A program made the position numbers and the translations under genes. The notes beneath the pieces are model-generated. The model worked only from the letters and a program-made list of their open reading frames with translations. It did not search any database and was not told the origin of the DNA. Below, in pieces: positions 1-64,000 of a stretch of DNA of 64,000 bases (within the stretch, counting starts at the first letter, position 1; each line of letters opens with the position of its first letter). Source of the DNA: Enterococcus silesiacus (GTDB lineage: Bacteria; Bacillota; Bacilli; Lactobacillales; Enterococcaceae); the NCBI GenBank assembly GCA_001465115.1, contig CP013614.1, positions 558,001-622,000 on the forward strand, read 5' to 3'.

Positions 1-144
1 TTTGGTGGAGGTCCTGGCAAAATGGACCCAGACTTTGATCCTCGTGACATGTTTGGATCGCCTGATTTTCCGAAAAGAGGAAAATTTGGCTTTGATTCGT
101 TCAAACGGACTACTGAAGACGATGATGGGTTTAATGATTTTTAA
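1..144 (+). CDS. C-terminal end of an unknown protein (partial)
   Basis: Frame 1 is open from the first base to a TAA at 142-144 and gives 47 residues. The tail is rich in Gly, Asp, Phe and Lys (for example FGGGPGKMDPDF and KRGKFGFDSF) and looks like a flexible, charged C-terminus. A strong hairpin terminator follows 22 bases after the stop, so this is a true gene end. The family cannot be named from this fragment, and no transmembrane or catalytic motif is visible. Confidence 0.6.
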   Translation, partial: FGGGPGKMDPDFDPRDMFGSPDFPKRGKFGFDSFKRTTEDDDGFNDF

Positions 145-166
145 TAAACGGTGATTAAATAAGCTA

Positions 167-202
167 AAACAAGCTTTCTTAAATGGGAAAGCTTGTTTTT
201 TA
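167..202 (+). terminator. Rho-independent terminator
   Basis: Perfect 12-bp stem, AAACAAGCTTTC at 167-178 with GAAAGCTTGTTT at 187-198, followed by a T run. It ends the transcript of the partial gene at the window start. Confidence 0.85.
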
Positions 203-290
203 TTACTAATTTCAATCTGGTTTTAAAAACTAGATTGAATGTTTTTTAAAATAATGTTAAAATGTTTTAGTAAATAGAAGGAGGGATCTT

Positions 291-860
291 GTGAATGAAA
301 TAAAATCCTCTTTAGCAGTTTGGGGAAAAGAACTAGTGGACGTCCACTTGCCGCGTTGGCATGAATTACCCGAATTAGAATTGTATATGGATCAAGTAAT
401 CACACTTGTTGAACGATACTTGTCACCAGTTATTTTAAAGGAAAAACATACCTTGCTAACCTCATCGATGGTCAATAATTATGTGAAATTAGGACTGATT
501 CCAGCACCAAATAAAAAACGTTACAACCAAAAGCATTTAGCTTTCTTAATAGCAATTACGCTATTAAAGCAAGTTCTAACTATACCGGAAATCAAACAAG
601 GTATTCTGTATCAAGGTGCAGCGGTTGGTATTCGTGAAGCGTATAATCTTTTTTGCGAGGAGCAAGAAGCAGCCCTATCAGTCGTTGTGGCTCAAGCTTT
701 AGGAAATGAACCAGTTGCAGCTTTTGATCAATCAATACCAGTGGAATTTTTAATTGTAAAAGGTGCGACGTTATCATTTGCCACCAAATTATTTACTGAA
801 AAGGTCATTGAATTAGCACAAAAAAACTTAGAAGAAGATGGAGAACAAGTGGATGAATAA
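291..860 (+). CDS. DUF1836 family protein
   Basis: A 189-residue protein starting at a GTG preceded by AGAAGGAGGG. The sequence resembles the DUF1836 family, which is common in Firmicutes and of unknown function. The middle part (about residues 60-110) contains a stretch beginning LLTSSMVNNYVKLGLIP and followed by KKRYNQKHLAFL, which reads like a MerR-style winged helix recognition region, so DNA binding is plausible. It ends inside the ribosome-binding region of the next gene, degV, and the two are probably co-transcribed. The family call is fairly safe; the role is inference. Confidence 0.75.
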   Translation: MNEIKSSLAVWGKELVDVHLPRWHELPELELYMDQVITLVERYLSPVILKEKHTLLTSSMVNNYVKLGLIPAPNKKRYNQKHLAFLIAITLLKQVLTIPEIKQGILYQGAAVGIREAYNLFCEEQEAALSVVVAQALGNEPVAAFDQSIPVEFLIVKGATLSFATKLFTEKVIELAQKNLEEDGEQVDE

Positions 861-1710
861 AGAAAAAATTGCATTATTAGTGGATTCGGGGACGGATGTG
901 CCGCAAGAATTAGTTGAACAATATGGAATGTATATGATTCCGCTGCAAATTATTTATAAAGACCGTATTTATACCGATAAAGTAGATATCACGCCAGAAG
1001 AAGTTTATAAGCGTTTAGCTGTAGAAATTCCGAGTACATCATTGCCAGATGGAGAAACAATCACAAAAATTTTCGAAAAAATTAAAGCAGATGGCTATGA
1101 AAAAGTATTGGCTGTGACGATTTCAAGCGGATTGAGTGGAACCTTTAATGTGGTTCGTTTGATTGCAGAAGAATTTGAAGGATTAGAAACATTTGTTTTA
1201 GATACAAAAAATATCGGAATAGGCAGTGGTCTTCAAGCAATTGAAGCAGCTAAATTACTTGAAGCAGGTTTTGCGTGGAACGAAATCAAAACGAAATTAA
1301 CGAATAATGTAGCCAACGCTAAAGTCTTTTTTAATGTTGCAACGCTAGAATATTTACAAAAAGGTGGTCGAATCGGTTTAGTTGCTTCAATTTTAGGAAA
1401 TGCGTTAAAACTAAATCCGATCATTTCTTGTAATGGTGAAGGTGTTTATCATACCGTTGCTAAAGCGCGCGGCAGAAAAAAAAGCTTAGATAAAACCTTT
1501 GAATTAGTAAAAGCTTTTGTTGGGGATCATAAGAAATTTGTGTTAGCAGTTGCCCAAGGTCAAGCGGTAGAAGAGGCAGAAAGTTTTTACGAAAAGCTGA
1601 AGGAACAGTTTCCTCAAGCAGAAAAAATTTACTTTGGTACGATCAGCCCAGCTTTAGTTGTCCATACAGGACCTGGTCTTTTAGGGATCGGAATCCAACT
1701 GTTAGATTGA
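853..1710 (+). CDS. DegV family fatty-acid-binding protein (FakB-like)
   Basis: A 285-residue DegV protein. DegV/FakB proteins bind a fatty acid and present it to the kinase FakA for phosphorylation and entry into phospholipid synthesis. Seen here are the N-terminal strand ending in DSGTDVP, the STSLP loop (about 61-65), the ligand-site motif SSGLSGT (91-97), KGGRIG and the C-terminal GPGLLGIG. An ATG at 838 is in frame, but the ATG at 853 has GGAGAA at a 7-base spacing and gives the usual family N-terminus. It overlaps the end of the DUF1836 gene. Which fatty acid is preferred cannot be read from the sequence. Confidence 0.88.
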   Translation: MNKEKIALLVDSGTDVPQELVEQYGMYMIPLQIIYKDRIYTDKVDITPEEVYKRLAVEIPSTSLPDGETITKIFEKIKADGYEKVLAVTISSGLSGTFNVVRLIAEEFEGLETFVLDTKNIGIGSGLQAIEAAKLLEAGFAWNEIKTKLTNNVANAKVFFNVATLEYLQKGGRIGLVASILGNALKLNPIISCNGEGVYHTVAKARGRKKSLDKTFELVKAFVGDHKKFVLAVAQGQAVEEAESFYEKLKEQFPQAEKIYFGTISPALVVHTGPGLLGIGIQLLD

Positions 1711-1714
1711 TGTC

Positions 1715-1766
1715 AAATACCAACAAAGGAGCATTTAATCAGATGCTTTTTGTTGGTATTTTTTTA
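1715..1766 (+). terminator. Rho-independent terminator after degV
   Basis: Stem AATACCAACAAAGGAGCAT pairs with ATGCTTTTTGTTGGTATT (one G-T mismatch area) and is followed by seven T. Confidence 0.85.
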
Positions 1767-1841
1767 AGTTTCCTCATATGATTATACATATCAATCATAT
1801 TGAGATATTACTCATTGAAATTTCTCTCAATTTTAGTTGAA

Positions 1842-1880
1842 ATTATCACGAAAATTTTCATGAATGTGATAATCTATTTA
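1842..1880 (+). promoter_or_regulatory. Inverted repeat overlapping probable aquaporin promoter
   Basis: ATTATCAC at 1842-1849 and GTGATAAT at 1866-1873 form a perfect 8-bp inverted repeat, with the palindrome GAAAATTTTC nested at 1850-1859. The right arm overlaps an extended -10 (TG-T-GATAAT, 1865-1873), so it could be an operator or a 5' hairpin. There is no convincing -35. The binding factor is unknown. Confidence 0.4.
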
Positions 1881-1907
1881 AGAATAAAAGTGAAGGGAGG
1901 GAAATCT

Positions 1908-2573
1908 ATGAAAAAAGCAATTGCAGAATGTCTTGGCACATTTATCTTAGTTTTCTTTGGTACAGCGACAGCTGTTTTAGGAGGCGGGATGGACGGTATT
2001 GGTACAACTGGTATCGCTTTGGCCTTTGGTTTGACGATCATTGCGGCAGCATATAGCATTGGTACGATCTCTGGAGCTCATTTAAACCCAGCAGTTTCAT
2101 TGGGAATGTGGGTCAATAAACGAATCTCAACAATGGATTTGATTTATTATATCGTGGGTCAAATCATTGGTGGTTTGATTGCTTCTTTAGCTCTGCTGTC
2201 AATTTTAAATGCATCAGGAAGAGAAACAACGAACCTAGGTCAAAATGGTTTTGGTGACTTTAGCGCATTTGGTGCATTAACTGTGGAAATTATTTTAACA
2301 TTTATTTTTGTTTTGGTGATCATGACTGTCACAAGTGCGAAAAAAGGCAATGCGAAACTTGCAGGAATCGTGATTGGTTTGACCTTAACGATGATCCACT
2401 TAGTGGGAATTCCGCTAACTGGTACATCTGTCAACCCAGCTAGAAGCTTAGGGCCAGCAATTTTTGCAGGAGGAGAAGCATTATCTCAAGTTTGGGTATT
2501 TATCGTAGCGCCGCTGATCGGTGGCGTACTTGCAGCTTTAGTTAGCAAATATTTACTTGATACTGAAGAGTAA
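1908..2573 (+). CDS. AqpZ-type aquaporin (MIP family)
   Basis: A 221-residue, six-helix channel of the plasma membrane. Both NPA boxes are present: NPA at 60-62 (SGAHLNPAVS) and NPA at 176-178 (TSVNPARS). The selectivity-filter residues match E. coli AqpZ: Phe40, His164, Thr173 and Arg179, with identical spacing (9 and 6). This argues for a water channel rather than a glycerol facilitator, since GlpF proteins are longer and lack the His. The open frame extends upstream to 1800, but the ATG at 1908 follows GGGAGGG and gives the family N-terminus. Single-gene unit between two terminators. Confidence 0.9.
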   Translation: MKKAIAECLGTFILVFFGTATAVLGGGMDGIGTTGIALAFGLTIIAAAYSIGTISGAHLNPAVSLGMWVNKRISTMDLIYYIVGQIIGGLIASLALLSILNASGRETTNLGQNGFGDFSAFGALTVEIILTFIFVLVIMTVTSAKKGNAKLAGIVIGLTLTMIHLVGIPLTGTSVNPARSLGPAIFAGGEALSQVWVFIVAPLIGGVLAALVSKYLLDTEE

Positions 2574-2577
2574 AACG

Positions 2578-2620
2578 ATAAAAGATGCTTGATAGAGTCA
2601 TTCTATCAGGCATCTTTTTT
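2578..2620. terminator. Bidirectional terminator between aquaporin and SDR genes
   Basis: AAAAGATGC-TTGATAGA pairs with TCTATCA-GGCATCTTTTTT. It has a T run on the plus side and an A run on the other side, suiting the two convergent genes. Confidence 0.8.
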
Positions 2621-2632
2621 TATATGAGCTCA

Positions 2633-3400
2633 TTACATATTTTTAATTCCAGTTTGGTAATGATCAAAAAGTGGGCCAGACAAATCAAACGTAAATGTAT
2701 TACGATCAACAAGACCAACGACTTCTTGACTTTGATAAAGTTCTATGAGAAATTGAGCCATCTCTTTTGCGGTGTGAAAGGTTGTAAAACCTTTAGTGTA
2801 GTCATAAGAGTTTGAACCATTAGCAACTTGAGCAAATTCTGTTTCAGTAGCAGCTGGAGCTAAAACTTTTGCTTTAAGAGGAGAACCTTTGGCCTCAAGC
2901 TCCAAGGCAATCGCCTCAGTAAAGGCACTTACATAAAATTTTGTTGCACAATACGTCGCAGCATTCGGAACATTTTTGTATCCGCCAGCAGAAGAAACGT
3001 TAATTAACTGGGTATTTTCTTTGTTCTTATAATCTGTGACATAAAGAGAGGATAGTAAAGTTAGGGCTTCGATATTCAAATGCAACATTTGACTAACCTT
3101 TTCTAAATCCTGATCAGCCACTGCATGATAGTAGCCAAAACCAGCATTATTGACCCATGTTTCGATGTCATAAATCTTTAAATCATGATACAAATCAAAC
3201 ACATTTTCATTTTGAGCTAGGTCGACAGTTTTATTCACGATCTCAAGGGTCGGATAGTCCGATAAAATTTCCTCCTTCAAATGATCAAGTCGATCTTTCC
3301 TTCGTGCAATTAGAATCAAATTTTTTCCTAGTTTGGCAAATGCTTTCGCTGCTTCTAAACCAATTCCTGAACTTGCGCCTGTGATTACGGTGTACTTCAT
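2633..3400 (-). CDS. SDR family oxidoreductase
   Basis: A 255-residue classical short-chain dehydrogenase. It has the dinucleotide motif TGASSGIG (7-14), NNAG (84-87), catalytic Ser137, and Tyr150-xxx-Lys154. ARRKDR after the second strand suggests NADP(H) preference. The start codon follows AGGAGG closely. The substrate is not predictable. A MerR-type promoter lies about 290 bases upstream and points toward this gene, so expression is probably switched on by the divergent MerR regulator through a long leader that contains repeat copy A. Confidence 0.88.
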   Translation of the reverse strand: MKYTVITGASSGIGLEAAKAFAKLGKNLILIARRKDRLDHLKEEILSDYPTLEIVNKTVDLAQNENVFDLYHDLKIYDIETWVNNAGFGYYHAVADQDLEKVSQMLHLNIEALTLLSSLYVTDYKNKENTQLINVSSAGGYKNVPNAATYCATKFYVSAFTEAIALELEAKGSPLKAKVLAPAATETEFAQVANGSNSYDYTKGFTTFHTAKEMAQFLIELYQSQEVVGLVDRNTFTFDLSGPLFDHYQTGIKNM

Positions 3401-3540
3401 AATATTCCTCCTAATTTAAAAGCTGAAAGAGCTCGGTCAGTCTCGACTGGAAAATAGGAAAAAATGACTGTGACGTTCTTTGTCTCATTCATTTTTTATC
3501 TTTTTACCGAGAGGCTAGCTCTTGAAGCTAGATAATATAT
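3401..3540 (-). repeat. Intergenic repeat family, copy A (5' leader of SDR gene)
   Basis: Read on the minus strand from 3540 to about 3425, this stretch matches a second copy at 38236-38375. Shared blocks in the same order are TCTAGCTnCAnGA, CTAG, TCGGnAAAAAGATAA, CCTATTTTnC and a final GACnGAGCTC/CACTCCGC-like end. The copies are diverged but collinear over about 115 bases. The element ends about 25 bases before the SDR start and runs in the same direction as the gene. Function unknown. Confidence 0.55.
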
Positions 3541-3688
3541 GGTGATAACGGTCCACTTCGCCTCACCTGTTACCTTGCAAAATCAGTTCGTTTTCTTTAT
3601 GGTGTTTCAACGCTAAATAAGATATGCTGTGCCAATCTAGCTCATAAAACAAGATAATGCTAAAAAGTAAACTGAGTGGTACAATCGA

Positions 3689-3719
3689 AGTATACGGTTT
3701 AGAGTCGACTCTAAAGCAA
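3689..3719 (-). promoter_or_regulatory. MerR-type promoter/operator driving the SDR gene
   Basis: On the minus strand a -35 TTGCTT (3719-3714) and a -10 TATACT (3694-3689) are separated by exactly 19 bp. The spacer holds most of the perfect palindrome TTAGAGTCGACTCTAA (3699-3714). An over-long 19-bp spacer filled by a palindrome is the hallmark of promoters activated by MerR proteins through DNA untwisting. It points away from the merR gene and toward the SDR gene. Confidence 0.75.
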
Positions 3720-3746
3720 GAGAAAATTTAAAAGGGTGTGAGAAAA

Positions 3747-4142
3747 ATGTATACAATCAGTGAATTTGCAAAAAAAATCGGGATTAGTGAACATACGTTG
3801 AGGTATTATGAAAAAGAAGGCTTAATCGAGCCCTTAAGAGATGAACATAACTACCGAGTGTATCAGAAAGAGGATCTTGATTGGGCCAATTTTGTGATAA
3901 AGCTCAAAAATACAGGGATTTCTTTAAAAGAAATCAAACAATATACCCACTTGAGAAAAATCGGTGATGCAACACTCACAAAGCGTAAAAATTTATTATT
4001 GAACCATCGTCAAAAAATTCTAGCTGAATATGAAAAGGTCAAAGGACATCTTGAATTGTTAGATGATAAAATTACGCTATATGATCAGCTTGAAAAAGAG
4101 TACAACAAAAAATCCTCAACTGCAGCATTCAATAAGCAATGA
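3747..4142 (+). CDS. MerR family transcriptional regulator
   Basis: A 131-residue protein with the MerR winged-helix motif at the N-terminus (TISEFAKKIGISEHTLRYYEKEGLI, given in parts: TISEFAKK and TLRYYEKEGL), then NYRVY, and a C-terminal coiled coil (about 75-120) for dimerisation. No cysteine cluster is present, so a metal sensor is unlikely; it is closer to the AdhR/NmlR-like aldehyde or stress sensors. A GTG at 3738 is in frame, but AAAGGG is only properly spaced from the ATG at 3747. The divergent SDR gene carries a 19-bp-spacer MerR promoter and is the likely target. Confidence 0.85.
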   Translation: MYTISEFAKKIGISEHTLRYYEKEGLIEPLRDEHNYRVYQKEDLDWANFVIKLKNTGISLKEIKQYTHLRKIGDATLTKRKNLLLNHRQKILAEYEKVKGHLELLDDKITLYDQLEKEYNKKSSTAAFNKQ

Positions 4143-4165
4143 ATGGCATTTGGGGATTATTCATT

Positions 4166-5125
4166 TTAAAAAAAGGTAATCGTTTTTTGTGACGTATCGA
4201 CTGTTGCTTTATCTCCGATTGGAATGGTAAAAATAGGTTGAGTATGGCCAAAATTCATATCATAAATCACTGGAATTTCTCGTAATAGAGGATATTTTGA
4301 TAAAATAGCTAAAAGTCGTTCTTCTGTCATTTCGGTTTCTTTAGGGAAACGCCCAATCAGCAGCGCTTTCGGATGCTTGACAACCTGCAGTAAAGCGGCC
4401 AGACCGCGGGCAAAATCGTGGTAATCATCTTCTTCGGAAGTTTCCACAAATAAAATTGCCTGTTCTAAGTTCGGTAAAAAGCGGGTGCCAAAAAGTAGCT
4501 GAAAGGTACTTAAATTGCCGCCATAGCAAATGCCAGTAACAGGGAGTGCTTGATTATAGACTTTCCATTCATTGGTATGCAGTGTACGTGTAGGTTCAGG
4601 TAAATACCATTCATCCTGACTCCAAGATTTAGAAGCAGATACTACAAAAGCCGCTTCTGCTGTGGTTGCCTGTAAAAATGCTTGTGTCTGATAAGCCTGA
4701 AGTTCATCCATTTGAAAACTTGAAAAATGCGGACCAACATAAGTAAGTAACTTGGTTTTTGTCGTGATAGCATTGCATAAAGCCGTGATGTCGCTATAGC
4801 CACAAAAAATTTTAGGATGCCGTTTGATCAACTCAAAATCAAGATAAGGCAGTAATTCGTTACTGTTGAATCCGCCGATTGCAGTTAAAATCCCTTTTAC
4901 ATTTTCGTCAGAAAAAGCTTCATGTAAATCTTTAACTCGGCTCATAATCGAAGAAGAGCCAAGGACATCTTGTTCGTTTGTATGTTCAGAGAACGTGACT
5001 TTGAAGCCTAGATCCTTCAATCTTTTCTCAGCTGATTGAATGCCGTAATCACTTAAACGAGAAAAACTATTGGACGGGGCAATGACTCGAATTTCATCCC
5101 CAGCATGTAATCGTGGTGCTTTCAT
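4166..5125 (-). CDS. S66 family serine peptidase (LD-carboxypeptidase / MccF-like)
   Basis: A 319-residue cytoplasmic protein of the S66 family, which includes muramoyl-tetrapeptide LD-carboxypeptidase and the microcin C immunity protein MccF. The N-terminus GDEIRVIAPSNS is typical. The catalytic triad is visible: Ser111 in GYSDITAL, Glu228 in FVETSEE and His294 in NFGHTQP. The loop with EWYLPEP is more like MccF homologues than E. coli LdcA. It could trim recycled peptidoglycan peptides or cleave peptidyl nucleotides. RBS GAAGGAAG precedes the ATG. It stands alone, convergent with merR. Confidence 0.85.
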   Translation of the reverse strand: MKAPRLHAGDEIRVIAPSNSFSRLSDYGIQSAEKRLKDLGFKVTFSEHTNEQDVLGSSSIMSRVKDLHEAFSDENVKGILTAIGGFNSNELLPYLDFELIKRHPKIFCGYSDITALCNAITTKTKLLTYVGPHFSSFQMDELQAYQTQAFLQATTAEAAFVVSASKSWSQDEWYLPEPTRTLHTNEWKVYNQALPVTGICYGGNLSTFQLLFGTRFLPNLEQAILFVETSEEDDYHDFARGLAALLQVVKHPKALLIGRFPKETEMTEERLLAILSKYPLLREIPVIYDMNFGHTQPIFTIPIGDKATVDTSQKTITFF

Positions 5126-5310
5126 TTTATCGCTTCCTTCAAAAAAACTTATTCCTAATTATAGTCAGAAAACCTTTATTTTTGCAAGATGTAGATAAGA
5201 AAGAGTAACGACTGCCTTGTCAAAGATGAAACAGTGGACAAAATAAGGTATAATGATAGAGAATATGCTTAGACAATTAAAAGACAAAAGAAAAAAGAGG
5301 TGCCTCTTAT

Positions 5311-6015
5311 ATGAAAAAAATATTAGTTGTAGATGATGAAAAACCGATTTCGGAGATTGTGAAATACAACCTTACTAAAGAAGGATACGAAGTTTTCACG
5401 GCATACGATGGTGAAGAAGCTGTTGAAAAGGTCAAAGAAGTAGAACCAGATTTGATTATCCTTGACCTGATGCTGCCGAAAATGGATGGTCTGGAAGTAG
5501 CCAGAGAAGTTCGTAAAACGTATGACATGCCGATTATTATGGTCACCGCAAAAGATTCTGAAATTGATAAAGTCTTAGGTCTTGAACTAGGAGCAGATGA
5601 TTATGTCACAAAACCATTTTCTAATCGAGAGCTTGTGGCTAGAGTAAAAGCGAATCTACGCCGCGGTGCAACCAATGCCAAAGAAGCGGAATCAACAACT
5701 CAGTCTGAATTAACGATTGGAGATTTGACGATTCATCCAGATGCGTATATGGTCTCAAAACGAGGAAGCAAAATCGAACTGACTCATCGTGAGTTTGAAT
5801 TATTGTATTACCTAGCTAAGCATCTTGGCCAGGTCATGACTCGTGAACATTTACTGCAAACGGTTTGGGGGTATGATTATTTTGGCGACGTTCGAACTGT
5901 AGATGTGACAGTTCGCCGTTTAAGAGAGAAGATCGAAGACAGCCCAAGTCATCCAACGTATTTAGTGACGCGTCGTGGTGTCGGTTATTATCTTCGAAAC
6001 CCTGAACAGGAGTAG
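5311..6015 (+). CDS. walR: WalR (VicR/YycF) response regulator
   Basis: A 234-residue OmpR/PhoB-type regulator and the only essential two-component regulator in low-GC Gram-positives, controlling wall hydrolases and wall metabolism. The receiver domain (1-120) has the acidic pocket DDE at 8-10, phospho-acceptor Asp52 (LDLMLP), Thr79 and Lys101 (TKPF). The winged-helix domain (about 130-232) has [27 protein letters not shown] and RGVGYYL. It begins the walRKHIJ operon; a TATAAT at 5249-5254 lies about 57 bases upstream, but no clear -35 is seen. Confidence 0.96.
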
Positions 6016-6021
6016 TGATTT

Positions 6022-7851
6022 ATGAAGAAAAAAGTTCACTTTTTTCAATCGGTCAATTTTAAGATTGCCTTATCATTTATTTTATTATTGTTGATTGCGA
6101 TCCAAATTATCGGAGGCTACTTTATTCGTGAACTGGAATCGACAACGATCAATGATTATAAAAAGAATGTTGATTTGCAGGTAACCCAACTAGCAAGTAC
6201 ATTAAGTGCAAAGTTAGGTGAAAAAAATCGAGATCGTACCGAGATCGATGCGAATCTGAAAAAAACATTAAGTGATTTCTCAGCTTCTGAAACGCTGGAA
6301 GCTCGTGTCGTTGATGATAAAGGAATTGTGAGAGCAACGAGCGATTTAAATCGACAAGGAACTGTTGGAAAGAAAAATGATTATCGTGATCTGGATGATT
6401 TTAGCGTGAAAAAATATCCAGCAATGGATAATGATAGACGAGTATACATCAATGTTCAGCCTATCCAATCCCCGACTGGCGACACAGTCATCGGGGTTCT
6501 TTATGTTAAAAGTAATATCGAAGGCAAGTACAAGGAAATTACAGATACGGCTCGGATTTTCTTTACAGCTTCAATTATAGCGGGAGCAATTTCGATTATC
6601 GTGACTCTTTTGATTGCCCGCTCGATCACACAACCAATCGGTGAAATGCGAGAACAAGCGCTGCGGATTGCCAAAGGCGATTACACTGGAAAAGTCCAAG
6701 TCTATGGAAAAGATGAGTTAGGTCAGCTGGCAGAAACATTCAATCAACTTTCTGAACGGATCGAAGAAGCCCAAGAGACGATGGAAGCAGAGCGCAATCG
6801 TTTAGATAGCGTACTGGCTCATATGACAGATGGGGTTATTGCCACTGATCGCCGAGGTAAAGTGATTACAATCAATGAAATGGCCCTGTCTTTATTAAAT
6901 GTGAAAGATGAAGACGTGATTGGTTCTTCTTTACTGGAATTGTTGGATATAGAAACAGATTATACTTTACGGAAACTGTTGGAAGAGCCAGAAGAAATTT
7001 TGATCGACCGTTCCTTATCTACAATGGAAGATGATCAAATGATCATTCGGGTTGACTTTGCGATGATTCGTCGAGAATCTGGCTTTATTACGGGACTTGT
7101 TTGTGTGCTTCATGATGTAACGGAGCAAGAGAAAAATGAGCGTGAACGCAGAGAATTTGTTTCCAATGTGTCTCATGAGCTACGGACGCCTCTAACCAGT
7201 ATGAGAAGTTACATTGAAGCGCTAAGTGAAGGCGCTTGGGAAAATCCTGAAATCGCACCTAATTTCTTGAAAGTTACTTTAGAAGAAACCGATCGGATGA
7301 TTCGGATGATCAATGATTTGTTGAATCTTTCAAGAATGGATTCTGGTAATGGCGAATTACAGCTGGAATACGTTAATTTTAATGAATTGATCAATTTTGT
7401 TTTAGATCGTTTTGATATGATGGTTGAAGCAAACGATAAAAACTATTCGATTCATCGTGAATTCACAAAACGTGATTTATGGGTAGAATTGGATACAGAT
7501 AAAATAATTCAAGTCTTAGATAACATTTTAAACAATGCAATCAAATATTCTCCTGACGGTGGAGAAATCACCTGTCGCCTGCTTGAAACCCATAACAATG
7601 TTATCTTTAGTGTAACGGATCAAGGTCTCGGTATTCCTAAAAAAGATGTCAATAAAGTATTTGAACGTTTCTATCGAGTAGATAAAGCACGTGCACGCGA
7701 ACAAGGAGGTACAGGGCTTGGATTAGCGATCTCAAGAGAAGTAATCAAGGCGCACAATGGTGCAATTTGGGTGGAGAGTCAGGAAGGTCAAGGTTCTACC
7801 TTTTATATATCCTTGCCTTATGAACCTTATGAGGAGGATTGGTGGGAATGA
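6022..7851 (+). CDS. walK: WalK (VicK/YycG) sensor histidine kinase
   Basis: A 609-residue membrane kinase that phosphorylates WalR. Order of parts: TM1 (about 14-34), extracellular PAS-like domain (about 35-178), TM2 (about 179-199), HAMP (201-253), cytoplasmic PAS (about 262-368), then the HisKA domain with His385 in NVSHELRTP, and the ATPase domain with DNILNNAIKYSP, DQGLGIP, FERFYR and GGTGLGLAI. The two-TM architecture with both PAS domains is the Enterococcus/Bacillus form; streptococcal VicK has a single TM. The start follows AGGAG; its stop overlaps walH. Confidence 0.96.
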   Translation: MKKKVHFFQSVNFKIALSFILLLLIAIQIIGGYFIRELESTTINDYKKNVDLQVTQLASTLSAKLGEKNRDRTEIDANLKKTLSDFSASETLEARVVDDKGIVRATSDLNRQGTVGKKNDYRDLDDFSVKKYPAMDNDRRVYINVQPIQSPTGDTVIGVLYVKSNIEGKYKEITDTARIFFTASIIAGAISIIVTLLIARSITQPIGEMREQALRIAKGDYTGKVQVYGKDELGQLAETFNQLSERIEEAQETMEAERNRLDSVLAHMTDGVIATDRRGKVITINEMALSLLNVKDEDVIGSSLLELLDIETDYTLRKLLEEPEEILIDRSLSTMEDDQMIIRVDFAMIRRESGFITGLVCVLHDVTEQEKNERERREFVSNVSHELRTPLTSMRSYIEALSEGAWENPEIAPNFLKVTLEETDRMIRMINDLLNLSRMDSGNGELQLEYVNFNELINFVLDRFDMMVEANDKNYSIHREFTKRDLWVELDTDKIIQVLDNILNNAIKYSPDGGEITCRLLETHNNVIFSVTDQGLGIPKKDVNKVFERFYRVDKARAREQGGTGLGLAISREVIKAHNGAIWVESQEGQGSTFYISLPYEPYEEDWWE

Positions 7852-9155
7852 AAATAGCAGAAAAAGTTGTAAGGATTGGTTTGATTTTCTTAGTCCTGCT
7901 TAGTATATATTTTTCAGTCAGTATCTGGCTCAGCTCCTCTAAAAAAGAACAACCGATCAAAAATGAGGCCCAACTTGCAGCAACGGTCGTTAATGAACGG
8001 CTCGATACGGATGTTTTTTTACCGTTGCGTTTGATTCGTATGCAAGATGGCAAATCAGAAATGAATAATAGTGAAAATTTGATCACGAATATTCAAAATG
8101 AAATCAAGCACAGCACATATGGAAAACTAACTCAAATCACTCGTGGTGACTCGCAGCAATTCGAAAAATATCTATCGATGGATCAAGGGCTAGAATTGCT
8201 TTATGAAGGGCCTTTTTTGCTAAGTGAATATGTTTCTGTCTATGACTTAGACCTTAAATTGGCCGAGTTTAGCGAAGATGAAATTTTCTTTACTTGTATC
8301 CAAATTGATTTAGCGCAAAATAAGATTCGTTTCTTGGATTTTAACCGCAAAGATATTTATGAAGCCCCGATCACGATTGATAGTGATAAAGTGTTAAATT
8401 TAATGAACAAGGTTGGTGTACAATACAATCAAATTTTAGAACAGCAGGCGATAGCGGGCAAACATTACTATCTGTCTGAAGATTTAAAAATGAAAAAATA
8501 TAGTTACATTTTAGCTTCTCAGCCTGTGACTAAATTTCGGAGTGCCTTTTTCACCAATACTGATGATATTCAAACGAATGAAGATAGTAACGATTTGTCT
8601 TATACTAGTGGTAGCGAGCGTTTGACGGCAGATGAACAACTAGGCACGATCCATTTTAACGGAAATCTAGAAGCTAGAAATGCGAAAGATACTATTTATT
8701 CTGACAGCTTTAATTATATAAAGAAGCTAGGGACAAGCATGGGGAACATTCGTTATTTTGATCGAACCAATGCTGAAATTAATTATCGAACATTTGTAGA
8801 GGGTTTTCCCGTTTTTAGTGAAAATGACAAAGGTCAAGTACGAGTGACGATTGGCAATGACAAAGCTGAAAAATCCAGTGTTATGATCGAAACAAGTGTG
8901 GATACGATTCAAGTCCCGATTCCTTCTGAGGAGGAAGTTGTTCTAGAAAGTACTGAAAACTTGCTGGAGCAGTTGACTTTAAATGGTGCTGATCCAGATA
9001 AAATCAGTTCAACTGTCATTGGTTACACCTGGCATAAAATTGAAGAAATAACTCAAGTTGTCGATCTGACCCCCGAATGGTATATTCGCTACGATGACAA
9101 ATGGTATCCAGAACGTGAATTACTGGAGCAATTGGCGAATATGGAGGTGGAATAA
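7848..9155 (+). CDS. walH: WalH (YycH), regulator of WalK
   Basis: A 435-residue protein with one N-terminal membrane helix (about 8-28) and a large extracytoplasmic part, as expected for YycH. With WalI it contacts WalK in the membrane and adjusts kinase activity (inhibitory in Bacillus, activating in Staphylococcus; the sign in enterococci is not visible here). The ATG at 7848 overlaps the walK stop (ATGA) and has GAGGAGG ten bases upstream; an in-frame TTG at 7839 is too close to that site. Confidence 0.9.
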   Translation: MKIAEKVVRIGLIFLVLLSIYFSVSIWLSSSKKEQPIKNEAQLAATVVNERLDTDVFLPLRLIRMQDGKSEMNNSENLITNIQNEIKHSTYGKLTQITRGDSQQFEKYLSMDQGLELLYEGPFLLSEYVSVYDLDLKLAEFSEDEIFFTCIQIDLAQNKIRFLDFNRKDIYEAPITIDSDKVLNLMNKVGVQYNQILEQQAIAGKHYYLSEDLKMKKYSYILASQPVTKFRSAFFTNTDDIQTNEDSNDLSYTSGSERLTADEQLGTIHFNGNLEARNAKDTIYSDSFNYIKKLGTSMGNIRYFDRTNAEINYRTFVEGFPVFSENDKGQVRVTIGNDKAEKSSVMIETSVDTIQVPIPSEEEVVLESTENLLEQLTLNGADPDKISSTVIGYTWHKIEEITQVVDLTPEWYIRYDDKWYPERELLEQLANMEVE

Positions 9156-10036
9156 TGGATTTCAAACGAATTGAGTGGATTTTTTTCTTAGCGTTTCTGG
9201 GCTTGAATTTATTTCTATTTGGTATTTATCAGGAAGGGTTAAAAGAAGAGAATAATGTCTCTTTTTCTGATCAGACTGATAGCATTGAAAAGCGCTTGGC
9301 TAAAGATGGTATCAAGTACAAAGGAACTCTTTCCAGCGAGAAAAAAGAAGGCTACTATCTAAGTGGGGAGCAAACGAATTTTTATGATGCTATTCAACAT
9401 GAGCGGGAAACGAGAGACCGGAATTTTTTTAAAAATAGTAGCGAATTGATCGATAATTCTGTCACTGTTTATCCGCAGATGAACTCTGCTCAAACCAGTT
9501 ATTTTATTGATGAAAAAAATGTTGGAAAATCATTAGAAGCTTTTTTAAATGATAAAGATAGTGTATTGTTTGGCGATCAATATCGTTATTTACCTGATTT
9601 TTCCAGTTTAGATGGAGAATTTCCAGAGGTGATTGTTTCTCAAGGGTACAAAGATATTCCTTTTAAAGATGATACAGCCCAAATTTCATTAAAATTAGAA
9701 AAATCAGATGAGTCTGACGGTATTCACAAAATTTATAAGTATACCCAAACACATATACAAGCGATCGAAGAGTTACGAGATAAGATGGATTTATTCTCTG
9801 AACGTGATGCAATCGAAACACTGTATATAAATAATAAGATTCCAAGTAATGCAAAGATCTCATTTATGGAGTTGGCTTATACGAGAATCTATAAAATCCG
9901 TGAAAAAAATGTCTACGTACCAGTCTGGTTTGTCGGGATCAAGGCAAGTGGAAGCAACTTGCAGATTGAACAAGTCAATGCCATGAGCAATACGATTATT
10001 ACAAACAATACTGTGCCAAAGGTGGAAAATCAGTAG
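9155..10036 (+). CDS. walI: WalI (YycI), regulator of WalK
   Basis: A 293-residue protein with one N-terminal membrane helix (about 7-26, WIFFLAFLGLNLFLFGIY) and a YycH/YycI-type extracytoplasmic domain. Its ATG overlaps the walH stop (TAATG) and follows GGAGG, suggesting translational coupling and equal production with WalH. Position third after walRK fits the conserved operon order. Confidence 0.9.
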   Translation: MDFKRIEWIFFLAFLGLNLFLFGIYQEGLKEENNVSFSDQTDSIEKRLAKDGIKYKGTLSSEKKEGYYLSGEQTNFYDAIQHERETRDRNFFKNSSELIDNSVTVYPQMNSAQTSYFIDEKNVGKSLEAFLNDKDSVLFGDQYRYLPDFSSLDGEFPEVIVSQGYKDIPFKDDTAQISLKLEKSDESDGIHKIYKYTQTHIQAIEELRDKMDLFSERDAIETLYINNKIPSNAKISFMELAYTRIYKIREKNVYVPVWFVGIKASGSNLQIEQVNAMSNTIITNNTVPKVENQ

Positions 10037-10089
10037 TGTTGGATGTATAATAAGTAGCTGTAGACTAATGAAGGGGAGCGAGTAGAAAA

Positions 10090-10896
10090 ATGAGTCAAGA
10101 AAAAGCTTTTAATATCAGCATTCTTGCCAGCGGCAGTACAGGTAATTCCCTTTTTATTGAAACGGAGAACAAAAAGCTGCTTATAGATGCAGGATTAAGC
10201 GGGAAAAAAATTACATCATTACTGGCAGAAGTTGACCGTAAACCAGAAGATTTGGATGCTATCTTGGTGACCCATGAACATCGTGATCATATTCATGGAG
10301 TAGGCGTTCTGGCTAGAAAATATAAATTAGATGTCTATGCGAATGAAAAAACGTGGGCAGCGATGGACCCTTTGATTGGAAATGTAGCTGTTGAGCAAAA
10401 GCATATCTTTGATATGGGTAAAGTGCTGACATTTGGTGATATGGATATAGAAAGTTATGGTGTGTCTCATGATGCAGCTGCTCCTCAGTTTTATCGTTTC
10501 TTTAAAGATAACCGCTCATTTGTGATGTTGACCGATACGGGTTATTGTAGCGATCATCTTCGGGGAACGATCAAAGATGCAGATGCTTATCTGATCGAAA
10601 GTAATCATGAGTTAGAAATTTTACGAATGGGTCCTTATCCGTGGAGTTTAAAGCAACGAATTTTAGGGGATAAAGGTCATTTATCAAATGACGACGGCGC
10701 ATTGACGATGGCTGATGTAATCGGAGATCGTACGAAGCGGATCTATCTAGGACATTTAAGTAAAGAAAATAACACTAAAGAGCATGCTAGAATGGCGATG
10801 GAATCAATTTTAGCTGAAAAAGGTTTAGGTGTGAATTTTGATTTTAATGTTTATGATACCGATCCTGATTCGGCATCAGAATTATTTGCGATTTGA
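10090..10896 (+). CDS. walJ: WalJ (YycJ), metallo-beta-lactamase fold hydrolase
   Basis: A 268-residue cytoplasmic metallo-hydrolase, last gene of the wal operon. The metal-binding motif HEHRDH is at 62-67, with further ligands in DTGYCSDH and a late His (LGHLSKEN). YycJ proteins are implicated in DNA repair and cell-division coordination and have been described as 5'-to-3' nucleases; the exact role here is not shown. No htrA-type protease gene follows, unlike in several related genomes where the operon ends with one. Confidence 0.92.
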   Translation: MSQEKAFNISILASGSTGNSLFIETENKKLLIDAGLSGKKITSLLAEVDRKPEDLDAILVTHEHRDHIHGVGVLARKYKLDVYANEKTWAAMDPLIGNVAVEQKHIFDMGKVLTFGDMDIESYGVSHDAAAPQFYRFFKDNRSFVMLTDTGYCSDHLRGTIKDADAYLIESNHELEILRMGPYPWSLKQRILGDKGHLSNDDGALTMADVIGDRTKRIYLGHLSKENNTKEHARMAMESILAEKGLGVNFDFNVYDTDPDSASELFAI

Positions 10897-10905
10897 TACA
10901 TTTGG

Positions 10906-10948
10906 GTAAGGCAAAATTGTTTATCAGTTTTGTTTTACTCTTTTTTTG
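10906..10948 (+). terminator. Terminator of the wal operon
   Basis: GTAAGGCAAAA (10906-10916) pairs with TTTTGTTTTAC (10928-10938) with one mismatch, followed by a run of T. Confidence 0.7.
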
Positions 10949-11105
10949 TTATGCAATGGAAATCTTATAGATCCTTTAATATAGGCTGGCTTGTCTTGTT
11001 TTTTTTTGATTGGTGCAGTATAGTTAGTTATATTTTGGAATGTTAAAAAAAGCATCTGTAGAAGATACGATTACGGATGTTATTTTTAGCAGTAGGAGGA
11101 ATTAG

Positions 11106-12011
11106 ATGTTTCAGTTTTTACCTCATTCAGTGTTGCAAATGGGCACTATTTTTCTATCAATTGTGATTGAAGCGTTACCGTTCGTGATGCTTGGGTGCAT
11201 AATCTCAGGTGCTTTACACGTATTTTTAACGCCAGAACGCGTTAAAAGGATACTCCCAAAAAATAAATTATTATCAATCCTTGTGGGCAGTATTTTAGGC
11301 TTCTTTTTTCCTTCTTGTGAATGTGGCATCGTACCGATCGTGCATCAATTTGTGAAAAAAGATGTGCCTACTTATACGGCGTTTGCCTTTATGATTACAG
11401 CACCGATCATTAATCCGATTGTTCTTTTTTCAACCTATATTGCTTTTGGAAATTCTGTGAAATTTGTTATTTGGCGTGTGCTTGGCAGTCTGCTGGTGGC
11501 ACTAGTCGTAGGTGTGTGGTTAGCATATATCAATAAAGAACCTATCTTACAGCAATCTGCATATGATCATACCTGTGCTATAGAGGAAAAAGAGCAGCAA
11601 CAGGACAAAGCAACGTTTTGGCATAAAACTTGGTCTGTTTTGACACATGGAATCGAGGAGTTTTTTGATACAGGGCGTTATTTGATTTTCGGTTCATTGC
11701 TAGCTGCAGCGATGCAGACTTATTTACCAACAGGAGCGATGCTACAGTTAGGGCATACAAAGCTTTTAGCGATTCTTGTGATGCTCGTTTTAGCGGCTAC
11801 ATTGTCATTATGTTCAGAGGCAGATGCTTTTATCGGCTCGTCGTTATTGAGTTTATTCGGGAATGGACCTGTTGTGGGATTTCTCGTTTTTGGACCTATG
11901 GTGGATATCAAAAATTTATTGATGATGAAACGTTACTTTAAAACATCGTTTATGTTAAAATTTGTCGGTATTGTAACAGTAGTTGTCAGTCTGTATGCGT
12001 TGGCAATCTAA
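11106..12011 (+). CDS. UPF0718/YraQ-type permease (COG0701)
   Basis: A 301-residue polytopic membrane protein of the DUF318/ArsP-like permease family. It contains the family signature FPSCECGIVP (with two Cys) and the second half repeat LSLCSEADAFIGSS. A hydrophilic cytosolic loop (about 145-180) separates the two halves. Family members have been linked to arsenical export or metal handling; the substrate here is not known. It has a strong AGGAGGA site and is followed after 14 bases by a TIGR03943 gene, the usual partner. Confidence 0.82.
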   Translation: MFQFLPHSVLQMGTIFLSIVIEALPFVMLGCIISGALHVFLTPERVKRILPKNKLLSILVGSILGFFFPSCECGIVPIVHQFVKKDVPTYTAFAFMITAPIINPIVLFSTYIAFGNSVKFVIWRVLGSLLVALVVGVWLAYINKEPILQQSAYDHTCAIEEKEQQQDKATFWHKTWSVLTHGIEEFFDTGRYLIFGSLLAAAMQTYLPTGAMLQLGHTKLLAILVMLVLAATLSLCSEADAFIGSSLLSLFGNGPVVGFLVFGPMVDIKNLLMMKRYFKTSFMLKFVGIVTVVVSLYALAI

Positions 12012-12025
12012 GGAGGGAAAAGTTG

Positions 12026-12871
12026 ATGCTTCGATTTTTGATTTTAATTGGTTATACGATGTTGATGATGTTTTTACAAGTATCGGGTAGACTAAACCAA
12101 TATATAAATGTTCATTACCGCTATTTAGCTATTTTATCGATGATCCTTTCTTTTGTCTTGGCGATGGTTCAGTTGATTCTTTGGAATAAAGAAGCGGATA
12201 AAAAGACATCTGAACACCATCGTCATGAACAGGAGCATGATCATGGCTTAAATAAGCCGTATCAAAGAGGGATTGCCTATATTTTATTGGCTTTGCCTTT
12301 AGTTGTCGGTTTTATGTTTCCAACGGTCAGTTTGGATACTTCGATTGTTGAAGCCAAAGGGTTTAATTTTCCGCTAAGTAAAGAGTCTGTTGGTGACCCT
12401 GACGTAGAAACTCAATATTTAAAACCAGATACTAGTATTTATTTTGATAAAACTGATTATGAGAAACAAATGAAACAAGCACTAACACAATATATTAAAG
12501 ATGACAAAGTGACTGTTACAGACGAAAATTATTTAGAAGTAATGGAACTGATCTATAATTATCCAAGTGAGTTTATTGGAAAAACGATTACGTATAAAGG
12601 GTTTGCTTTTAATTCTTCACAAAATGAAGAAACAACTATATTTGTTTTCCGTTTTGGGATTATTCATTGTGTGGCGGATTCTGGAGTCTTTGGATTATTG
12701 ACACATATGCCTGAGGGACAGAACTTTAAAAATAATGACTGGGTGGAATTGACGGGAACGATTCATTCAGGTTATTATGCACCGTTTAAGCGAGAAATTC
12801 CGATGGTAGATGTTACGAAGGTAAAAAAAGTTGAAGAACCAAAAAATCAATATGTTTATCGTTCATTTTAA
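12026..12871 (+). CDS. TIGR03943 family membrane protein (YcgQ/DUF1980)
   Basis: A 281-residue protein with two or three N-terminal helices (about 3-20, 33-53, 81-100) and a C-terminal extracytoplasmic domain with the KTITYKGF and RFGIIHCVADSG motifs typical of TIGR03943. Between helices it carries a His-rich stretch, EHHRHEQEHDHG at 63-74, which could bind a divalent metal. It is paired with the upstream permease, as in many Firmicutes, so the two probably form one complex for an unidentified, perhaps metal, substrate. The ATG at 12026 is preferred over the in-frame TTG at 12023 because of AGGAGGG spacing. Confidence 0.82.
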   Translation: MLRFLILIGYTMLMMFLQVSGRLNQYINVHYRYLAILSMILSFVLAMVQLILWNKEADKKTSEHHRHEQEHDHGLNKPYQRGIAYILLALPLVVGFMFPTVSLDTSIVEAKGFNFPLSKESVGDPDVETQYLKPDTSIYFDKTDYEKQMKQALTQYIKDDKVTVTDENYLEVMELIYNYPSEFIGKTITYKGFAFNSSQNEETTIFVFRFGIIHCVADSGVFGLLTHMPEGQNFKNNDWVELTGTIHSGYYAPFKREIPMVDVTKVKKVEEPKNQYVYRSF

Positions 12872-12950
12872 ATAGAAGCTCGGACTAAAAAATTCATGAA
12901 TGATTGTCTGATAAGCGTTAGCTGTATAAAGAAATCATCGTAAAACTATA

Positions 12951-13000
12951 TAGGTCCTGACACATGATGCAAAGAGTTATACATCATGTGTCAGGACCTA
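12951..13000. other. Perfect 19-bp inverted repeat
   Basis: TAGGTCCTGACACATGATG at 12951-12969 is exactly complementary to 12982-13000, with a 12-base loop. The stem is very strong but neither flank has a convincing T tract (CTATTTTAA on one side, ATAGTTTTA on the other). It lies between convergent genes, so a bidirectional terminator is the simplest reading. Confidence 0.6.
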
Positions 13001-13035
13001 CTATTTTAACGATTGATTCTAAAAGTGTAAGCTAC

Positions 13036-13464
13036 TTACTTTTCCCAAACCAATTGATACTCTAGTTCACCAGTGTTATCTACTTGTTCAGCGACTTGTT
13101 GAAAGTCTTGTTTTAAGTAGAAATCGAGAGCTTTTTGGTTTTTAGCATAGACGGAAAGGTTTAACGTATTATATTTAGATTTGACTTCATTTAAAAGTTT
13201 TTTGCCAATGCCTTGTTGGCGGTGTTCACTGATGACAAATATTCCAGCAATATAGGTTCCAGTAATACCAAGAAAGGCAAGGATCTTCCCTTCTTGACTA
13301 TAGGTGTAAAGAACCGCTTGAGGCAGTTGCTCTCTTACGAATGCAAGATTTTCTTGCCAATAGGAGGCAGGAATAAAAGAATGCGCTTCTTTATTTGCGT
13401 TCAGCCAAATCGATAAGATTTCCTCTAATTCTTTAGTTGTTAGGTTTTCCATTTTTTTTATCAT
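13036..13464 (-). CDS. GNAT family N-acetyltransferase
   Basis: A 142-residue single-domain acetyltransferase. The acetyl-CoA loop is visible as EHRQQGIGKKLLNEV (Q/RxxGxG/A), followed by the usual strand LSVYAKNQKALDFYLKQDF. The N-terminal part (IWLNANKEAHSFIP) resembles YiaC/PhnO-like members. Substrate unknown. AAAGGA precedes the ATG. Unlinked to its neighbours. Confidence 0.85.
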   Translation of the reverse strand: MIKKMENLTTKELEEILSIWLNANKEAHSFIPASYWQENLAFVREQLPQAVLYTYSQEGKILAFLGITGTYIAGIFVISEHRQQGIGKKLLNEVKSKYNTLNLSVYAKNQKALDFYLKQDFQQVAEQVDNTGELEYQLVWEK

Positions 13465-13546
13465 CGTTGATATCCTTTCTGATTGAGTTTATGAAAGAAT
13501 AGCTAATGCACTCATCAAGCCACCTCCTTGCTTAGTTTCTAAACTG

Positions 13547-14023
13547 TTACTTTTCTTCTTTTTTTCGAATCAAACTCACTATGTCCCGCTTTTCTCTAAA
13601 ATTGCGAATGTTATGATTCAAGACCTCCGATAAGACTAGACCTAAAGCAATTGCGCCGGCAATCATAATGGCTTGGACAGTAGAATAAATAGCGGTTTCG
13701 TATTGACCGATCACTAAATTTCGAACGGCTTGGTAGGCTAGACCACCTGGGACTAAAGGGACCATTCCAGGAATATTGAAAATGGTAACAGGGAGTTTCA
13801 GAGTTTTGGAAAAGCCAAAACTGACTGCAGCCACACCCAAAGCACCTAATAAGGAGCCTAGTGCTGCGTTTGCACCTAGTTGAACGGCTAACCAATAAAG
13901 CATCCAGCCAGAAGCGCCAGACAAACCACAAGCGGCTAATGAACGTCTAGGCACGTTCGTAATGATAGCATAGGCTGCTGATGCTAAAAAACTGAATGAA
14001 AATTGAACGAGTAGATTGACCAT
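13547..14023 (-). CDS. Threonine/serine exporter, small subunit (ThrE_2, DUF3815)
   Basis: A 158-residue membrane protein with four or five helices and the motif FNIPGMVPLVPGGLAYQAVRNL typical (in parts: IPGMVPLVPGG) of the DUF3815 half of split ThrE exporters. It follows the DUF1212 half by 54 bases on the same strand, and together they would make the ten-helix exporter found as one chain in Corynebacterium ThrE. Confidence 0.85.
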   Translation of the reverse strand: MVNLLVQFSFSFLASAAYAIITNVPRRSLAACGLSGASGWMLYWLAVQLGANAALGSLLGALGVAAVSFGFSKTLKLPVTIFNIPGMVPLVPGGLAYQAVRNLVIGQYETAIYSTVQAIMIAGAIALGLVLSEVLNHNIRNFREKRDIVSLIRKKEEK

Positions 14024-14077
14024 ATGACACCTCCAAATTCTTATAAATGGGAGGGATTAAATCCCTAAAGCTAATTC

Positions 14078-14830
14078 TTAATAAAATAATTGGAACACAA
14101 AAGCTATTGCAAAGCCGATCATTGAAGCAGTCATCATTGCTTCAGTTCCTCTGGAAACACCAGAAAGATAATGCCCCGCTAGTAAGTCACGTAATGCATT
14201 AGTGATCTGAACGCCTGGAACTAGCGGCATCACACAACCGATAATTATCATATCTTGATTAACGCCTAATCCAATCTGACTGCTTAAAAGAGCTGCACAG
14301 CCGATAAAAAAAGCAGCTAAAAATTCAGAAAGAAACTTGATGCGCAAAATTTTTAAACTTGAATAATAAAGAATATAGCCGAAGCCTCCGATCAGACAGG
14401 TCAAAAACAAATCTGACCAAACACCGCCAAATAAAATCATGATTGTTCCGCTGACAACAGCTGCACTGATAAATCTCAGCCATAAGGGGAAAAATTTTCG
14501 CTCTTGCTCTAAGTCTTTAAGCTGCTCTAAGAGTTCGTCTAATGTATATAATCCAGTTACATATTCTCTGGAAAGCTGATTGATCCTTGAGACTTTTTCT
14601 AAATTGATCGAACGATTTAAAATTTGCACCATACGAATGGTTGAAGTGCCGTCTAGTCCTACGAAGAGCCCTGTTTGGGTGACATAACTGACCAAGCGAT
14701 AATCTCCCGAGGCCAAAGCAATTCGGCTCATGGTATCTTCCACCCGATACATTTCGGCATCACTTTCCAGCATGATCTTTCCTGCTAACAAGCAGGTTTC
14801 TAAGACTTTTTCGATATCAATAGTTGCCAT
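14078..14830 (-). CDS. Threonine/serine exporter, large subunit (ThrE, DUF1212)
   Basis: A 250-residue protein with a hydrophilic N-terminal part (CLLAGKIMLESDAEMYRVEDTM is characteristic; key residues G-K-x-x-L-E-S-x-A-E-x-Y-R-V-E-D) and five helices from about 115 onward, including the GCVMPLVPGVQ motif. First gene of a two-gene unit with the DUF3815 partner. Export of Thr/Ser is known for the family; here it is inferred. Confidence 0.87.
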   Translation of the reverse strand: MATIDIEKVLETCLLAGKIMLESDAEMYRVEDTMSRIALASGDYRLVSYVTQTGLFVGLDGTSTIRMVQILNRSINLEKVSRINQLSREYVTGLYTLDELLEQLKDLEQERKFFPLWLRFISAAVVSGTIMILFGGVWSDLFLTCLIGGFGYILYYSSLKILRIKFLSEFLAAFFIGCAALLSSQIGLGVNQDMIIIGCVMPLVPGVQITNALRDLLAGHYLSGVSRGTEAMMTASMIGFAIAFVFQLFY

Positions 14831-15068
14831 TTATTTTCCTCACTTTTTCGTTCAATCATTTATCTATGATAAGTATAGTTGATTCTGGTTGGAAAAAATA
14901 GCGTAGAGTTGTAAAAATATCAAACCAGAGTGATCAAATTGCACAAAACAATGATTATTCAAGTGCTTTTTGTTTTTGATGAATAGTGGAAAAATAAATT
15001 ATCCCTTTCTGATTTCTTATCGTATAATAAAAAAAGTATGAAATGATAGAATGATTGGGAGGAATAGG

Positions 15069-15767
15069 ATGATTTTATTGGGTTCATTGATTAATGGGTT
15101 AGCAATTATCTTTGGCAGTTTATTAGGCGCAGTTTTGCGCAATATTTCAGAACAAATGAAAGATACTGTCACAAAAGGCATTGGTTTAGGGGTACTAGTA
15201 TTAGGGATTCAAATGGCTTTTAAAACATCTTCTTTTATAGTGATCCTGATCAGTTTGTGTTTAGGTGCGATGTTTGGAGAGCTTCTGAGAATTGAAGATA
15301 GAATGAATCGATTTGGCATAAAGCTAGAAAAACGATTTGCGAAACCAGACAGTAATTTTGCAGAAGGATTTGTAACAGCTTCACTGATTTTTTTGATTGG
15401 ATCGATGGGAATCATCGGGGCGATTGAAAGTGGTGTTGCAAATAATCATCAAACACTATTTACAAAAGCTGTAATGGATGGTTTTATGTCGATCATGTTG
15501 AGCGCAACATTAGGTGTTGGAGTGCTTTTTTCAGCCGTGCCTGTGTTTCTGTATCAGGGGGGTATCGCGTTACTTGCTAGTGTTTTGATGCGTTATATTC
15601 CTAATGAGTTATTAGACTTACTGATGGGAGAAATTAGTTCTATTGGTGGTTTGATGATTTTAGCTATCGGTTTGAATATAATGGGGCTTACCAAAATCAG
15701 AGTGTCTAATTATTTACCAGGAATTATACTATTGATTGGAATTATTACACTACAATTTTATCTGTAA
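15069..15767 (+). CDS. DUF554 family membrane protein
   Basis: A 232-residue polytopic protein starting MILLGSLINGLAIIFGSLLGA, the conserved beginning of DUF554 (YqgA/YdfK), of unknown function. Six or seven helices and the internal GSMGIIGAIESG motif are present. The ATG at 15069 is chosen over 15051 because GGGAGG lies at the right distance. A TATAAT at 15023-15028 may be the -10 of its own promoter. Confidence 0.85.
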   Translation: MILLGSLINGLAIIFGSLLGAVLRNISEQMKDTVTKGIGLGVLVLGIQMAFKTSSFIVILISLCLGAMFGELLRIEDRMNRFGIKLEKRFAKPDSNFAEGFVTASLIFLIGSMGIIGAIESGVANNHQTLFTKAVMDGFMSIMLSATLGVGVLFSAVPVFLYQGGIALLASVLMRYIPNELLDLLMGEISSIGGLMILAIGLNIMGLTKIRVSNYLPGIILLIGIITLQFYL

Positions 15768-15864
15768 CAAACAAGAATTTTTGCGAAATTAAATCAAATG
15801 ATGACAGACAGTTGTCACTATTTTAATGTTAAGATTATTTCATAAAGAGAAAGGTGTGATCGAA

Positions 15865-16254
15865 TTGACGATTCAGTTAATAGAAAAAACAATCAAAGGT
15901 AAAAAAATTCGCACGAATAATAACCGTTTAGACGAAATTATTGCATTGTGGAGCAGTGTTCCTCAAATGGATTTGGCGGGTGAATTTTTCGCGGTTTATT
16001 CGAACTATGAAAGTAATTTTAAAGGAAATTACGACTTATTAGTAGGGAATGAACAAGCTGATTTTCTAGAGAGTTCCGTTATTCGGGCAGGGCAGTATGT
16101 TGAAATTCCAGTAGCCGTTGGCAGCCCTGAAGGTGTGGGAGAAGCTTGGCAGAAGATTTGGAAAGATGAAGCATTAGAAAAAAAACGTACTTATTTGACA
16201 GATGTGGAACATTATAAAGAGGATGGAACGGTGACGATTTATCTTTCTGTATAG
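15865..16254 (+). CDS. GyrI-like / AraC effector-binding domain protein
   Basis: A 129-residue single-domain protein resembling the SHV2/GyrI effector-binding fold (small-molecule binding; no DNA-binding part). The last strand (GTVTIYLSV) and the DLLVGNE segment fit the family. An open frame extends to an ATG at 15826, but a possible promoter (TTGTCA 15812-15817, TTATTT 15835-15840) overlaps that region, and AAAGG precedes the TTG at 15865, giving MTIQLIEK. The start is therefore uncertain between 15826, 15856 (GTG) and 15865. Followed by a terminator, so monocistronic. Confidence 0.68.
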   Translation: MTIQLIEKTIKGKKIRTNNNRLDEIIALWSSVPQMDLAGEFFAVYSNYESNFKGNYDLLVGNEQADFLESSVIRAGQYVEIPVAVGSPEGVGEAWQKIWKDEALEKKRTYLTDVEHYKEDGTVTIYLSV

Positions 16255-16277
16255 TGATTGAGAATGTAAAGAATTTA

Positions 16278-16325
16278 AATAGCCTGTAGAAAAACGCAAA
16301 TAAGTTTTTCTACAGGCTATTTTTA
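16278..16325 (+). terminator. Rho-independent terminator
   Basis: Perfect 18-bp stem: AATAGCCTGTAGAAAAAC (16278-16295) with its complement at 16304-16321, then T residues. Confidence 0.85.
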
Positions 16326-16353
16326 TTCAAAATATGATGAATATAGTTGTGTG

Positions 16354-16428
16354 TAATGAATAAATATTTATTATTTGACTATAAATTAATAAAAAACCGT
16401 TGACTTGTTTGGGGAGAGAACTTATAAT
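16354..16428 (+). promoter_or_regulatory. arg operon promoter with ArgR-like box
   Basis: The promoter is close to consensus: TTGACT (16400-16405), 17 bp, TATAAT (16423-16428). Just upstream, TAATGAATAAATATTTATTA (16354-16373) is a near-perfect palindrome with the TGAAT-N-ATTCA character of ARG boxes. It suggests repression or control by an ArgR/AhrC regulator in response to arginine; the regulator gene is not in this window. Confidence 0.65.
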
Positions 16429-16479
16429 ATGAAAAACAACACTCGTTTGAAAAAAATAAAAAGAAGAGAAGTGAAGCAA

Positions 16480-17511
16480 ATGAAGGTCTCAATTGTTGGT
16501 GTAACAGGTTATAGCGGGTTAGAACTTTTACGATACCTTAGACAGCATCCATTCGTCGAAGTCGTTTCGATCCATAGTTCTTCGATGAATAAAAAATCAC
16601 TGGAAACAATCAATCCGCATTTGCGGCAGCTCATTTCTTTGCCTCTTGAACAAATCGATCCAAAATCAATCATGAAAAAAAGCGACCTAGTTTTTCTTGC
16701 AACACCTTCAGGGATTTCTAAAGAGTTAGCTTTACCATTTGTGGAAGCGGATTTTCCTGTCATCGATTTATCGGGAGACTTTCGCCTAAAAGAAATTGGT
16801 GAATACGAGACCTGGTATGGCCAGTCTGCTGCTCCAATGAATATAATTCAAAAGTTCGATTATGGTCTAGCAGAATATCGAGAAAAACCCCGATCAAAAT
16901 GGATCGCTAACCCGGGCTGCTATGCGAGTGCGGCAGAATTATCTTTAGCCCCTTTATTGAAGGAAGATAAACTAGTATTAGATTCTATCATCATTGATGC
17001 CAAGTCAGGTGTTTCTGGTGCAGGTAAAGGATTATCTCACAGCACTCATTTTTCTGAAACACATGACAATATGACGCTGTACAAAATGAATAGTCATCAA
17101 CATATTCCTGAAATCGTCCAGCAATTAAAAAAATGGACGCCAGCTCTTAAAGCAATACAATTCTCTACATCTTTGATTCCAGTAACAAGAGGAATTTTTT
17201 TAACAGCCTATGCCAAATTAAAACAACCAATTTCTGACGAGAAATTAGTTCAGCTGTACCGAGCCCATTTTGAAAATAGCCCCTTCGTAAGGATTCAAGA
17301 AGTCGGCTGTTATCCTGTGCTTAAACAAGTGATTGGCTCAAATTATTGTGATATTGGACTGGCTTATAATACACAGACGAATATAGTCACCGTGGTCACA
17401 GTGATCGATAATTTAGGCAAAGGAGCTGCAGGCCAAGCCGTTCAAAATCTAAATATCTTTGCCGGATTTGATGAACGATCAGGATTAGATTATTTACCGA
17501 TCTATCCATAA
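16480..17511 (+). CDS. argC: N-acetyl-gamma-glutamyl-phosphate reductase
   Basis: A 343-residue enzyme catalysing NADPH-dependent reduction of N-acetylglutamyl phosphate, third step to ornithine. It has the NADP motif GVTGYSGLELLR (7-18), the nucleophile Cys147 in NPGCYAS, and GVSGAGK. The open frame reaches 16405, but that lies inside the promoter; the ATG at 16480 gives the standard length. First gene of argCBDF. Confidence 0.92.
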   Translation: MKVSIVGVTGYSGLELLRYLRQHPFVEVVSIHSSSMNKKSLETINPHLRQLISLPLEQIDPKSIMKKSDLVFLATPSGISKELALPFVEADFPVIDLSGDFRLKEIGEYETWYGQSAAPMNIIQKFDYGLAEYREKPRSKWIANPGCYASAAELSLAPLLKEDKLVLDSIIIDAKSGVSGAGKGLSHSTHFSETHDNMTLYKMNSHQHIPEIVQQLKKWTPALKAIQFSTSLIPVTRGIFLTAYAKLKQPISDEKLVQLYRAHFENSPFVRIQEVGCYPVLKQVIGSNYCDIGLAYNTQTNIVTVVTVIDNLGKGAAGQAVQNLNIFAGFDERSGLDYLPIYP

Positions 17512-17572
17512 AATAAGTGATAATTAAATAAATTGAATAATGGCATGATAAAAAATAAAGGGAGCGACAAAC

Positions 17573-18325
17573 ATGAAGAAGGTTATCGTTATAAAAATGG
17601 GTGGAGTAGCTAGTGACAATTTAACAGAAGCTTTTTTTAAACAGATCAGTCATTGGCAAAAAGAAGGGAAAAAAGTTGTTATTGTTCATGGCGGCGGACA
17701 TTACATTTCTGAGATGATGCAACGTTTAAATGTACCAGTGGTCATCCAAGATGGATTGCGTGTAACAACTGCTGAAACATTAAAGATCACTCAAATGGTT
17801 TTGATTGGGCAAGTACAACCAATGATCACAGCTCATTTTCAACAGGAAGGGTTCTCAGTCGTAGGGCTAAATGCGTCTTGTGGCCAGATTATTACAGGTT
17901 CTTTTCTGGATAAGAATACATTAGGCGCAGTTGGTGAGGTCAATCAAGTGGATACCGAATTGTTAGAGCATTTACTTAAAACCAAGCATATCCCGATCAT
18001 TGCACCACTTGGATTAACGAAAACAGGTGAATGGTTGAATATCAATGCTGATCATGTTGCCTGCAAAGTAGCGGAAGAACTGAAAGCTGAAAAGCTTTAC
18101 CTGTTAACCGATGTTCCGGGTGTAAAAAAAGAAAATCAGTGGCTAAAAGAACTCTCTACTAGTGAAATTCCTAAACTAAAAAAAGAAAAAATCATTAAAG
18201 GCGGAATGTTGCCGAAATTGGAAAGTGCTGTTGCAGCGATCAAAGGCGGTGTCAAAGAAGTTCACATTACCAATCAACTTCAACATGCTGGCACCATTAT
18301 CAACGCGAAGGAGGTTTTTGTATGA
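17573..18325 (+). CDS. argB: Acetylglutamate kinase
   Basis: A 250-residue amino-acid kinase phosphorylating N-acetylglutamate, second step of arginine synthesis. It shows KMGG (8-11), HGGGHYIS, and the C-terminal IKGGMLPKL motif. It has no N-terminal extension, so it is the shorter, E. coli-like form, usually not feedback-inhibited by arginine. RBS GGGAGC. Its TGA overlaps the argD ATG. Confidence 0.93.
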   Translation: MKKVIVIKMGGVASDNLTEAFFKQISHWQKEGKKVVIVHGGGHYISEMMQRLNVPVVIQDGLRVTTAETLKITQMVLIGQVQPMITAHFQQEGFSVVGLNASCGQIITGSFLDKNTLGAVGEVNQVDTELLEHLLKTKHIPIIAPLGLTKTGEWLNINADHVACKVAEELKAEKLYLLTDVPGVKKENQWLKELSTSEIPKLKKEKIIKGGMLPKLESAVAAIKGGVKEVHITNQLQHAGTIINAKEVFV

Positions 18326-19482
18326 GCTACTTATTTCCTAATTATCAAAGAAAAGAATTAGAAATGATGGAAGGTTTCCAAAATACATTAATCGATCAAA
18401 ATGGGAAACACTATCTTGATTTTACTAGCGGCATTGGCGTAATGAACTTAGGTTATAATGATCCTGAGTTAAATCAAGTCTTACAAGATCAGTCCAAACG
18501 ATTATGGCATACACCTAATTTATATGAAAATCATTTGCAAGAGCAAACCGCTGAAAAGCTAGCAAAGGGAAAAGAGTATGTCAGCTATTTTTGTAATAGT
18601 GGTGCAGAAGCCAACGAAGCAGCGATAAAATTAGCCCGTAAAGCAACAGGTAGAAGTAAAATCATTACCTTTACTAATTCTTTCCATGGTCGAACATATG
18701 GCGCGATGAGTGCGACGGGACAAAATAGTATCCATCAAGGGTTTGAACCGTTAGTACCAGACTTTACTTATGTCCCATTTAATGAACTTGAGCCGTTAAA
18801 GGCCGTAGTCGATCAACAAACAGCGGCCGTCATGTTGGAGTTGATTCAAGGTGAAGGCGGTGTTGTACTAGCAGATGAGCAATGGGTTCAAGCGGTTCAG
18901 TCGCTTTGCCACGAGTTTGGAGCTTTATTGATCATCGATGAAATTCAAACAGGAATTGGGCGGACAGGGACTTTTTATGTTTATGAAAATTATCAAGTTG
19001 AACCAGATATTTTTACTTTAGCGAAAGGGCTGGGCAATGGCATACCTGTTGGGGCAATGCTTGGAAAAGCTTGTCTGGCAGAAAGTTTTGGCCCAGGCAG
19101 CCATGGCTCGACTTTTGGCGGTAATAAATTGGCTATGAGTGTTGCATGTAAAGTGGTTGAGCGTATCGATCAAGAAAACTTTTTGCAAGATGTTCAAAAC
19201 AAAGGGCACCAACTATACACAGGTTTAAAACAAATAGCAGAAAATAATCCACTGATTAGATCTGTTCGCGGTAAAGGACTAATGCTGGGGATCGAGCTAG
19301 TTGATCAAGATACAGTGAAGTCTATGATGGATCAATTAGAAGCTGAAGGGCTACTTGTATTAAAAGCGGGGCAAAATGTCTTACGACTGTTACCACCGTT
19401 AACGATCACGGAAGAGGAAGTGGATCAAGGTCTGGAAATAGTTGAAAAAGTCTTCAACAGTTTATCACAGGCGGATCTTTAA
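18322..19482 (+). CDS. argD: Acetylornithine aminotransferase
   Basis: A 386-residue class III PLP aminotransferase converting N-acetylglutamate semialdehyde to N-acetylornithine. It shows FCNSGAEANEAA (90-101), FHGRTYG (121-127), the PLP-ring Asp in IIDEIQTGIGRTG (204-216) and Lys235 in LAKGLGNG. The ATGA overlap with argB and the AAGGAGG site support coupled translation. Confidence 0.93.
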   Translation: MSYLFPNYQRKELEMMEGFQNTLIDQNGKHYLDFTSGIGVMNLGYNDPELNQVLQDQSKRLWHTPNLYENHLQEQTAEKLAKGKEYVSYFCNSGAEANEAAIKLARKATGRSKIITFTNSFHGRTYGAMSATGQNSIHQGFEPLVPDFTYVPFNELEPLKAVVDQQTAAVMLELIQGEGGVVLADEQWVQAVQSLCHEFGALLIIDEIQTGIGRTGTFYVYENYQVEPDIFTLAKGLGNGIPVGAMLGKACLAESFGPGSHGSTFGGNKLAMSVACKVVERIDQENFLQDVQNKGHQLYTGLKQIAENNPLIRSVRGKGLMLGIELVDQDTVKSMMDQLEAEGLLVLKAGQNVLRLLPPLTITEEEVDQGLEIVEKVFNSLSQADL

Positions 19483-19497
19483 AAAGGAGAAGGACAA

Positions 19498-20433
19498 ATG
19501 ACAAATTCGATGTATGGTAAAAGTGTTTTAAATTTAACGGAGCTATCAAAGGAAGAATTTCTATCGATCATTGAACTGGCTATTACAATGAAAGCTAAAC
19601 CTGAGGACTATCGTGGTGTTTTGGCAGGAAAAATTTTAGCGATGATTTTTGAAAAAAATAGTACTCGAACTCGTGTTTCATTTGAGGCTGGTATCATCCA
19701 ACTTGGGGGACAAGCAATTGTTTTAGATTCTAAAAGCACTCAAATGGGGCGCGGAGAACCTATCAAAGATACTGCAAAAGTTATGTCTAGCTATGTGGAT
19801 GCTATCATGATCCGTACCTACTCAGATCAAATGGTTGCTAAATTAGCTGAGGAAGCATCCGTCCCTGTGATCAATGGGTTAACAGACCATCATCATCCAT
19901 GCCAAATACTAGCAGATTTTCAAACGATTTATGAACAAAAAGGAAAACTAGAAGGAATCAAATTGGCCTACATCGGGGATGGAAATAATATGGCTCATTC
20001 ATTTTTGATCGGCGGCAGTTTGGTGGGAATGGATATTAGTATCGCAACACCTGTTGGATACGAACCCAAAGCAGAGTTTGTTGAAAGCGCTAAAAGGAAT
20101 GCAAAAGCAAGTGGCAGCAAAATCCAAATCACTAACGATCCAGAGCAAGCAGTGAAAGATGCTGACGTTTTAGTAACCGATGTTTGGGCCAGTATGGGAG
20201 ATGAATCTGAACAAAAAGAGCGGGAGACAGTATTTAAATCATTTCAAATCAATAATCGACTAGCAGTTCAAGCAAAAAAAGATTATCTGTTTTTGCACTG
20301 TCTACCTGCCCATAGAGGAGAAGAAGTCTCAGCAGATATTATTGATGGAACGCATTCTGCCATTTATCAAGAAGCTGGTAATCGTCTTCATGCACAAAAA
20401 GCGTTGCTTGTGAAACTCATGACCAACTTATAA
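19498..20433 (+). CDS. argF: Ornithine carbamoyltransferase
   Basis: A 311-residue enzyme making citrulline from ornithine and carbamoyl phosphate. It has the carbamoyl-phosphate motif STRTR (55-59), HPCQ after a run of His, and the ornithine-binding HCLPAHRG near the C-terminus. Its place at the end of argCBDF indicates the anabolic form rather than ArcB of the deiminase pathway, which would lie beside arcA and arcC. Confidence 0.92.
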   Translation: MTNSMYGKSVLNLTELSKEEFLSIIELAITMKAKPEDYRGVLAGKILAMIFEKNSTRTRVSFEAGIIQLGGQAIVLDSKSTQMGRGEPIKDTAKVMSSYVDAIMIRTYSDQMVAKLAEEASVPVINGLTDHHHPCQILADFQTIYEQKGKLEGIKLAYIGDGNNMAHSFLIGGSLVGMDISIATPVGYEPKAEFVESAKRNAKASGSKIQITNDPEQAVKDADVLVTDVWASMGDESEQKERETVFKSFQINNRLAVQAKKDYLFLHCLPAHRGEEVSADIIDGTHSAIYQEAGNRLHAQKALLVKLMTNL

Positions 20434-20439
20434 TACATT

Positions 20440-20488
20440 AGAATGACACGAAACGATATTTTCGTTTCGTGTCATTCTATTCTTTTTG
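20440..20488. terminator. Shared terminator of argF and the convergent methyltransferase gene
   Basis: TAGAATGACACGAAACGA pairs with TCGTTTCGTGTCATTCTA (18 bp). T-rich on the plus side, A-rich toward argF. The stem contains the stop codon of the minus-strand gene. Confidence 0.85.
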
Positions 20489-21097
20489 AAAAGCATACAT
20501 AGACCATTGATTCGTTGTATGATGAGCATACAATAAGAAGTTATGGTCAGATAGATAAGCGTTGAAATCAGCCGGTTTTTTAAACTTGGGTAAAAAGTAA
20601 TTGATTTTTGCAGTTTCACAGGAAAAAACAACTATCCCTTTATGTTTTAGAACCCGATTTATTTCAGATAAGGCTTTATCCAAGTCATTCCAATGGAAAT
20701 GTGTTTGAAAAGCGGTCACAAAATCGAATGTTTCAGGAGCAAAACCTAAGCTATGGACATCCATTGTTTCAAAGTTAAGATTTTTATTTTGAACATACTT
20801 TTTTGCTTGTGTGATGGCGTCTTTGGAAATGTCTATACCTGTTACAGATAATGCGTTTGCTTGATCTAAAAGATATCGGCTAGAAACACCATTACCTACA
20901 CCAATATCCAGAATCGTCATTTGATCACTTAAAGCAACTTTTGTCATCGTCCATTTTACTAAGGGAAGGTACACACGATTCCAAAGTCGCATCATCAAAA
21001 TACCAATATATCCAGTTGGCGTTTTTGATTGTTTTAGTAAAATCAAAAACAAACAAATCAATAACAGGAAAATACAACAGATGATCCAAATTAACAT
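20477..21097 (-). CDS. Membrane-anchored class I SAM methyltransferase
   Basis: A 206-residue protein with a strongly hydrophobic N-terminal helix (about 2-22) followed by a Rossmann methyltransferase domain: motif I ILDIGVGNGVSSRYLL, motif II GIDIS, and a later FDFVTAFQTHFHWNDL. It belongs to the Methyltransf_11 type. The substrate is unknown, and lipids or quinones are possible given the membrane anchor. The start lies close to a weak site. It stands alone. Confidence 0.8.
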   Translation of the reverse strand: MLIWIICCIFLLLICLFLILLKQSKTPTGYIGILMMRLWNRVYLPLVKWTMTKVALSDQMTILDIGVGNGVSSRYLLDQANALSVTGIDISKDAITQAKKYVQNKNLNFETMDVHSLGFAPETFDFVTAFQTHFHWNDLDKALSEINRVLKHKGIVVFSCETAKINYFLPKFKKPADFNAYLSDHNFLLYAHHTTNQWSMYAFQKE

Positions 21098-21294
21098 AAA
21101 AAAACTCCTTTACTCTATACTCAAACCTTCTAAGTTAGTATACATTAAAAAAATAGGTGTTAGAAAAAATAGTGAGAAATTTTTTTCGAATTTTGGGCTA
21201 AAATGAATTTATTCGTCCGATAATCCGTCTATTCTGGTAAAATTAAAGGAAATCTTTAATATATAGTAGAAAGTGTTAAGTTTTGTTTGTAGTT

Positions 21295-21323
21295 TTGGCT
21301 TGTTTTTAGTAGAATGGTACTGT
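21295..21323 (+). promoter_or_regulatory. Probable ireB promoter
   Basis: TTGGCT (21295-21300), 17 bp, TACTGT (21318-21323) with an extended TGG immediately before the -10. It is located about 25 bases upstream of the ireB ribosome site. Confidence 0.45.
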
Positions 21324-21353
21324 ATGAATAGAATATAAGTGAGGTGTAGATAA

Positions 21354-21623
21354 ATGGGTTTTACAGATGAAACTGTACGTTTTGATTTTGATGACAGCCG
21401 TAAGAAGGAAGTAAGTGAGACTCTGGCTACTGTATACAAGGCTTTAGAGGAAAAGGGATATAATCCGATCAATCAGATTGTGGGCTATTTACTTTCTGGA
21501 GACCCGGCCTACATTCCTCGTTACCAAGACGCTCGAAATTTGATTCGTCGTCACGAACGGGATGAGATCATGGAAGAGCTGGTTAAATATTACTTATCTG
21601 ATCATGGAATCACTATTCGATGA
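21354..21623 (+). CDS. ireB: IreB, substrate of the IreK Ser/Thr kinase
   Basis: An 89-residue UPF0297 (YrzL) protein. In E. faecalis IreB is phosphorylated by IreK on two N-terminal Thr residues and lowers intrinsic cephalosporin resistance; both positions, Thr4 and Thr7, are present here (MGFTDET). The conserved core [18 protein letters not shown] is present (in parts [16 protein letters not shown]). The stop overlaps the ruvX start (ATGA), the widespread yrzL-yqgF-DUF1292 order. Confidence 0.95.
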
Positions 21624-22048
21624 GAGTAATGGGACTTGATGTCGGCTCAAAGACTGTGGGAATCGCCGTCAGTGATCCGTTTGGCTGGACTGCACAAGGC
21701 ATTGAGATTATTCGGATCAATGAAGAGCAGGAAGAATTTGGCTTTGAACGGTTAGCTGAATTAGTCAAGGAATATGAAGTGACCCGCTTTGTTGTGGGAT
21801 TGCCGAAAAACATGAATAATTCGATTGGACCAAGAGCAGAAGCATCAATGGCTTATGGCAAGCAGATAGAAGATCTGTTCCAAATACCTGTTACCTACCA
21901 AGATGAACGTTTGACGACAGTTCAAGCAGAACGAATGTTAGTTGAGCAAGCGAACACTTCTAGAGCGAAGAGAAAAAAAGTGATTGATAAAGTAGCTGCT
22001 GTCATGATTTTACAAAATTATCTAGATGGCGCTGGCAATAAAATTTAA
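21620..22048 (+). CDS. ruvX: Putative pre-16S rRNA nuclease / Holliday junction resolvase (YqgF)
   Basis: A 142-residue RNase-H-fold protein. It starts [19 protein letters not shown] (in parts DVGSKTVG) with catalytic Asp, followed by VVGLPKNMN, and [10 protein letters not shown] carrying the second acidic pair. YqgF is proposed to process the 5' end of 16S rRNA or to resolve junctions. Translationally coupled to ireB. Confidence 0.93.
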
Positions 22049-22093
22049 ATGACTTGTTAGAAAACAAGTGTCAGATAAAAGGAGAGCATAATA

Positions 22094-22402
22094 ATGGCAG
22101 AAGAGCATAACCACGAACATGATCACGAAGGACATGAACACATTACTTTAGTAGATGAACAAGGAAACGAAACATTATATGAAATTCTTTTAACCGTTGA
22201 CGGACAAGAAGAATTTGGTAAAAATTACGTTCTCCTTTATCCAGCTGGTGTTCCAGAAGAAGAAGATGTTGAATTACAAGCCTATGCTTACATCGAAAAC
22301 AACGAAGGAACAGAAGGCGAATTACAACAAATCGAAACAGACGCTGAATGGGACATGATTGAAGAAGTGTTCAATACATTCATGGCGGAAGAAGAAGAAT
22401 AG
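22094..22402 (+). CDS. DUF1292 family protein (YrzB)
   Basis: A 102-residue acidic protein with a His-rich N-terminus ([12 protein letters not shown] at 5-16) and the DUF1292 core ([23 protein letters not shown]). Function unknown. Third gene of the conserved ireB-ruvX-DUF1292 unit. Its last codons (F-M-A-E-E-E-E-stop) recur in a second copy at 27431-27453, on the far side of the accessory island. Confidence 0.9.
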
Positions 22403-22410
22403 AGCTAAAA

Positions 22411-22450
22411 AGTGAGCTAAGCCCTTGATACATAAGGACTTAGCTTTTTC
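22411..22450 (+). terminator. Terminator of the ireB-ruvX-DUF1292 operon
   Basis: AGCTAAGCCCTT (22415-22426) pairs with AAGGACTTAGCT (22434-22445), one mismatch, then TTTTT. Confidence 0.8.
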
Positions 22451-22451
22451 T

Positions 22452-22498
22452 GTTAATTCAGTGAATGCCATTAGTTAAAAATTTAAGTGATTTACTAG
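22452..22498 (+). repeat. Island-edge repeat, left copy
   Basis: The sequence AATTCAGTGAATGCCATTA, followed later by AAGTGATTTACTA, recurs in similar form at 27302-27367 (AGTGAATGCC ... CCATTA ... GGTGATTGACTA). The right copy has an extra 12 bases inside. A third, shorter relative lies at 26289-26327. Confidence 0.5.
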
Positions 22499-22534
22499 TT
22501 TTTCAACTGTTTTTTCTTTTGATTCTTGTGACAA

Positions 22535-22657
22535 GTGGCTATTATTGATCATACAATAGGCCGTTCTTATCCAGACACATACAGTTTACTTAGTTATCAA
22601 TTTAGCACGGACTTTTTAAATGCTTTAGATAGCGAGATGGGTAAAAGAGGAGTATAG
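22535..22657 (+). pseudogene. Possible gene remnant (40 codons)
   Basis: A frame from a GTG at 22535 to TAG encodes 40 residues of protein-like composition (starts VAIIDHTIGRSYPDTY, ends LDSEMGKRGV). There is no ribosome site, and a stop lies directly upstream. It may be the 3' end of a gene lost when the island arrived. No family recognised. Confidence 0.25.
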
Positions 22658-22670
22658 TTATATTTAAAAC

Positions 22671-22693
22671 CGTCGTAGTTATGACGTTTTTTT
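22671..22693 (+). terminator. Weak hairpin with T run
   Basis: CGTC (22671-22674) and GACG (22683-22686) form a short stem followed by seven T; may terminate read-through ahead of the next gene. Confidence 0.35.
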
Positions 22694-22770
22694 ATTATTG
22701 TCTAATATAATCAACTTAGTACGATTACGTGTAGTTTTGGTAAACTAAAATAAAAAGGAGTCGAGTGATT

Positions 22771-23403
22771 ATGTTTACTAACCTAGTGAATCTATTTTTT
22801 GATGCTGAAGGATCTTTCCAATGGGCAAGCATTGCAGCAGGTATAAGTTTGATAGCCGCTGGTATCTCAATCTGGGGAACATTTAGAAATAACAAAATTC
22901 AGAAGGAGATTAATCAACAGAATATTGATGCTAACTTAAAATCAAAGGCTCGTCTTGAATGGATAAACAATGTGAGAAAGGAAACTTCTGAGCTTTTGAG
23001 CTTATCTGGTAGAAGACAAGCATATACATACAAATTAGAAAATCTATATAAAATGGGTGACTATTCTGATGTAGAAATAAAAGAGATAGAAAAGTTAAAT
23101 GTGGATATCTTTGAGGTAAGTAATAGTATAACAACACAGCTATATAAATTAAAATTAATGTTTGGACCGGAAAATGGTGAAATTTTAGAAGATGAGTACG
23201 GGCTGATTATGAGGGGGCAATGGGAGCAACTAGAATTATTCACTATAGGTACAAATTCCTATCAAAACGAGTCAAAAATGAAGGAATTAATAGATAAGTT
23301 GAGAGAAAAGGAGACAAATAAAGGTAAGAACGAAATAATAGTTGGTCTTATAAATATAATAATTCTATCGGTAATGTATGATCCAAAATTATTTGAGAGG
23401 TAA
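22771..23403 (+). CDS. Unknown membrane-anchored protein of the island
   Basis: A 210-residue protein with one N-terminal membrane helix (about 17-38, WASIAAGISLIAAGISIWG) followed by a long helical, charged cytosolic part and a short hydrophobic C-terminal segment (about 185-200). The stretch KARLEWINNVRKET just after the anchor recalls a group of small hypothetical proteins seen in prophages and islands, but I cannot name the family. A GTG at 22765 is also in frame; the ATG at 22771 sits ten bases after AAAAGGAG. Codon use is more AT-rich than in the flanking core genes. Confidence 0.7.
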   Translation: MFTNLVNLFFDAEGSFQWASIAAGISLIAAGISIWGTFRNNKIQKEINQQNIDANLKSKARLEWINNVRKETSELLSLSGRRQAYTYKLENLYKMGDYSDVEIKEIEKLNVDIFEVSNSITTQLYKLKLMFGPENGEILEDEYGLIMRGQWEQLELFTIGTNSYQNESKMKELIDKLREKETNKGKNEIIVGLINIIILSVMYDPKLFER

Positions 23404-23651
23404 GTAAAAAAAGCTGAAGAGGAAAAAAGACCAGTCAATTTTCGTACGTATCAAATTTATATACTGACTAAGACGTTGGGCAATATAATGCGATTGTACA
23501 TTAAAATTGAATGGGACTTAGCCAAAAAAGGAAAATAGAAAGAAAAGCCTTTATTCTTGAAAGTTATTTTACTTAAGAAAAGATTGAATTTGAATCAAAG
23601 ACAACAACCCTTTCAACTAAAAAAACACTTTCTCATCTTTAATTCCTTTTT

Positions 23652-23682
23652 CCCACTCAACCCTAATGAGTGGGTATTTTTT
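23652..23682 (+). terminator. Rho-independent terminator
   Basis: CCCACTCA (23652-23659) pairs with TGAGTGGG (23667-23674), followed by TATTTTTT. It separates the preceding gene from the candidate RNA downstream. Confidence 0.75.
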
Positions 23683-23762
23683 GGTTTCATATTTAAACAG
23701 TTCATACTTGTAGTAAATTGTAGTAGATCGCTGCATCTTTCTTTTTCAACGCTATATGTAAA

Positions 23763-24394
23763 GTGGCCGGTCGTAAATTAGGCCACCTCAAGATGATAGA
23801 CTAGGTATTTTCTAGTTCGTTTCATGTACGCCGTTTTGTCGGATATGAACAATAATGTTCAAAACTTCCTTTACTATCAGTGTCGGATAATTTTGACCTA
23901 TAGCTTGAAGAGTCGCCAAAATTAGTTAGTCCTAAAATAGCTGAGGGGAAAAGTTCCCTGACCTAACAGAGTTAATCACAAAAATGTGATAATTTATTGT
24001 ATATGAGTAAGTTAGACTTAGATCACCTAATGAATTGTTAGGTCATAATAATTAACCAGTGGGGAAATCGCGCTGGTAATGTGTAACGCTCACAAAAGTG
24101 TGATGGTAAGCATAACGCCTAATTTAAGAGGATCTGTCCAGAATTGGACAGATGTTTATATAGGGATCGTCCGGAAAACTGAATAAGTATTGTTCAGATA
24201 TGACGGATGATGCATCACTACTTAACCGATATTTTCGGAGTAATTAAGAATGAGCTAGGTTACTCAAAGTAACGCAGCTAACAAGGTATCTAAATGATAC
24301 TTAGTTACTGAACTAGGTAGAGAACTTTTACCAAGCCGCGGAAAAATTAAAGTACAAGAAAAGGAGATAGCCGTTAAGCTGTCTCCTTGTTTTT
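23763..24394 (+). ncRNA. Candidate large structured non-coding RNA no. 1 (ROOL/GOLLD-like)
   Basis: About 630 bases with no credible coding frame but a dense row of perfect short hairpins with A-rich loops. Examples: GTGGCC/GGCCAC (23763/23781); AATTTTG/CAAAATT (23889/23917); GGGAA-aag-TTCCC (23946); ATCACA-aaaa-TGTGAT (23975); ACCTAA/TTAGGT (24025/24038), with GTTAAT/ATTAAC (23971/24051) enclosing the last two; ACCAG/CTGGT (24055/24073); TCACA-aaag-TGTGA (24090); ATCTGTCCA-gaat-TGGACAGAT (24132); ATCGTCCG/CGGATGAT (24166/24204) around CTGAA/TTCAG; CTTAACCGA/TCGG..TTAAG (24221-24248); GTTAC/GTAAC (24259); GTATC/GATAC (24285). It ends in a strong terminator. Size, free-standing position and ornate multibranch layout recall ROOL or GOLLD RNAs. 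The family name is a guess; that this is a structured RNA is better supported. No clear promoter found. Confidence 0.5.
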
Positions 24395-24397
24395 TAT
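24363..24397 (+). terminator. Strong terminator ending candidate RNA no. 1
   Basis: GGAGATAGC (24363-24371) pairs with GCTGTCTCC (24379-24387) with one G-T pair, then TTGTTTTTT. No plus-strand coding gene precedes it within 950 bases, so it must end a non-coding transcript. Confidence 0.85.
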
Positions 24398-24903
24398 TCT
24401 AAATTAAAATCTATATCGCTATAATCTACGCAGCCGTTTGTTTTAAAATGTAATCCCGAAGTATAGGCTATATTATAATACATTGTAACGGGAGAATAAT
24501 TAGTTATACGATAATTTTCTCTACCTTTAGTTATTACGTCTTTCAGTGCATCATCGGTAGCAGGAGACGATTTAAGTGTAATTTCTTTGTCATCATTTAA
24601 CATTAAATCTTCTTTTTGAAAAATTTCGTTTCCGTAACTTCCATAATGCTCTAAATTATAGTAATCATTATTCTTGTTGTTTGGTTTTACCTTAAAAAGT
24701 ACTTTTGTAGCAAATTTAGTTTGATTTGTACTTTCTAAGTAAAAAACTCGGCTTTCTAATGGGCTTAGGACTAGTTTGTGCCTAACGATTGTTGCTCTTG
24801 TAGTTGGTCTCATAACTGATTCATCAGCATTTGCTGTCTTAGTTCCAACGAACACCCCGACTGCTACCATACAACTTGCGACTAACAAACTTTTCTTTTT
24901 CAT
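24394..24903 (-). CDS. Secreted protein of unknown function
   Basis: A 169-residue protein with a clean signal peptide (MKKKSLLVASCMVAVGVFVG, cleavage probably after TANA near residue 27) and no lipobox or sortase motif. The mature part is about 140 residues, rich in Asn, Tyr and Lys, with one Cys near the end, and looks beta-rich (RVFYLES, KVLFKVKP, YYNIAYTSG). No family recognised. The ATG at 24903 follows AAGGAG with normal spacing; a GTG at 24915 overlaps that site. It lies between the two candidate RNAs and converges on the terminator of the first. Confidence 0.75.
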   Translation of the reverse strand: MKKKSLLVASCMVAVGVFVGTKTANADESVMRPTTRATIVRHKLVLSPLESRVFYLESTNQTKFATKVLFKVKPNNKNNDYYNLEHYGSYGNEIFQKEDLMLNDDKEITLKSSPATDDALKDVITKGRENYRITNYSPVTMYYNIAYTSGLHFKTNGCVDYSDIDFNLE

Positions 24904-24960
24904 AAAATAAATCACTCCTTATCATTTGTAATTAAAATTTAACACAAAGAAAGTAATGGT

Positions 24961-24990
24961 ACAATAGTTAATTAATATTTAGACTATTGT
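24961..24990. promoter_or_regulatory. Inverted repeat upstream of the secreted-protein gene
   Basis: ACAATAG at 24961-24967 and CTATTGT at 24984-24990 form a perfect inverted repeat with a TA-rich centre. On the minus strand it overlaps a possible -35 (TTGTAC) of the secreted-protein promoter. Operator role is speculative. Confidence 0.35.
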
Positions 24991-25027
24991 TTAATGAATA
25001 TTGTAAGCCGTTTACGTTAACCATCTT

Positions 25028-25035
25028 GCTATAAT
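25028..25035 (+). promoter_or_regulatory. Extended -10 promoter element before candidate RNA no. 2
   Basis: TGCTATAAT is a full extended -10 (TGn plus TATAAT at 25030-25035). No good -35 is present, as is common for extended -10 promoters. It would start transcription near 25042. Confidence 0.5.
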
Positions 25036-25041
25036 AGGGAT

Positions 25042-25557
25042 TTATCTTTGATTGGTTCTACTAGATTGCTTGTTGGTTTGAATGCTATTATATCAGTAAT
25101 AAGGTGACTAAATGAGGTTTACAATACTCAAAAAAGAGAAAAGTTGAAAAGCGGTAATTTTATAAGGGAAGAGTTGCACCGTTCTGCTGCAGATAGTAGG
25201 GTGTACCTTTAGGTACAGGGGTGTGATCCACCACCATCTTTGTTCTAATGTAGCGAAACACGACTTTTCATCGTTGGAACCCAACGGCAAGCGAGAACGA
25301 AACATTCGCTCTTAGATACTGTCCCATCTGGGTTGGTATCTAAAAACTAAAAAACTACTTATGTTCATACTATATGAAACGGATGATATGATGAGAGCGC
25401 AAAAGTGCGCCATCAACCAGCGGAGATTTGGCTTGTTAAGCGTGTTCAATTCATCTGGCCAAAGTTATTACATACTATGAGTGATAGTAGACGGATTTTT
25501 TTAAAAGTAGATTTCGGAAAAGAGATATCTCACAGTAAATCTATATAGCTATTTTTT
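25042..25557 (+). ncRNA. Candidate large structured non-coding RNA no. 2
   Basis: About 515 bases without a gene. Hairpins: TATTA-tatcag-TAATA (25086); TGTACC-ttta-GGTACA (25202); GGTG/CACC (25220/25229); CGTTGG-aac-CCAACG (25272); AGCGA/TCGCT (25290/25306); TTAGATAC/GTATCTAA (25312/25336), with CCC/GGG inside it; TTCAT-actat-ATGAA (25364); GCGCA-aaag-TGCGC (25397), flanked by GATG/CATC; TTTGGC/GCCAAA (25427/25458); TACTAT-gagtg-ATAGTA (25473). The 3' end has TAGATTT/AAATCTA (25508/25537) then ATTTTTT. It would be read from the extended -10 at 25028-25035. It may be a free RNA or the long leader of the next gene. Class not identified. Confidence 0.42.
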
Positions 25558-25594
25558 CTTACTCTTGGTATGATTGTGTAAAAAGGAGAATTAG

Positions 25595-26284
25595 ATGAGC
25601 AACTATTATTATTTAGTGAAAGAAACATCGAAAGCTTACGGACTATTAAGCTGGGTAGATAAAGTTCTTTACTATTTCATTATGATCATTGGGTTCATAT
25701 CAGCAATCGGCTTTTTTAATGAATCTCAAAGCTATAATCAAAGCGAGACAATGGGATTGACTTATATAATATTAGGAGCAGCGAGCTATTTTGGATCAAA
25801 GTATTGGAGGAATAAGATAGCAAAAGAAAGATGGCTAAAAACAAAAGGATTTTCTGAAGACGATATATTAAATATCAATTCAATTGATGCTTTAATTGAT
25901 GAGCTAGAAAAAAATTTGAGTAGTTTGAAAACTGTGTCTCAATGGGCGGTTGGAGTATTGACAACATTACTTGTTTTAATAAGTACGCTGATGGGCAATG
26001 CTATTTTTAAATTTATTGATATAGCTCTAAAAATCCTGAAAGATGAAGATATAAAAATGATATCAGATATGTTTGTTAAAGAATATAATAATTCGGGATC
26101 CTCTATATTTGAAATTATTTTTGGTAATGCTGGAAACCTTCTTTTATTATTTGTGTTTCCGATAGCGATAGGTTATCTACTGTTTTCAACGGTATCATTT
26201 ATACGAAAACAAGTTTTAGGAGTACTTTATGATGTAAGATATCATTTTTTATTGCATTTTGATAAAAAAGATAATGATATTTAG
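25595..26284 (+). CDS. Unknown four-helix membrane protein of the island
   Basis: A 229-residue protein with AAAAGGAGA before its ATG. Predicted helices lie at about 22-42, 52-70, 118-140 and 180-203, with a charged cytosolic loop (71-115) and a charged C-terminus. No signature motif is recognised. The first 40 bases of its leader follow directly on candidate RNA no. 2, so the two may share a transcript. AT-rich like its neighbours in the island. Confidence 0.7.
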   Translation: MSNYYYLVKETSKAYGLLSWVDKVLYYFIMIIGFISAIGFFNESQSYNQSETMGLTYIILGAASYFGSKYWRNKIAKERWLKTKGFSEDDILNINSIDALIDELEKNLSSLKTVSQWAVGVLTTLLVLISTLMGNAIFKFIDIALKILKDEDIKMISDMFVKEYNNSGSSIFEIIFGNAGNLLLLFVFPIAIGYLLFSTVSFIRKQVLGVLYDVRYHFLLHFDKKDNDI

Positions 26285-26288
26285 AACT

Positions 26289-26327
26289 ATGTATAGCGCC
26301 TAGGCTAATGAAAATTTTAGTGAAATT
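26289..26327 (+). repeat. Island repeat ATGTATAGCGC, copy 1
   Basis: ATGTATAGCGC, then a short variable part (CTAG), then GCTAATGAAAATT and AGTGAA. A second copy at 27280-27318 has the same order with ACCAC in the variable part. Both copies follow a gene of the island. Confidence 0.55.
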
Positions 26328-26467
26328 CAACGGAAAAATAGAAAATGAGCTTATAGCTATTTGACGTCATAAGTTTATTTTTTTTATGCTTATAATATTG
26401 GGAACTGAATATTTTATTTATGTCTATTTGTTAGTATAATTTATTTAAATAATAAGGAGAGAATTGA

Positions 26468-27220
26468 ATGAAGAATGAATTGGATAAACATTTGGTCGAT
26501 CTTAGTGAAGAAGAAGAGAAAGAGCTTATAATAAAAAATAGTAAATCAACTGTAAAATCAGTTGGGAAATCTGCTATTTCAAACTTAACCGGGGGACTTA
26601 TAGACACTTTTCTATGTGTATTCGAGGCGGAAAATGAACTTAATGAAGAAATTCGAAAAAGAAAAATAGAAAACTTGATTTCTACTTATATAACAAAGAA
26701 TAATAATCATGAAAAAAAGTTAGAGAAAATTAAAGAATGTATTTCTTTACCATATAATTACATGCTAATTCAAGAGAGCATAAAAATTTTTGATGAAAAA
26801 CCTTATGATGAATTAAGAACATCTAATATTGCGGGAATTATAGATAGAATTTGTTCAAAGAAAATAGAATCACCAAGTCAAGATTACTATGATTTTATTA
26901 ACCTATTGCATTATACTCGTATATTATCTCCTTATTCTATGAAGATACTAAAGGATATAAGAGGAAGAAATGGGATCCTACAAAAAATACAATACAAAAC
27001 AGAAGACGGGAACTTTTCTGGATCAGAAGATGGCGTATTCAGTAGATTTATTCAACCATATCAAAATAAAGATAACTTTAATGGTTATAGGCTAGGTATG
27101 GCAGAGCTAGTTAATGGTGGACACTTGAATATTCATCCTTCTGAAGATAATAAATATCTTTACATAAGTATTCCAACGGCTACTAAAATTTTGATTTTAT
27201 ATATAACTGGAAAAGTATGA
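26468..27220 (+). CDS. Unknown cytosolic protein of the island
   Basis: A 250-residue protein, ATG preceded by AAGGAGAG. The N-terminus is acidic (DLSEEEEKEL), followed by a weakly hydrophobic segment (about 38-60, SAISNLTGGLIDTFLCVF), a long helical middle (65-170) and a C-terminal part with GGHLNIHPSEDNKYLYISIP and a hydrophobic end (ILILYIT). It could associate with the membrane. I do not recognise the family. The shape, a helical body with a short beta-like tail, is reminiscent of abortive-infection type proteins, but that is only an impression. Confidence 0.68.
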   Translation: MKNELDKHLVDLSEEEEKELIIKNSKSTVKSVGKSAISNLTGGLIDTFLCVFEAENELNEEIRKRKIENLISTYITKNNNHEKKLEKIKECISLPYNYMLIQESIKIFDEKPYDELRTSNIAGIIDRICSKKIESPSQDYYDFINLLHYTRILSPYSMKILKDIRGRNGILQKIQYKTEDGNFSGSEDGVFSRFIQPYQNKDNFNGYRLGMAELVNGGHLNIHPSEDNKYLYISIPTATKILILYITGKV

Positions 27221-27279
27221 TGATTCAATAATTAAGGATAAAAAGCACCTATTGATGGTGTGGTTTTGTGTCTGTTTTT

Positions 27280-27368
27280 ATGTATAGCGCACCACGCTAA
27301 TGAGAATTAGTGAATGCCAAAATGAATGCCATTAAGAAAATGGTTAATGATATTCGGTGATTGACTAT
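27280..27368 (+). repeat. Island repeat copy 2 and right island-edge repeat
   Basis: 27280-27318 repeats the ATGTATAGCGC ... GCTAATGAGAATTAGTGAA unit seen at 26289. It runs on into AATGAATGCCATTA and GGTGATTGACTA, which match the left edge repeat at 22452-22498. Confidence 0.5.
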
Positions 27369-27394
27369 GAATATTTTCTTTTTAAAAGTCACCA

Positions 27395-27434
27395 AATGAC
27401 GATAGATAAAACGTTATGAAACGCTATCGTCATT
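27395..27434. repeat. 11-bp perfect inverted repeat at the right island junction
   Basis: AATGACGATAG (27395-27405) and CTATCGTCATT (27424-27434) are exact complements. The right arm runs directly into the duplicated DUF1292 gene end at 27431. It may be part of the junction or of a recombination site. Confidence 0.45.
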
Positions 27435-27453
27435 CATGGCGGAAGAGGAATAG
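27431..27453 (+). pseudogene. Duplicated 3' end of the DUF1292 gene
   Basis: CATTCATGGCGGAAGA then GGAATAG repeats the last codons of the DUF1292 gene at 22379-22402 (F-M-A-E-E-E-stop), shorter by one Glu codon. It is followed, as in the original, by a terminator of similar design. It is probably the original gene end, displaced by insertion or recombination that brought in the island. Confidence 0.6.
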
Positions 27454-27462
27454 AATTTAATT

Positions 27463-27504
27463 GAGAGCTGAGTCCACGATTTATAGGACTCAGCTCTCTT
27501 ATTT
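27463..27504 (+). terminator. Displaced terminator of the DUF1292 gene remnant
   Basis: Perfect 13-bp stem GAGAGCTGAGTCC / GGACTCAGCTCTC (27463-27475, 27486-27498) then TTATTTT. It resembles the terminator at 22411-22450 in plan and in the GAGCTnAG..CTnAGCTC core. Confidence 0.75.
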
Positions 27505-27768
27505 TACCTAATAGCATAAATGAAGAACTTCGCAGGATTGATCATACAGACAATTATAATTACCTTTAATCGTTTTCTCATATTTATATTTTATCTAGCA
27601 TGTGCTAAACTTAAGGGGCAGAAAATAGAGTTTAAAAATCTGAGCAAAAAGAGTGATCGAAGTTTATGTGATCACTTAAAAATAAACCATTATATAATAC
27701 ATAGACTCAATGTTGCTGTTGAAATAATAAGTGTGATTGAATTTGAAATTAAGGTGGTGAAGAAACAA

Positions 27769-28146
27769 ATGAGCTCAATTCATGATTACGAAATAGATAG
27801 TTATAGTGTTGATTTCAAAAAGAATATGCTAATAATGAATGTCTCTTCTAATCAATACAAAAAACAAATTATATTTTATGATGTTTTTTGCTATAGATTT
27901 TATGAAGAAATGCCATACAGTATCATCTTTGATCTGGAAGAAAGACCAATAGAAAGTTTCTATACTGAGAATAAAGAGTTGTTGATCCAAACGAAAAATT
28001 ATGTATGGCCAATAATGTACGATTCATTGCAAGAGCTTGCAGCAAAAATAAAAGATTCAAACCTACATTACCAAGTACTCACTTCGTCTTATGGATTAAA
28101 CGGCTGGATTTTAGCTGAACGAGTCGAAATTGTTACTATTAAGTAA
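27769..28146 (+). CDS. Small unknown protein
   Basis: A 125-residue protein from an ATG at 27769 that follows AAGGTGG. The frame is open further upstream to an ATG at 27520 (208 residues), but that start has no ribosome site and the added part is a hydrophobic, poorly protein-like stretch. The core (HDYEIDSYSVDF, LIMNVSS, IIFYDVF) resembles small soluble beta-rich proteins, including some bacterial immunity proteins. Function not assigned. It lies just outside the duplicated DUF1292 junction. Confidence 0.5.
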   Translation: MSSIHDYEIDSYSVDFKKNMLIMNVSSNQYKKQIIFYDVFCYRFYEEMPYSIIFDLEERPIESFYTENKELLIQTKNYVWPIMYDSLQELAAKIKDSNLHYQVLTSSYGLNGWILAERVEIVTIK

Positions 28147-28211
28147 AAGATTGTAAAATCGAAACAATGGTTTTATCAAGTGCTCGATGCACCATAAAAA
28201 GGAGTTTAGCT

Positions 28212-28997
28212 ATGAAAAAAATGATTATTTTATGCAGTACATTACTAGCAATTGCACTGACAGGTTGTTCTTTGGCTAAAAAGAATAATTCGTCCATCGA
28301 TCCCTCCAATGATACAAGGACTACTTCTGAACAAGAACAAGTAAGTATTTCCCAAAAGGAATACACCGCTCTTGTAGGACTGTGGGAATGTTTAGATGAG
28401 GCAGGCAAAGGTGACGAAGTATCTATCAAACAAAACGATGATGGATTAACGATTCAATACGCTGGTGAAGAGGAGACCGCGACAAAATTTATCGAAAAAA
28501 AATCAGAAAAAAATAGCATCTATTTTAGATTTGAAAATAAAAATAATGAAATGGCCTACATGATCGATTTAAAAGCAGACGGAATGATCATCCTTAATCG
28601 AGGAACCACTAATGCTGAAATGACAGGTGAAAGTAAGCCGATGGAATATAAAAAAATAAAAACTACTACTGCTGAAAAACCAACAACTGATAAAGGAGAA
28701 GCCAATTTTACTTTACAAGTAATAAAAGAAGAAATAGAAAAAACTGGAAACTTTGAGATGTTCAAAAAAGAACCAGATTTTGAGGATGATAATTTTAAAG
28801 TATTAGCGATTCAAGAAAGTGATGGGTATAGTTTTATTAGTGGGCCTGATAATGGAGAACCTGCAGCGGTTGTTCAAGATGAAAGCGGCAATACAATTCG
28901 GGAAGACAATCCATCTACTGACCCTAGAGCTACAACACTTAAAGAGGCAAGAGAATTGATTGAGACATTGAAAAACAACCAATTAAATCAGGAGTAA
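28212..28997 (+). CDS. Lipoprotein of unknown function
   Basis: A 261-residue exported lipoprotein. The signal peptide MKKMIILCSTLLAIALTGC ends in the lipobox LTGC, so Cys19 should be lipid-modified and the protein anchored on the outer face of the membrane. A Ser/Asn/Thr-rich linker follows, then a DUF-like beta domain (about 50-140, LVGLWECLDEAGKGDEVSI), a Thr/Lys-rich linker and an acidic C-terminal region. RBS AAAAGGAG precedes the ATG. A longer frame to 28167 lacks a start site. Confidence 0.78.
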   Translation: MKKMIILCSTLLAIALTGCSLAKKNNSSIDPSNDTRTTSEQEQVSISQKEYTALVGLWECLDEAGKGDEVSIKQNDDGLTIQYAGEEETATKFIEKKSEKNSIYFRFENKNNEMAYMIDLKADGMIILNRGTTNAEMTGESKPMEYKKIKTTTAEKPTTDKGEANFTLQVIKEEIEKTGNFEMFKKEPDFEDDNFKVLAIQESDGYSFISGPDNGEPAAVVQDESGNTIREDNPSTDPRATTLKEARELIETLKNNQLNQE

Positions 28998-29022
28998 GTG
29001 GTTGTGTAAGCCTGTCTCCATA

Positions 29023-29070
29023 TAAAACAAAGAGCTAAAATTCTGTATAGAGTCTTAGCTCTTTGTTTTA
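29023..29070. terminator. Bidirectional terminator
   Basis: A perfect 16-bp stem, TAAAACAAAGAGCTAA with TTAGCTCTTTGTTTTA (29055-29070). It is shared by the lipoprotein gene and the convergent rodA. Confidence 0.88.
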
Positions 29071-29073
29071 TAT

Positions 29074-30255
29074 TCACTTCTCGACTTCACTTTTCTCCTT
29101 CTGATAATACATCGAAAGAATCAATCCGATCCCAATAAAATTAGCCAAATAAGCTGTACCACCTTGGCTAATAAAAGGCAAAGGAATTCCCGTCAAAGGC
29201 AGCAAACCAATATTCGAACCAATATTTTCAAGGATATGGAACAAGAAATACATAATAACACCAGTTGTGATATACGCGTAAAATTCACGTTTGGCATTTA
29301 GCGTACAGATCAACATTTGATAAATCAGATAGAAGAACAGTAGGATCAACGAACACGTTCCTACAAACCCATAGGCTTCTCCAATCACAGTAAAAATCAT
29401 ATCAGATTCTCTAACAGGCACGTATGTCCGCAAATTTGTCAGACCTTTTCCTAGCATCTCACCAGATCCGATAGCCGTTAAGCCACGTACCTGTTGAAAG
29501 GAGATTGAATCTGCATATTCAAAAGGGTTAAGCCACGCGTGGATTCGATTAAATTGATAAGGTTGGAAATGAAAAAAGGAAAGGATTTTTTGCCCTTGTT
29601 CAGTTAAAACTAATAAAATACCACTCACGCCAAGCACACCTAAAAGGCTAAAACCGACGGCTAAAATTTTCCAAGAACAACCTGAAACCAGTACTATACC
29701 TAGGAAAATTGAAATAAAGACTAAACTTGTTCCAAAATCTTTTTGATAAAACATTAACGCTAGAACAGGTAGACTGACAAGAGATAATTCACCCAACAAT
29801 CGAAAATCCTCTTTTAAAGTCGAAGCGATTGAAGATTTTTGTCTTCTTCTCGTTACGATATAAGCTAACATTAAAATATAGCCAAGCTTCATAAATTCTG
29901 AAGGCTGAAAGGAAAACGGTCCTAAACGAAGCCAACGCTTTGTTCCAGTTGCTGCTGCCATAACAGGATCGTGGAATTTCACAAGTAATCCCATCAAAAA
30001 CAGGGATAAGCCGTAAAGTACAGGTGTTGCTTTCCATAAATATTTTATTGGAATGACCATCGTAGCAAACATTGCACCGATTCCTAAAAGAGCCCACAAA
30101 AGCTGTTTTTTCAATAAAGGTGTAATTGACTCAACTGCCGGATCCGCATTAAATGCACCATATTGAGCGATGAATCCAACGAGTATCAACAGGAAAACAG
30201 GTAAGAGTAGAGCATAATTCACTGCTTCATTTTTTGAAATAACGCTTTTTCTCAT
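29074..30255 (-). CDS. rodA: SEDS peptidoglycan polymerase, RodA type
   Basis: A 393-residue, ten-helix SEDS glycosyltransferase that polymerises lipid II together with a class B PBP. It contains KRWLRLGPFSFQPSEFMK, AIGSGEMLGKGL, the segment YVPVRESDMIFTVIGE that resembles RodA rather than FtsW, and GIPLPFISQGGT near the C-terminus. Its ATG at 30255 overlaps the stop of the upstream SEDS gene (ATGA) and follows AGGAGGG; an in-frame TTG at 30273 lies inside that site. In an ovoid coccus RodA would serve peripheral growth. Confidence 0.88.
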   Translation of the reverse strand: MRKSVISKNEAVNYALLLPVFLLILVGFIAQYGAFNADPAVESITPLLKKQLLWALLGIGAMFATMVIPIKYLWKATPVLYGLSLFLMGLLVKFHDPVMAAATGTKRWLRLGPFSFQPSEFMKLGYILMLAYIVTRRRQKSSIASTLKEDFRLLGELSLVSLPVLALMFYQKDFGTSLVFISIFLGIVLVSGCSWKILAVGFSLLGVLGVSGILLVLTEQGQKILSFFHFQPYQFNRIHAWLNPFEYADSISFQQVRGLTAIGSGEMLGKGLTNLRTYVPVRESDMIFTVIGEAYGFVGTCSLILLFFYLIYQMLICTLNAKREFYAYITTGVIMYFLFHILENIGSNIGLLPLTGIPLPFISQGGTAYLANFIGIGLILSMYYQKEKSEVEK

Positions 30256-31430
30256 ACCATCCCTCCTAGCCAAACGCTTTCTCTTATTTCGGTGCCGCGA
30301 GCATTCAAGGCAATACCAAGCGTGACACTTAGTATTAATAAACTAGAGCCACCGTAACTAATAAATGGAAACGTTAAGCCTGTCATGGGAATATAACCTA
30401 AGAGGCTACCGACATTTACAGCGACTTGCAGACAAAGCAACATTCCGCAACCGATGTAAAGATAAGAGTAATAGAGTGATTTTGATTTTATTGCCAATAA
30501 AAATAGGCGTCCGACAATCGAAAAGACCAAAAATAAAATACCTAAAGAAAAAAGCAACCCTAATTCCTCAATGCAAATGGCAAAAATAAAATCTGTATCT
30601 GCTGCTGGTAAAAATCCTTTTTTCTGAATACTGTTGCCTAAACCACGGCCGAAAAATCCACCGTTATGCATTGCATAATAGGCATTTGAGGTTTGGAATC
30701 CTTTACCGGTTGGATCAATAAAGGGGTTTTGCATGACTTCAAACCGCGTGACTAGATAACTAAACTTTTGCGGCATCCAGTTAGTTGGAAGTGACAATAA
30801 TAGCATCGTACCCAATCGTTTTATGACAACAAAGCCAATCAAGGCTAATGACATAAACCAAGGAGAGAGTCCGCTTGATAAAAATAATACGAAAACCAAA
30901 ATAAAAATCATTGATGCTCCAGCGATGTTCGGTTGAAGCGCGACCAAAAACATAAAGAAGACTGAAATTAATAGTGAGTTCCTATGATGTTTAAAAGAAA
31001 AGGGTACTAACGTGTCATTTTTAGCTAAGTTTGCAGCTAGATAAAGCACTAGCACAAGAGGAACTAATTCAGATGGTTGAAATAAAAGCACACCTAGGTT
31101 GATCCAACGTTTTGCACCTCCAACACTTGTCCCAATTAACGGCAACGCGATAAGCGTAAGAAAGGTCAAGATAAGTATAAAATGCATTATTTTTGGTTTA
31201 CGAAAAATAGTGAGATTGATTCGGTAAACAAAACTCATACAGACTAGACTGAAAGCAAAATAGGTCGTTTGCTTGATCGCTTTACTGGCAGTTCCAAGCT
31301 CACTATCAAGTAAATGGTAAGAGCTAGAGCTATAGACCATTAAAATACCCACGATACAAAGAATCAAATAAGGAATCAAAATATAAAAGTCTAAATAGTG
31401 TAGTTTAGATAATTTTTTTGGGTGCTTCAT
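30252..31430 (-). CDS. ftsW: SEDS peptidoglycan polymerase, FtsW type
   Basis: A 392-residue, ten-helix SEDS protein. GGAKRWINLGVLLFQPSEL, GRGLGNSIQKKGFLPAADTDFIFA (in parts GRGLGNSIQK, DTDFIFA), EELG and PMTGLTFPFISYGGSS are FtsW-like. The start is either the ATG at 31430 (with GAGGAAGAG) or the ATG at 31451, which overlaps the stop of a tiny ORF. Transcription should start at the M-box promoter upstream, so both SEDS genes appear to be under Mg2+ control. Two SEDS genes side by side in one operon is notable. Confidence 0.85.
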   Translation of the reverse strand: MKHPKKLSKLHYLDFYILIPYLILCIVGILMVYSSSSYHLLDSELGTASKAIKQTTYFAFSLVCMSFVYRINLTIFRKPKIMHFILILTFLTLIALPLIGTSVGGAKRWINLGVLLFQPSELVPLVLVLYLAANLAKNDTLVPFSFKHHRNSLLISVFFMFLVALQPNIAGASMIFILVFVLFLSSGLSPWFMSLALIGFVVIKRLGTMLLLSLPTNWMPQKFSYLVTRFEVMQNPFIDPTGKGFQTSNAYYAMHNGGFFGRGLGNSIQKKGFLPAADTDFIFAICIEELGLLFSLGILFLVFSIVGRLFLLAIKSKSLYYSYLYIGCGMLLCLQVAVNVGSLLGYIPMTGLTFPFISYGGSSLLILSVTLGIALNARGTEIRESVWLGGMV

Positions 31431-31447
31431 GTTCTCTTCCTCGCTAA

Positions 31448-31597
31448 TCATTTTAATTGATCATCAAATAAAGTTTGCATTAGGAATCGACTTTGATAGT
31501 GGTATAAAAAGTTCTTTTTGCTTGGGCTAATGATGAAGTAAGCTTCATAACGACAAAGAAAATCAGCGTCTCTCCGGTAAGATTTCTTTGTTTCTAT
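31448..31597 (-). CDS. Tiny ORF between M-box and ftsW, possible ATA start
   Basis: A frame of 49 codons. The strong ribosome site AGGAGG (31611-31606) stands 8 bases before an ATA at 31597, with no ATG or TTG at that distance; a GTG at 31606 is part of the ribosome site itself. The product is basic (IETKKSYRRDADF, SPSKKNFLYHYQSRF). The stop TGA overlaps the upper ftsW ATG (31451), so its translation could couple to ftsW. It may be a leader peptide or a decayed gene. Confidence 0.35.
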   Translation of the reverse strand: METKKSYRRDADFLCRYEAYFIISPSKKNFLYHYQSRFLMQTLFDDQLK

Positions 31598-31644
31598 TTT
31601 TTTCACCTCCTAGATAGTTAAAGCTGACAACATTATTGATCAAT

Positions 31645-31885
31645 ACAAAAAAACTTCGCCTAAATAACTCAGCGAAGGGGGATTGAATTCAGCACAAATA
31701 GAGCTTTTCATCATTCTCATCGTTGAGTTTTAGCACTATGAAACGTAAAAAGCAGAGCTTTTAGCTACTTTGTGAAAAGCCTTAATTCGACAATTCCTGT
31801 CCTACCCATTCCTGTCTTTCGACATTTTTGAGCAGTAGCCTGTGTTTCCATAGGAGCCTCACCTAACAAGTTATTCAGATCGCCT
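31645..31885 (-). promoter_or_regulatory. M-box (ykoK) magnesium riboswitch
   Basis: Minus-strand sequence holds the conserved M-box core: TGTTAGGTGAGGCTCCT (31868-31852), then AGGCTACTGC, AAAATGTCGAAAGACA, AATGGGTAGGACAGGAATTGT (in parts ATGGGT, ACAGGAAT) and TTAAGG. The aptamer covers about 31885-31750. It is followed by a terminator, CTTCGC/GCGAAG (31677-31654) plus seven T. In known M-boxes Mg2+ binding favours termination, so downstream genes are expressed when Mg2+ is low. The downstream genes here are ftsW and rodA, not a Mg2+ transporter. Confidence 0.93.
31654..31677 (-). terminator. M-box expression-platform terminator
   Basis: Stem CTTCGC/GCGAAG with an 11-base loop and an uninterrupted run of T on the minus strand. 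Confidence 0.85.
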
Positions 31886-31887
31886 TA

Positions 31888-31916
31888 AATATAGTGAATA
31901 ACTGCATTTAAGTCAA
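31888..31916 (-). promoter_or_regulatory. Promoter of the M-box / ftsW-rodA transcript
   Basis: On the minus strand TTGACT (31916-31911), 17 bp, TATATT (31893-31888). Transcription would begin near 31881, just ahead of the aptamer. Confidence 0.75.
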
Positions 31917-32181
31917 TGCGATAAATGTTAATTTTTTTATAATATAACTGCTCGAAATAAAGAATCAGTGCTATTTTAATGGAAGGCATCTATCTGCTAG
32001 AGGCTTCTACCAAGAATCGCCAATTTATTAAACAAATAGCACGGGAAATTTTCTTTACCCTTTCTTAAGTAAGTAAAAAATCTCTAAATCAAAAATGACT
32101 ATCGCTTCTAGTTGCAAAACATTGTAAGATAGAAGAGGAAAAGTATGCGTTTACTTTAACGCAGAAATGGGAGGAAATGAA
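31917..32181. other. Gene-free stretch before the GH3 gene
   Basis: It contains an AT-rich run (ATTTTTTTATAATATAA, 31931-31947) and no convincing promoter for the GH3 gene. I found no cre-like or other operator. The inverted repeat GCATCTATCTGCTAGAGGC near 31987 is weak. Confidence 0.3.
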
Positions 32182-34404
32182 ATGAGCTATAAAAAAACGT
32201 CTCAAGGAAATTGGATACTTGTTGAAAATGAAAATGGGGCAACCCTTGGCTATGCTGAAAATTCTGGTGTTTCTCTGATTGAAAAAGATGGTTTTGCGTT
32301 TAAGGATTTGAATCAAAATGGGGTGTTAGATCCATATGAAGATTGGCGTTTACCGCTTGAAGAAAGAATAGAAGACCTAGTAATGAAATTATCTGTTGAA
32401 CAAATTGCAGGTTTAATGCTGTACAGCAGGCACCAAACTGTTTCTAAAAAGCAAAATCATTTTGTTAAGATGTTTTCTGGAACATATAACGGAAAAACGT
32501 TAGACGAATACAATGGTTCGCTTGCCAAGTTGACGGATCAGCAAAAAGAGTTTTTAAAAGAGGATCATATCCGTCATGTGTTATTAACAATAGTCGACTC
32601 TCCCAAAATCGCTGCGGAATGGACCAATAATTTACAAGCCATGGCAGAAAGCTTAGATTTAGGTATACCGGTAAATGTTAGTTCTGATCCGAGACACAGC
32701 ACAAATGCAGATACAGAGTTTAATGCAGGTGCTGGCGGGGATATTTCAAAATGGCCAGAACAATTAGGCTTGGCTGCGGCGTTTGATCCTGAATTGGTTA
32801 GGCAATTTGGAGAAATTGCTAGTAAGGAGTATCGAGCGTTAGGGATTACGACAGCCTTATCACCACAAATTGATTTAGCGACAGAACCGCGCTGGATGCG
32901 TTTTTCAGGAACCTTTGGCGAAGGGGTGAAATTAGTGACAGCATTAGCTAAAGCTTATTGTGACGGATTTCAAACGACTCACCATGAAAAAGGCGGCTGG
33001 GGACTAGAAAGTGTAAATGCGATGGTCAAACATTGGCCAGGTGGAGGCAGTGGCGAAGCGGGGCGTGATGGTCATTATGGTTATGGGAAATATGCGGTTT
33101 ATCCAGGGCATAATTTCGAGGAACATTTACAACCGTTTCTTAAGGGAGCTTTTGCCTTGGGGGATGGAACTGATAAAGCATCAGCCGTGATGCCTTACTA
33201 CACTATTTCTTATGATCAAGATCAAAAAAATCAAGAAAATGTTGGCAATGGCTTTAGTGAGTATATTATTAATGATTTATTGCGTAAAAAATATGAGTAT
33301 GACGGAGTTGTTTGTACAGACTGGTCAATTACAGCGGATGCTGTCAAGCTTGATCAATTTATTGGTGGGAAAAGCTGGGGAGTAGAAGCCTTAACGGTTG
33401 AACAGCGTCATTATAAAGCTTTAACGGCAGGTGTTGATCAATTTGGTGGGAATAATGACATTGCGCCTGTATTGGCGGCTTATGAGTTAGGCGTTGCAGA
33501 ACAGGGAGCACAGGTGATGAAAGAAAGGTTCCGAATTTCTGCCCGTCGCCTATTGAAAAACATTTTTCAAACGGGTCTTTTTGAAAATCCATATTTGATC
33601 CCAGAACATTCAGAAAAAGTGGTTGGAAATCCTGATTTTATGGAAATTGGTTATAAAGCACAGCAAAAATCGTTGGTCTTATTGAAAAATAAACAGCATG
33701 TATTGCCATTACGAAAACAAACGAAAATTTACGTACCAAAACAGAAAATCGGCGAGTCGGCAGATTGGTTTGGCAATATTCAACCAGCGTGTGAAAAGAA
33801 CCCGATCAACCCAGACTTTGTAGAAAAGTATTTTCAACTAGTCGACTCACCAGAAAAAGCTGAAGTTGCTTTAGTATTTTTAGCGTCGCCTAAAACAGTT
33901 GGCTATTCAAGTGAAGCTGAAGGAAATGGCTATTTACCGATCAGCTTACAGTATCAGCCGTATACTGCCAAACTTGCTCGTGAAGAAAGCTTAGCTGGAG
34001 AAAATCGATCGTATGTCAATAAAAGCAATACAGCAGCCAATAGCGGAGATCTTGCAACGATTTTGTCACTCAAAAAAGAATTTCCCGATTTGCCGATCAT
34101 CGTTTCTCTCACGATGAAAAATCCAACAATCGTTAAAGAATTTGAATGGGCTGTGGAGAGCATTATTGCCGATTTTGGTGTCCAAACACAAGCGATATTG
34201 AGTGTTTTGAGCGGCGAATATATGCCGTCTGGATTGTTACCATTTCAAATGCCCGCCGATATGGAAACCGTTGAACAACAAAAAGAAGATGTTCCATTGG
34301 ATCTGATTTGTCATAAAGATGAATTAGGGCATGTGTATGATTTTGGCTATGGGATGGACTTTGAACATCAAATTGAAGATGAGCGGTTGCACTATCGAAA
34401 ATAG
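32182..34404 (+). CDS. Glycoside hydrolase family 3 (beta-glucosidase-like)
   Basis: A 740-residue GH3 enzyme without a signal peptide, so cytoplasmic. The N-terminal TIM barrel has the substrate-binding KHWPGGGSGEAGRDGH motif (Lys283-His284) and the catalytic nucleophile Asp380 in VVCTDWS. The C-terminal alpha/beta sandwich begins near 490 (KSLVLLKNK). It probably removes terminal glucose or xylose from imported oligosaccharides; exact specificity is unknown. The ATG at 32182 is chosen over 32167 because GGGAGGA precedes it. Monocistronic. Confidence 0.87.
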   Translation: MSYKKTSQGNWILVENENGATLGYAENSGVSLIEKDGFAFKDLNQNGVLDPYEDWRLPLEERIEDLVMKLSVEQIAGLMLYSRHQTVSKKQNHFVKMFSGTYNGKTLDEYNGSLAKLTDQQKEFLKEDHIRHVLLTIVDSPKIAAEWTNNLQAMAESLDLGIPVNVSSDPRHSTNADTEFNAGAGGDISKWPEQLGLAAAFDPELVRQFGEIASKEYRALGITTALSPQIDLATEPRWMRFSGTFGEGVKLVTALAKAYCDGFQTTHHEKGGWGLESVNAMVKHWPGGGSGEAGRDGHYGYGKYAVYPGHNFEEHLQPFLKGAFALGDGTDKASAVMPYYTISYDQDQKNQENVGNGFSEYIINDLLRKKYEYDGVVCTDWSITADAVKLDQFIGGKSWGVEALTVEQRHYKALTAGVDQFGGNNDIAPVLAAYELGVAEQGAQVMKERFRISARRLLKNIFQTGLFENPYLIPEHSEKVVGNPDFMEIGYKAQQKSLVLLKNKQHVLPLRKQTKIYVPKQKIGESADWFGNIQPACEKNPINPDFVEKYFQLVDSPEKAEVALVFLASPKTVGYSSEAEGNGYLPISLQYQPYTAKLAREESLAGENRSYVNKSNTAANSGDLATILSLKKEFPDLPIIVSLTMKNPTIVKEFEWAVESIIADFGVQTQAILSVLSGEYMPSGLLPFQMPADMETVEQQKEDVPLDLICHKDELGHVYDFGYGMDFEHQIEDERLHYRK

Positions 34405-34413
34405 AATGACTAG

Positions 34414-34453
34414 AAGCAGCGATGAAATCTAACCATTTCGTTGCTGTTTTTTT
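34414..34453 (+). terminator. Terminator of the GH3 gene
   Basis: AGCAGCGATGAAAT pairs with ATTTCGTTGCTG (one mismatch), then seven T. Confidence 0.8.
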
Positions 34454-34487
34454 GTCAAACAAATGATTAAACAAAAAATAGTTTGAG

Positions 34488-34620
34488 TGCTATAATGTAA
34501 AAGTGTTACAGGTTATGAATCTGTATCATAAAATATAAGTTTTGAATTATTTTATTAATATTTTTACATTTATCATTGGTTTTTATTGCAATGTAACATC
34601 TATATAAAAGGAGTGTAACA
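34488..34620 (+). promoter_or_regulatory. alsSD promoter region with TGTAACA motifs
   Basis: An extended -10 TGCTATAAT (34488-34496) overlaps the perfect inverted repeat TGTAA-N5-TTACA (34496-34510). Two further TGTAACA copies lie at 34592-34598 and 34614-34620, the last just before the start codon. The repeated motif suggests a specific regulator. It is not a cre or Rex site as far as I can see. Confidence 0.45.
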
Positions 34621-34621
34621 G

Positions 34622-36286
34622 ATGGTCAGAAAAAGCAGAAACGGTGCTGAAGTGATTGTAGAAAGTTTAAAGAATCATCAAGTCGATTATGTCTTTGGAA
34701 TTCCAGGGGCAAAAATCGATGGTCTATTTAATTCCTTAGTCGATGATGGACCTGAATTGATTGTCACACGACATGAACAAAACGCAGCATTTATGGCAGC
34801 GGCAGTTGGGCGCTTGACTGGAAATCCAGGTGTAGTAGTTGCTACAAGTGGTCCAGGTGCAAGTAATTTGGCAACAGGATTAGTTACAGCTACAGCAGAA
34901 GGTGACCCCGTGCTGGCAATTGGTGGCCAAGTGAAACGCAGAGACTTACTAAAATTAACGCATCAAAGTATGAATAATGCTGCCTTATTTGAACCAATTA
35001 CTAAATATAGTGCAGAAATTCAAGACCCCGAGACCATTTCAGAAGTTCTAGCAAATGCCTATCGTTTGGCGAAATCGTCAAAAAAAGGCGCCAGCTTCAT
35101 TAGTATTCCTCAGGATGTTGTGGATGGAACGGTCGAATCACCTGATATCAAACCATTGAATGATCCGAAAATCGGTTCTGCTTCAACTGAAGATATCAAA
35201 TATCTTTCCGAGCAAATCCAAGCAGCAGAATTGCCTGTTTTGTTGGTAGGAATGAGAGCTTCTACTGAAAAGGAAGCAAATGCGCTTCGCGAAATCGTTG
35301 AGAAAACCAAGATCCCGGTTGTTGAAACGTTCCAAGCTGCAGGAGTGATTTCTAGAAAATTGGAAGAGCATTTCTTCGGACGGATTGGTTTATTTCGCAA
35401 TCAACCAGGTGATATGCTATTAAAACGTAGTGATTTAGTGATTGCTGTTGGCTACGATCCGATCGAGTATGAAGCTAGAAATTGGAATGCAGAAGGAGAG
35501 TCTAAAATCATCGTGATCGATGATACGCCTGCTGAGATTGATCAATATTTTCAGCCAGAACGAGAACTGGTCGGTGATATTGGCGAAACGTTGACGGTTT
35601 TGCTACCAAGTATTGAAGCAAAAGTCTTGCCAGAAAACGCTACAAAATATTTGCATTCACTGCATGAAAAATTGATTCAGCGGGATAGTGTCAAAAAGCC
35701 AACTACAACTGGCTTGATCCATCCTTTAGAAGTTATCGACACACTTCAAAGCATTGTAACCGATGAAATGACCGTTACTGTTGATGTGGGTAGTCATTAT
35801 ATTTGGATGGCACGTCATTTTAGAAGCTATGAGCCCAGACATTTGCTGTTTAGTAACGGTATGCAGACATTAGGTGTGGCGCTTCCTTGGGCAATTTCAG
35901 CTGCGTTGGTTCGACCAAATACACAAATTATATCCATTTCGGGTGATGGTGGCTTCCTATTTTCAGCTCAAGATCTTGAAACTGCCGTTCGCAAGCAACT
36001 GAAAATCATTCATTTGATTTGGAATGATGGCCGCTATAACATGGTAGAATTTCAAGAACAACTAAAATACCATCGAATTTCGGGGGTTGATTTTGGACCT
36101 GTTGATTTTGTGAAATACGCTGAAGCTTTTGGTGCAACAGGTTTAAGAGCTGAAAGTGCTCAAGAACTGAAAGAGGCGATTTTAACTGGGATCGACACAG
36201 AGGGGCCTGTAGTGATTGATATTCCAATTGATTATCGAGACAATGAAAAACTTGGCGAAACAATTTTACCAGATCAGTTTTATTAG
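34622..36286 (+). CDS. alsS: Acetolactate synthase, catabolic type
   Basis: A 554-residue TPP enzyme joining two pyruvates to 2-acetolactate. It shows the N-terminal active-site region ([13 protein letters not shown] with Glu in [12 protein letters not shown]), SGPGASNL and the TPP/Mg motif [17 protein letters not shown] ending in WNDG. There is no FAD-type regulatory subunit gene beside it, and alsD follows directly, so it serves acetoin formation rather than branched-chain amino acid synthesis. RBS AAAAGGAG. Confidence 0.93.
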
Positions 36287-36299
36287 AAAGGTGAGTATA

Positions 36300-37013
36300 A
36301 TGACAAAAGAAACAATTTTATATCAACACGGTACTTTAGGTGCGCTAATGGCTGGTTTAATGGATGGCACTGAAACAATCGCTAATATCTTAAAAAAAGG
36401 GGACTTTGGGATTGGAACATTATCTGGTCTAGATGGAGAACTGATTATTTTAGAGGGGAAAGCCTATCAAGGCCGTGAAGATGGCGCGTTGATTGCACTC
36501 GATGAAAAACAGGAAACACCGTACGCTGCTGTGACGACATTTAAACCGACAATCACTTTTTCAGTGGACGGTCCTGTAGATAATTTAAAAATCAACACAT
36601 TGATCCGTGAACAATTGAAGAGCGAAAATCTTTTTCATGCTATTAAAATTCATGGAGAATTCAAAGAAGTTCATATTCGCGTAATGCCGAAACAACAAAA
36701 ACCATATAAACGCTTAGTCGAAGTATCTAAAGAACAGCCTGAGTTTATAAAAGAAGATGTTACTGGCACCATCGTTGGTTTTTTTACACCTGAATTGTTT
36801 CAAGGTGTTGCCGCAGCCGATCTTCATTTGCATTTTATCGACGATGAGCAAACGTTTGGCGGACATTTAATGGATTTTGTATTAGAGTCTGGCACAATTG
36901 AGATCGAACCAATGGATTCTTTATTGCAGCATTTTCCTAAAAATGATGAAACCTTTATTCATACGGCAATCGATTATGCTGACTTAGATAAAGAGATTCA
37001 AGAAGCAGAATAA
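36300..37013 (+). CDS. alsD: Alpha-acetolactate decarboxylase
   Basis: A 237-residue Zn2+ enzyme converting acetolactate to acetoin. The start MTKETILYQHGTLGALMAGL and GLDGELI are typical, and the metal-binding His pair is in ADLHLHFID (preceded by GFFTPELFQGV). It follows alsS by 13 bases with AGAAAGGTGAG as ribosome site. A longer frame from 36216 overlaps alsS and is not the start. The pair limits acid stress by diverting pyruvate to neutral acetoin. Confidence 0.93.
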   Translation: MTKETILYQHGTLGALMAGLMDGTETIANILKKGDFGIGTLSGLDGELIILEGKAYQGREDGALIALDEKQETPYAAVTTFKPTITFSVDGPVDNLKINTLIREQLKSENLFHAIKIHGEFKEVHIRVMPKQQKPYKRLVEVSKEQPEFIKEDVTGTIVGFFTPELFQGVAAADLHLHFIDDEQTFGGHLMDFVLESGTIEIEPMDSLLQHFPKNDETFIHTAIDYADLDKEIQEAE

Positions 37014-37064
37014 CAAAATGCCTAAGACAGATTTTGATAATGTCTTAGGCATTTTGTTATTTTG
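37011..37064. terminator. Bidirectional terminator between alsD and rnhC
   Basis: A perfect 19-bp stem from TAACAAAATGCCTAAGACA (37011-37029) to 37041-37059. It includes the alsD stop codon. Confidence 0.9.
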
Positions 37065-37986
37065 AAGCAATTTTTTTTGCTTTTTCTGTATTTGCAAAAT
37101 GAAGTTTTACATACTTACTTAGTAATTCCATGCCGCCTTTTGCCAACACTTTAGCTGCAACTTTATCAGAAACAGCTCCGGCACCAGAAGGCACTTTCAT
37201 CCCTAATTCTTTTGACTCTTTCTCTAATTCTTCTAAAAAAGCTGCTCGACTAATGATCGAAGCGGCAGCAACCGCTACGTGATATTGTTCGCCTTTGGTA
37301 ATGAAGTATAACTTTTCGCTGACTTGATTTTGTTCACTGCGCACATATTTTTTGTAATTTGCTTCTGGTGTAAACTGATCAATCAAAATCGCTTCTGGTT
37401 TAATCGGCGCAATTTCGTTCAACAACAAGTGGATCGCTTGATTATGCAATGCGACTTTCATGTGAACAGCATTGTATTTTGGCTGGATTTGATTGTATTT
37501 TTCTGGCTCGACAATTAATAATTTGTAAGGGACTAATTCTTTGATTACAGCAGATAGTTGAATGATTTGCGGATCAGTCAATTCTTTGGAATCTCTTACG
37601 CCAAGAGCTTTTAATTTTGCCACCATTGTTTTATCGACGTAAGCGGCACAAACTGTGACTGGACCGAAATAACTGCCGTTGCCCACTTCATCACTACCTA
37701 AAACAGAAAGCTGGCTGAAATTTTTGGGTAAAGCGGCCGTTTTTTGAACGGAAGAGTTTTTTGTACCCTTACTTTGGAGTGTGCTTCCCCATTTAGTCGC
37801 TGTTGTTTCAGCATCTGGCCCTTGAAACACAACCTTACCAGAAGTATAGGCTGTAATCGTTGTATTTCCTACTTTAGCAACAAAGTCTGTATAGGGGACA
37901 TTTTTATTCAAGCGATTTTTTTCATAAAAGCTATGCATTTTTTTCATCGTATCTTTGGTTACTTTGATTACGTGAGTTTGGGACAT
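37057..37986 (-). CDS. rnhC: Ribonuclease HIII
   Basis: A 309-residue type 2 RNase H that removes RNA from RNA-DNA hybrids. It has the N-terminal TBP-like substrate-binding domain (about 1-85), then GSDEVGNGSYFGP with catalytic Asp99-Glu100, RDSKELTD and ILIDQF with further acidic residues. The TBP-like extension separates it from RNase HII. RBS GAAAGGAG precedes the ATG. Confidence 0.93.
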   Translation of the reverse strand: MSQTHVIKVTKDTMKKMHSFYEKNRLNKNVPYTDFVAKVGNTTITAYTSGKVVFQGPDAETTATKWGSTLQSKGTKNSSVQKTAALPKNFSQLSVLGSDEVGNGSYFGPVTVCAAYVDKTMVAKLKALGVRDSKELTDPQIIQLSAVIKELVPYKLLIVEPEKYNQIQPKYNAVHMKVALHNQAIHLLLNEIAPIKPEAILIDQFTPEANYKKYVRSEQNQVSEKLYFITKGEQYHVAVAAASIISRAAFLEELEKESKELGMKVPSGAGAVSDKVAAKVLAKGGMELLSKYVKLHFANTEKAKKIASK

Positions 37987-38108
37987 GATAGAACTCCTTT
38001 CAAATCTTCTTATCTATAGTAAAACAAAAAAGTTAAAAAGTGAAGTATGTTTCTTTTTAGAAAAATGAAAACTTTATCGAAAACAAAAGCCCTTCTAATA
38101 ACGTAAAT

Positions 38109-38137
38109 TTGAGTTTTCAGAAAATCTATGGTAGAAT
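38109..38137 (+). promoter_or_regulatory. Promoter of the rimP-nusA-infB operon
   Basis: TTGAGT (38109-38114), 17 bp, TAGAAT (38132-38137). The start point would be near 38144, some 265 bases before rimP. Confidence 0.6.
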
Positions 38138-38162
38138 ATATTATAAGTAATGATACTAGTTT

Positions 38163-38190
38163 GAGTGAGCGGATTTCTGCTCACTCTTTT
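38163..38190 (+). terminator. Leader terminator (possible attenuator) of the nusA operon
   Basis: GAGTGAGC (38163-38170) pairs with GCTCACTC (38179-38186) then TTTTT, about 20 bases after the likely start of transcription and with no gene before it. This fits autogenous control of a NusA-encoding operon by early termination. Confidence 0.65.
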
Positions 38191-38235
38191 TAATGGAGTA
38201 ACATAGGAGAAAAATACGATGAAACGTTGATTTGT

Positions 38236-38375
38236 TCCGCTTTTCATTGTCTAGCTGCATGAACTAGTACTTCGGAAAAAAGATAATTATTGCTATCGGT
38301 AAAAAGCACCGAAATCAATAACTCCTATTTTTCTGACAGTACTAAACAGTTCACTCCGCTTTTCTAAAAATCTAG
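38236..38375 (+). repeat. Intergenic repeat family, copy B (5' leader of rimP)
   Basis: About 120 bases collinear with copy A at 3425-3540 (minus). The ends repeat each other: TCCGCTTTTC-n4-TCTAG at 38236-38254 and TCCGCTTTTC-n6-TCTAG at 38355-38375, which suggests a unit able to form tandem arrays. Inside lie CTAGCTGCATGAACTAG (imperfect hairpin), CGGAAAAAAGATAA and TCGGTAAAAAGCACCGA (imperfect hairpin, 38296). It ends 33 bases before the rimP start codon. Confidence 0.6.
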
Positions 38376-38408
38376 TACGTTACATAAATCTCGAAGGAGG
38401 CGAAAATT

Positions 38409-38882
38409 TTGAGTAGTGTTGTGGAAACTGTTACCGAGTTAGTCACGCCAATCTTAGAAAAACAAAATTTTGAACTTGTAGAAGTAGAGTTTGTTAAGGA
38501 AGGAAGAGACTGGTTTCTCCGTGTCTTTATTGATAAAGAAGGCGGTATTGACATCTTAGACTGTGCACTTGTAAGTGAGCAGCTAGATGAAAAGCTTGAT
38601 GCTATGGATCCTGATCCGATTCCCCAAGCATATTTTCTGGAAGTGTCCTCTCCGGGAGCTGAACGTCCGTTGAAGAAAGAAAGCGACTATGAAAACGCAG
38701 TTGGAGAATATATCCATGTTTCACTTTATCAAACAATCGATGGTGAAAAACAATTTGAAGGTGTTTTAAAAACAGTTGATAAAGATCAGTTGACCTTAAC
38801 CGTCAAAATCAAAACAAGAGTCAAAGATTATACATTTGAACGGAAAAACATTGCCAAAGCTCGTTTAGCAATTCAGTTTTAA
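38409..38882 (+). CDS. rimP: Ribosome maturation factor RimP
   Basis: A 157-residue factor for 30S subunit assembly. It shows the conserved [21 protein letters not shown] (in parts [14 protein letters not shown]), [17 protein letters not shown] and [15 protein letters not shown]. The start is a TTG at 38409 with GAAGGAGG at normal distance; no ATG is available. First gene of rimP-nusA-rnpM-ylxQ-infB-rbfA. Confidence 0.92.
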
Positions 38883-39005
38883 AAAATAAAATATAAAGCA
38901 GAACTTTCCGGTTTTTGCTTATCACAGGATGCAGAAATTAACCTATAAAAGGTTGTTCAGCTCCGTTTACCTTTCATTTAGACAGTAGGAGGAAATGATA
39001 AAAAA

Positions 39006-40187
39006 ATGAGCAAAGAAATGTTAAATGCACTAGATGCATTAGAAGCTGAAAAAGGTATTTCTAAAGAGATTGTGATTGATGCACTGGAAGCAGCATTAGT
39101 TTCCGCATATAAAAGACATTATGGTCAAGCCCAAAACGTTGAAGTAGAATTTGACGGAAAGAAAGGCAACATCCATGTTTATGCCGTTAAAGAAGTAACA
39201 GAAGAAGTATTTGACTCGCAGCTTGAAGTATCATTGAAAGAAGCAATGGAAGTCAACAAAGCTTATGAAATGGGTGACAAGATCCGTTTTGAAGTAACGC
39301 CAAAAGACTTTGGTCGTATTGCAGCACAAACGGCTAAACAGGTTATTTTGCAACGTGTTCGCGAAGCAGAAAGAAATATCATTTATAACGAATTCAGTGC
39401 TTACGAAAATGATATCATGCAAGGGATTGTTGAAAGACAAGATCGCCGTTATATTTATGTAAACTTAGGAAAGATCGAAGCTGTGTTATCAAAACAAGAT
39501 CAAATGCCAAATGAATTTTATCAACCTCATGATCGTATCAAAGTCTACGTTTCAAAAGTTGAAAATACATCAAAAGGCCCGCAAGTTTTTGTTAGCCGTA
39601 GTCATCCTGATTTACTGAAGCGATTATTTGAACAAGAAATCCCAGAAGTGTATGATGGGATTGTAGAAATCGTCAGCATTGCTCGTGAAGCAGGGGATCG
39701 TTCAAAAGTTTCAGTTCGCTCAACGGATTCAAATATCGATCCAGTTGGAACCTGTGTAGGTCCAAAAGGACAACGTGTCCAAGCAATCGTGAATGAATTA
39801 AAAGGCGAAAATATGGATATCGTTGAATGGAGTGAAGACCCAGCAGTTTTCATCAGCAACGCATTGAATCCAGCACAAGTGGTCGATGTTATTTTTGATC
39901 CAAATAATAATAAAGCTTGTACAGTAGTCGTTCCTGATTATCAGTTATCACTTGCTATCGGTAAAAGAGGACAAAATGCTCGTTTAGCCGCTAAATTGAC
40001 TGGTTTTAAAATCGATATTAAACCAGAATCAGAAATGGAAGATTATTATGCACAACTTGCAGAAAATCAAGAAACTCCTGAAGAAGAAGTGCACGATGAA
40101 GCAATCGTAGAATCTGCTATGACTGCTGATGATTACGAAAACGTTGAGTTTGAAGAAAAAACAACTGAAGACGAAGAACAAGTCTAA
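39006..40187 (+). CDS. nusA: Transcription factor NusA
   Basis: A 393-residue elongation/termination factor. It has the N-terminal RNA-polymerase-binding domain (1-125), the S1 domain (about 135-200, GIVERQDRRYIYVNLG), then KH1 and KH2 with IDPVGTCVGPKGQRVQAIV and SLAIGKRGQNARLAAKLTG. The C-terminal acidic tail (DEAIVESAMTADDYENVEF) replaces the repeats of E. coli NusA. RBS AGGAGG. Confidence 0.95.
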   Translation: MSKEMLNALDALEAEKGISKEIVIDALEAALVSAYKRHYGQAQNVEVEFDGKKGNIHVYAVKEVTEEVFDSQLEVSLKEAMEVNKAYEMGDKIRFEVTPKDFGRIAAQTAKQVILQRVREAERNIIYNEFSAYENDIMQGIVERQDRRYIYVNLGKIEAVLSKQDQMPNEFYQPHDRIKVYVSKVENTSKGPQVFVSRSHPDLLKRLFEQEIPEVYDGIVEIVSIAREAGDRSKVSVRSTDSNIDPVGTCVGPKGQRVQAIVNELKGENMDIVEWSEDPAVFISNALNPAQVVDVIFDPNNNKACTVVVPDYQLSLAIGKRGQNARLAAKLTGFKIDIKPESEMEDYYAQLAENQETPEEEVHDEAIVESAMTADDYENVEFEEKTTEDEEQV

Positions 40188-40205
40188 CGATTTGGAGGGA
40201 ATAAA

Positions 40206-40502
40206 ATGAAAAAAAGAAAAATCCCGATGCGCAAATCTGTTGTTTCAGGTGAAATGAAACCGAAAAAAGAATTAGTTCGAATCGCACGCTCTAAAGAAGG
40301 CGAAGTTGCCATTGATCCTACTGGGAAAATGCCAGGACGAGGTGCCTATGTCGCTCTTGAACCAAAAGAAGTCCAAGAAGCATGGGATAAACATATTTTA
40401 GATCGTGTGTTGGAAACGACGTTGACGGATGAGTTTTACCAAGAATTATTAAACTATGTTGAACACCAAAAAGCACGGAATGAGTTGTTTGGCAATGGAT
40501 AA
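40206..40502 (+). CDS. rnpM: RnpM (YlxR), RNase P modulator
   Basis: A 98-residue YlxR protein. It has KKRKIPMRKSVVSGEMKPKKELVRI and GRGAYVAL (in parts PMRKSVVSGE, KELVRIAR, GRGAYV). YlxR family members bind RNA and have been reported to modulate RNase P. Conserved place between nusA and ylxQ. Confidence 0.9.
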   Translation: MKKRKIPMRKSVVSGEMKPKKELVRIARSKEGEVAIDPTGKMPGRGAYVALEPKEVQEAWDKHILDRVLETTLTDEFYQELLNYVEHQKARNELFGNG

Positions 40503-40797
40503 AGAGAAGATACTAAATTTTTTAGGTTTGGCTATGAGAGCTGGAAAACTAGTAACTGGTGAAGAATTAACGATCGGTGATATCCGCAGTAATAAAGCGA
40601 AATTTGTTTTTGTTGCAGCGGATGCTAGTGATAATACAAGAAAAAAAATCAAGGACAAATGTTCTTATTACAACGTTCCTTGCGATGAGTCGTTTTTTCA
40701 AGCAGAGTTAAGTCATGCGATCGGTAAAACGCGTATGGTAATCGGCATCAATGATCAAGGCTTTGCAAAGAAATTCAAGGAACTAATCAAAGGTTAG
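40495..40797 (+). CDS. YlxQ, L7Ae-family RNA-binding protein
   Basis: A 100-residue L7Ae/L30e-fold protein with LGLAMRAGKLVTGEE, KFVFVAADASDNT and a kink-turn-binding type surface. The ATG at 40495 overlaps the end of rnpM by eight bases and gives the usual family N-terminus (MDKEKILNFLGLA); the longer frame to 40456 is not needed. Probably binds rRNA or RNase P-related RNA; exact role unknown. Confidence 0.85.
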   Translation: MDKEKILNFLGLAMRAGKLVTGEELTIGDIRSNKAKFVFVAADASDNTRKKIKDKCSYYNVPCDESFFQAELSHAIGKTRMVIGINDQGFAKKFKELIKG

Positions 40798-40809
40798 GAA
40801 GGTGATTGC

Positions 40810-43440
40810 ATGGGGAAAAAAAGAATTTACGAATTAGCAAAAGAGATCAATCAATCAAGTAAAGATGTTGTCGAAAAAGCACATGCTTTAGGTATGGATG
40901 TGAAAAATCACATGGGCGCAATTTCTTCTGAGGACGAATCAAAACTTCGCAACTCATTTGGAGGAAATAAGCCTGCCAATACACAACAAAAACCAGCACC
41001 GAAACCACAAGCAGCACAAAGTGGTCAAGGGCAAACAAAACCAGCAAATCCAAAACCAGCTAACCAAAATGGAAATAGACCAAACCAAAATCAAAATAGA
41101 CCGCAACAAAATGGTCAACAAAATCGTCCACAACAAAACAACCAAAATCAAAATCGTCCAGCACAACAAGGACAACAAAATAATCAAAACCGCAACAACC
41201 AAAATCGAAACATGCAAGGAAGCAGCCAAAATATGACTCAAAACCGTTCAAACCAAGGACAGCAAAACCGTCCGCAGCAAAATAATCAAAATCAAAACCG
41301 TCCAGCACAAGCAGGACAACAAAATAACCAAAACCGTAACAATAACCAAAATCGCAATACACAAGGTAGTACGCCAAGTACCAACCAAAACCGTAATACA
41401 CAAAGTAATACTCAAAATACAAATCAAAATCGTCCAGCTACACAAACAGGACAACAAAACCGTCCACAACAAGGACAAACTAGCAATAACTCTCAAGGAA
41501 ACCAAAACCGTAACAATACGAATACTGGAAACCGCAACACTAGTTTCGGCGGAGGCGGCGGTCAAAATCGTAACCGTAATGGCTACAACAACCAAAACCG
41601 CAACAGATTCAACAAAAAAGGCAAAAAAGGGAAATACCAAGAATCAACAAAACCAGCAGTGCCTGCACGTAAATTCCGTGAATTGCCAGATGTATTAGAA
41701 TATACAGAAGGCATGAATGTAGCGGATATCGCGAAGAAAATCCATCGCGAGCCAGCTGAAATCATCAAAAAACTATTTATGATGGGTGTTATGGTCAACC
41801 AAAACCAATCATTAGATAAAGAAACAATTGAATTGTTGGCAGTGGACTATGGTATGGAGCCACAAGAAAAAATTCAAGTCGACGTAGCGGATATCGATAA
41901 ATTCTTCGAACCAGAAGCATTAGTTGAAGAAAATCTAGTAACACGTCCGCCAGTTGTAACAATCATGGGACACGTTGACCATGGTAAAACAACCTTGCTT
42001 GATACATTGCGCAATTCACGCGTAACTTCTGGTGAAGCCGGTGGTATCACGCAACATATTGGTGCCTACCAAATCGATATCGATGGCAAACCAATCACTT
42101 TCTTGGATACACCAGGACATGCGGCATTTACAAGCATGCGTGCTCGTGGAGCAGGTATCACAGATATTACGATCTTAGTCGTTGCAGCTGATGATGGTGT
42201 TATGCCACAAACAGTTGAAGCGATCAACCATGCTAAAGCAGCTGAAGTGCCAATTATCGTAGCTGTTAATAAGGTTGATAAACCTGGTGCTAATCCTGAT
42301 CACGTGAAACAAGAATTAAGTGAACATGGGTTGATTCCAGAAGAATGGGGCGGAGATACGATCTTCGTAAATATTTCAGCGAAATTCAACCAAAACATCG
42401 ATGAATTACTAGAAAATATTCTTTTGATCGCCGAAGTAGAAGACTTGAAAGCTGATCCAACGCAACGTGCAATCGGTACAGTGATCGAAGCTCGTTTAGA
42501 TAAAGGAAAAGGACCTGTGGCTACATTACTGGTTCAACAAGGTTCATTACGTGTTGGAGACCCAATCGTTGTTGGGAATACTTTTGGACGTGTTCGTGTT
42601 ATGACCAATGATCTTGGTCGTCGCGATAAAGCTGTCGGACCTGCAACACCAGTTGAAATCACTGGGTTGAATGATGTACCACAAGCCGGCGATCGTTTTG
42701 TAGTCTTTGAAGACGAAAAAACAGCTCGTCAAGCAGGTGAAGAGCGTGGCAAACGCGCACAACTTGAACAACGTTCATCAAATAATCGTGTAACATTAGA
42801 CAACTTGTTCGAAAGTCTAAAAGAAGGCGAATTGAAAGATGTTAACGTGATTATTAAAGCAGATGTGCAAGGTACAGCTGAAGCACTTGCGGCTAGCTTA
42901 CAAAAAATCGAAGTTGCTGGCGTTCGTGTGAAAATCGTTCACTCGGCTGTTGGTGCAATTAATGAAAGTGACGTGACACTTGCCGCAGCAAGTAATGCGA
43001 TCATCATTGGCTTTAACGTTCGCCCAACACCACAAGCAAAACAACAATCAGATCAAGAAGAAGTAGACATCCGTTTACACCGTATCATCTACAAAGCAAT
43101 CGAAGAAATCGAAACAGCAATGAAAGGGATGCTTGATCCTGAATTTGAGGAAAAAATCACTGGTCAAATGACGGTTCGTGAACTTTACAAAGTATCTAAA
43201 GTTGGAACGATTGCAGGTTGTTACGTAACAGAAGGCTCTATCCGTCGTGATGGCGGCGTTCGTGTGATTCGTGACGGAATCGTGATCTTCGAAGGCAAAT
43301 TAGCCAGCTTGAAACGCTTCAAAGATGACGCCAAAGAAGTCAAACTTGGCTTTGAATGTGGTGCAATGGTTGAAAACTTCAACGATCTTAAAGTGGACGA
43401 CGTAATCGAAGGCTTCGTTATGGAAGAAATCAAACAATAA
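40810..43440 (+). CDS. infB: Translation initiation factor IF-2
   Basis: An 876-residue GTPase that places fMet-tRNA on the 30S subunit. N-terminal IF2_N helix bundle (1-50), a long low-complexity Asn/Gln/Arg/Pro segment (about 52-280) of repeated NQNRPQQ-type units, a second IF2_N (about 290-345), then the G domain with GHVDHGKT (387-394), DTPGH and NKVD, followed by domains II-IV. The low-complexity part creates spurious long frames on the other strand. RBS AGGAAGGTG. Confidence 0.96.
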
Positions 43441-43474
43441 TATAAAAAATAAAGTAGAGAGAAGGAGAAACAGT

Positions 43475-43825
43475 ATGGCAAATTATCGTGACCGCCGAGT
43501 GGGTCAAGAAATCATGCGTGAAATCAATGATATATTGAGAAAACGTGTCAGAGACCCACGTGTGCAAGATATTACAATTACAGACGTTCGAGTAACTGGC
43601 GATCTGCAGCAAGCGACGATTTATTACAGTTTGTTATCTGATCTAGCTTCTGATCACCAAAAAGCGCAACAAGGATTAGATAAAGCTAAAGGATTGATTC
43701 GTAAAGAATTAGGACAACGTTTGACATTGTATAAAACGCCAGAGCTAATTTTTGAAAAAGATGAGTCCGTTCAATATGGGAATCATATTGACGAATTGAT
43801 TCGTAAGTTGAATCAAGGCGAATAA
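43475..43825 (+). CDS. rbfA: Ribosome-binding factor A
   Basis: A 116-residue KH-like protein needed for late 30S maturation and cold adaptation. It shows [42 protein letters not shown] (in parts [19 protein letters not shown]) and the C-terminal [14 protein letters not shown]. Last gene of the operon. Confidence 0.94.
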
Positions 43826-43840
43826 AAAATTAATCAACTA

Positions 43841-43877
43841 AAAAGTCGAAGAGGAGTATTCCTTTTCGGCTTTTTTA
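43841..43877 (+). terminator. Terminator of the rimP-rbfA operon
   Basis: AAAAGTCGAAGAGGA and TCCTTTTCGGCTTTT form an imperfect stem with GTAT loop, followed by T residues. Confidence 0.8.
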
Positions 43878-44021
43878 TTTATTTTTTGTAATACACTTAT
43901 TTTTTGTAACTATATTGAAAGGAACTGTAATATTTTTAACGATCAACTAAAATAAATTTATGCTATTATTTATAATACAAGTCTTATTGAAGACACTGTT
44001 GAAGAAAATGGAGGGTTAATA

Positions 44022-45296
44022 GTGAAGAAAAAGCATTTGACATTATTAATAGTTGGCATGGTTACAGTTGCAGGAACAGTGATACCAATGAGTTCGCTGG
44101 CAGAAACAGCTGATAAAAAAATAGAACAACAAGACAAAGAAATTTCAGTCCTAAAAGAAAAACAACAAGGGGTAACGACCCAGATTGCGTCATTAGAAGA
44201 AGACATTGCTTCAATAGTTGACGAAGGTATTGAATTGAATAAACAAAGAACAGAATTAACAAAAGAATCTGAACAGCTAGAAAAAGATATTGATGCACTA
44301 GATGTACGTATCAATAAACGAACAGAAGCGATCCAAAAGCAAGGGAGAAATGTTCAGGTCAATGGACAAGGAACTCAAATTCTGGATATTATCTTAAACT
44401 CAGAATCAATTACAGATGCTGTTGGTCGAGTTCATGCAATTTCTTCCATTTTGACAGCTAATAATGATTTAATTAAACAACAAAAAGAAGACAAAGCACT
44501 TGTTGAAACGAAAAAAACAACTATTCAAAACAATCTGGTTGCAGTAGAAGAAGCAACGACTCAACTGGAAAAAGAGAAAGAAAACCTTGTAGCTAAACAG
44601 GCAGATTTGAACGTTTTAAAAGCAGAAGTAGACTCTGAAACTTCTGGTGCAGAAAGTTCAAAAAATAAATTATTAAAAGAACAACAAGAAGCCTTAAAAG
44701 TTCAGCTAGTAAATGAAGCGAAAAAGAAAGAGACAAAAAAAGCTGAGACGTCAAATAAACCAGAAAAACAGTCTGCTCAAAGTGAAAATACGAGTGAGAC
44801 TAAGAAAGAAACAACCACAACAACAGCACCGCCTGCAGAGACGAATGAGTCTAAAGAGGCAAACCCAAGCACGCCTGAGGTAAATAATAATGAAAATAAT
44901 TCGGATAATCAAGGCAATGTTGAAGTACCTAAAACGCCTGATGAACCAGTAGATCCGCCAGTTACCTCAGCTGATGCAACGTTCCAAGCCTTAAATGCAT
45001 TACGTACAGCTAATGGATTAAATCCAGTCAGTTGGGATGCTGGACTGGCTGCTTCAGCTGGTGGTAGAGCTTCAATGATGCAAGATTACCAAATACCATC
45101 GGATCATTGGAATAGAGGCGATGAAGTGATCGCTTTTATGTTTGCTCCAGGAAACTCTGTGATCATGGCTTGGTATAATGAAACAAACATGGTATCTCCG
45201 TCTGGAACAGGGCACCGTGATTGGGAGATGAATCCTAGTATGACGCGTGTTGGGTTTGGGTATGCTGGTGATGTAATCGTAGGGCATTCTGCCTAA
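44022..45296 (+). CDS. Secreted coiled-coil protein with C-terminal CAP domain (PcsB-like N-terminus)
   Basis: A 424-residue exported protein. Signal peptide 1-28 (cleavage after SLA), a long coiled coil (about 30-235, similar to the PcsB/SagA N-terminal domain that docks on FtsEX), a low-complexity Thr/Pro/Glu linker (about 240-315) and a CAP/SCP domain (about 318-424; FQALNALRTANGLNPVSWD, GHRDWEMNP, VGFGYAG). Where SagA/PcsB carry an NlpC/P60 or CHAP hydrolase, this protein has CAP, so it may bind or remodel the wall differently. GTG start with TGGAGGG. Confidence 0.82.
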   Translation: MKKKHLTLLIVGMVTVAGTVIPMSSLAETADKKIEQQDKEISVLKEKQQGVTTQIASLEEDIASIVDEGIELNKQRTELTKESEQLEKDIDALDVRINKRTEAIQKQGRNVQVNGQGTQILDIILNSESITDAVGRVHAISSILTANNDLIKQQKEDKALVETKKTTIQNNLVAVEEATTQLEKEKENLVAKQADLNVLKAEVDSETSGAESSKNKLLKEQQEALKVQLVNEAKKKETKKAETSNKPEKQSAQSENTSETKKETTTTTAPPAETNESKEANPSTPEVNNNENNSDNQGNVEVPKTPDEPVDPPVTSADATFQALNALRTANGLNPVSWDAGLAASAGGRASMMQDYQIPSDHWNRGDEVIAFMFAPGNSVIMAWYNETNMVSPSGTGHRDWEMNPSMTRVGFGYAGDVIVGHSA

Positions 45297-45349
45297 TAAT
45301 AACGGATAAGTCAAAAAGAGATACGATTTAATGCTTTAGTAAATGGTGA

Positions 45350-45393
45350 GCGTAAAACAAAGCTGTTAATCTAGTTTTGTTTTACGCTTTTTT
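45350..45393 (+). terminator. Terminator of the CAP-domain gene
   Basis: GCGTAAAACAAAGCT pairs with AGTTTTGTTTTACGC (one mismatch), then six T. Confidence 0.82.
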
Positions 45394-45468
45394 ATGATGA
45401 TTGTGTTTGATTGGAATAGATATTTGCCTGAAAAGCTATTATTAAAACTGAATTTCTTTTATTTTCTA

Positions 45469-45477
45469 TGCTATAAT
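45469..45477 (+). promoter_or_regulatory. Extended -10 of the truB-ribF promoter
   Basis: TGCTATAAT (TATAAT at 45472-45477), 33 bases before truB. No clear -35. Confidence 0.5.
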
Positions 45478-45509
45478 AAATAAGTTAACAATCTAATTGG
45501 AGGAAAACA

Positions 45510-46430
45510 ATGGACGGTATTTTACCTTTATGGAAAGAACGCGGCATGACAAGCCATGACTGTGTTTTCAAACTGAGGAAAATTTTACATACGAAAAAAA
45601 TCGGTCACGGCGGTACACTTGATCCTGACGTGTCTGGCGTTTTACCTATTTGTATTGGAAAAGGAACGAAAGTAATTGAATATATGGTTGATTCAGGGAA
45701 GACGTATGAAGGAGAGATCACACTTGGTTTTTCAACGACAACGGAAGACGTTAGCGGTGAAGTGGTTGAAAAAATCGCTCTTAAAACGCCGTTTTCAATT
45801 GAAGAAATTGATGCTGCGATGAACAAGATGACGGGGGTTATTACACAAATTCCACCGATGTTTTCAGCAGTCAAAGTCAACGGCAAACGTCTTTATGAAT
45901 ACGCAAGAAATGGCGAAGAGGTCGAACGACCGATGAGAAAAGCAACGATTTACTCATTTGAACGCACCAGCGAGCCTAAATTTGATCCAGTCAACGCAAC
46001 ACAGAGCTGGCGCTTTAAGGTTGTCTGTGGTAAGGGAACTTATGTTAGAACGTTATCGGTAGACACAGGCCTTGTTTTAGGCGTGCCGGCCCATATGTCT
46101 GATTTAACACGAACAGCAAGTGGAGGCTTAACGGCTGAGCAAAGTTTGACCTTGGAACAAGTAGCCGAAAAAATGGAACAAAATGCAATCAATGAAACGT
46201 TATTACCGATTGAAACCGCAATTGAGCGATTCCAACGGATTGATTTATCTACGGAACTTTATCAAAGAGTCAAAAACGGTGTTCGATTGAGTCCAGCAGA
46301 ACTTGCTTTAAAAGAGATGCCGCAAGACTTACTAGCTTTATTTTATCAAGATGAGGTTGTGAGTTTGTATATGGCTCATCCTACGAAAGCCAATGTATTA
46401 AAACCTAGCAAAGTGCTAAGAAATAATTAA
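45510..46430 (+). CDS. truB: tRNA pseudouridine(55) synthase
   Basis: A 306-residue enzyme making pseudouridine 55 in the T-loop of tRNAs. It shows the start DGILPLWKERGMTSHDCVFKLR, catalytic Asp in HGGTLDPDVSGVLPI, PPMFSAVKVNGKRLYEYAR and VVCGKGTYVRTL. Followed by ribF after 17 bases, the usual order. Confidence 0.94.
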   Translation: MDGILPLWKERGMTSHDCVFKLRKILHTKKIGHGGTLDPDVSGVLPICIGKGTKVIEYMVDSGKTYEGEITLGFSTTTEDVSGEVVEKIALKTPFSIEEIDAAMNKMTGVITQIPPMFSAVKVNGKRLYEYARNGEEVERPMRKATIYSFERTSEPKFDPVNATQSWRFKVVCGKGTYVRTLSVDTGLVLGVPAHMSDLTRTASGGLTAEQSLTLEQVAEKMEQNAINETLLPIETAIERFQRIDLSTELYQRVKNGVRLSPAELALKEMPQDLLALFYQDEVVSLYMAHPTKANVLKPSKVLRNN

Positions 46431-46447
46431 TAGAAAGAAGTTTGATC

Positions 46448-47395
46448 ATGCAAATTATTTCAATTCGACATCCATACACCCTGGAACAAATCCCAAAAGA
46501 TGAGGTCGTAATGGTATTAGGATTTTTTGATGGTGTTCACCGTGGACATCAAAAAGTAATTGAGACCGGAAAACAAATTGCCAAAGAAAAAGGCTTAAAG
46601 CTAGCTGTAATGACATTTAACCAGCATCCTTCGATCGTTTTCCAAAAAGTTCTGCCTGAAAATATGAAATACTTGAATAGTTTAGATCAAAAAGAGCGAT
46701 TGATGGAAAGCCTAGGAGTAGATATTTTATATGTGATTGAATTTACTTCAGCTTTTGCCCATTTAGCGCCACAGGAATTTGTGGATCAATATATTGTTGG
46801 GTTACATGCAAAATTTGCTGTTTCAGGCTTTGATTACACTTATGGACCTAAAGATATCGCTGATGTTGCTCATTTACCAGGATATGCTAAAGAGCGTTTT
46901 GAGATCACTACAGTGAGCAAAGAAGAGTTAGATGGTGCAAAAATCAGTTCTACGCGGATTCGTGAATTAATGGAACATGGAAAGATGGAAGAGGTTACTG
47001 AATTACTAGGTTATGTCTATGAGACGGATGGAACAGTTGTTCATGGGGATGCTAGAGGTCGTTTGTTAGGTTTCCCGACTGCCAATATCAAGGTGAAAAG
47101 TACGGTGCGTTTACCTCGAATCGGTGTCTATGCTGTGAAAATTCAAGTTGGAGACAACTGGTATCTTGGTATGGGGTCAATCGGGCATAATGATACGTTT
47201 GGTGATGGGCGTGATCTTACAGTGGAAGTGTATATATTAGATTTCCATCAAGACATTTATGGTGAACAAGTGACGGTTCGCTGGAATCATTATTTACGTG
47301 ATCAAGTTAAATTTGATGGAGCTGAGGGCTTGATTGTACAACTTAAACAAGATGAACAAGATACGGCAGATTATTTTTCTGAGAAAAAGAATTAG
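46448..47395 (+). CDS. ribF: Bifunctional riboflavin kinase / FAD synthetase
   Basis: A 315-residue enzyme converting riboflavin to FMN and FAD. The N-terminal nucleotidyl-transferase domain has GFFDGVHRGHQKVI and SSTRIRELM; the C-terminal kinase domain (about 185-310) has GDARGRLLGFPTANI and GSIGHNDTFGDGRDLTVEVYILDF (in parts GFPTANI, VEVYILDF). The ATG at 46448 is used; an in-frame TTG at 46442 is too close to the ribosome site. Confidence 0.94.
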   Translation: MQIISIRHPYTLEQIPKDEVVMVLGFFDGVHRGHQKVIETGKQIAKEKGLKLAVMTFNQHPSIVFQKVLPENMKYLNSLDQKERLMESLGVDILYVIEFTSAFAHLAPQEFVDQYIVGLHAKFAVSGFDYTYGPKDIADVAHLPGYAKERFEITTVSKEELDGAKISSTRIRELMEHGKMEEVTELLGYVYETDGTVVHGDARGRLLGFPTANIKVKSTVRLPRIGVYAVKIQVGDNWYLGMGSIGHNDTFGDGRDLTVEVYILDFHQDIYGEQVTVRWNHYLRDQVKFDGAEGLIVQLKQDEQDTADYFSEKKN

Positions 47396-47458
47396 TAGCG
47401 TAGTATTTTTTACGAGAATATTTTGATCCGCTCTGCCTTACCTTTGCTTTTTTAGTTA

Positions 47459-47512
47459 AAAGAACTGGATAAGCAGCTGAACTTTATGGCTGTTTATCCA
47501 GTTCTTTATTGT
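47459..47512 (+). terminator. Terminator of truB-ribF
   Basis: AAAGAACTGGATAA (47459-47472) pairs exactly with TTATCCAGTTCTTT (47494-47507); an inner GCAG/CTGT pairing is also possible. Confidence 0.8.
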
Positions 47513-47605
47513 ATTCAAAGCAGGCAAATGTTATTTCAGCGAAATTGGTACAAAAAATTAGTAGGCTTTTTAATATGCTCTGTAAAATGTAAGTAAGAAT
47601 AGTTG

Positions 47606-47749
47606 ATGAGTTTAAATAATTACTATGAAAGAGAGTCAAGATATAATCTTATGTTACTTGATAAAGAAATTGATAATGAAGATAAGCTAGCAGCAAATCA
47701 AGAAGTTTTTGAAGAATTATCATTAGACTATGTAGAAATCTTGTCCTAG
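47606..47749 (+). CDS. Possible small acidic protein (47 residues)
   Basis: ATG to TAG encodes 47 residues with protein-like, acidic composition (starts MSLNNYYERESRYN, ends LSLDYVEILS). There is no good ribosome site. It lies in a 576-base gene-free stretch and is followed by a strong terminator, so it might be a real small gene or a fragment. Confidence 0.3.
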   Translation: MSLNNYYERESRYNLMLLDKEIDNEDKLAANQEVFEELSLDYVEILS

Positions 47750-47813
47750 AAAAATTTGTTGTCGATATTTGTAGGGGAATATTGTAAGTATTTTTTGTAA
47801 ACCATAGAATCGG

Positions 47814-47860
47814 AAAAAGGAGGACGATCATATTTCTTAATGATTATCCTCCTTTTTTTA
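47814..47860. terminator. Bidirectional terminator
   Basis: AAAAAGGAGGA-CG-ATCAT pairs with ATGAT-TA-TCCTCCTTTTT, with T runs on both strands. Confidence 0.82.
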
Positions 47861-47971
47861 ATACGAGTAGATATATTTTGCTACTATTCCGATACTGATT
47901 AAATGACTCACAGATGCATAGTTGCGTGGTACGGATGGGAAGAATACTTGCTATTTAGGTAGGGTTAAATC

Positions 47972-48880
47972 TTATAATTCCTCGACGTTCTTTTTTACAA
48001 AAGTAAATAACTCTCGGAGAAAATAGTTCTGATTATTTCTATCAAAAGCTACGACAATATCTTGCTCTTTACTATTGCCTTGTAAGTTTAGAATTTTAAT
48101 ATGATATCTACCTTCTAATGTTCCGTCATCCATTCTTGAATATAAAAAGGCCAATCCTTTACCAAGTGAAACCATAGAAAGACCTTCATCAAGATCGTTC
48201 ACATAAAAATCCACTTTCAAATTAAATCCATTTTTAATCCCTTGACTGATTACATAATCAACAATGACAGGCGAATGTTGTCTTTCAAGCAAGATAAACG
48301 TTTCCTGACCTAAATCAGCAAAATCCAATTCTTTCTTATGACTCAATACATGATCAAAAGGTACTGCAATTTGTAAATAATTTTTCATGAATACCGTTTT
48401 TTCAACAGTCTGATCCGGTTGAAAATAAGTTGATAAATTAAAGACTAAATCATATTGATTAGTAGAAAGTCCATTAGCTAAATTCATGGGTGTATCTTGC
48501 TTCATTAAAAATTGAATATTGGGATGCTTGCGTTTAAAACACTCAAGTAGCTCATACATTCTACCCATATTGAAATTCTGTAAGTACCCAATTTTTAAAA
48601 TTTGTACTGTTTTATCAGAATTTACATGCGAATCGAACATATGGGATAAATGATCAACTCGTTTTAAGACTTCACTGACTGCTGTTAAGAATTGTTCACC
48701 AGCATTTGATAATGTAAGTCCATGACTATGGCGAATAAATAATTCTACGCCTAATTCAGTTTCCAATTCTTGTATTCGTCGACTTAAGGTTGGTTGGGAA
48801 ATATACAATTTTTCAGACGCTTTTGTAAAGCTACCCTCAGCAGCAACTGCAACAAAATAATTTAAGGTCGTTAACTTCAT
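47972..48880 (-). CDS. LysR family transcriptional regulator
   Basis: A 302-residue regulator with an N-terminal HTH (MKLTTLNYFVAVAAEGSFTKASEKLYISQPTLSRRI, key parts FVAVAAEGSFTKA and ISQPTLSR) and a periplasmic-binding-like effector domain (about 92-300). It is encoded 76 bases after the hydrolase gene on the same strand and may control it, although LysR regulators more often face their targets. Effector unknown. Confidence 0.87.
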   Translation of the reverse strand: MKLTTLNYFVAVAAEGSFTKASEKLYISQPTLSRRIQELETELGVELFIRHSHGLTLSNAGEQFLTAVSEVLKRVDHLSHMFDSHVNSDKTVQILKIGYLQNFNMGRMYELLECFKRKHPNIQFLMKQDTPMNLANGLSTNQYDLVFNLSTYFQPDQTVEKTVFMKNYLQIAVPFDHVLSHKKELDFADLGQETFILLERQHSPVIVDYVISQGIKNGFNLKVDFYVNDLDEGLSMVSLGKGLAFLYSRMDDGTLEGRYHIKILNLQGNSKEQDIVVAFDRNNQNYFLRELFTFVKKNVEEL

Positions 48881-48956
48881 TGTAGCTCCATTTCAACTAA
48901 ATATATTTAATAGTAGCTTTAGTATAAAGTTAACACATTTATTTAACAAGTTTTTG

Positions 48957-50720
48957 TTAAGGTTTGTTTATCAATGGTAATTGAAGATATGAAGCATACT
49001 CGCCACCAGTATGGAGAATGTGAGTCCCTTGATTATCTGGCGTGCAGCCTGGTGTACCAGGCATTACTGAACCAAGTTCATCTTTTGTACTGACGACCAT
49101 GCGTAATGTTTCACCAGCTTTATACGATAGGCCAAGTGGACTTAATACGATATCCAGTTCAACAATTTCACCTTTTGATAGTTTTTGAACATGGTCAAAG
49201 TTATAAGCCGGGATTTCGTCTGTTGCGCGTTCGCTGTCAAGATGACGCATAGAAGCTCGAAGACGTCCCCAAGCACCTTTATAACGCAGGGCAGAGGCAC
49301 CTTCTTGCGTGAAATCTTGAAGCGCAGCACCGTGATTTGGTACAACAAATTCACTTAAGATATTCCCAAATTTATCTAATTTTTGGATCCAAACAAAAAC
49401 ATCCATATCCTCGTAACCATCAACTTCCATGAATAATTTTGCTTTTGGATACCCTACGAAATCTGTATCTTTAGCGAAAGTCATTTGGAAAGAGCTGCGT
49501 CCTGGTAGACTGTCTGCAGCATATTTTACTGTTAAATCTTCTGATTCAGGCTTTTCTTGTAAAGTGCGGAATAGTCCATTCATGTAGTAGCGCTTGTTTT
49601 CACTAGCTAAAGGCGGAAAAGTTTCAGATGGGATATCTGTTTTATTGCCTCCTTGGAAATCAATAAGAGAATAGCGAACAGTTGGTGTATCTGTCCAGCT
49701 GTTGTCTTTTCCAAGTAAATAGTAATCAAAGAATTTGCGTAACTCTTCTGTATTCTTTTCATCATAATAATAGGGCCATTCTTGACGATCGTGGATGCGA
49801 AGCCATTTTTCTGATGAACCTAATGTGCGCCAAGAACGAAAGGTTCCCATCGTGTGTAACGTGTTTGAGTAGCTTGCGATAACAAAGGCAGGAACCGTAA
49901 TTTTACTTGGATCAGCAATTTTATCTTGCCAAACTGTTGCGTTAGCCAAAGGATATGCTTTCATTTCTTTTACCAAGTCTTCACGCTTAGCACCTTTTGC
50001 ACTGACATGATTCACTTGTAAACGATCAATGAAGTTTTCATCAGGAATCCCACCAATAAAAGCTAAATCACGGTAACCATCTGCGAGTCCTTCTGTTGGA
50101 TTGATACAGGTTAAGTGAGGAGGCTGTTCAGCTGCGATATACCATTGTGAAAAAGCGAGATAAGACGTTCCTGTAAGTGCTGTTTTGCCATTGGACCAAG
50201 CTTGAGAAGCTAACCATTCGATTAAATCATACCCATCCTGTGCTTCTTGCGAACCAATCATTGTTGTATCACCTTCACTATGAGCGATGCCACGCATATC
50301 AGGATTACATACAGCATAGCCATGTGCACACCAATAATCAGGATCAGGGGCTTCAAATTTTGTTAAGCCTGAGTTCCAGTGATTGCCCATACCAAGCATA
50401 TTGAAAAGATTTTTATACCGCGGGGCGGTTCCAGCACTTTTACCATAAGGACTCCACGCGATGAGAACAGGTACCTTTTCTGCAGTTACTGGTAAGTAGA
50501 TATCTGTGTAAATTGTCACACCATCTCGTAATTTTACTGGGACATCTTTCAGCATTTTAATCGCATTGGTTAAGGGTTTAAAACCTTCAGCAATTTGTTG
50601 TCCTTTTTCTAAGATGATTTCTTTTGTTTCAAATGGGCTAAGCACGCCATGTTCGATACCATTATCAATATAGTCAAATGATGGGCTAAAGCACATTTTT
50701 TCTGTTATTTTTGTTGTCAT
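48957..50720 (-). CDS. CocE/NonD family hydrolase (X-Pro dipeptidyl-peptidase S15-like)
   Basis: A 587-residue alpha/beta hydrolase. It has an S15 catalytic domain (about 55-330) with the nucleophile elbow GTSYLAFSQW and an oxyanion Tyr candidate in WSPYGKSAG, and a jelly-roll C-terminal domain (about 370-585, PF08530 type) ending near GTHILHTGGEY. Family members hydrolyse esters or acyl-peptides. There is no signal peptide. RBS TTGGAGGG. Confidence 0.82.
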   Translation of the reverse strand: MTTKITEKMCFSPSFDYIDNGIEHGVLSPFETKEIILEKGQQIAEGFKPLTNAIKMLKDVPVKLRDGVTIYTDIYLPVTAEKVPVLIAWSPYGKSAGTAPRYKNLFNMLGMGNHWNSGLTKFEAPDPDYWCAHGYAVCNPDMRGIAHSEGDTTMIGSQEAQDGYDLIEWLASQAWSNGKTALTGTSYLAFSQWYIAAEQPPHLTCINPTEGLADGYRDLAFIGGIPDENFIDRLQVNHVSAKGAKREDLVKEMKAYPLANATVWQDKIADPSKITVPAFVIASYSNTLHTMGTFRSWRTLGSSEKWLRIHDRQEWPYYYDEKNTEELRKFFDYYLLGKDNSWTDTPTVRYSLIDFQGGNKTDIPSETFPPLASENKRYYMNGLFRTLQEKPESEDLTVKYAADSLPGRSSFQMTFAKDTDFVGYPKAKLFMEVDGYEDMDVFVWIQKLDKFGNILSEFVVPNHGAALQDFTQEGASALRYKGAWGRLRASMRHLDSERATDEIPAYNFDHVQKLSKGEIVELDIVLSPLGLSYKAGETLRMVVSTKDELGSVMPGTPGCTPDNQGTHILHTGGEYASYLQLPLINKP

Positions 50721-50941
50721 TTATATTCCCTCCAATTTCATCATAAGATTGAGCTCTTAAGCATCTCAAATTATACAAGGCGTTATTTGGGAAGTAAAAT
50801 TGTAATTTTGGATACTTGTTACAAAAAATATATGTGATATGCATAAAATGAATAACAGATTCTTTTGAAATAGTGTAGTTTGTTCTGAAATAAAACAGAC
50901 TTAACGATTCAAAGATATCAATTTGCAATCAGGTCTTTTTA

Positions 50942-51168
50942 GATTGTGGTGTGCTTGGACAATCCAGAAAATGAAATCATTGGTCTTGGAAAAGGGATTG
51001 CCTATCAAAAGAAAATAGGAGAGACAATCGCAGATTCTCTAGTAAATAAAAAATTTGTTCTTCAAAGTCAAGAGTTATCTGGAAAGTTCTAACAAATTAT
51101 TGCGAATAGTAAATTGAAATTAGGAAAGAAGCTAAGGGAAGGGATCGATATTTCATTAACGAATCACA
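50942..51168 (+). pseudogene. Remnant of a LicT/BglG-type antiterminator gene
   Basis: The frame reads NPENEIIGLGKGIAYQKK, then LQSQELSGKF and a stop (51090), and later KLKLGKKLREGID and SLTNHI. These match the co-antiterminator domain and the start of PRD1 of LicT/BglG. There is no start codon or full-length protein, so the gene is dead. Confidence 0.7.
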
Positions 51169-51171
51169 TTT

Positions 51172-51462
<291 letters not shown>

Positions 51463-51847
51463 TACTATAGATAAGACTTGACATTAGGAATAATCCTTAA
51501 CAAAAAACAAGATAGCTTGGTAAAAAAATTATTAAAATTTTTGTGATTTCTCGTTTAGTTACTACTGCTAGAACGTGGTGAAGATAACCCTTTCTTATTT
51601 TATTGCACAGAGTGAATGAAAATAGCTATGGTTAGTATACAGAATAGGGCATGTTAAGCAAACTGCAGCGAATCATTTGGTTAATAAATTTTTAATGTAT
51701 GCGCAGAGACTCATTTTTATGAATCGTTACAAGAAAAATTTCTTGATTCAATTTAAAACATTTTATGGCTGAATATGGTAAGATAAGAGACGTCTTCTAT
51801 AGAATAGTCTAAAAATTAGAAGTCGCCTAAATTGGAGGAATAAAAAA
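51463..51847. other. Gene-free stretch upstream of hemW
   Basis: About 385 AT-rich bases. I see no intact gene. A TAAGAT-type -10 near 51779 may belong to the hemW promoter. Probably decayed DNA belonging to the lost beta-glucoside locus. Confidence 0.35.
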
Positions 51848-53008
51848 TTGGAAAACAAAAATACAAATATTTCCGCTTACATACATATCCCGTTTTGTGA
51901 ACATATCTGCTTTTACTGTGACTTTAATAAAGTTTTTTTAGAAGGTCAACCAGTCGATGAATATATCCAAAGTCTTTTGAAGGAGATTCGTCTGACCAAA
52001 GAGCAATACCCAAGCAAGACGACCGAAACAATTTACATAGGAGGTGGTACGCCAACTTCTTTATCTGCTAAACAGCTAGATGTATTGCTAAAAGGTGTCC
52101 GTGAATTACTACCGATTGATGCGGCAAATGAATTTACAATCGAAGCCAATCCAGGTGATTTAACGCAAGAAAAGTTACAGGTAATGAAAGAATATGGTGT
52201 AAATCGTTTATCTATGGGCGTTCAGACATTCGATAATCAATTGTTGAAAAAGATTGGACGTAAACATACGGCAGAAGATGTGTATGAAACAATGAAATTT
52301 TTGGAAAAAGAAGGTTTTCTAAATGTCAGTATCGATTTGATTTATGCCTTGCCAGGTCAGACCTTAGAAGGATTCAGAGATACATTAAAAAGAGCAATTG
52401 AACTCGATTTGCCTCATTATTCACTGTATTCTTTGATTTTGGAAAATAAAACGATGTTTATGAACTGGGTGCGCCAAGGGCGTCTGCAGTTACCCGATCA
52501 AGATGTGGAAGCTCAAATGTTTGAAGAAACAATCATTGCAATGGAAAAGGCCGGACGTCATCAATATGAGGTAAGTAATTTTGCCTTAAAGGGACAAGAA
52601 AGTCAGCATAATTTAGTGTATTGGAACAATGACCATTATTATGGATTTGGTGCTGGAGCTAGTGGTTATTTAGGACATACCCGCTATAAAAATCATGGTC
52701 CGATCCAGCATTATTTAAAACCATTGCGTGAAAACCAATTACCAACACTTGAAACTGAGATTCTGACTTTGAATAATCAAATGGAAGAAGAATTATTCTT
52801 AGGTTTACGTAAAAAGATGGGGGTTTCAAAAGGGCGATTCCAAGAAAAATTTGGTTTGACTTTAAATCAAGTATATCAAAAAACCATCGTAGAATTGATT
52901 CAAAAAGGCCTGCTTCTTGAAAGTGAAGAGTATATCCAATTAACTGAACAGGGACTGTTTGTTGGAAACGATGTTTTTGAAGCATTTTTGATCGATAAGG
53001 AAAAGTAA
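51848..53008 (+). CDS. hemW: HemW-type radical SAM protein
   Basis: A 386-residue radical SAM protein, formerly annotated as coproporphyrinogen III oxidase. The 4Fe-4S cysteines are Cys17, Cys21 and Cys24 in YIHIPFCEHICFYCDF, followed by GGGTPTSL, MGVQTFD and the C-terminal HemW domain. HemW acts as a haem chaperone in other bacteria. The start is a TTG at 51848 with GGAGG ten bases upstream. It lies before hrcA, as in many Firmicutes. Confidence 0.9.
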   Translation: MENKNTNISAYIHIPFCEHICFYCDFNKVFLEGQPVDEYIQSLLKEIRLTKEQYPSKTTETIYIGGGTPTSLSAKQLDVLLKGVRELLPIDAANEFTIEANPGDLTQEKLQVMKEYGVNRLSMGVQTFDNQLLKKIGRKHTAEDVYETMKFLEKEGFLNVSIDLIYALPGQTLEGFRDTLKRAIELDLPHYSLYSLILENKTMFMNWVRQGRLQLPDQDVEAQMFEETIIAMEKAGRHQYEVSNFALKGQESQHNLVYWNNDHYYGFGAGASGYLGHTRYKNHGPIQHYLKPLRENQLPTLETEILTLNNQMEEELFLGLRKKMGVSKGRFQEKFGLTLNQVYQKTIVELIQKGLLLESEEYIQLTEQGLFVGNDVFEAFLIDKEK

Positions 53009-53017
53009 CGATTCTAG

Positions 53018-53060
53018 GAACGAAATGAGCGTTGTAAGAGCTCTTTTTTCGTTCTTTTTT
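53018..53060 (+). terminator. Terminator of hemW
   Basis: GAACGAAA and GAGC pair with GCTC and TTTCGTTC, then TTTTTT. Confidence 0.75.
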
Positions 53061-53066
53061 ATTATT

Positions 53067-53093
53067 TTAGCACTCGGTGATAAAGAGTGCTAA
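53067..53093 (+). promoter_or_regulatory. CIRCE element 1
   Basis: TTAGCACTC-N9-GAGTGCTAA, a perfect match to the HrcA operator, located upstream of the -35. Confidence 0.96.
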
Positions 53094-53110
53094 AAAAGTG
53101 TGTTTTTCTC

Positions 53111-53139
53111 TTGACAATTTTAACTGAACTTGCTATATT
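53111..53139 (+). promoter_or_regulatory. Promoter of the hrcA operon
   Basis: TTGACA (53111-53116), 17 bp, TATATT (53134-53139), preceded by TGC. It lies between the two CIRCE elements. Confidence 0.9.
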
Positions 53140-53149
53140 AATAATTGTA

Positions 53150-53176
53150 TTAGCACTTGAATATCATGAGTGCTAA
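53150..53176 (+). promoter_or_regulatory. CIRCE element 2
   Basis: TTAGCACTT-N9-GAGTGCTAA, one base from perfect, about four bases after the predicted start of transcription. HrcA bound here would block initiation and stabilise the leader. Confidence 0.96.
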
Positions 53177-53191
53177 TGAAGGGTGGTAACT

Positions 53192-54229
53192 ATGATAACG
53201 GAAAGACAAAAGAATATTTTGCGACTTATCATCCAAGAATACACGAATACAGGCAATCCTGTAGGGTCAAAGAAGCTGATGGAAGAAGGTATCCAGTCTA
53301 GTTCAGCAACAATTAGAAACGATATGAAGGCCTTGGAAGAGCATGGCTTACTGTTGAAGACACACTCGTCTTCCGGCAGAATTCCTTCAATGGATGGTTA
53401 TCGCTATTATGTGGATCATTTACTAAGTCCGGCTGAAGTTGAGCGAGATGATTTAGAAATAATTCGCCATTCCTTTGGCAAAGAGTTTCATGAAATCAAC
53501 GACATCATTGAACAATCAGCGAAAATTCTTTCTAATTTGACCAGCTACACTGCTTTTTCATTAGGTCCTGAGGTGAAAGAACGGCGACTAACAGGTTTTC
53601 GAATCGTGCCTTTAAATGACCGACAAATCATAGCGGTTATTGTGACAGACAAAGGAAATGTAGAAAGCCAAGTGTTTGCAATTCCAGCTTCCGTTTCCAG
53701 TCAAGATTTAGAAAAAATGACGCAAATCATTAATGACAAGCTTGTAGGGCAGCCTTTATTGACTGTTTATCATCGCTTGAGAACTGAGATTCCGATGATT
53801 TTACATCGTTATTTCCAAACACCAGACGGTATGATGAGTCTATTCGATGCCATGCTAGGTCATGCATTTGAAGAGAAATTGTTCGTCAGCGGCCGTATGA
53901 ATGTGCTGGATTTTGGTGTGAAACAAGACATCGATCAATTAAAATCAGTGTATTCATTTATGCAAAATACAGATGCCATTACACATCTGTTAACGGCAGA
54001 AGCTGATTCACCGATTGCGATTCGGATCGGCTCTGAGATAGGTAATGAACTATTAGACAATATGAGCATGATTACTGCAACCTATGAGGTAACAGGACAT
54101 GGCAAAGGAACGATTGCTTTACTAGGACCAACAAGTATGCCTTATTCAAAAATGTTCGGTTTAGTAGATGTATTTCGCCATGAGTTAGCTTCAAAACTTG
54201 GCGCTTATTATCGCTTTCTTGATGAATAA
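53192..54229 (+). CDS. hrcA: Heat-inducible transcription repressor HrcA
   Basis: A 345-residue repressor of CIRCE-controlled chaperone genes. It has an N-terminal winged helix (MITERQKNILRLIIQEY, SSATIRNDMKALEEHGLL, HSSSGRIPSMDGYRYYVD) and a GAF-like dimerisation domain ending with LLGPTSMPYSKM. The ATG at 53192 is preferred to an in-frame GTG at 53183. First gene of hrcA-grpE-dnaK, autoregulated through two CIRCE boxes. Confidence 0.95.
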   Translation: MITERQKNILRLIIQEYTNTGNPVGSKKLMEEGIQSSSATIRNDMKALEEHGLLLKTHSSSGRIPSMDGYRYYVDHLLSPAEVERDDLEIIRHSFGKEFHEINDIIEQSAKILSNLTSYTAFSLGPEVKERRLTGFRIVPLNDRQIIAVIVTDKGNVESQVFAIPASVSSQDLEKMTQIINDKLVGQPLLTVYHRLRTEIPMILHRYFQTPDGMMSLFDAMLGHAFEEKLFVSGRMNVLDFGVKQDIDQLKSVYSFMQNTDAITHLLTAEADSPIAIRIGSEIGNELLDNMSMITATYEVTGHGKGTIALLGPTSMPYSKMFGLVDVFRHELASKLGAYYRFLDE

Positions 54230-54290
54230 GTAAAAAGTTTAAATATAGAAATTTAACGATTCTACGAAATAGAGAAGGGAAGTTGCAAGA

Positions 54291-54845
54291 GTGAGCAAAA
54301 CAGATGAGAATGAAGAATTACAGGATCAACAGACAGAAGAACAAGAAGAATTGTCAGAGGCAATTGATGCGTCAGGCGTTTCAGAAACAGAAATGACAGA
54401 GCTTGAAAATGCTAAAGCTGATTTTTCCGAAATGGAAGATAAGTTTTTAAGAGCTCGTGCAGAGATTGCAAATATGAGTAACCGTTTCAAGAATGAGCGT
54501 GAGTTACTGGTTCGTTATCGTTCACAAGACTTAGGTAAAAAATTATTACCTTCGATCGACAATTTAGAACGAGCGATGGCAATCGAAGTCGATGATGAAC
54601 AAGGAACGAGCTTGAAAAAAGGGATCTCAATGGTTCTTGAAAGTTTACAAGCTGCACTGAAAGAAGAAGGCATCGAAGAAATCCCAACAATGGGCGAAGT
54701 ATTTGATCCTAATTTACACCAGGCAGTTCAAACGATTCCTGCAAGTGACGAAACACCTGCGGATACGATCGTTGAAGTATTACAAAAAGGCTACAAATTA
54801 CATGACCGCGTTTTACGAGCAAGCATGGTTGTTGTTGCACAGTAA
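54291..54845 (+). CDS. grpE: Nucleotide exchange factor GrpE
   Basis: A 184-residue DnaK co-chaperone. It has an acidic N-terminus, a long coiled coil (about 40-90) with [14 protein letters not shown], and the C-terminal beta domain with PNLHQAV and [21 protein letters not shown] (in parts [10 protein letters not shown]). The start is a GTG at 54291 with GAAGGGA upstream. Confidence 0.95.
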
Positions 54846-54866
54846 CAGCAAGGAATGTTTGCATAA

Positions 54867-56741
<1,875 letters not shown>

Positions 56742-56761
56742 TCCTTGATCATTAACAAGCT

Positions 56762-56802
56762 GGCAAAGACCAAAGTCATCGCTTTGGTCTTTGCCTATCT
56801 TT
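56762..56802 (+). terminator. Terminator or processing hairpin after dnaK
   Basis: Perfect 14-bp stem GGCAAAGACCAAAG / CTTTGGTCTTTGCC, followed by a broken T tract (TATCTTTATTT). It may allow partial read-through into dnaJ. Confidence 0.7.
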
Positions 56803-56936
56803 ATTTGCAGGAAAAATTAAGTGAAGCGGTTTTTCTTTTAGCTAATATGTGGTATGATTACAACGATGTTTTTATACAAATAAGTTAGCGTCGATCCTTT
56901 TTAAGAATAAATGGAATAATAGTTGGAGGGGAACTA

Positions 56937-58103
56937 ATGGCTACGAAAAGAGATTATTATGAAGTGCTGGGCCTTGCCAAAGGTGCTTCAGATGATGAAA
57001 TAAAAAAAGCTTACCGTAAGCTTTCTAAGCAATATCACCCAGATATCAATAAAGAAGCAGATGCAGAAGACAAATTCAAAGAAGTATCTGAAGCCTATGA
57101 AGTCTTGAGCGATCCACAGAAAAAAGCAGCTTATGATCAATATGGTCATGCAGGTACTGATCCAAACTACGGCGGCGGTGCTGGTGGTTTCGGTGGCTTT
57201 GGCGGCGGCGGATTTTCAAGCAGCGGTTTTGGCGGCTTTGAAGATATTTTCGATTCATTCTTTGGTGGCGGCTCACGTAGTGTCGATCCGACGGCTCCAA
57301 GACAAGGGGCTGATTTACAGTATACGGTCAATCTGAAGTTTGAAGAAGCGATTTTTGGTGTTGAAAAAGAAATCAAGTACAATCGTGAAGATAACTGTGA
57401 AACTTGTGGCGGTAATGGAGCAAAACCTGGTACTCATCCAGAAACTTGCCACAAATGTCATGGCTCTGGTTCGATCAATGTGGAACGTCAAACACCACTT
57501 GGTCGTGTAATGAGTCGTCAAACCTGTGATGTTTGTCATGGTACAGGGAAAGAAATCAAAGAACCATGTCCAACTTGTCACGGTACAGGACATGAGAAGA
57601 AAGCGCATAAAGTCAAAGTCAATGTTCCCGCTGGAGTAGAAGACGGACAACAAATGCGTTTATCAAACCAAGGGGAAGCTGGTATGAACGGCGGACCATA
57701 TGGTGATTTATATGTTGTGTTTAGTGTCGAAGAAAGTGATATCTTTGATCGCGAAGGTTCAGAGATTTATTATGATTTACCATTGAGTTTTGTTCAAGCA
57801 GCTCTTGGTGACGAAATCAAAGTACCAACTGTGCACGGGGATGTAAAATTAAAAATCCCAGCAGGTACACAAACAGAAACCAATTTCCGTTTACGCGGCA
57901 AAGGCGCACCACGCTTACGTGGCGGAGCCAATGGCGATCAGCACGTGAAAGTTAAAATCATTACACCGAAAAACTTGAATGATGAACAAAAAGAAGCATT
58001 ACGCACATTTGCTAAAGCTGGCGGTCAAACTGTAAGTGAACAGCAAGAAGAAGGCTTCTTTGATAAGATGAAGGATGCTTTTGGCGGTAAGAAAAAGAAA
58101 TAA
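56937..58103 (+). CDS. dnaJ: Chaperone DnaJ (Hsp40)
   Basis: A 388-residue class A Hsp40. J domain with HPD at 34-36, Gly/Phe-rich region (about 75-110), four zinc motifs ([32 protein letters not shown]) and the two C-terminal beta domains. RBS GGAGGGG. It lies 195 bases after dnaK, behind a hairpin. Confidence 0.96.
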
Positions 58104-58108
58104 ATAGA

Positions 58109-58154
58109 AAGCTTCTCAGCATGTACTATTTAAGTCATGTTGAGAAGCTTTTTT
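58109..58154. terminator. Bidirectional terminator after dnaJ
   Basis: AAGCTTCTCAGCATG (58109-58123) pairs with CATGTTGAGAAGCTT (58136-58150), with a T run after it and an A run before it. Confidence 0.85.
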
Positions 58155-58157
58155 GTA

Positions 58158-59096
58158 TTAGGAGTTTTGATAGAGCTCTAATACAGTTTCGATACGTCGT
58201 TTTAATTCAGTTCTAACGTGTGGTGGAGTAAGGCATTCACATTGATTTCCAAAACCCAAGAGTAAGTTATAGCCAAATTCATCTTCCATAAATGGGAACT
58301 CAACGATCCATTTTTCAGGTTCGTCTGAAGGAGAAATGGTTAATTGCCCAAATTTATCTACTAGTTGATCTTTGATTTTATGTGTTACTTTCAGCGTAGT
58401 AAGCGTAAAGTCTTTCCCGTAAAACGGTTCTTTTCCTAAAGGTTTAGGATGAAAGTCTCTAGAAGCAAAGGGTGTCGGCAAGAGCTCTAGATCGATCATT
58501 CTAGAAATTTTAAATGTACGGAAATCGGCTTTTTCTGTACAAAAGGCTTGTAGATACCAGCTTATTTCTTTTAGAACAAGTCGATAAGGTTCAACGATTC
58601 TGGCCGTTTTTCTGCCTTGATTATCTTCATAATTAAACCGTAGTAAACGCGCTTGATCCATGCCGGATTTAACGATTTCTAAAGATGGCTGCAAGGTGTG
58701 ATTGCTCGTCCAAGGTGTTAAATCGATTGCGATTTGGTTTGTTTTAAATTCGACTTCATCGAGAAAATTAGCTGGAACGAGTGTTTTTATTTTTTCAAAA
58801 GTTTGGTTTATTCGAAGGGGTGAAACATTATTCGATAAGCTTTCCAATGCAATCAACAGTGATGTAATATCGGTTGACGTGAAGAACTGTTTGTCCACTT
58901 TATAATTCTCCATGATTTGGATACCGCCATTTACACCAGGAGAAGAGGTTACTGGAATACCAGCTTCACTAAGAGAATTAATATCTCTGTATATGGTTCG
59001 TACGGACACTTCTAGCATTTCCGCTAGTTTAGAAGCACTTACTTGTTTCTTTTCTAATAATATCATCGTGATCGCTAGTAGTCGTTCTGTTTTCAT
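58158..59096 (-). CDS. WYL domain transcriptional regulator (YafY family)
   Basis: A 312-residue regulator. It has an N-terminal HTH (KTERLLAITMILLEKKQVSASKLAEMLEVSVRTIYRDINSLSEAGIPV, key part VSVRTIYRDI), a WYL domain (about 138-210, FNYEDNQGR, LVLKEISWYLQAFC) and a C-terminal WCX extension. WYL domains sense nucleic acids or nucleotides, and such regulators often control stress or defence genes. The target is unknown. RBS AAGAAGGTG. Confidence 0.86.
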   Translation of the reverse strand: MKTERLLAITMILLEKKQVSASKLAEMLEVSVRTIYRDINSLSEAGIPVTSSPGVNGGIQIMENYKVDKQFFTSTDITSLLIALESLSNNVSPLRINQTFEKIKTLVPANFLDEVEFKTNQIAIDLTPWTSNHTLQPSLEIVKSGMDQARLLRFNYEDNQGRKTARIVEPYRLVLKEISWYLQAFCTEKADFRTFKISRMIDLELLPTPFASRDFHPKPLGKEPFYGKDFTLTTLKVTHKIKDQLVDKFGQLTISPSDEPEKWIVEFPFMEDEFGYNLLLGFGNQCECLTPPHVRTELKRRIETVLELYQNS

Positions 59097-59228
59097 GTGG
59101 CACCTTCTTTAGTTTACATAATGAGTCAGCTACCTTATTATAACCAAAAATTAGGTCATTTTGTGAAAAAAGATAATTTTTTTTGAGTTAATCAGATTGT
59201 TAGTCGAGCAGCTGATACTTATGAACGA

Positions 59229-59257
59229 TTGACTTTAGTAATTTGGATTTATATAAT
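59229..59257 (+). promoter_or_regulatory. Promoter of the ECF transporter operon
   Basis: TTGACT (59229-59234), 17 bp, TATAAT (59252-59257). The leader of about 140 bases shows no B12-box or other riboswitch I can recognise. Confidence 0.75.
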
Positions 59258-59402
59258 GTTACTGTTGTTTAAAGAGACGAGTTGAATATTCGAGTTTTTT
59301 TGATAATGTTTTACAAAGATTTTAGTCTGTTCTGCGCAAGATTATCCAACGATGCTAGGCGTTATTTTATGTCTAAAAACTAGTTGAGAAAGGAAGTCTA
59401 AT

Positions 59403-60290
59403 ATGAATAAGTCTCTTTTTAGGCAAAACCATCCGCTAGTTATTTCCTGCTATTATCTAGTGATGCTATTGCTAGTAATGAGTTCAACGAATCCAGTGAT
59501 CATTAGTTCTTCTTTTGTTGGAAGTTTGTTATTGCTGTTGCTTAATTTGAAAGGGAAATCGAAGAAATCAGTGCTATATCCTTTGATTTTTTGTCTGATT
59601 ATTACGATAACAAACCCTTTATTTGTCCATCGAGGAGCAACGATTCTATTTTTTTTATTTAATAAACCGATTACCATGGAAGCCTTTGTATATGGTTTTT
59701 TTATGGGGATCATGATTGCTACGGTTATCTATTTGTTTCAAAATTTTCAGCTATCCGTTGAATCGGAGCAATTTTTTTATCTTTTTGGGAAACGATTTCC
59801 TAAGTCTGTCTTGATTTTAACATTGGTTTTTCGGTTCATACCATTGCTTGAGCATTTTTTTCAAGAGCTGAATCAAACGCAAAAAACAGTTCAACGAACA
59901 CAAAACAAAAATTTTAAGGAACGTGCAGCCTATGGGTTTGATTTATTTGGAAATTTATTTTCTTGGTCATTGGAAAATGCCATGGATACGGCAGATTCAA
60001 TGAAAGCCCGTGGCTACGGTATTGGGACTAGAAGCAGTCATTTAAGTTATAGCTGGAGAAAAACGGATACGCTCTGGTTGATACTAATCATCTTCTCTGG
60101 TAGTTTTTTTATTTTAGGATTGATGAATGGTCACTATCAATTCAATTTCTATCCATATCTCAATAATAGTTATCGACTAATCCAACAAAACCGGCCGTAT
60201 TATATTTTTATAGGCGTTTTAGCATTTATACCGTTATTAAAACGATTAAAGGAGGTAATGGTATGGCGTATCTTGAAATCAAAAATTTAA
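59403..60290 (+). CDS. ECF transporter transmembrane subunit (EcfT/CbiQ family)
   Basis: A 295-residue membrane protein with four or five helices in the N-terminal half and a cytosolic coupling region with two EcfT-type motifs, the second being SMKARGYGIGTR. It couples ATP hydrolysis by the ABC subunits to vitamin or metal import. It overlaps the ATPase gene by 28 bases. RBS AAAGGAAG. Confidence 0.85.
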   Translation: MNKSLFRQNHPLVISCYYLVMLLLVMSSTNPVIISSSFVGSLLLLLLNLKGKSKKSVLYPLIFCLIITITNPLFVHRGATILFFLFNKPITMEAFVYGFFMGIMIATVIYLFQNFQLSVESEQFFYLFGKRFPKSVLILTLVFRFIPLLEHFFQELNQTQKTVQRTQNKNFKERAAYGFDLFGNLFSWSLENAMDTADSMKARGYGIGTRSSHLSYSWRKTDTLWLILIIFSGSFFILGLMNGHYQFNFYPYLNNSYRLIQQNRPYYIFIGVLAFIPLLKRLKEVMVWRILKSKI

Positions 60291-61930
60291 CTTTTCAATA
60301 TGCTGGAAGTGACAGACCTGTTTTGAAAGAGGTATCATTATCTATCGAAAAAGGTGAGTTTGTTTTGATTTCTGGTGCAACTGGGAGTGGAAAATCAACC
60401 TTATTAAAACTACTTAAGCCTCAATTGACGCCAGCCGGCAAACAAACAGGCTCTATTTACTTAAATAATGAAGAGATAACCGCCCTTCCAGAACATTTTT
60501 CAGCTAGTAAAATCGGCTATGTCATGCAAAATCCTGAAAATCAAATTGTGACAGATGGCGTTTGGCCCGAATTAGCTTTTGGTTTAGAAAATATAGGAAT
60601 CCCTACAGCTGAAATTAAGAGTCGAATTGCTGAAATGGCTAATTTTCTTGGTATTCAAGAACTACTGGAATTTAAAACCAGTGAATTATCTGGGGGACAA
60701 AAGCAGTTGTTGAATTTAGCTTCTGTTTTGGTAATGAAACCAGATATCTTGATTTTAGACGAACCCACAACTCAGCTTGATCCGATTGCCTCTCAAAACT
60801 TTGTCGATATATTAGTGCGACTAAATAGAGAAATGGGGGTAACCATTTTATTAGTAGAACACAGTGTGGAATCAGTTTTTGCATTAGTTGATAAGCTGAT
60901 AATTTTGGACCATGGACAGCTGATTTTTGAAGATGCCCCAAGAGCCATTTCAACTGAAATCAAGAAGAATAGAAGTGATCTCGGCCGCTTTATAGTCAGT
61001 TTGCCCAGTGCGGTACAAATTTTCCTTGGAAGTGGGCTAAAGGATGAGTGTCCGGTCACAGTAATTGAAGGCAAACGTTTTTTGGCTCGGCATTTTTCAG
61101 CAGACATGGTTTTACAGGAGCAACAGACGTCACCTATCAAAAAGAAAACGACAATAAGTATCCAGTTAAAAAACTGCTGGTTTCGCTATGAAAAGAATAG
61201 TCGGGATATTTTAGCGGGTGTTGATTTTGAAGTTTATGAAGGAGAAATCTTTTCTTTAGTTGGAGGGAATGGAACGGGAAAAACAACATTATTGAAAACA
61301 ATTGCTGGCATCTATGACTGTTACCGTGGCAAAATTTCGATTTTAAATCAATCAATCAAAAAAAATAAAGAAACAATCGGTTATTTACCACAAGAACCTC
61401 AGATGTTGTTTATTAAAGATTCAGTCTTAGAGGATTACAAGCACTATTTAGAGAGCAAAAAAATGAATGAAACAAAGCAAATGGAACGGATAAAAAGTGT
61501 CGTAACCTTGCTTGATCTAAATGAGGTTATGCAGCAGCACCCTCTTGATCTAAGCGGTGGTGAATGTCAAAGAGCTGCATTAGGGAAATTACTTTTGACT
61601 GATTTTAACATTTTATTATTAGATGAACCGACTAAAGGTGTCGATAATTATGGGAAAAAGCAGTTGATCAAAATAGTAAAAGAATTATCTAAACAAGGCA
61701 AAACAATCTTAGTAGTGACCCATGATCTGGATTTTGCTGCAGAATTATCTGATCGTTGCGGGTTATTTTTCCAAAATAAGGTATTGACTACAGCCAAACC
61801 AAAAATTTTTTTTAGTCATCATACATTTTATACAACAGCAGCCAGTCGCATATCGCGAGATAATTTTCATGCTTTAGTTACGACAGAGCAAGTAATTGAA
61901 GCCTGTCAAGCTGTAAAAGGAGTAGTATGA
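60263..61930 (+). CDS. ECF transporter ATPase, two ABC domains fused
   Basis: A 555-residue protein with two complete ABC ATPase domains. First: Walker A GATGSGKST (38-46), signature LSGGQKQ, Walker B LILDEPT. Second (from about 295): Walker A GGNGTGKTT, signature LSGGECQ, Walker B LLLDEPT. The fused form is usual in dedicated ECF systems that carry their own S component, in contrast to the shared EcfA1-EcfA2 module. RBS GGAGG. Confidence 0.9.
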   Translation: MAYLEIKNLTFQYAGSDRPVLKEVSLSIEKGEFVLISGATGSGKSTLLKLLKPQLTPAGKQTGSIYLNNEEITALPEHFSASKIGYVMQNPENQIVTDGVWPELAFGLENIGIPTAEIKSRIAEMANFLGIQELLEFKTSELSGGQKQLLNLASVLVMKPDILILDEPTTQLDPIASQNFVDILVRLNREMGVTILLVEHSVESVFALVDKLIILDHGQLIFEDAPRAISTEIKKNRSDLGRFIVSLPSAVQIFLGSGLKDECPVTVIEGKRFLARHFSADMVLQEQQTSPIKKKTTISIQLKNCWFRYEKNSRDILAGVDFEVYEGEIFSLVGGNGTGKTTLLKTIAGIYDCYRGKISILNQSIKKNKETIGYLPQEPQMLFIKDSVLEDYKHYLESKKMNETKQMERIKSVVTLLDLNEVMQQHPLDLSGGECQRAALGKLLLTDFNILLLDEPTKGVDNYGKKQLIKIVKELSKQGKTILVVTHDLDFAAELSDRCGLFFQNKVLTTAKPKIFFSHHTFYTTAASRISRDNFHALVTTEQVIEACQAVKGVV

Positions 61931-62619
61931 TGAATAATAGAGCTGTTAATCGCGTATTGATCAAATCATTGTGCATCCTCTTTTTGTTTATTGTCGGAGC
62001 GGTGCTGCTTCAAGCGAGTCAATACCAGATAATATCTATGCTGTTAGTGATTGCCGCTTGTTTTCCAATTTATTATCGTTATGAAAGAAAACAGATTAAT
62101 ATAAAAGAGCTAGTTTTGATTGCGGTATTAACGGCTGTTGCTGTGTTAGGTAGATTTTTGTTTTATATGATTCCAGCCATCACTCCAATGACAGCAATCA
62201 TCATAATTTCAGGCATTTGCTTAGGGGCTGAAGTTGGGTTTTTAGTCGGGTCGCTATCAGCTGTTACATCAAATATATTATTTGGACAAGGCCCGTGGAC
62301 ACCTTTTCAAATGTTTTCTTGGGGCATGATTGGTCTGGTAGCTGGATTGCCTTGGTTGCAGAAAAGGCTTAAAAAAAGTTATTGGTTTTTAGCACTCTAT
62401 GGGATATTAGCCGGTTTTTTCTTTTCCTTTTTTATGGATCTATGGACGGTCTTTTCAATTGATCGGTCTTTTTCTTGGCAAAGATATCTAGCATTATTAT
62501 TAAGTGCTGTACCCTATACAATGTCTTATTGTTTTTCAAATGCCTTTTTCTCATGCTTCCTGTTTCGAACCATACAAACAAAGCTTCAACGAATTTTAGT
62601 CAAATATGATATAAAATAA
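61927..62619 (+). CDS. ECF transporter S component (candidate cobalamin type)
   Basis: A 230-residue protein with six helices. The conserved core (AVLGRFLFYMIPAITPMTAIIIISGI, in parts VLGRFLFYMIPA, GAEVGFLVGSLSA) and GPWTPFQMFSWGMIGLVAG are typical of S components. Its place beside a DUF4430 lipoprotein suggests a cobalamin-type substrate (CbrT-like), but no B12 riboswitch supports this. The ATG overlaps the ATPase stop. Confidence 0.8.
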   Translation: MMNNRAVNRVLIKSLCILFLFIVGAVLLQASQYQIISMLLVIAACFPIYYRYERKQINIKELVLIAVLTAVAVLGRFLFYMIPAITPMTAIIIISGICLGAEVGFLVGSLSAVTSNILFGQGPWTPFQMFSWGMIGLVAGLPWLQKRLKKSYWFLALYGILAGFFFSFFMDLWTVFSIDRSFSWQRYLALLLSAVPYTMSYCFSNAFFSCFLFRTIQTKLQRILVKYDIK

Positions 62620-62642
62620 TTAAAATAAAGGTGGAACTAAAA

Positions 62643-63026
62643 ATGAAAAAAATTATAAATGCAGCGATGATCATGATGATGATCTTCATACTTGGTGCTT
62701 GTGGTCAAGCAACGGATAAAAAAGATACAACGAAAGCAAGTGAAAACGCACTTAGTATTACGATCGTCTTGAAAGAAGATGGCAAAGAGTTTGATAAAAA
62801 AGAATTGAACATTAAAAAAGACGAGTCACTTCAAACGGTTATGGAAACAAATTATAAAGTAGAAATGTCGAAAGATTTTATTAGTGGAATTGATGGTCGT
62901 GTGCAAGATGAAAAATCTAGTAAATACTGGATGTACGATGTTAATGGGAAACAACCCGATGTAGGAGCCGTTGAATATTTTCTAAAAGATGGTGATACAG
63001 TTACTTGGACATTGAATAAATTATAG
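62643..63026 (+). CDS. DUF4430 lipoprotein
   Basis: A 127-residue lipoprotein. The lipobox LGAC places Cys20 as the lipidated residue. The mature part is a DUF4430 domain (transcobalamin C-terminal-like; SLQTVMETNYKV, SSKYWMYDVNGK, DGDTVTWTL). It probably captures the substrate outside the cell for the ECF transporter. The ATG at 62643 is used; the GTG at 62631 is too close to the AAAGGTGG site. Confidence 0.86.
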   Translation: MKKIINAAMIMMMIFILGACGQATDKKDTTKASENALSITIVLKEDGKEFDKKELNIKKDESLQTVMETNYKVEMSKDFISGIDGRVQDEKSSKYWMYDVNGKQPDVGAVEYFLKDGDTVTWTLNKL

Positions 63027-63052
63027 AATAAATCAGCTTCTGAAAAACATTT

Positions 63053-63090
63053 AACAAACCCTGACAATCAGTTGTCAGGGTTTGTTTGTT
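63053..63090 (+). terminator. Terminator of the ECF operon
   Basis: Perfect 15-bp stem AACAAACCCTGACAA / TTGTCAGGGTTTGTT, then TTGTT. Confidence 0.85.
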
Positions 63091-63140
63091 AGAATGAACT
63101 TGTCAGTCAGATAAGTGAAAAATAAAGGAGCAAAAAATTT

Positions 63141-63560
63141 ATGACAACAGCAGAAGCGTTTAAAAAAATAATGAATGAACAAACAGAAATCGCCTTAGCA
63201 ACAAGTGTTGAGGGAATACCCAATGTCCGAATCGTCAATTTCTTTTATGATGAAACGAAAAAATGTTTATTTTTCTCGACTTTTCAAGGAAATGAAAAAA
63301 TCGCTGAGTTCCAAAAAAATCCCAATGTCGCCTTTACAACGATTCCAAGTGAACAAACAAATCATGTCCGGGTGCATGAGGCACAAGTAACAAAGAGTGA
63401 GCTGACTGTTTATGATGTAGCCCAACAATGGATTCAAAAAATCCCTAGCTATGAAGAAAACATCAAACAGGCAGGTAAAATGCTAGAATTATACGAAATT
63501 CATTTTACCAAAGCAATTGTGATTTTAGGAATGGATAGTAGAGAAACCATTGTATTGTAA
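63141..63560 (+). CDS. Pyridoxamine 5'-phosphate oxidase family protein
   Basis: A 139-residue split-barrel flavin-binding protein. It shows ALATSVEGIPNVRIVNFFYDE, LFFSTFQGNEKIAEFQKNPNVAFTT (in parts) and a mid-chain acidic part. These small proteins act as FMN- or F420-type reductases of unknown substrate. RBS TAAAGGAG. Confidence 0.82.
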   Translation: MTTAEAFKKIMNEQTEIALATSVEGIPNVRIVNFFYDETKKCLFFSTFQGNEKIAEFQKNPNVAFTTIPSEQTNHVRVHEAQVTKSELTVYDVAQQWIQKIPSYEENIKQAGKMLELYEIHFTKAIVILGMDSRETIVL

Positions 63561-63581
63561 GACTGGAAGGGAGAGAATAAT

Positions 63582-63989
63582 ATGAATTATTGGATCGGGG
63601 TTGCTTCTAAAGATCACGTAGCGCTAGGTGTAGCAGGAGGCTTCTGCCAATTATGTCATGGTAAATCAGCACCGTTGAATAAAATGAAAGCAGGCGATTG
63701 GTTGATTTACTATGCACCGAAGCAGAGTTTGAAAATCAAAGAACCGTGTCAGGAGTTTATTGCACTGGGACAAGTGTTACCTGGGGAAACGTATTCGTTT
63801 GAAATGGCTCCAGGCTTTGTTCCCTTTAGAAAAAATATTGACTTCTTAAAAAAGATTCAACCAGTGCCATTACAAGCAGTTGCTCAGTTTCGACTATGGC
63901 AGGAATATCGATCACGATTGAGATTTGGCCATTTTCAAATTCCGGAAGAGCTATTTGATTTTATCGTTTCTGGAATGAAAAGAGCGTAA
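63582..63989 (+). CDS. EVE domain protein
   Basis: A 135-residue protein of the EVE/PUA-like fold (UPF0310). It starts MNYWIGVASKDHVALGVAGGFCQL, then MKAGDWLIYYAPK and a later RFGHFQIPEELF. EVE domains recognise modified bases in nucleic acids and occur alone or fused to defence nucleases. It follows the PPOX gene by 21 bases and may share its transcript. RBS GGAAGGGAG. Confidence 0.84.
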   Translation: MNYWIGVASKDHVALGVAGGFCQLCHGKSAPLNKMKAGDWLIYYAPKQSLKIKEPCQEFIALGQVLPGETYSFEMAPGFVPFRKNIDFLKKIQPVPLQAVAQFRLWQEYRSRLRFGHFQIPEELFDFIVSGMKRA

Positions 63990-64000
63990 TAAATAAAAAA

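Follow-up and report, generated by a model that had tools for sequence, protein, structure and literature searches.

A candidate large hairpin-array RNA beside an integrase remnant in Enterococcus silesiacus, and hairpin arrays of Lactobacillales prophages

Does a stretch of about 630 bases in the chromosome of Enterococcus silesiacus specify a large structured RNA, and, if so, does this RNA belong to one of the classes known from phages? The stretch occupies positions 23763-24394 of the DNA analysed here (64,000 nucleotides, hereafter the window), and the original prediction described it as a gene-free giant structured RNA with its own strong terminator, fitting the ROOL or GOLLD class. What large phage RNAs of the ROOL and GOLLD type do has yet to be established, according to a recent account (PMC12286853).

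Structure and conservation of the element

Our analyses bear out that these bases contain no gene: the longest ORF lying wholly within 23763-24394 (among ORFs of at least 20 aa with ATG, GTG or TTG starts) is 35 aa in length, and the first 19 bases are overlapped by a 74-aa ORF. The claim that hairpins are denser here than in random sequence also holds, as 11 perfect hairpins (at least 5 Watson-Crick pairs, loop of 3-8 nt) are present, whereas 300 dinucleotide-shuffled versions average 3.6 (sd 1.7) and never exceed 9; one more hairpin, which includes a non-Watson-Crick pair, is formed by the terminator. The count alone is not unique, since the tile 26229-26860 also contains 11. That tile is an AT-rich region in which predicted ORFs are present. 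The folding z of the element is -10.35 on the + strand and -6.47 on the - strand (20 shuffles), and when the + strand of the window is scanned in 159 tiles of 400 nt (10 shuffles each) the tile at 24001 ranks first, with a z of -10.0 compared with -6.8 for the next. The GC content of the element (37%) is the same as that of the window. Together with the conserved structure and compensatory changes described below, the fold z and the tile rank uphold the prediction of a giant structured RNA, and the presence of a large structured RNA at 23763-24394 is well supported. The features of the locus are as follows.

22094-22402, + strand: DUF1292-type gene after ruvX; locus anchor, present in 22 of 22 genus genomes
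23657-23748, - strand: remnant of a tyrosine integrase gene, adjoining the RNA; DNA homology to a fragment in G012
23763-23786, + strand: 5' hairpin GTGGCC/GGCCAC (fold and comparison); absent from both relatives
23810-24394, + strand: candidate hairpin-array RNA, the part homologous to G012, with gaps; the G012 blastn match begins at 23810
23812-23842, + strand: 5' strands of a predicted long-range closing helix (11 + 6 + 6 pairs with 24226-24258)
23846-23861, + strand: hairpin TGAACA-ATAA-TGTTCA (hairpin count and fold)
23869-23910, + strand: hairpin pairing 23869-23887 with 23892-23910 (fold)
23905-23994, + strand: three-hairpin cassette, model R3 (pair counts and prophage matches)
24055-24077, + strand: hairpin ACCAGTGGG..CGCGCTGGT (fold)
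24079-24224, + strand: second conserved core, model R2 (fold and model)
24226-24258, + strand: 3' strands of the predicted closing helix; part kept in G005, mostly deleted in G012
24259-24273, 24275-24310 and 24316-24332, + strand: three 3' hairpins (fold)
24361-24388, + strand: intrinsic terminator, shared with the convergent gene
24394-24915, - strand: convergent small secreted-protein gene, common to the window and G012

Within the cassette, the first hairpin (hp1) has an outer helix AAGA/UCCU with one mismatch (AGGA/UCCU in G012) and an NN/AG internal loop, and it is followed by hp2 at 23944-23959 and hp3 at 23975-23990. The second core comprises TCACA-AAAG-TGTGA at 24090-24103 with a GC/TG 2x2 loop at its flank, ATCTGTCCA-GAAT-TGGACAGAT at 24132-24153, and a stem formed by 24166-24173 and 24204-24211. 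Several loops are indeed A-rich and 3-5 nt long, but A-rich tetraloops are not universal, the loops of the 11 perfect hairpins ranging from 3 to 7 nt. The predicted nesting of hairpins between GTTAAT at 23971 and ATTAAC at 24051 stands only insofar as both sequences are present, for the minimum-energy fold instead pairs 23960-23968 with 24036-24044. The hairpin units are not sequence repeats, no tandem repeat being detected in the element at score 30.

The terminator is real and strong on the + strand, but the description of it as the element's own is only half right, because it also serves the convergent gene at 24394-24915; it likewise closes the paralogues of this gene in G001 and G008, and in G011 it sits after an apparently different gene. 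A promoter scan gave no + strand site in the interval from the integrase remnant to the RNA, and its sole + strand promoter-like site falls inside the element. No Pfam match at E 0.01 was obtained for the genes 22765-23403, 24394-24915, 25595-26284 and 26468-27220, the first of which matches phrog_19998, a family of unknown function; the convergent gene has no PHROG match at E 0.01 and no relative in IMG/VR. Other signals were also observed in the window. The interval 23596-23682 gives a sub-threshold match to Ref84 (25.9 bits; cut-off 52), and the block 23617-23690 recurs in 18 of the 22 genus genomes at 76-86% identity, its copies in L002 and L016 reading as a short frame with a ribosome-binding site; perhaps this block is a decayed antisense-RNA module. 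An M-box magnesium riboswitch at 31708-31877 (- strand, 148 bits) is the sole Rfam match over gathering score in the window.

Among the 22 genomes of the genus, blastn finds the element in three, viz. that of the window (G000), G012 (74%; 376 of 505 aligned bases identical) and G005 (71% and 81%, in two pieces), while most other matches represent the terminator or the block 23617-23690, both of which recur elsewhere. The three copies occupy the same place, after genes that we take to be ireB, ruvX and DUF1292. An HMM of the three copies, applied to this locus in the other 19 genomes (two of the stretches being shortened by contig ends), matched nothing beyond the terminator in G003 and fainter fragments in that genome, G010 and G019. 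Across the 22 genomes the locus after DUF1292 is an insertion hotspot containing small secreted proteins, genes resembling LXG-type secretion modules, and integrase remnants in G012 and G019. In G019 what remains is the C terminus of a phage integrase (E 2e-14 to Phage_integrase and E 6.5e-22 to phrog_1). The inner piece kept in G012 was recognised by no HMM, but one BLASTP comparison aligned it to a phage integrase at E 3e-4. Positions 23657-23748 of the window match this G012 fragment in blastn (E 6e-11, 70/95 identities); the 32-aa reading of the remnant is too decayed to give any HMM or BLASTP match. Because this interval is homologous to the G012 piece, which itself matches an integrase, the RNA directly adjoins an old integrase.

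Further searches for copies of the element led to several candidates that were set aside. Of the four loci retrieved by a pattern search of genome_contigs, two were the Enterococcus copies and the others (L038 and L040, from Bacteroidales and Porphyromonadaceae MAGs) looked like chance. Blastn matches of 31-38 bases in G018, G048 and G025 (E 6e-4 to 3e-3) were dropped, the HMM extending only that of G018, and weakly. The element has no blastn match among phages and plasmids, and patterns derived from it have no exact match in IMG/VR.

The consensus structure of the window and G012 copies contains 108 pairs, 10 of which are changed on both sides. The column-shuffled z of this alignment is -7.2 on the + strand and -5.6 on the - strand, and that of the three-sequence core is -3.2 on both strands; in each of six such tests, in which dinucleotides are not preserved, 0 of 100 shuffles were as good. 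The expected conservation in related enterococci is thus seen in the compensatory changes, but parts of the element are lost in both G012 and G005. Many pairs of the window-based fold are broken in these relatives; G012 alone folds with a z of -4.2, and G005 alone shows no advantage over its shuffles (z -0.42; 4 of 20 did equally well). The closing helix 23812-23842/24226-24258, with mean pair probability 0.86-0.89 in the window, has one strand lost or changed in each relative: its 5' strand, which can also fold locally, is kept in G012, where the 3' partner is lost, and is changed in G005. The middle 3' hairpin is partly kept in G005, and none of the three is found in G012. The relatives' copies have likely undergone decay or a change of architecture, and the element may by now be no more than a relic in Enterococcus.

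Hairpin arrays in prophages and in a viral contig

Covariance models R1 (23866-23994) and R2 (24079-24224) were each built from the three Enterococcus copies only. In 105 Enterococcaceae genomes, R2 was significant for these three copies alone, with the next matches at E 0.55 or more. The best further match of R1 was in G093 (E 0.008, about the chance level for 105 genomes), with a second G093 site 3 kb away (0.026) and a G103 match (E 0.019) ranking between the two. The G093 contig reads as a decayed prophage with a truncated terminase small subunit alongside a dnaC-like ATPase and a gene resembling late regulators. In an alignment of the three Enterococcus copies and both G093 sites (A7, five sequences), three hairpins lie in register, with 88.3% of cells paired compared with 31-40% when slid, and 7 of 20 pairs are changed on both sides.

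Model R3, built from A7, gave a match at E 0.2 in 20 of 395 Lactobacillales genomes, the strongest beyond the three copies being in G337 (E 2.4e-6 and 5.8e-4). Only G000 was found at E 0.02 in 398 genomes sampled from the class, and only G337 and G331 at E 0.1 in 76 genomes of the G337 family. The window displays the runs of A-rich-loop hairpins with covarying stems that characterise the R3 cassette, partly by construction, since it is itself within R3. Model R1 contains no prophage sequence, and on seven of eight wider loci fetched by R3 its four best matches all fall in the arrays of G337 and G272 (E 4.6e-4, 9e-4, 2.7e-3 and 5.4e-3), followed by G002 (0.011) and G331 (0.04); on the wider loci R2 gives G337 at 0.017 and G272 at 0.16. 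R3 also matches in L308 (from G216) and L239, with E 1.1e-4 in 41 kb. A cassette alignment of nine sequences (MAFFT), which omits G005 (second hairpin deleted), G331 and weaker R3 matches, pairs 92.0% of its cells (29-39% when slid) and shows two-sided changes in 15 of 20 pairs; its covariation is 0.703, compared with 0.239 when shuffled. Because five of the nine rows were chosen by R3 score and the structure was written with these sequences in view, this covariation constitutes support and not an independent test.

Certain R3 matches were rejected, that in G044 reading as a bidirectional terminator and those in G002, G127 and G288 showing no array in the wider loci; in L159 and L156 loose units reach 6 per 600 bases, but not at the site of the R3 match. 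Further matches occur in G041, G061, G063, G065, G137, G194, G311, G325, G332 and G412.

The most extensive array, in G337 (contig 33, L152 4900-6350), contains 18 strict hairpins compared with 3.75 in mononucleotide shuffles and begins about 0.6 kb past a truncated terminase small-subunit ORF. In its centroid fold an exact unit of 4 bp, a 2x2 loop, 5 bp and a tetraloop occurs three times, together with near variants, the loops being mostly AAAU, GAAU, AAAG or AAAA and the outer helix having at least 3 pairs in 9 of 18 called units. In the window, 24090-24103 is the one place where this full unit is clear, with an outer helix of 2 pairs; hp1 holds a degenerate form. The fold z is -9.97 for G337 (L152 5050-6000) and -5.33 for G272, in which an mscL gene separates the smaller array from a prophage integrase at a distance of about 0.8 kb. 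A second G337 array (contig 37), near a transposase-like gene, is 79-81% alike in four pieces, and a short version in G331 follows a dnaC-like gene and overlaps a predicted ORF start. Using the G337 array as a blastn query, hairpin runs were found in G397 (9, compared with 1.3 in shuffles) and G216 (4, compared with 0.8). A stretch of the IMG/VR contig L239, where reading frames are also listed, contains 17 hairpins compared with 3.9 when shuffled. Patterns of the G337 unit retrieved 46 and 93 IMG/VR stretches, and of 126 scanned only L239, L262 and L277 were dense, i.e., had at least 3 strict units within 800 bases. The conserved structure of the element, its better showing on the + strand, its orthology, the adjoining integrase remnant and its prophage relatives are observed; the link between the Enterococcus element and the prophage arrays could nonetheless be one of convergence.

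Several features of these loci may be recorded alongside. The terminase small-subunit ORFs of G093 (L127 6504-6770) and G337 (L152 3918-4286) match a 141-position Pfam model only up to positions 46-53, and the hairpin sites lie about 0.1 kb and 0.6 kb past them, respectively. An rli28 family RNA over gathering score is located at L127 7385-7544 (- strand), near the second G093 hairpin site. ARAATT-centred palindromes are found inside antirepressor-like genes in the IMG/VR contigs L250, L262 and L277, both orientations being represented when the L306 and L307 pieces (see below) are included; from their translations, we take the genes of all five loci to be Rha or BRO-N antirepressors. A palindromic piece of 21-25 bases at L152 5388-5425 recurs in Bacteroides phages (H21-H29), only at E 2 or more; in five of these phages it is near the genome end and in one it is in a terS gene.

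Against phages, blastn of the G093 and G337 stretches gave weak matches (E 0.3 or more) or none, and shorter pieces either matched at no better than E 2 or did not match. LT985572 contains 7 strict hairpins in 1.7 kb compared with 2.5 in shuffles (maximum 6 in 200), with A-rich loops in 3 and T-rich in 4; Javan201 has 2 compared with 0.8 in shuffles, and two Bacteroides phages show no clear hairpin run by eye.

Alternative explanations

The main alternative, which we doubt but to which we give appreciable weight, is that the hairpins are small palindromic DNA modules, mobile or maintained by template switching, which build up both in the non-coding DNA of phages and within antirepressor genes, in a part that tolerates them. 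Any structure in the RNA would then be a by-product, and compensatory changes would be produced by quasi-palindrome correction. DNA-level modules are indicated because pieces of 23-30 bases of the G337 array match inside the antirepressor-like genes L306 and L307, as well as in another array (L308), and like hairpins occur in such genes in L250, L262 and L277. The orientation of the loops is informative in both directions: it is mixed in L239 (8 A-rich, 7 T-rich), G216 (1 and 3) and G337b (13 and 5), whereas one strand carries the A-rich loops in the window (A exceeding T in 7 of 7 strict-filter + strand hairpins), in G272 (6 of 6) and in G337a (15 of the 17 that lean either way). The alignment z is strong on the - strand also. 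The strand bias in the window, G272 and G337a and the better fold of the + strand speak for RNA without being decisive. A further point against modules of this kind is that the architecture of loop and internal loop stays constant while the stems differ.

It is improbable, in our estimate, that the element is instead a single-strand DNA signal of an old mobile element, such as a replication or transfer origin acting through DNA hairpins. The element context and the hairpin density would suit such a signal, as would the position of prophage arrays near dnaC-like or terS genes, but no relaxase or Rep gene was noticed among the ORFs listed next to the copy in the window, no plasmid match was obtained, and the + strand gives the better fold.

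Assignment to ROOL or GOLLD, as originally suggested, was not sustained. In the comparison of 23400-24450 with all 4227 Rfam families using Infernal (cmscan), 16 weak matches were obtained; ROOL (RF03087; threshold 99.1 bits) did not reach its threshold, GOLLD (RF02032, with its conserved 3' region) was not matched, and neither was listed at E up to 10. No Rfam 15 family reached its gathering score on the element, and genome-wide searches with stricter filters found neither RNA in G000 at E up to 1. The ROOL model works in this family, because 7 of 105 Enterococcaceae genomes give full-length copies over the cut-off (200-246 bits; none in the genus); GOLLD exceeds its cut-off in 0 of the 105. 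The G012 and G005 homologues have no relevant Rfam match at E 1, no Rfam family matches either G337 array at E 1, and in L006, L007, L127, L152 and L153 only rli28 and a tRNA exceed the gathering score, both outside the hairpin sites. R3 has no match at E 1 on four of the seven ROOL loci, and blastn against all seven gave one match below E 0.01, involving 30 bases of G005 and lying outside the ROOL gene. The tRNA-island setting frequent for ROOL in phages, which is a tendency and no rule, is also absent, as ARAGORN finds no tRNA in the 64-kb window and the context consists of an integrase remnant only. Despite its size and prophage link, the element is therefore very unlikely to be a strongly diverged member of either class. 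That it is an AT-rich spacer in which hairpins arose by chance, as the equal hairpin count of one other tile might suggest, has hardly any likelihood in view of the fold z, the first rank among 159 tiles, the two-sided pair changes and the shuffled-alignment test.

Proposed function and comparison with known systems

We favour, with moderate confidence, the interpretation that the element is a structured RNA of the prophage hairpin-array kind, about 580 nt in length and encoded on the + strand. On this interpretation, an integrative element would have brought the RNA into an ancestral Enterococcus chromosome and left it downstream of ruvX-DUF1292 beside the now decayed integrase. The RNA would be a row of small hairpins, a number of them closed by A-rich loops of 3-5 nt, which the long-range helix may hold together. 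The related Lactobacillales prophage arrays would repeat one architecture with differing stem sequences, the fullest unit placing a 2x2 internal loop between helices of 4 bp and 5 bp, the latter capped by an ARAAU-type tetraloop.

Since the stems vary freely while the loop and internal loop are kept, it is shape and loop, not stem sequence, that would be read, and the many hairpin copies suggest multivalency. The likeliest mechanism, which we put forward tentatively by analogy with EutX/Rli55, is that the mobile element transcribes the array and the transcript acts as a multivalent scaffold or decoy, its target being a protein that recognises short stems bearing A-rich loops, either a phage regulator or a host RNA-binding protein. 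The kept loops, varying stems and many copies favour such a role, and EutX/Rli55 is a working analogue; an informal look at the arrays noticed no partner gene common to them. Perhaps the protein bound by the bait also reads the like hairpins in antirepressor mRNAs.

More speculatively, Lactobacillales prophages, and possibly phages beyond, may encode a new class of giant RNA, viz. modular strings of 0.3-1.5 kb composed of hairpin units with a 2x2 internal loop, an ARAAU-type tetraloop and freely drifting stems, serving as multivalent baits for a hairpin-reading protein, with a chromosomal copy kept in Enterococcus. The small, synthesisable repeat unit would then permit direct pull-down of the partner, and the covariance model and the locus are now usable for finding more members. 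We found no description of such hairpin arrays in the titles and abstract beginnings of the open literature searched.

Type III toxin-antitoxin RNAs are arrays of short structured units, but these are tandem sequence repeats, whereas the units of the element show no sequence repeats (score 30). Rickettsia palindromic elements are palindromes found in coding and non-coding DNA alike; in the hairpin arrays, unlike these, the stems vary while the architecture is constant. In a Lactobacillales phage, Oenococcus phage X27, a 650-bp stretch with four putative terminators has been described and likened to small non-coding RNAs (PMC12403621); this resembles the element by description alone and could represent another hairpin run. 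EutX/Rli55 is a decoy RNA that sequesters the ANTAR protein EutV via hairpins, and ANTAR targets are hexaloops with A at position 1 and G at position 4 (PMC8934654). The element shares with it the hairpins and the proposed sequestering of a hairpin-binding protein, but by inspection its AAAA, AAAG and GAAU loops do not follow the hexaloop A1/G4 rule. GOLLD (RF02032) is similarly a large prophage RNA, yet the element does not match its model. ROOL (RF03087), which forms a homo-octamer cage (PMC12286853), resembles the element in its length of about 600 nt, its many hairpins and its prophage linkage, and differs from it in that the element is a modular hairpin string and the ROOLs of the family have no notable sequence similarity to it. 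If the proposal is correct, these arrays would constitute a third, modular design of large RNA beside ROOL and GOLLD.
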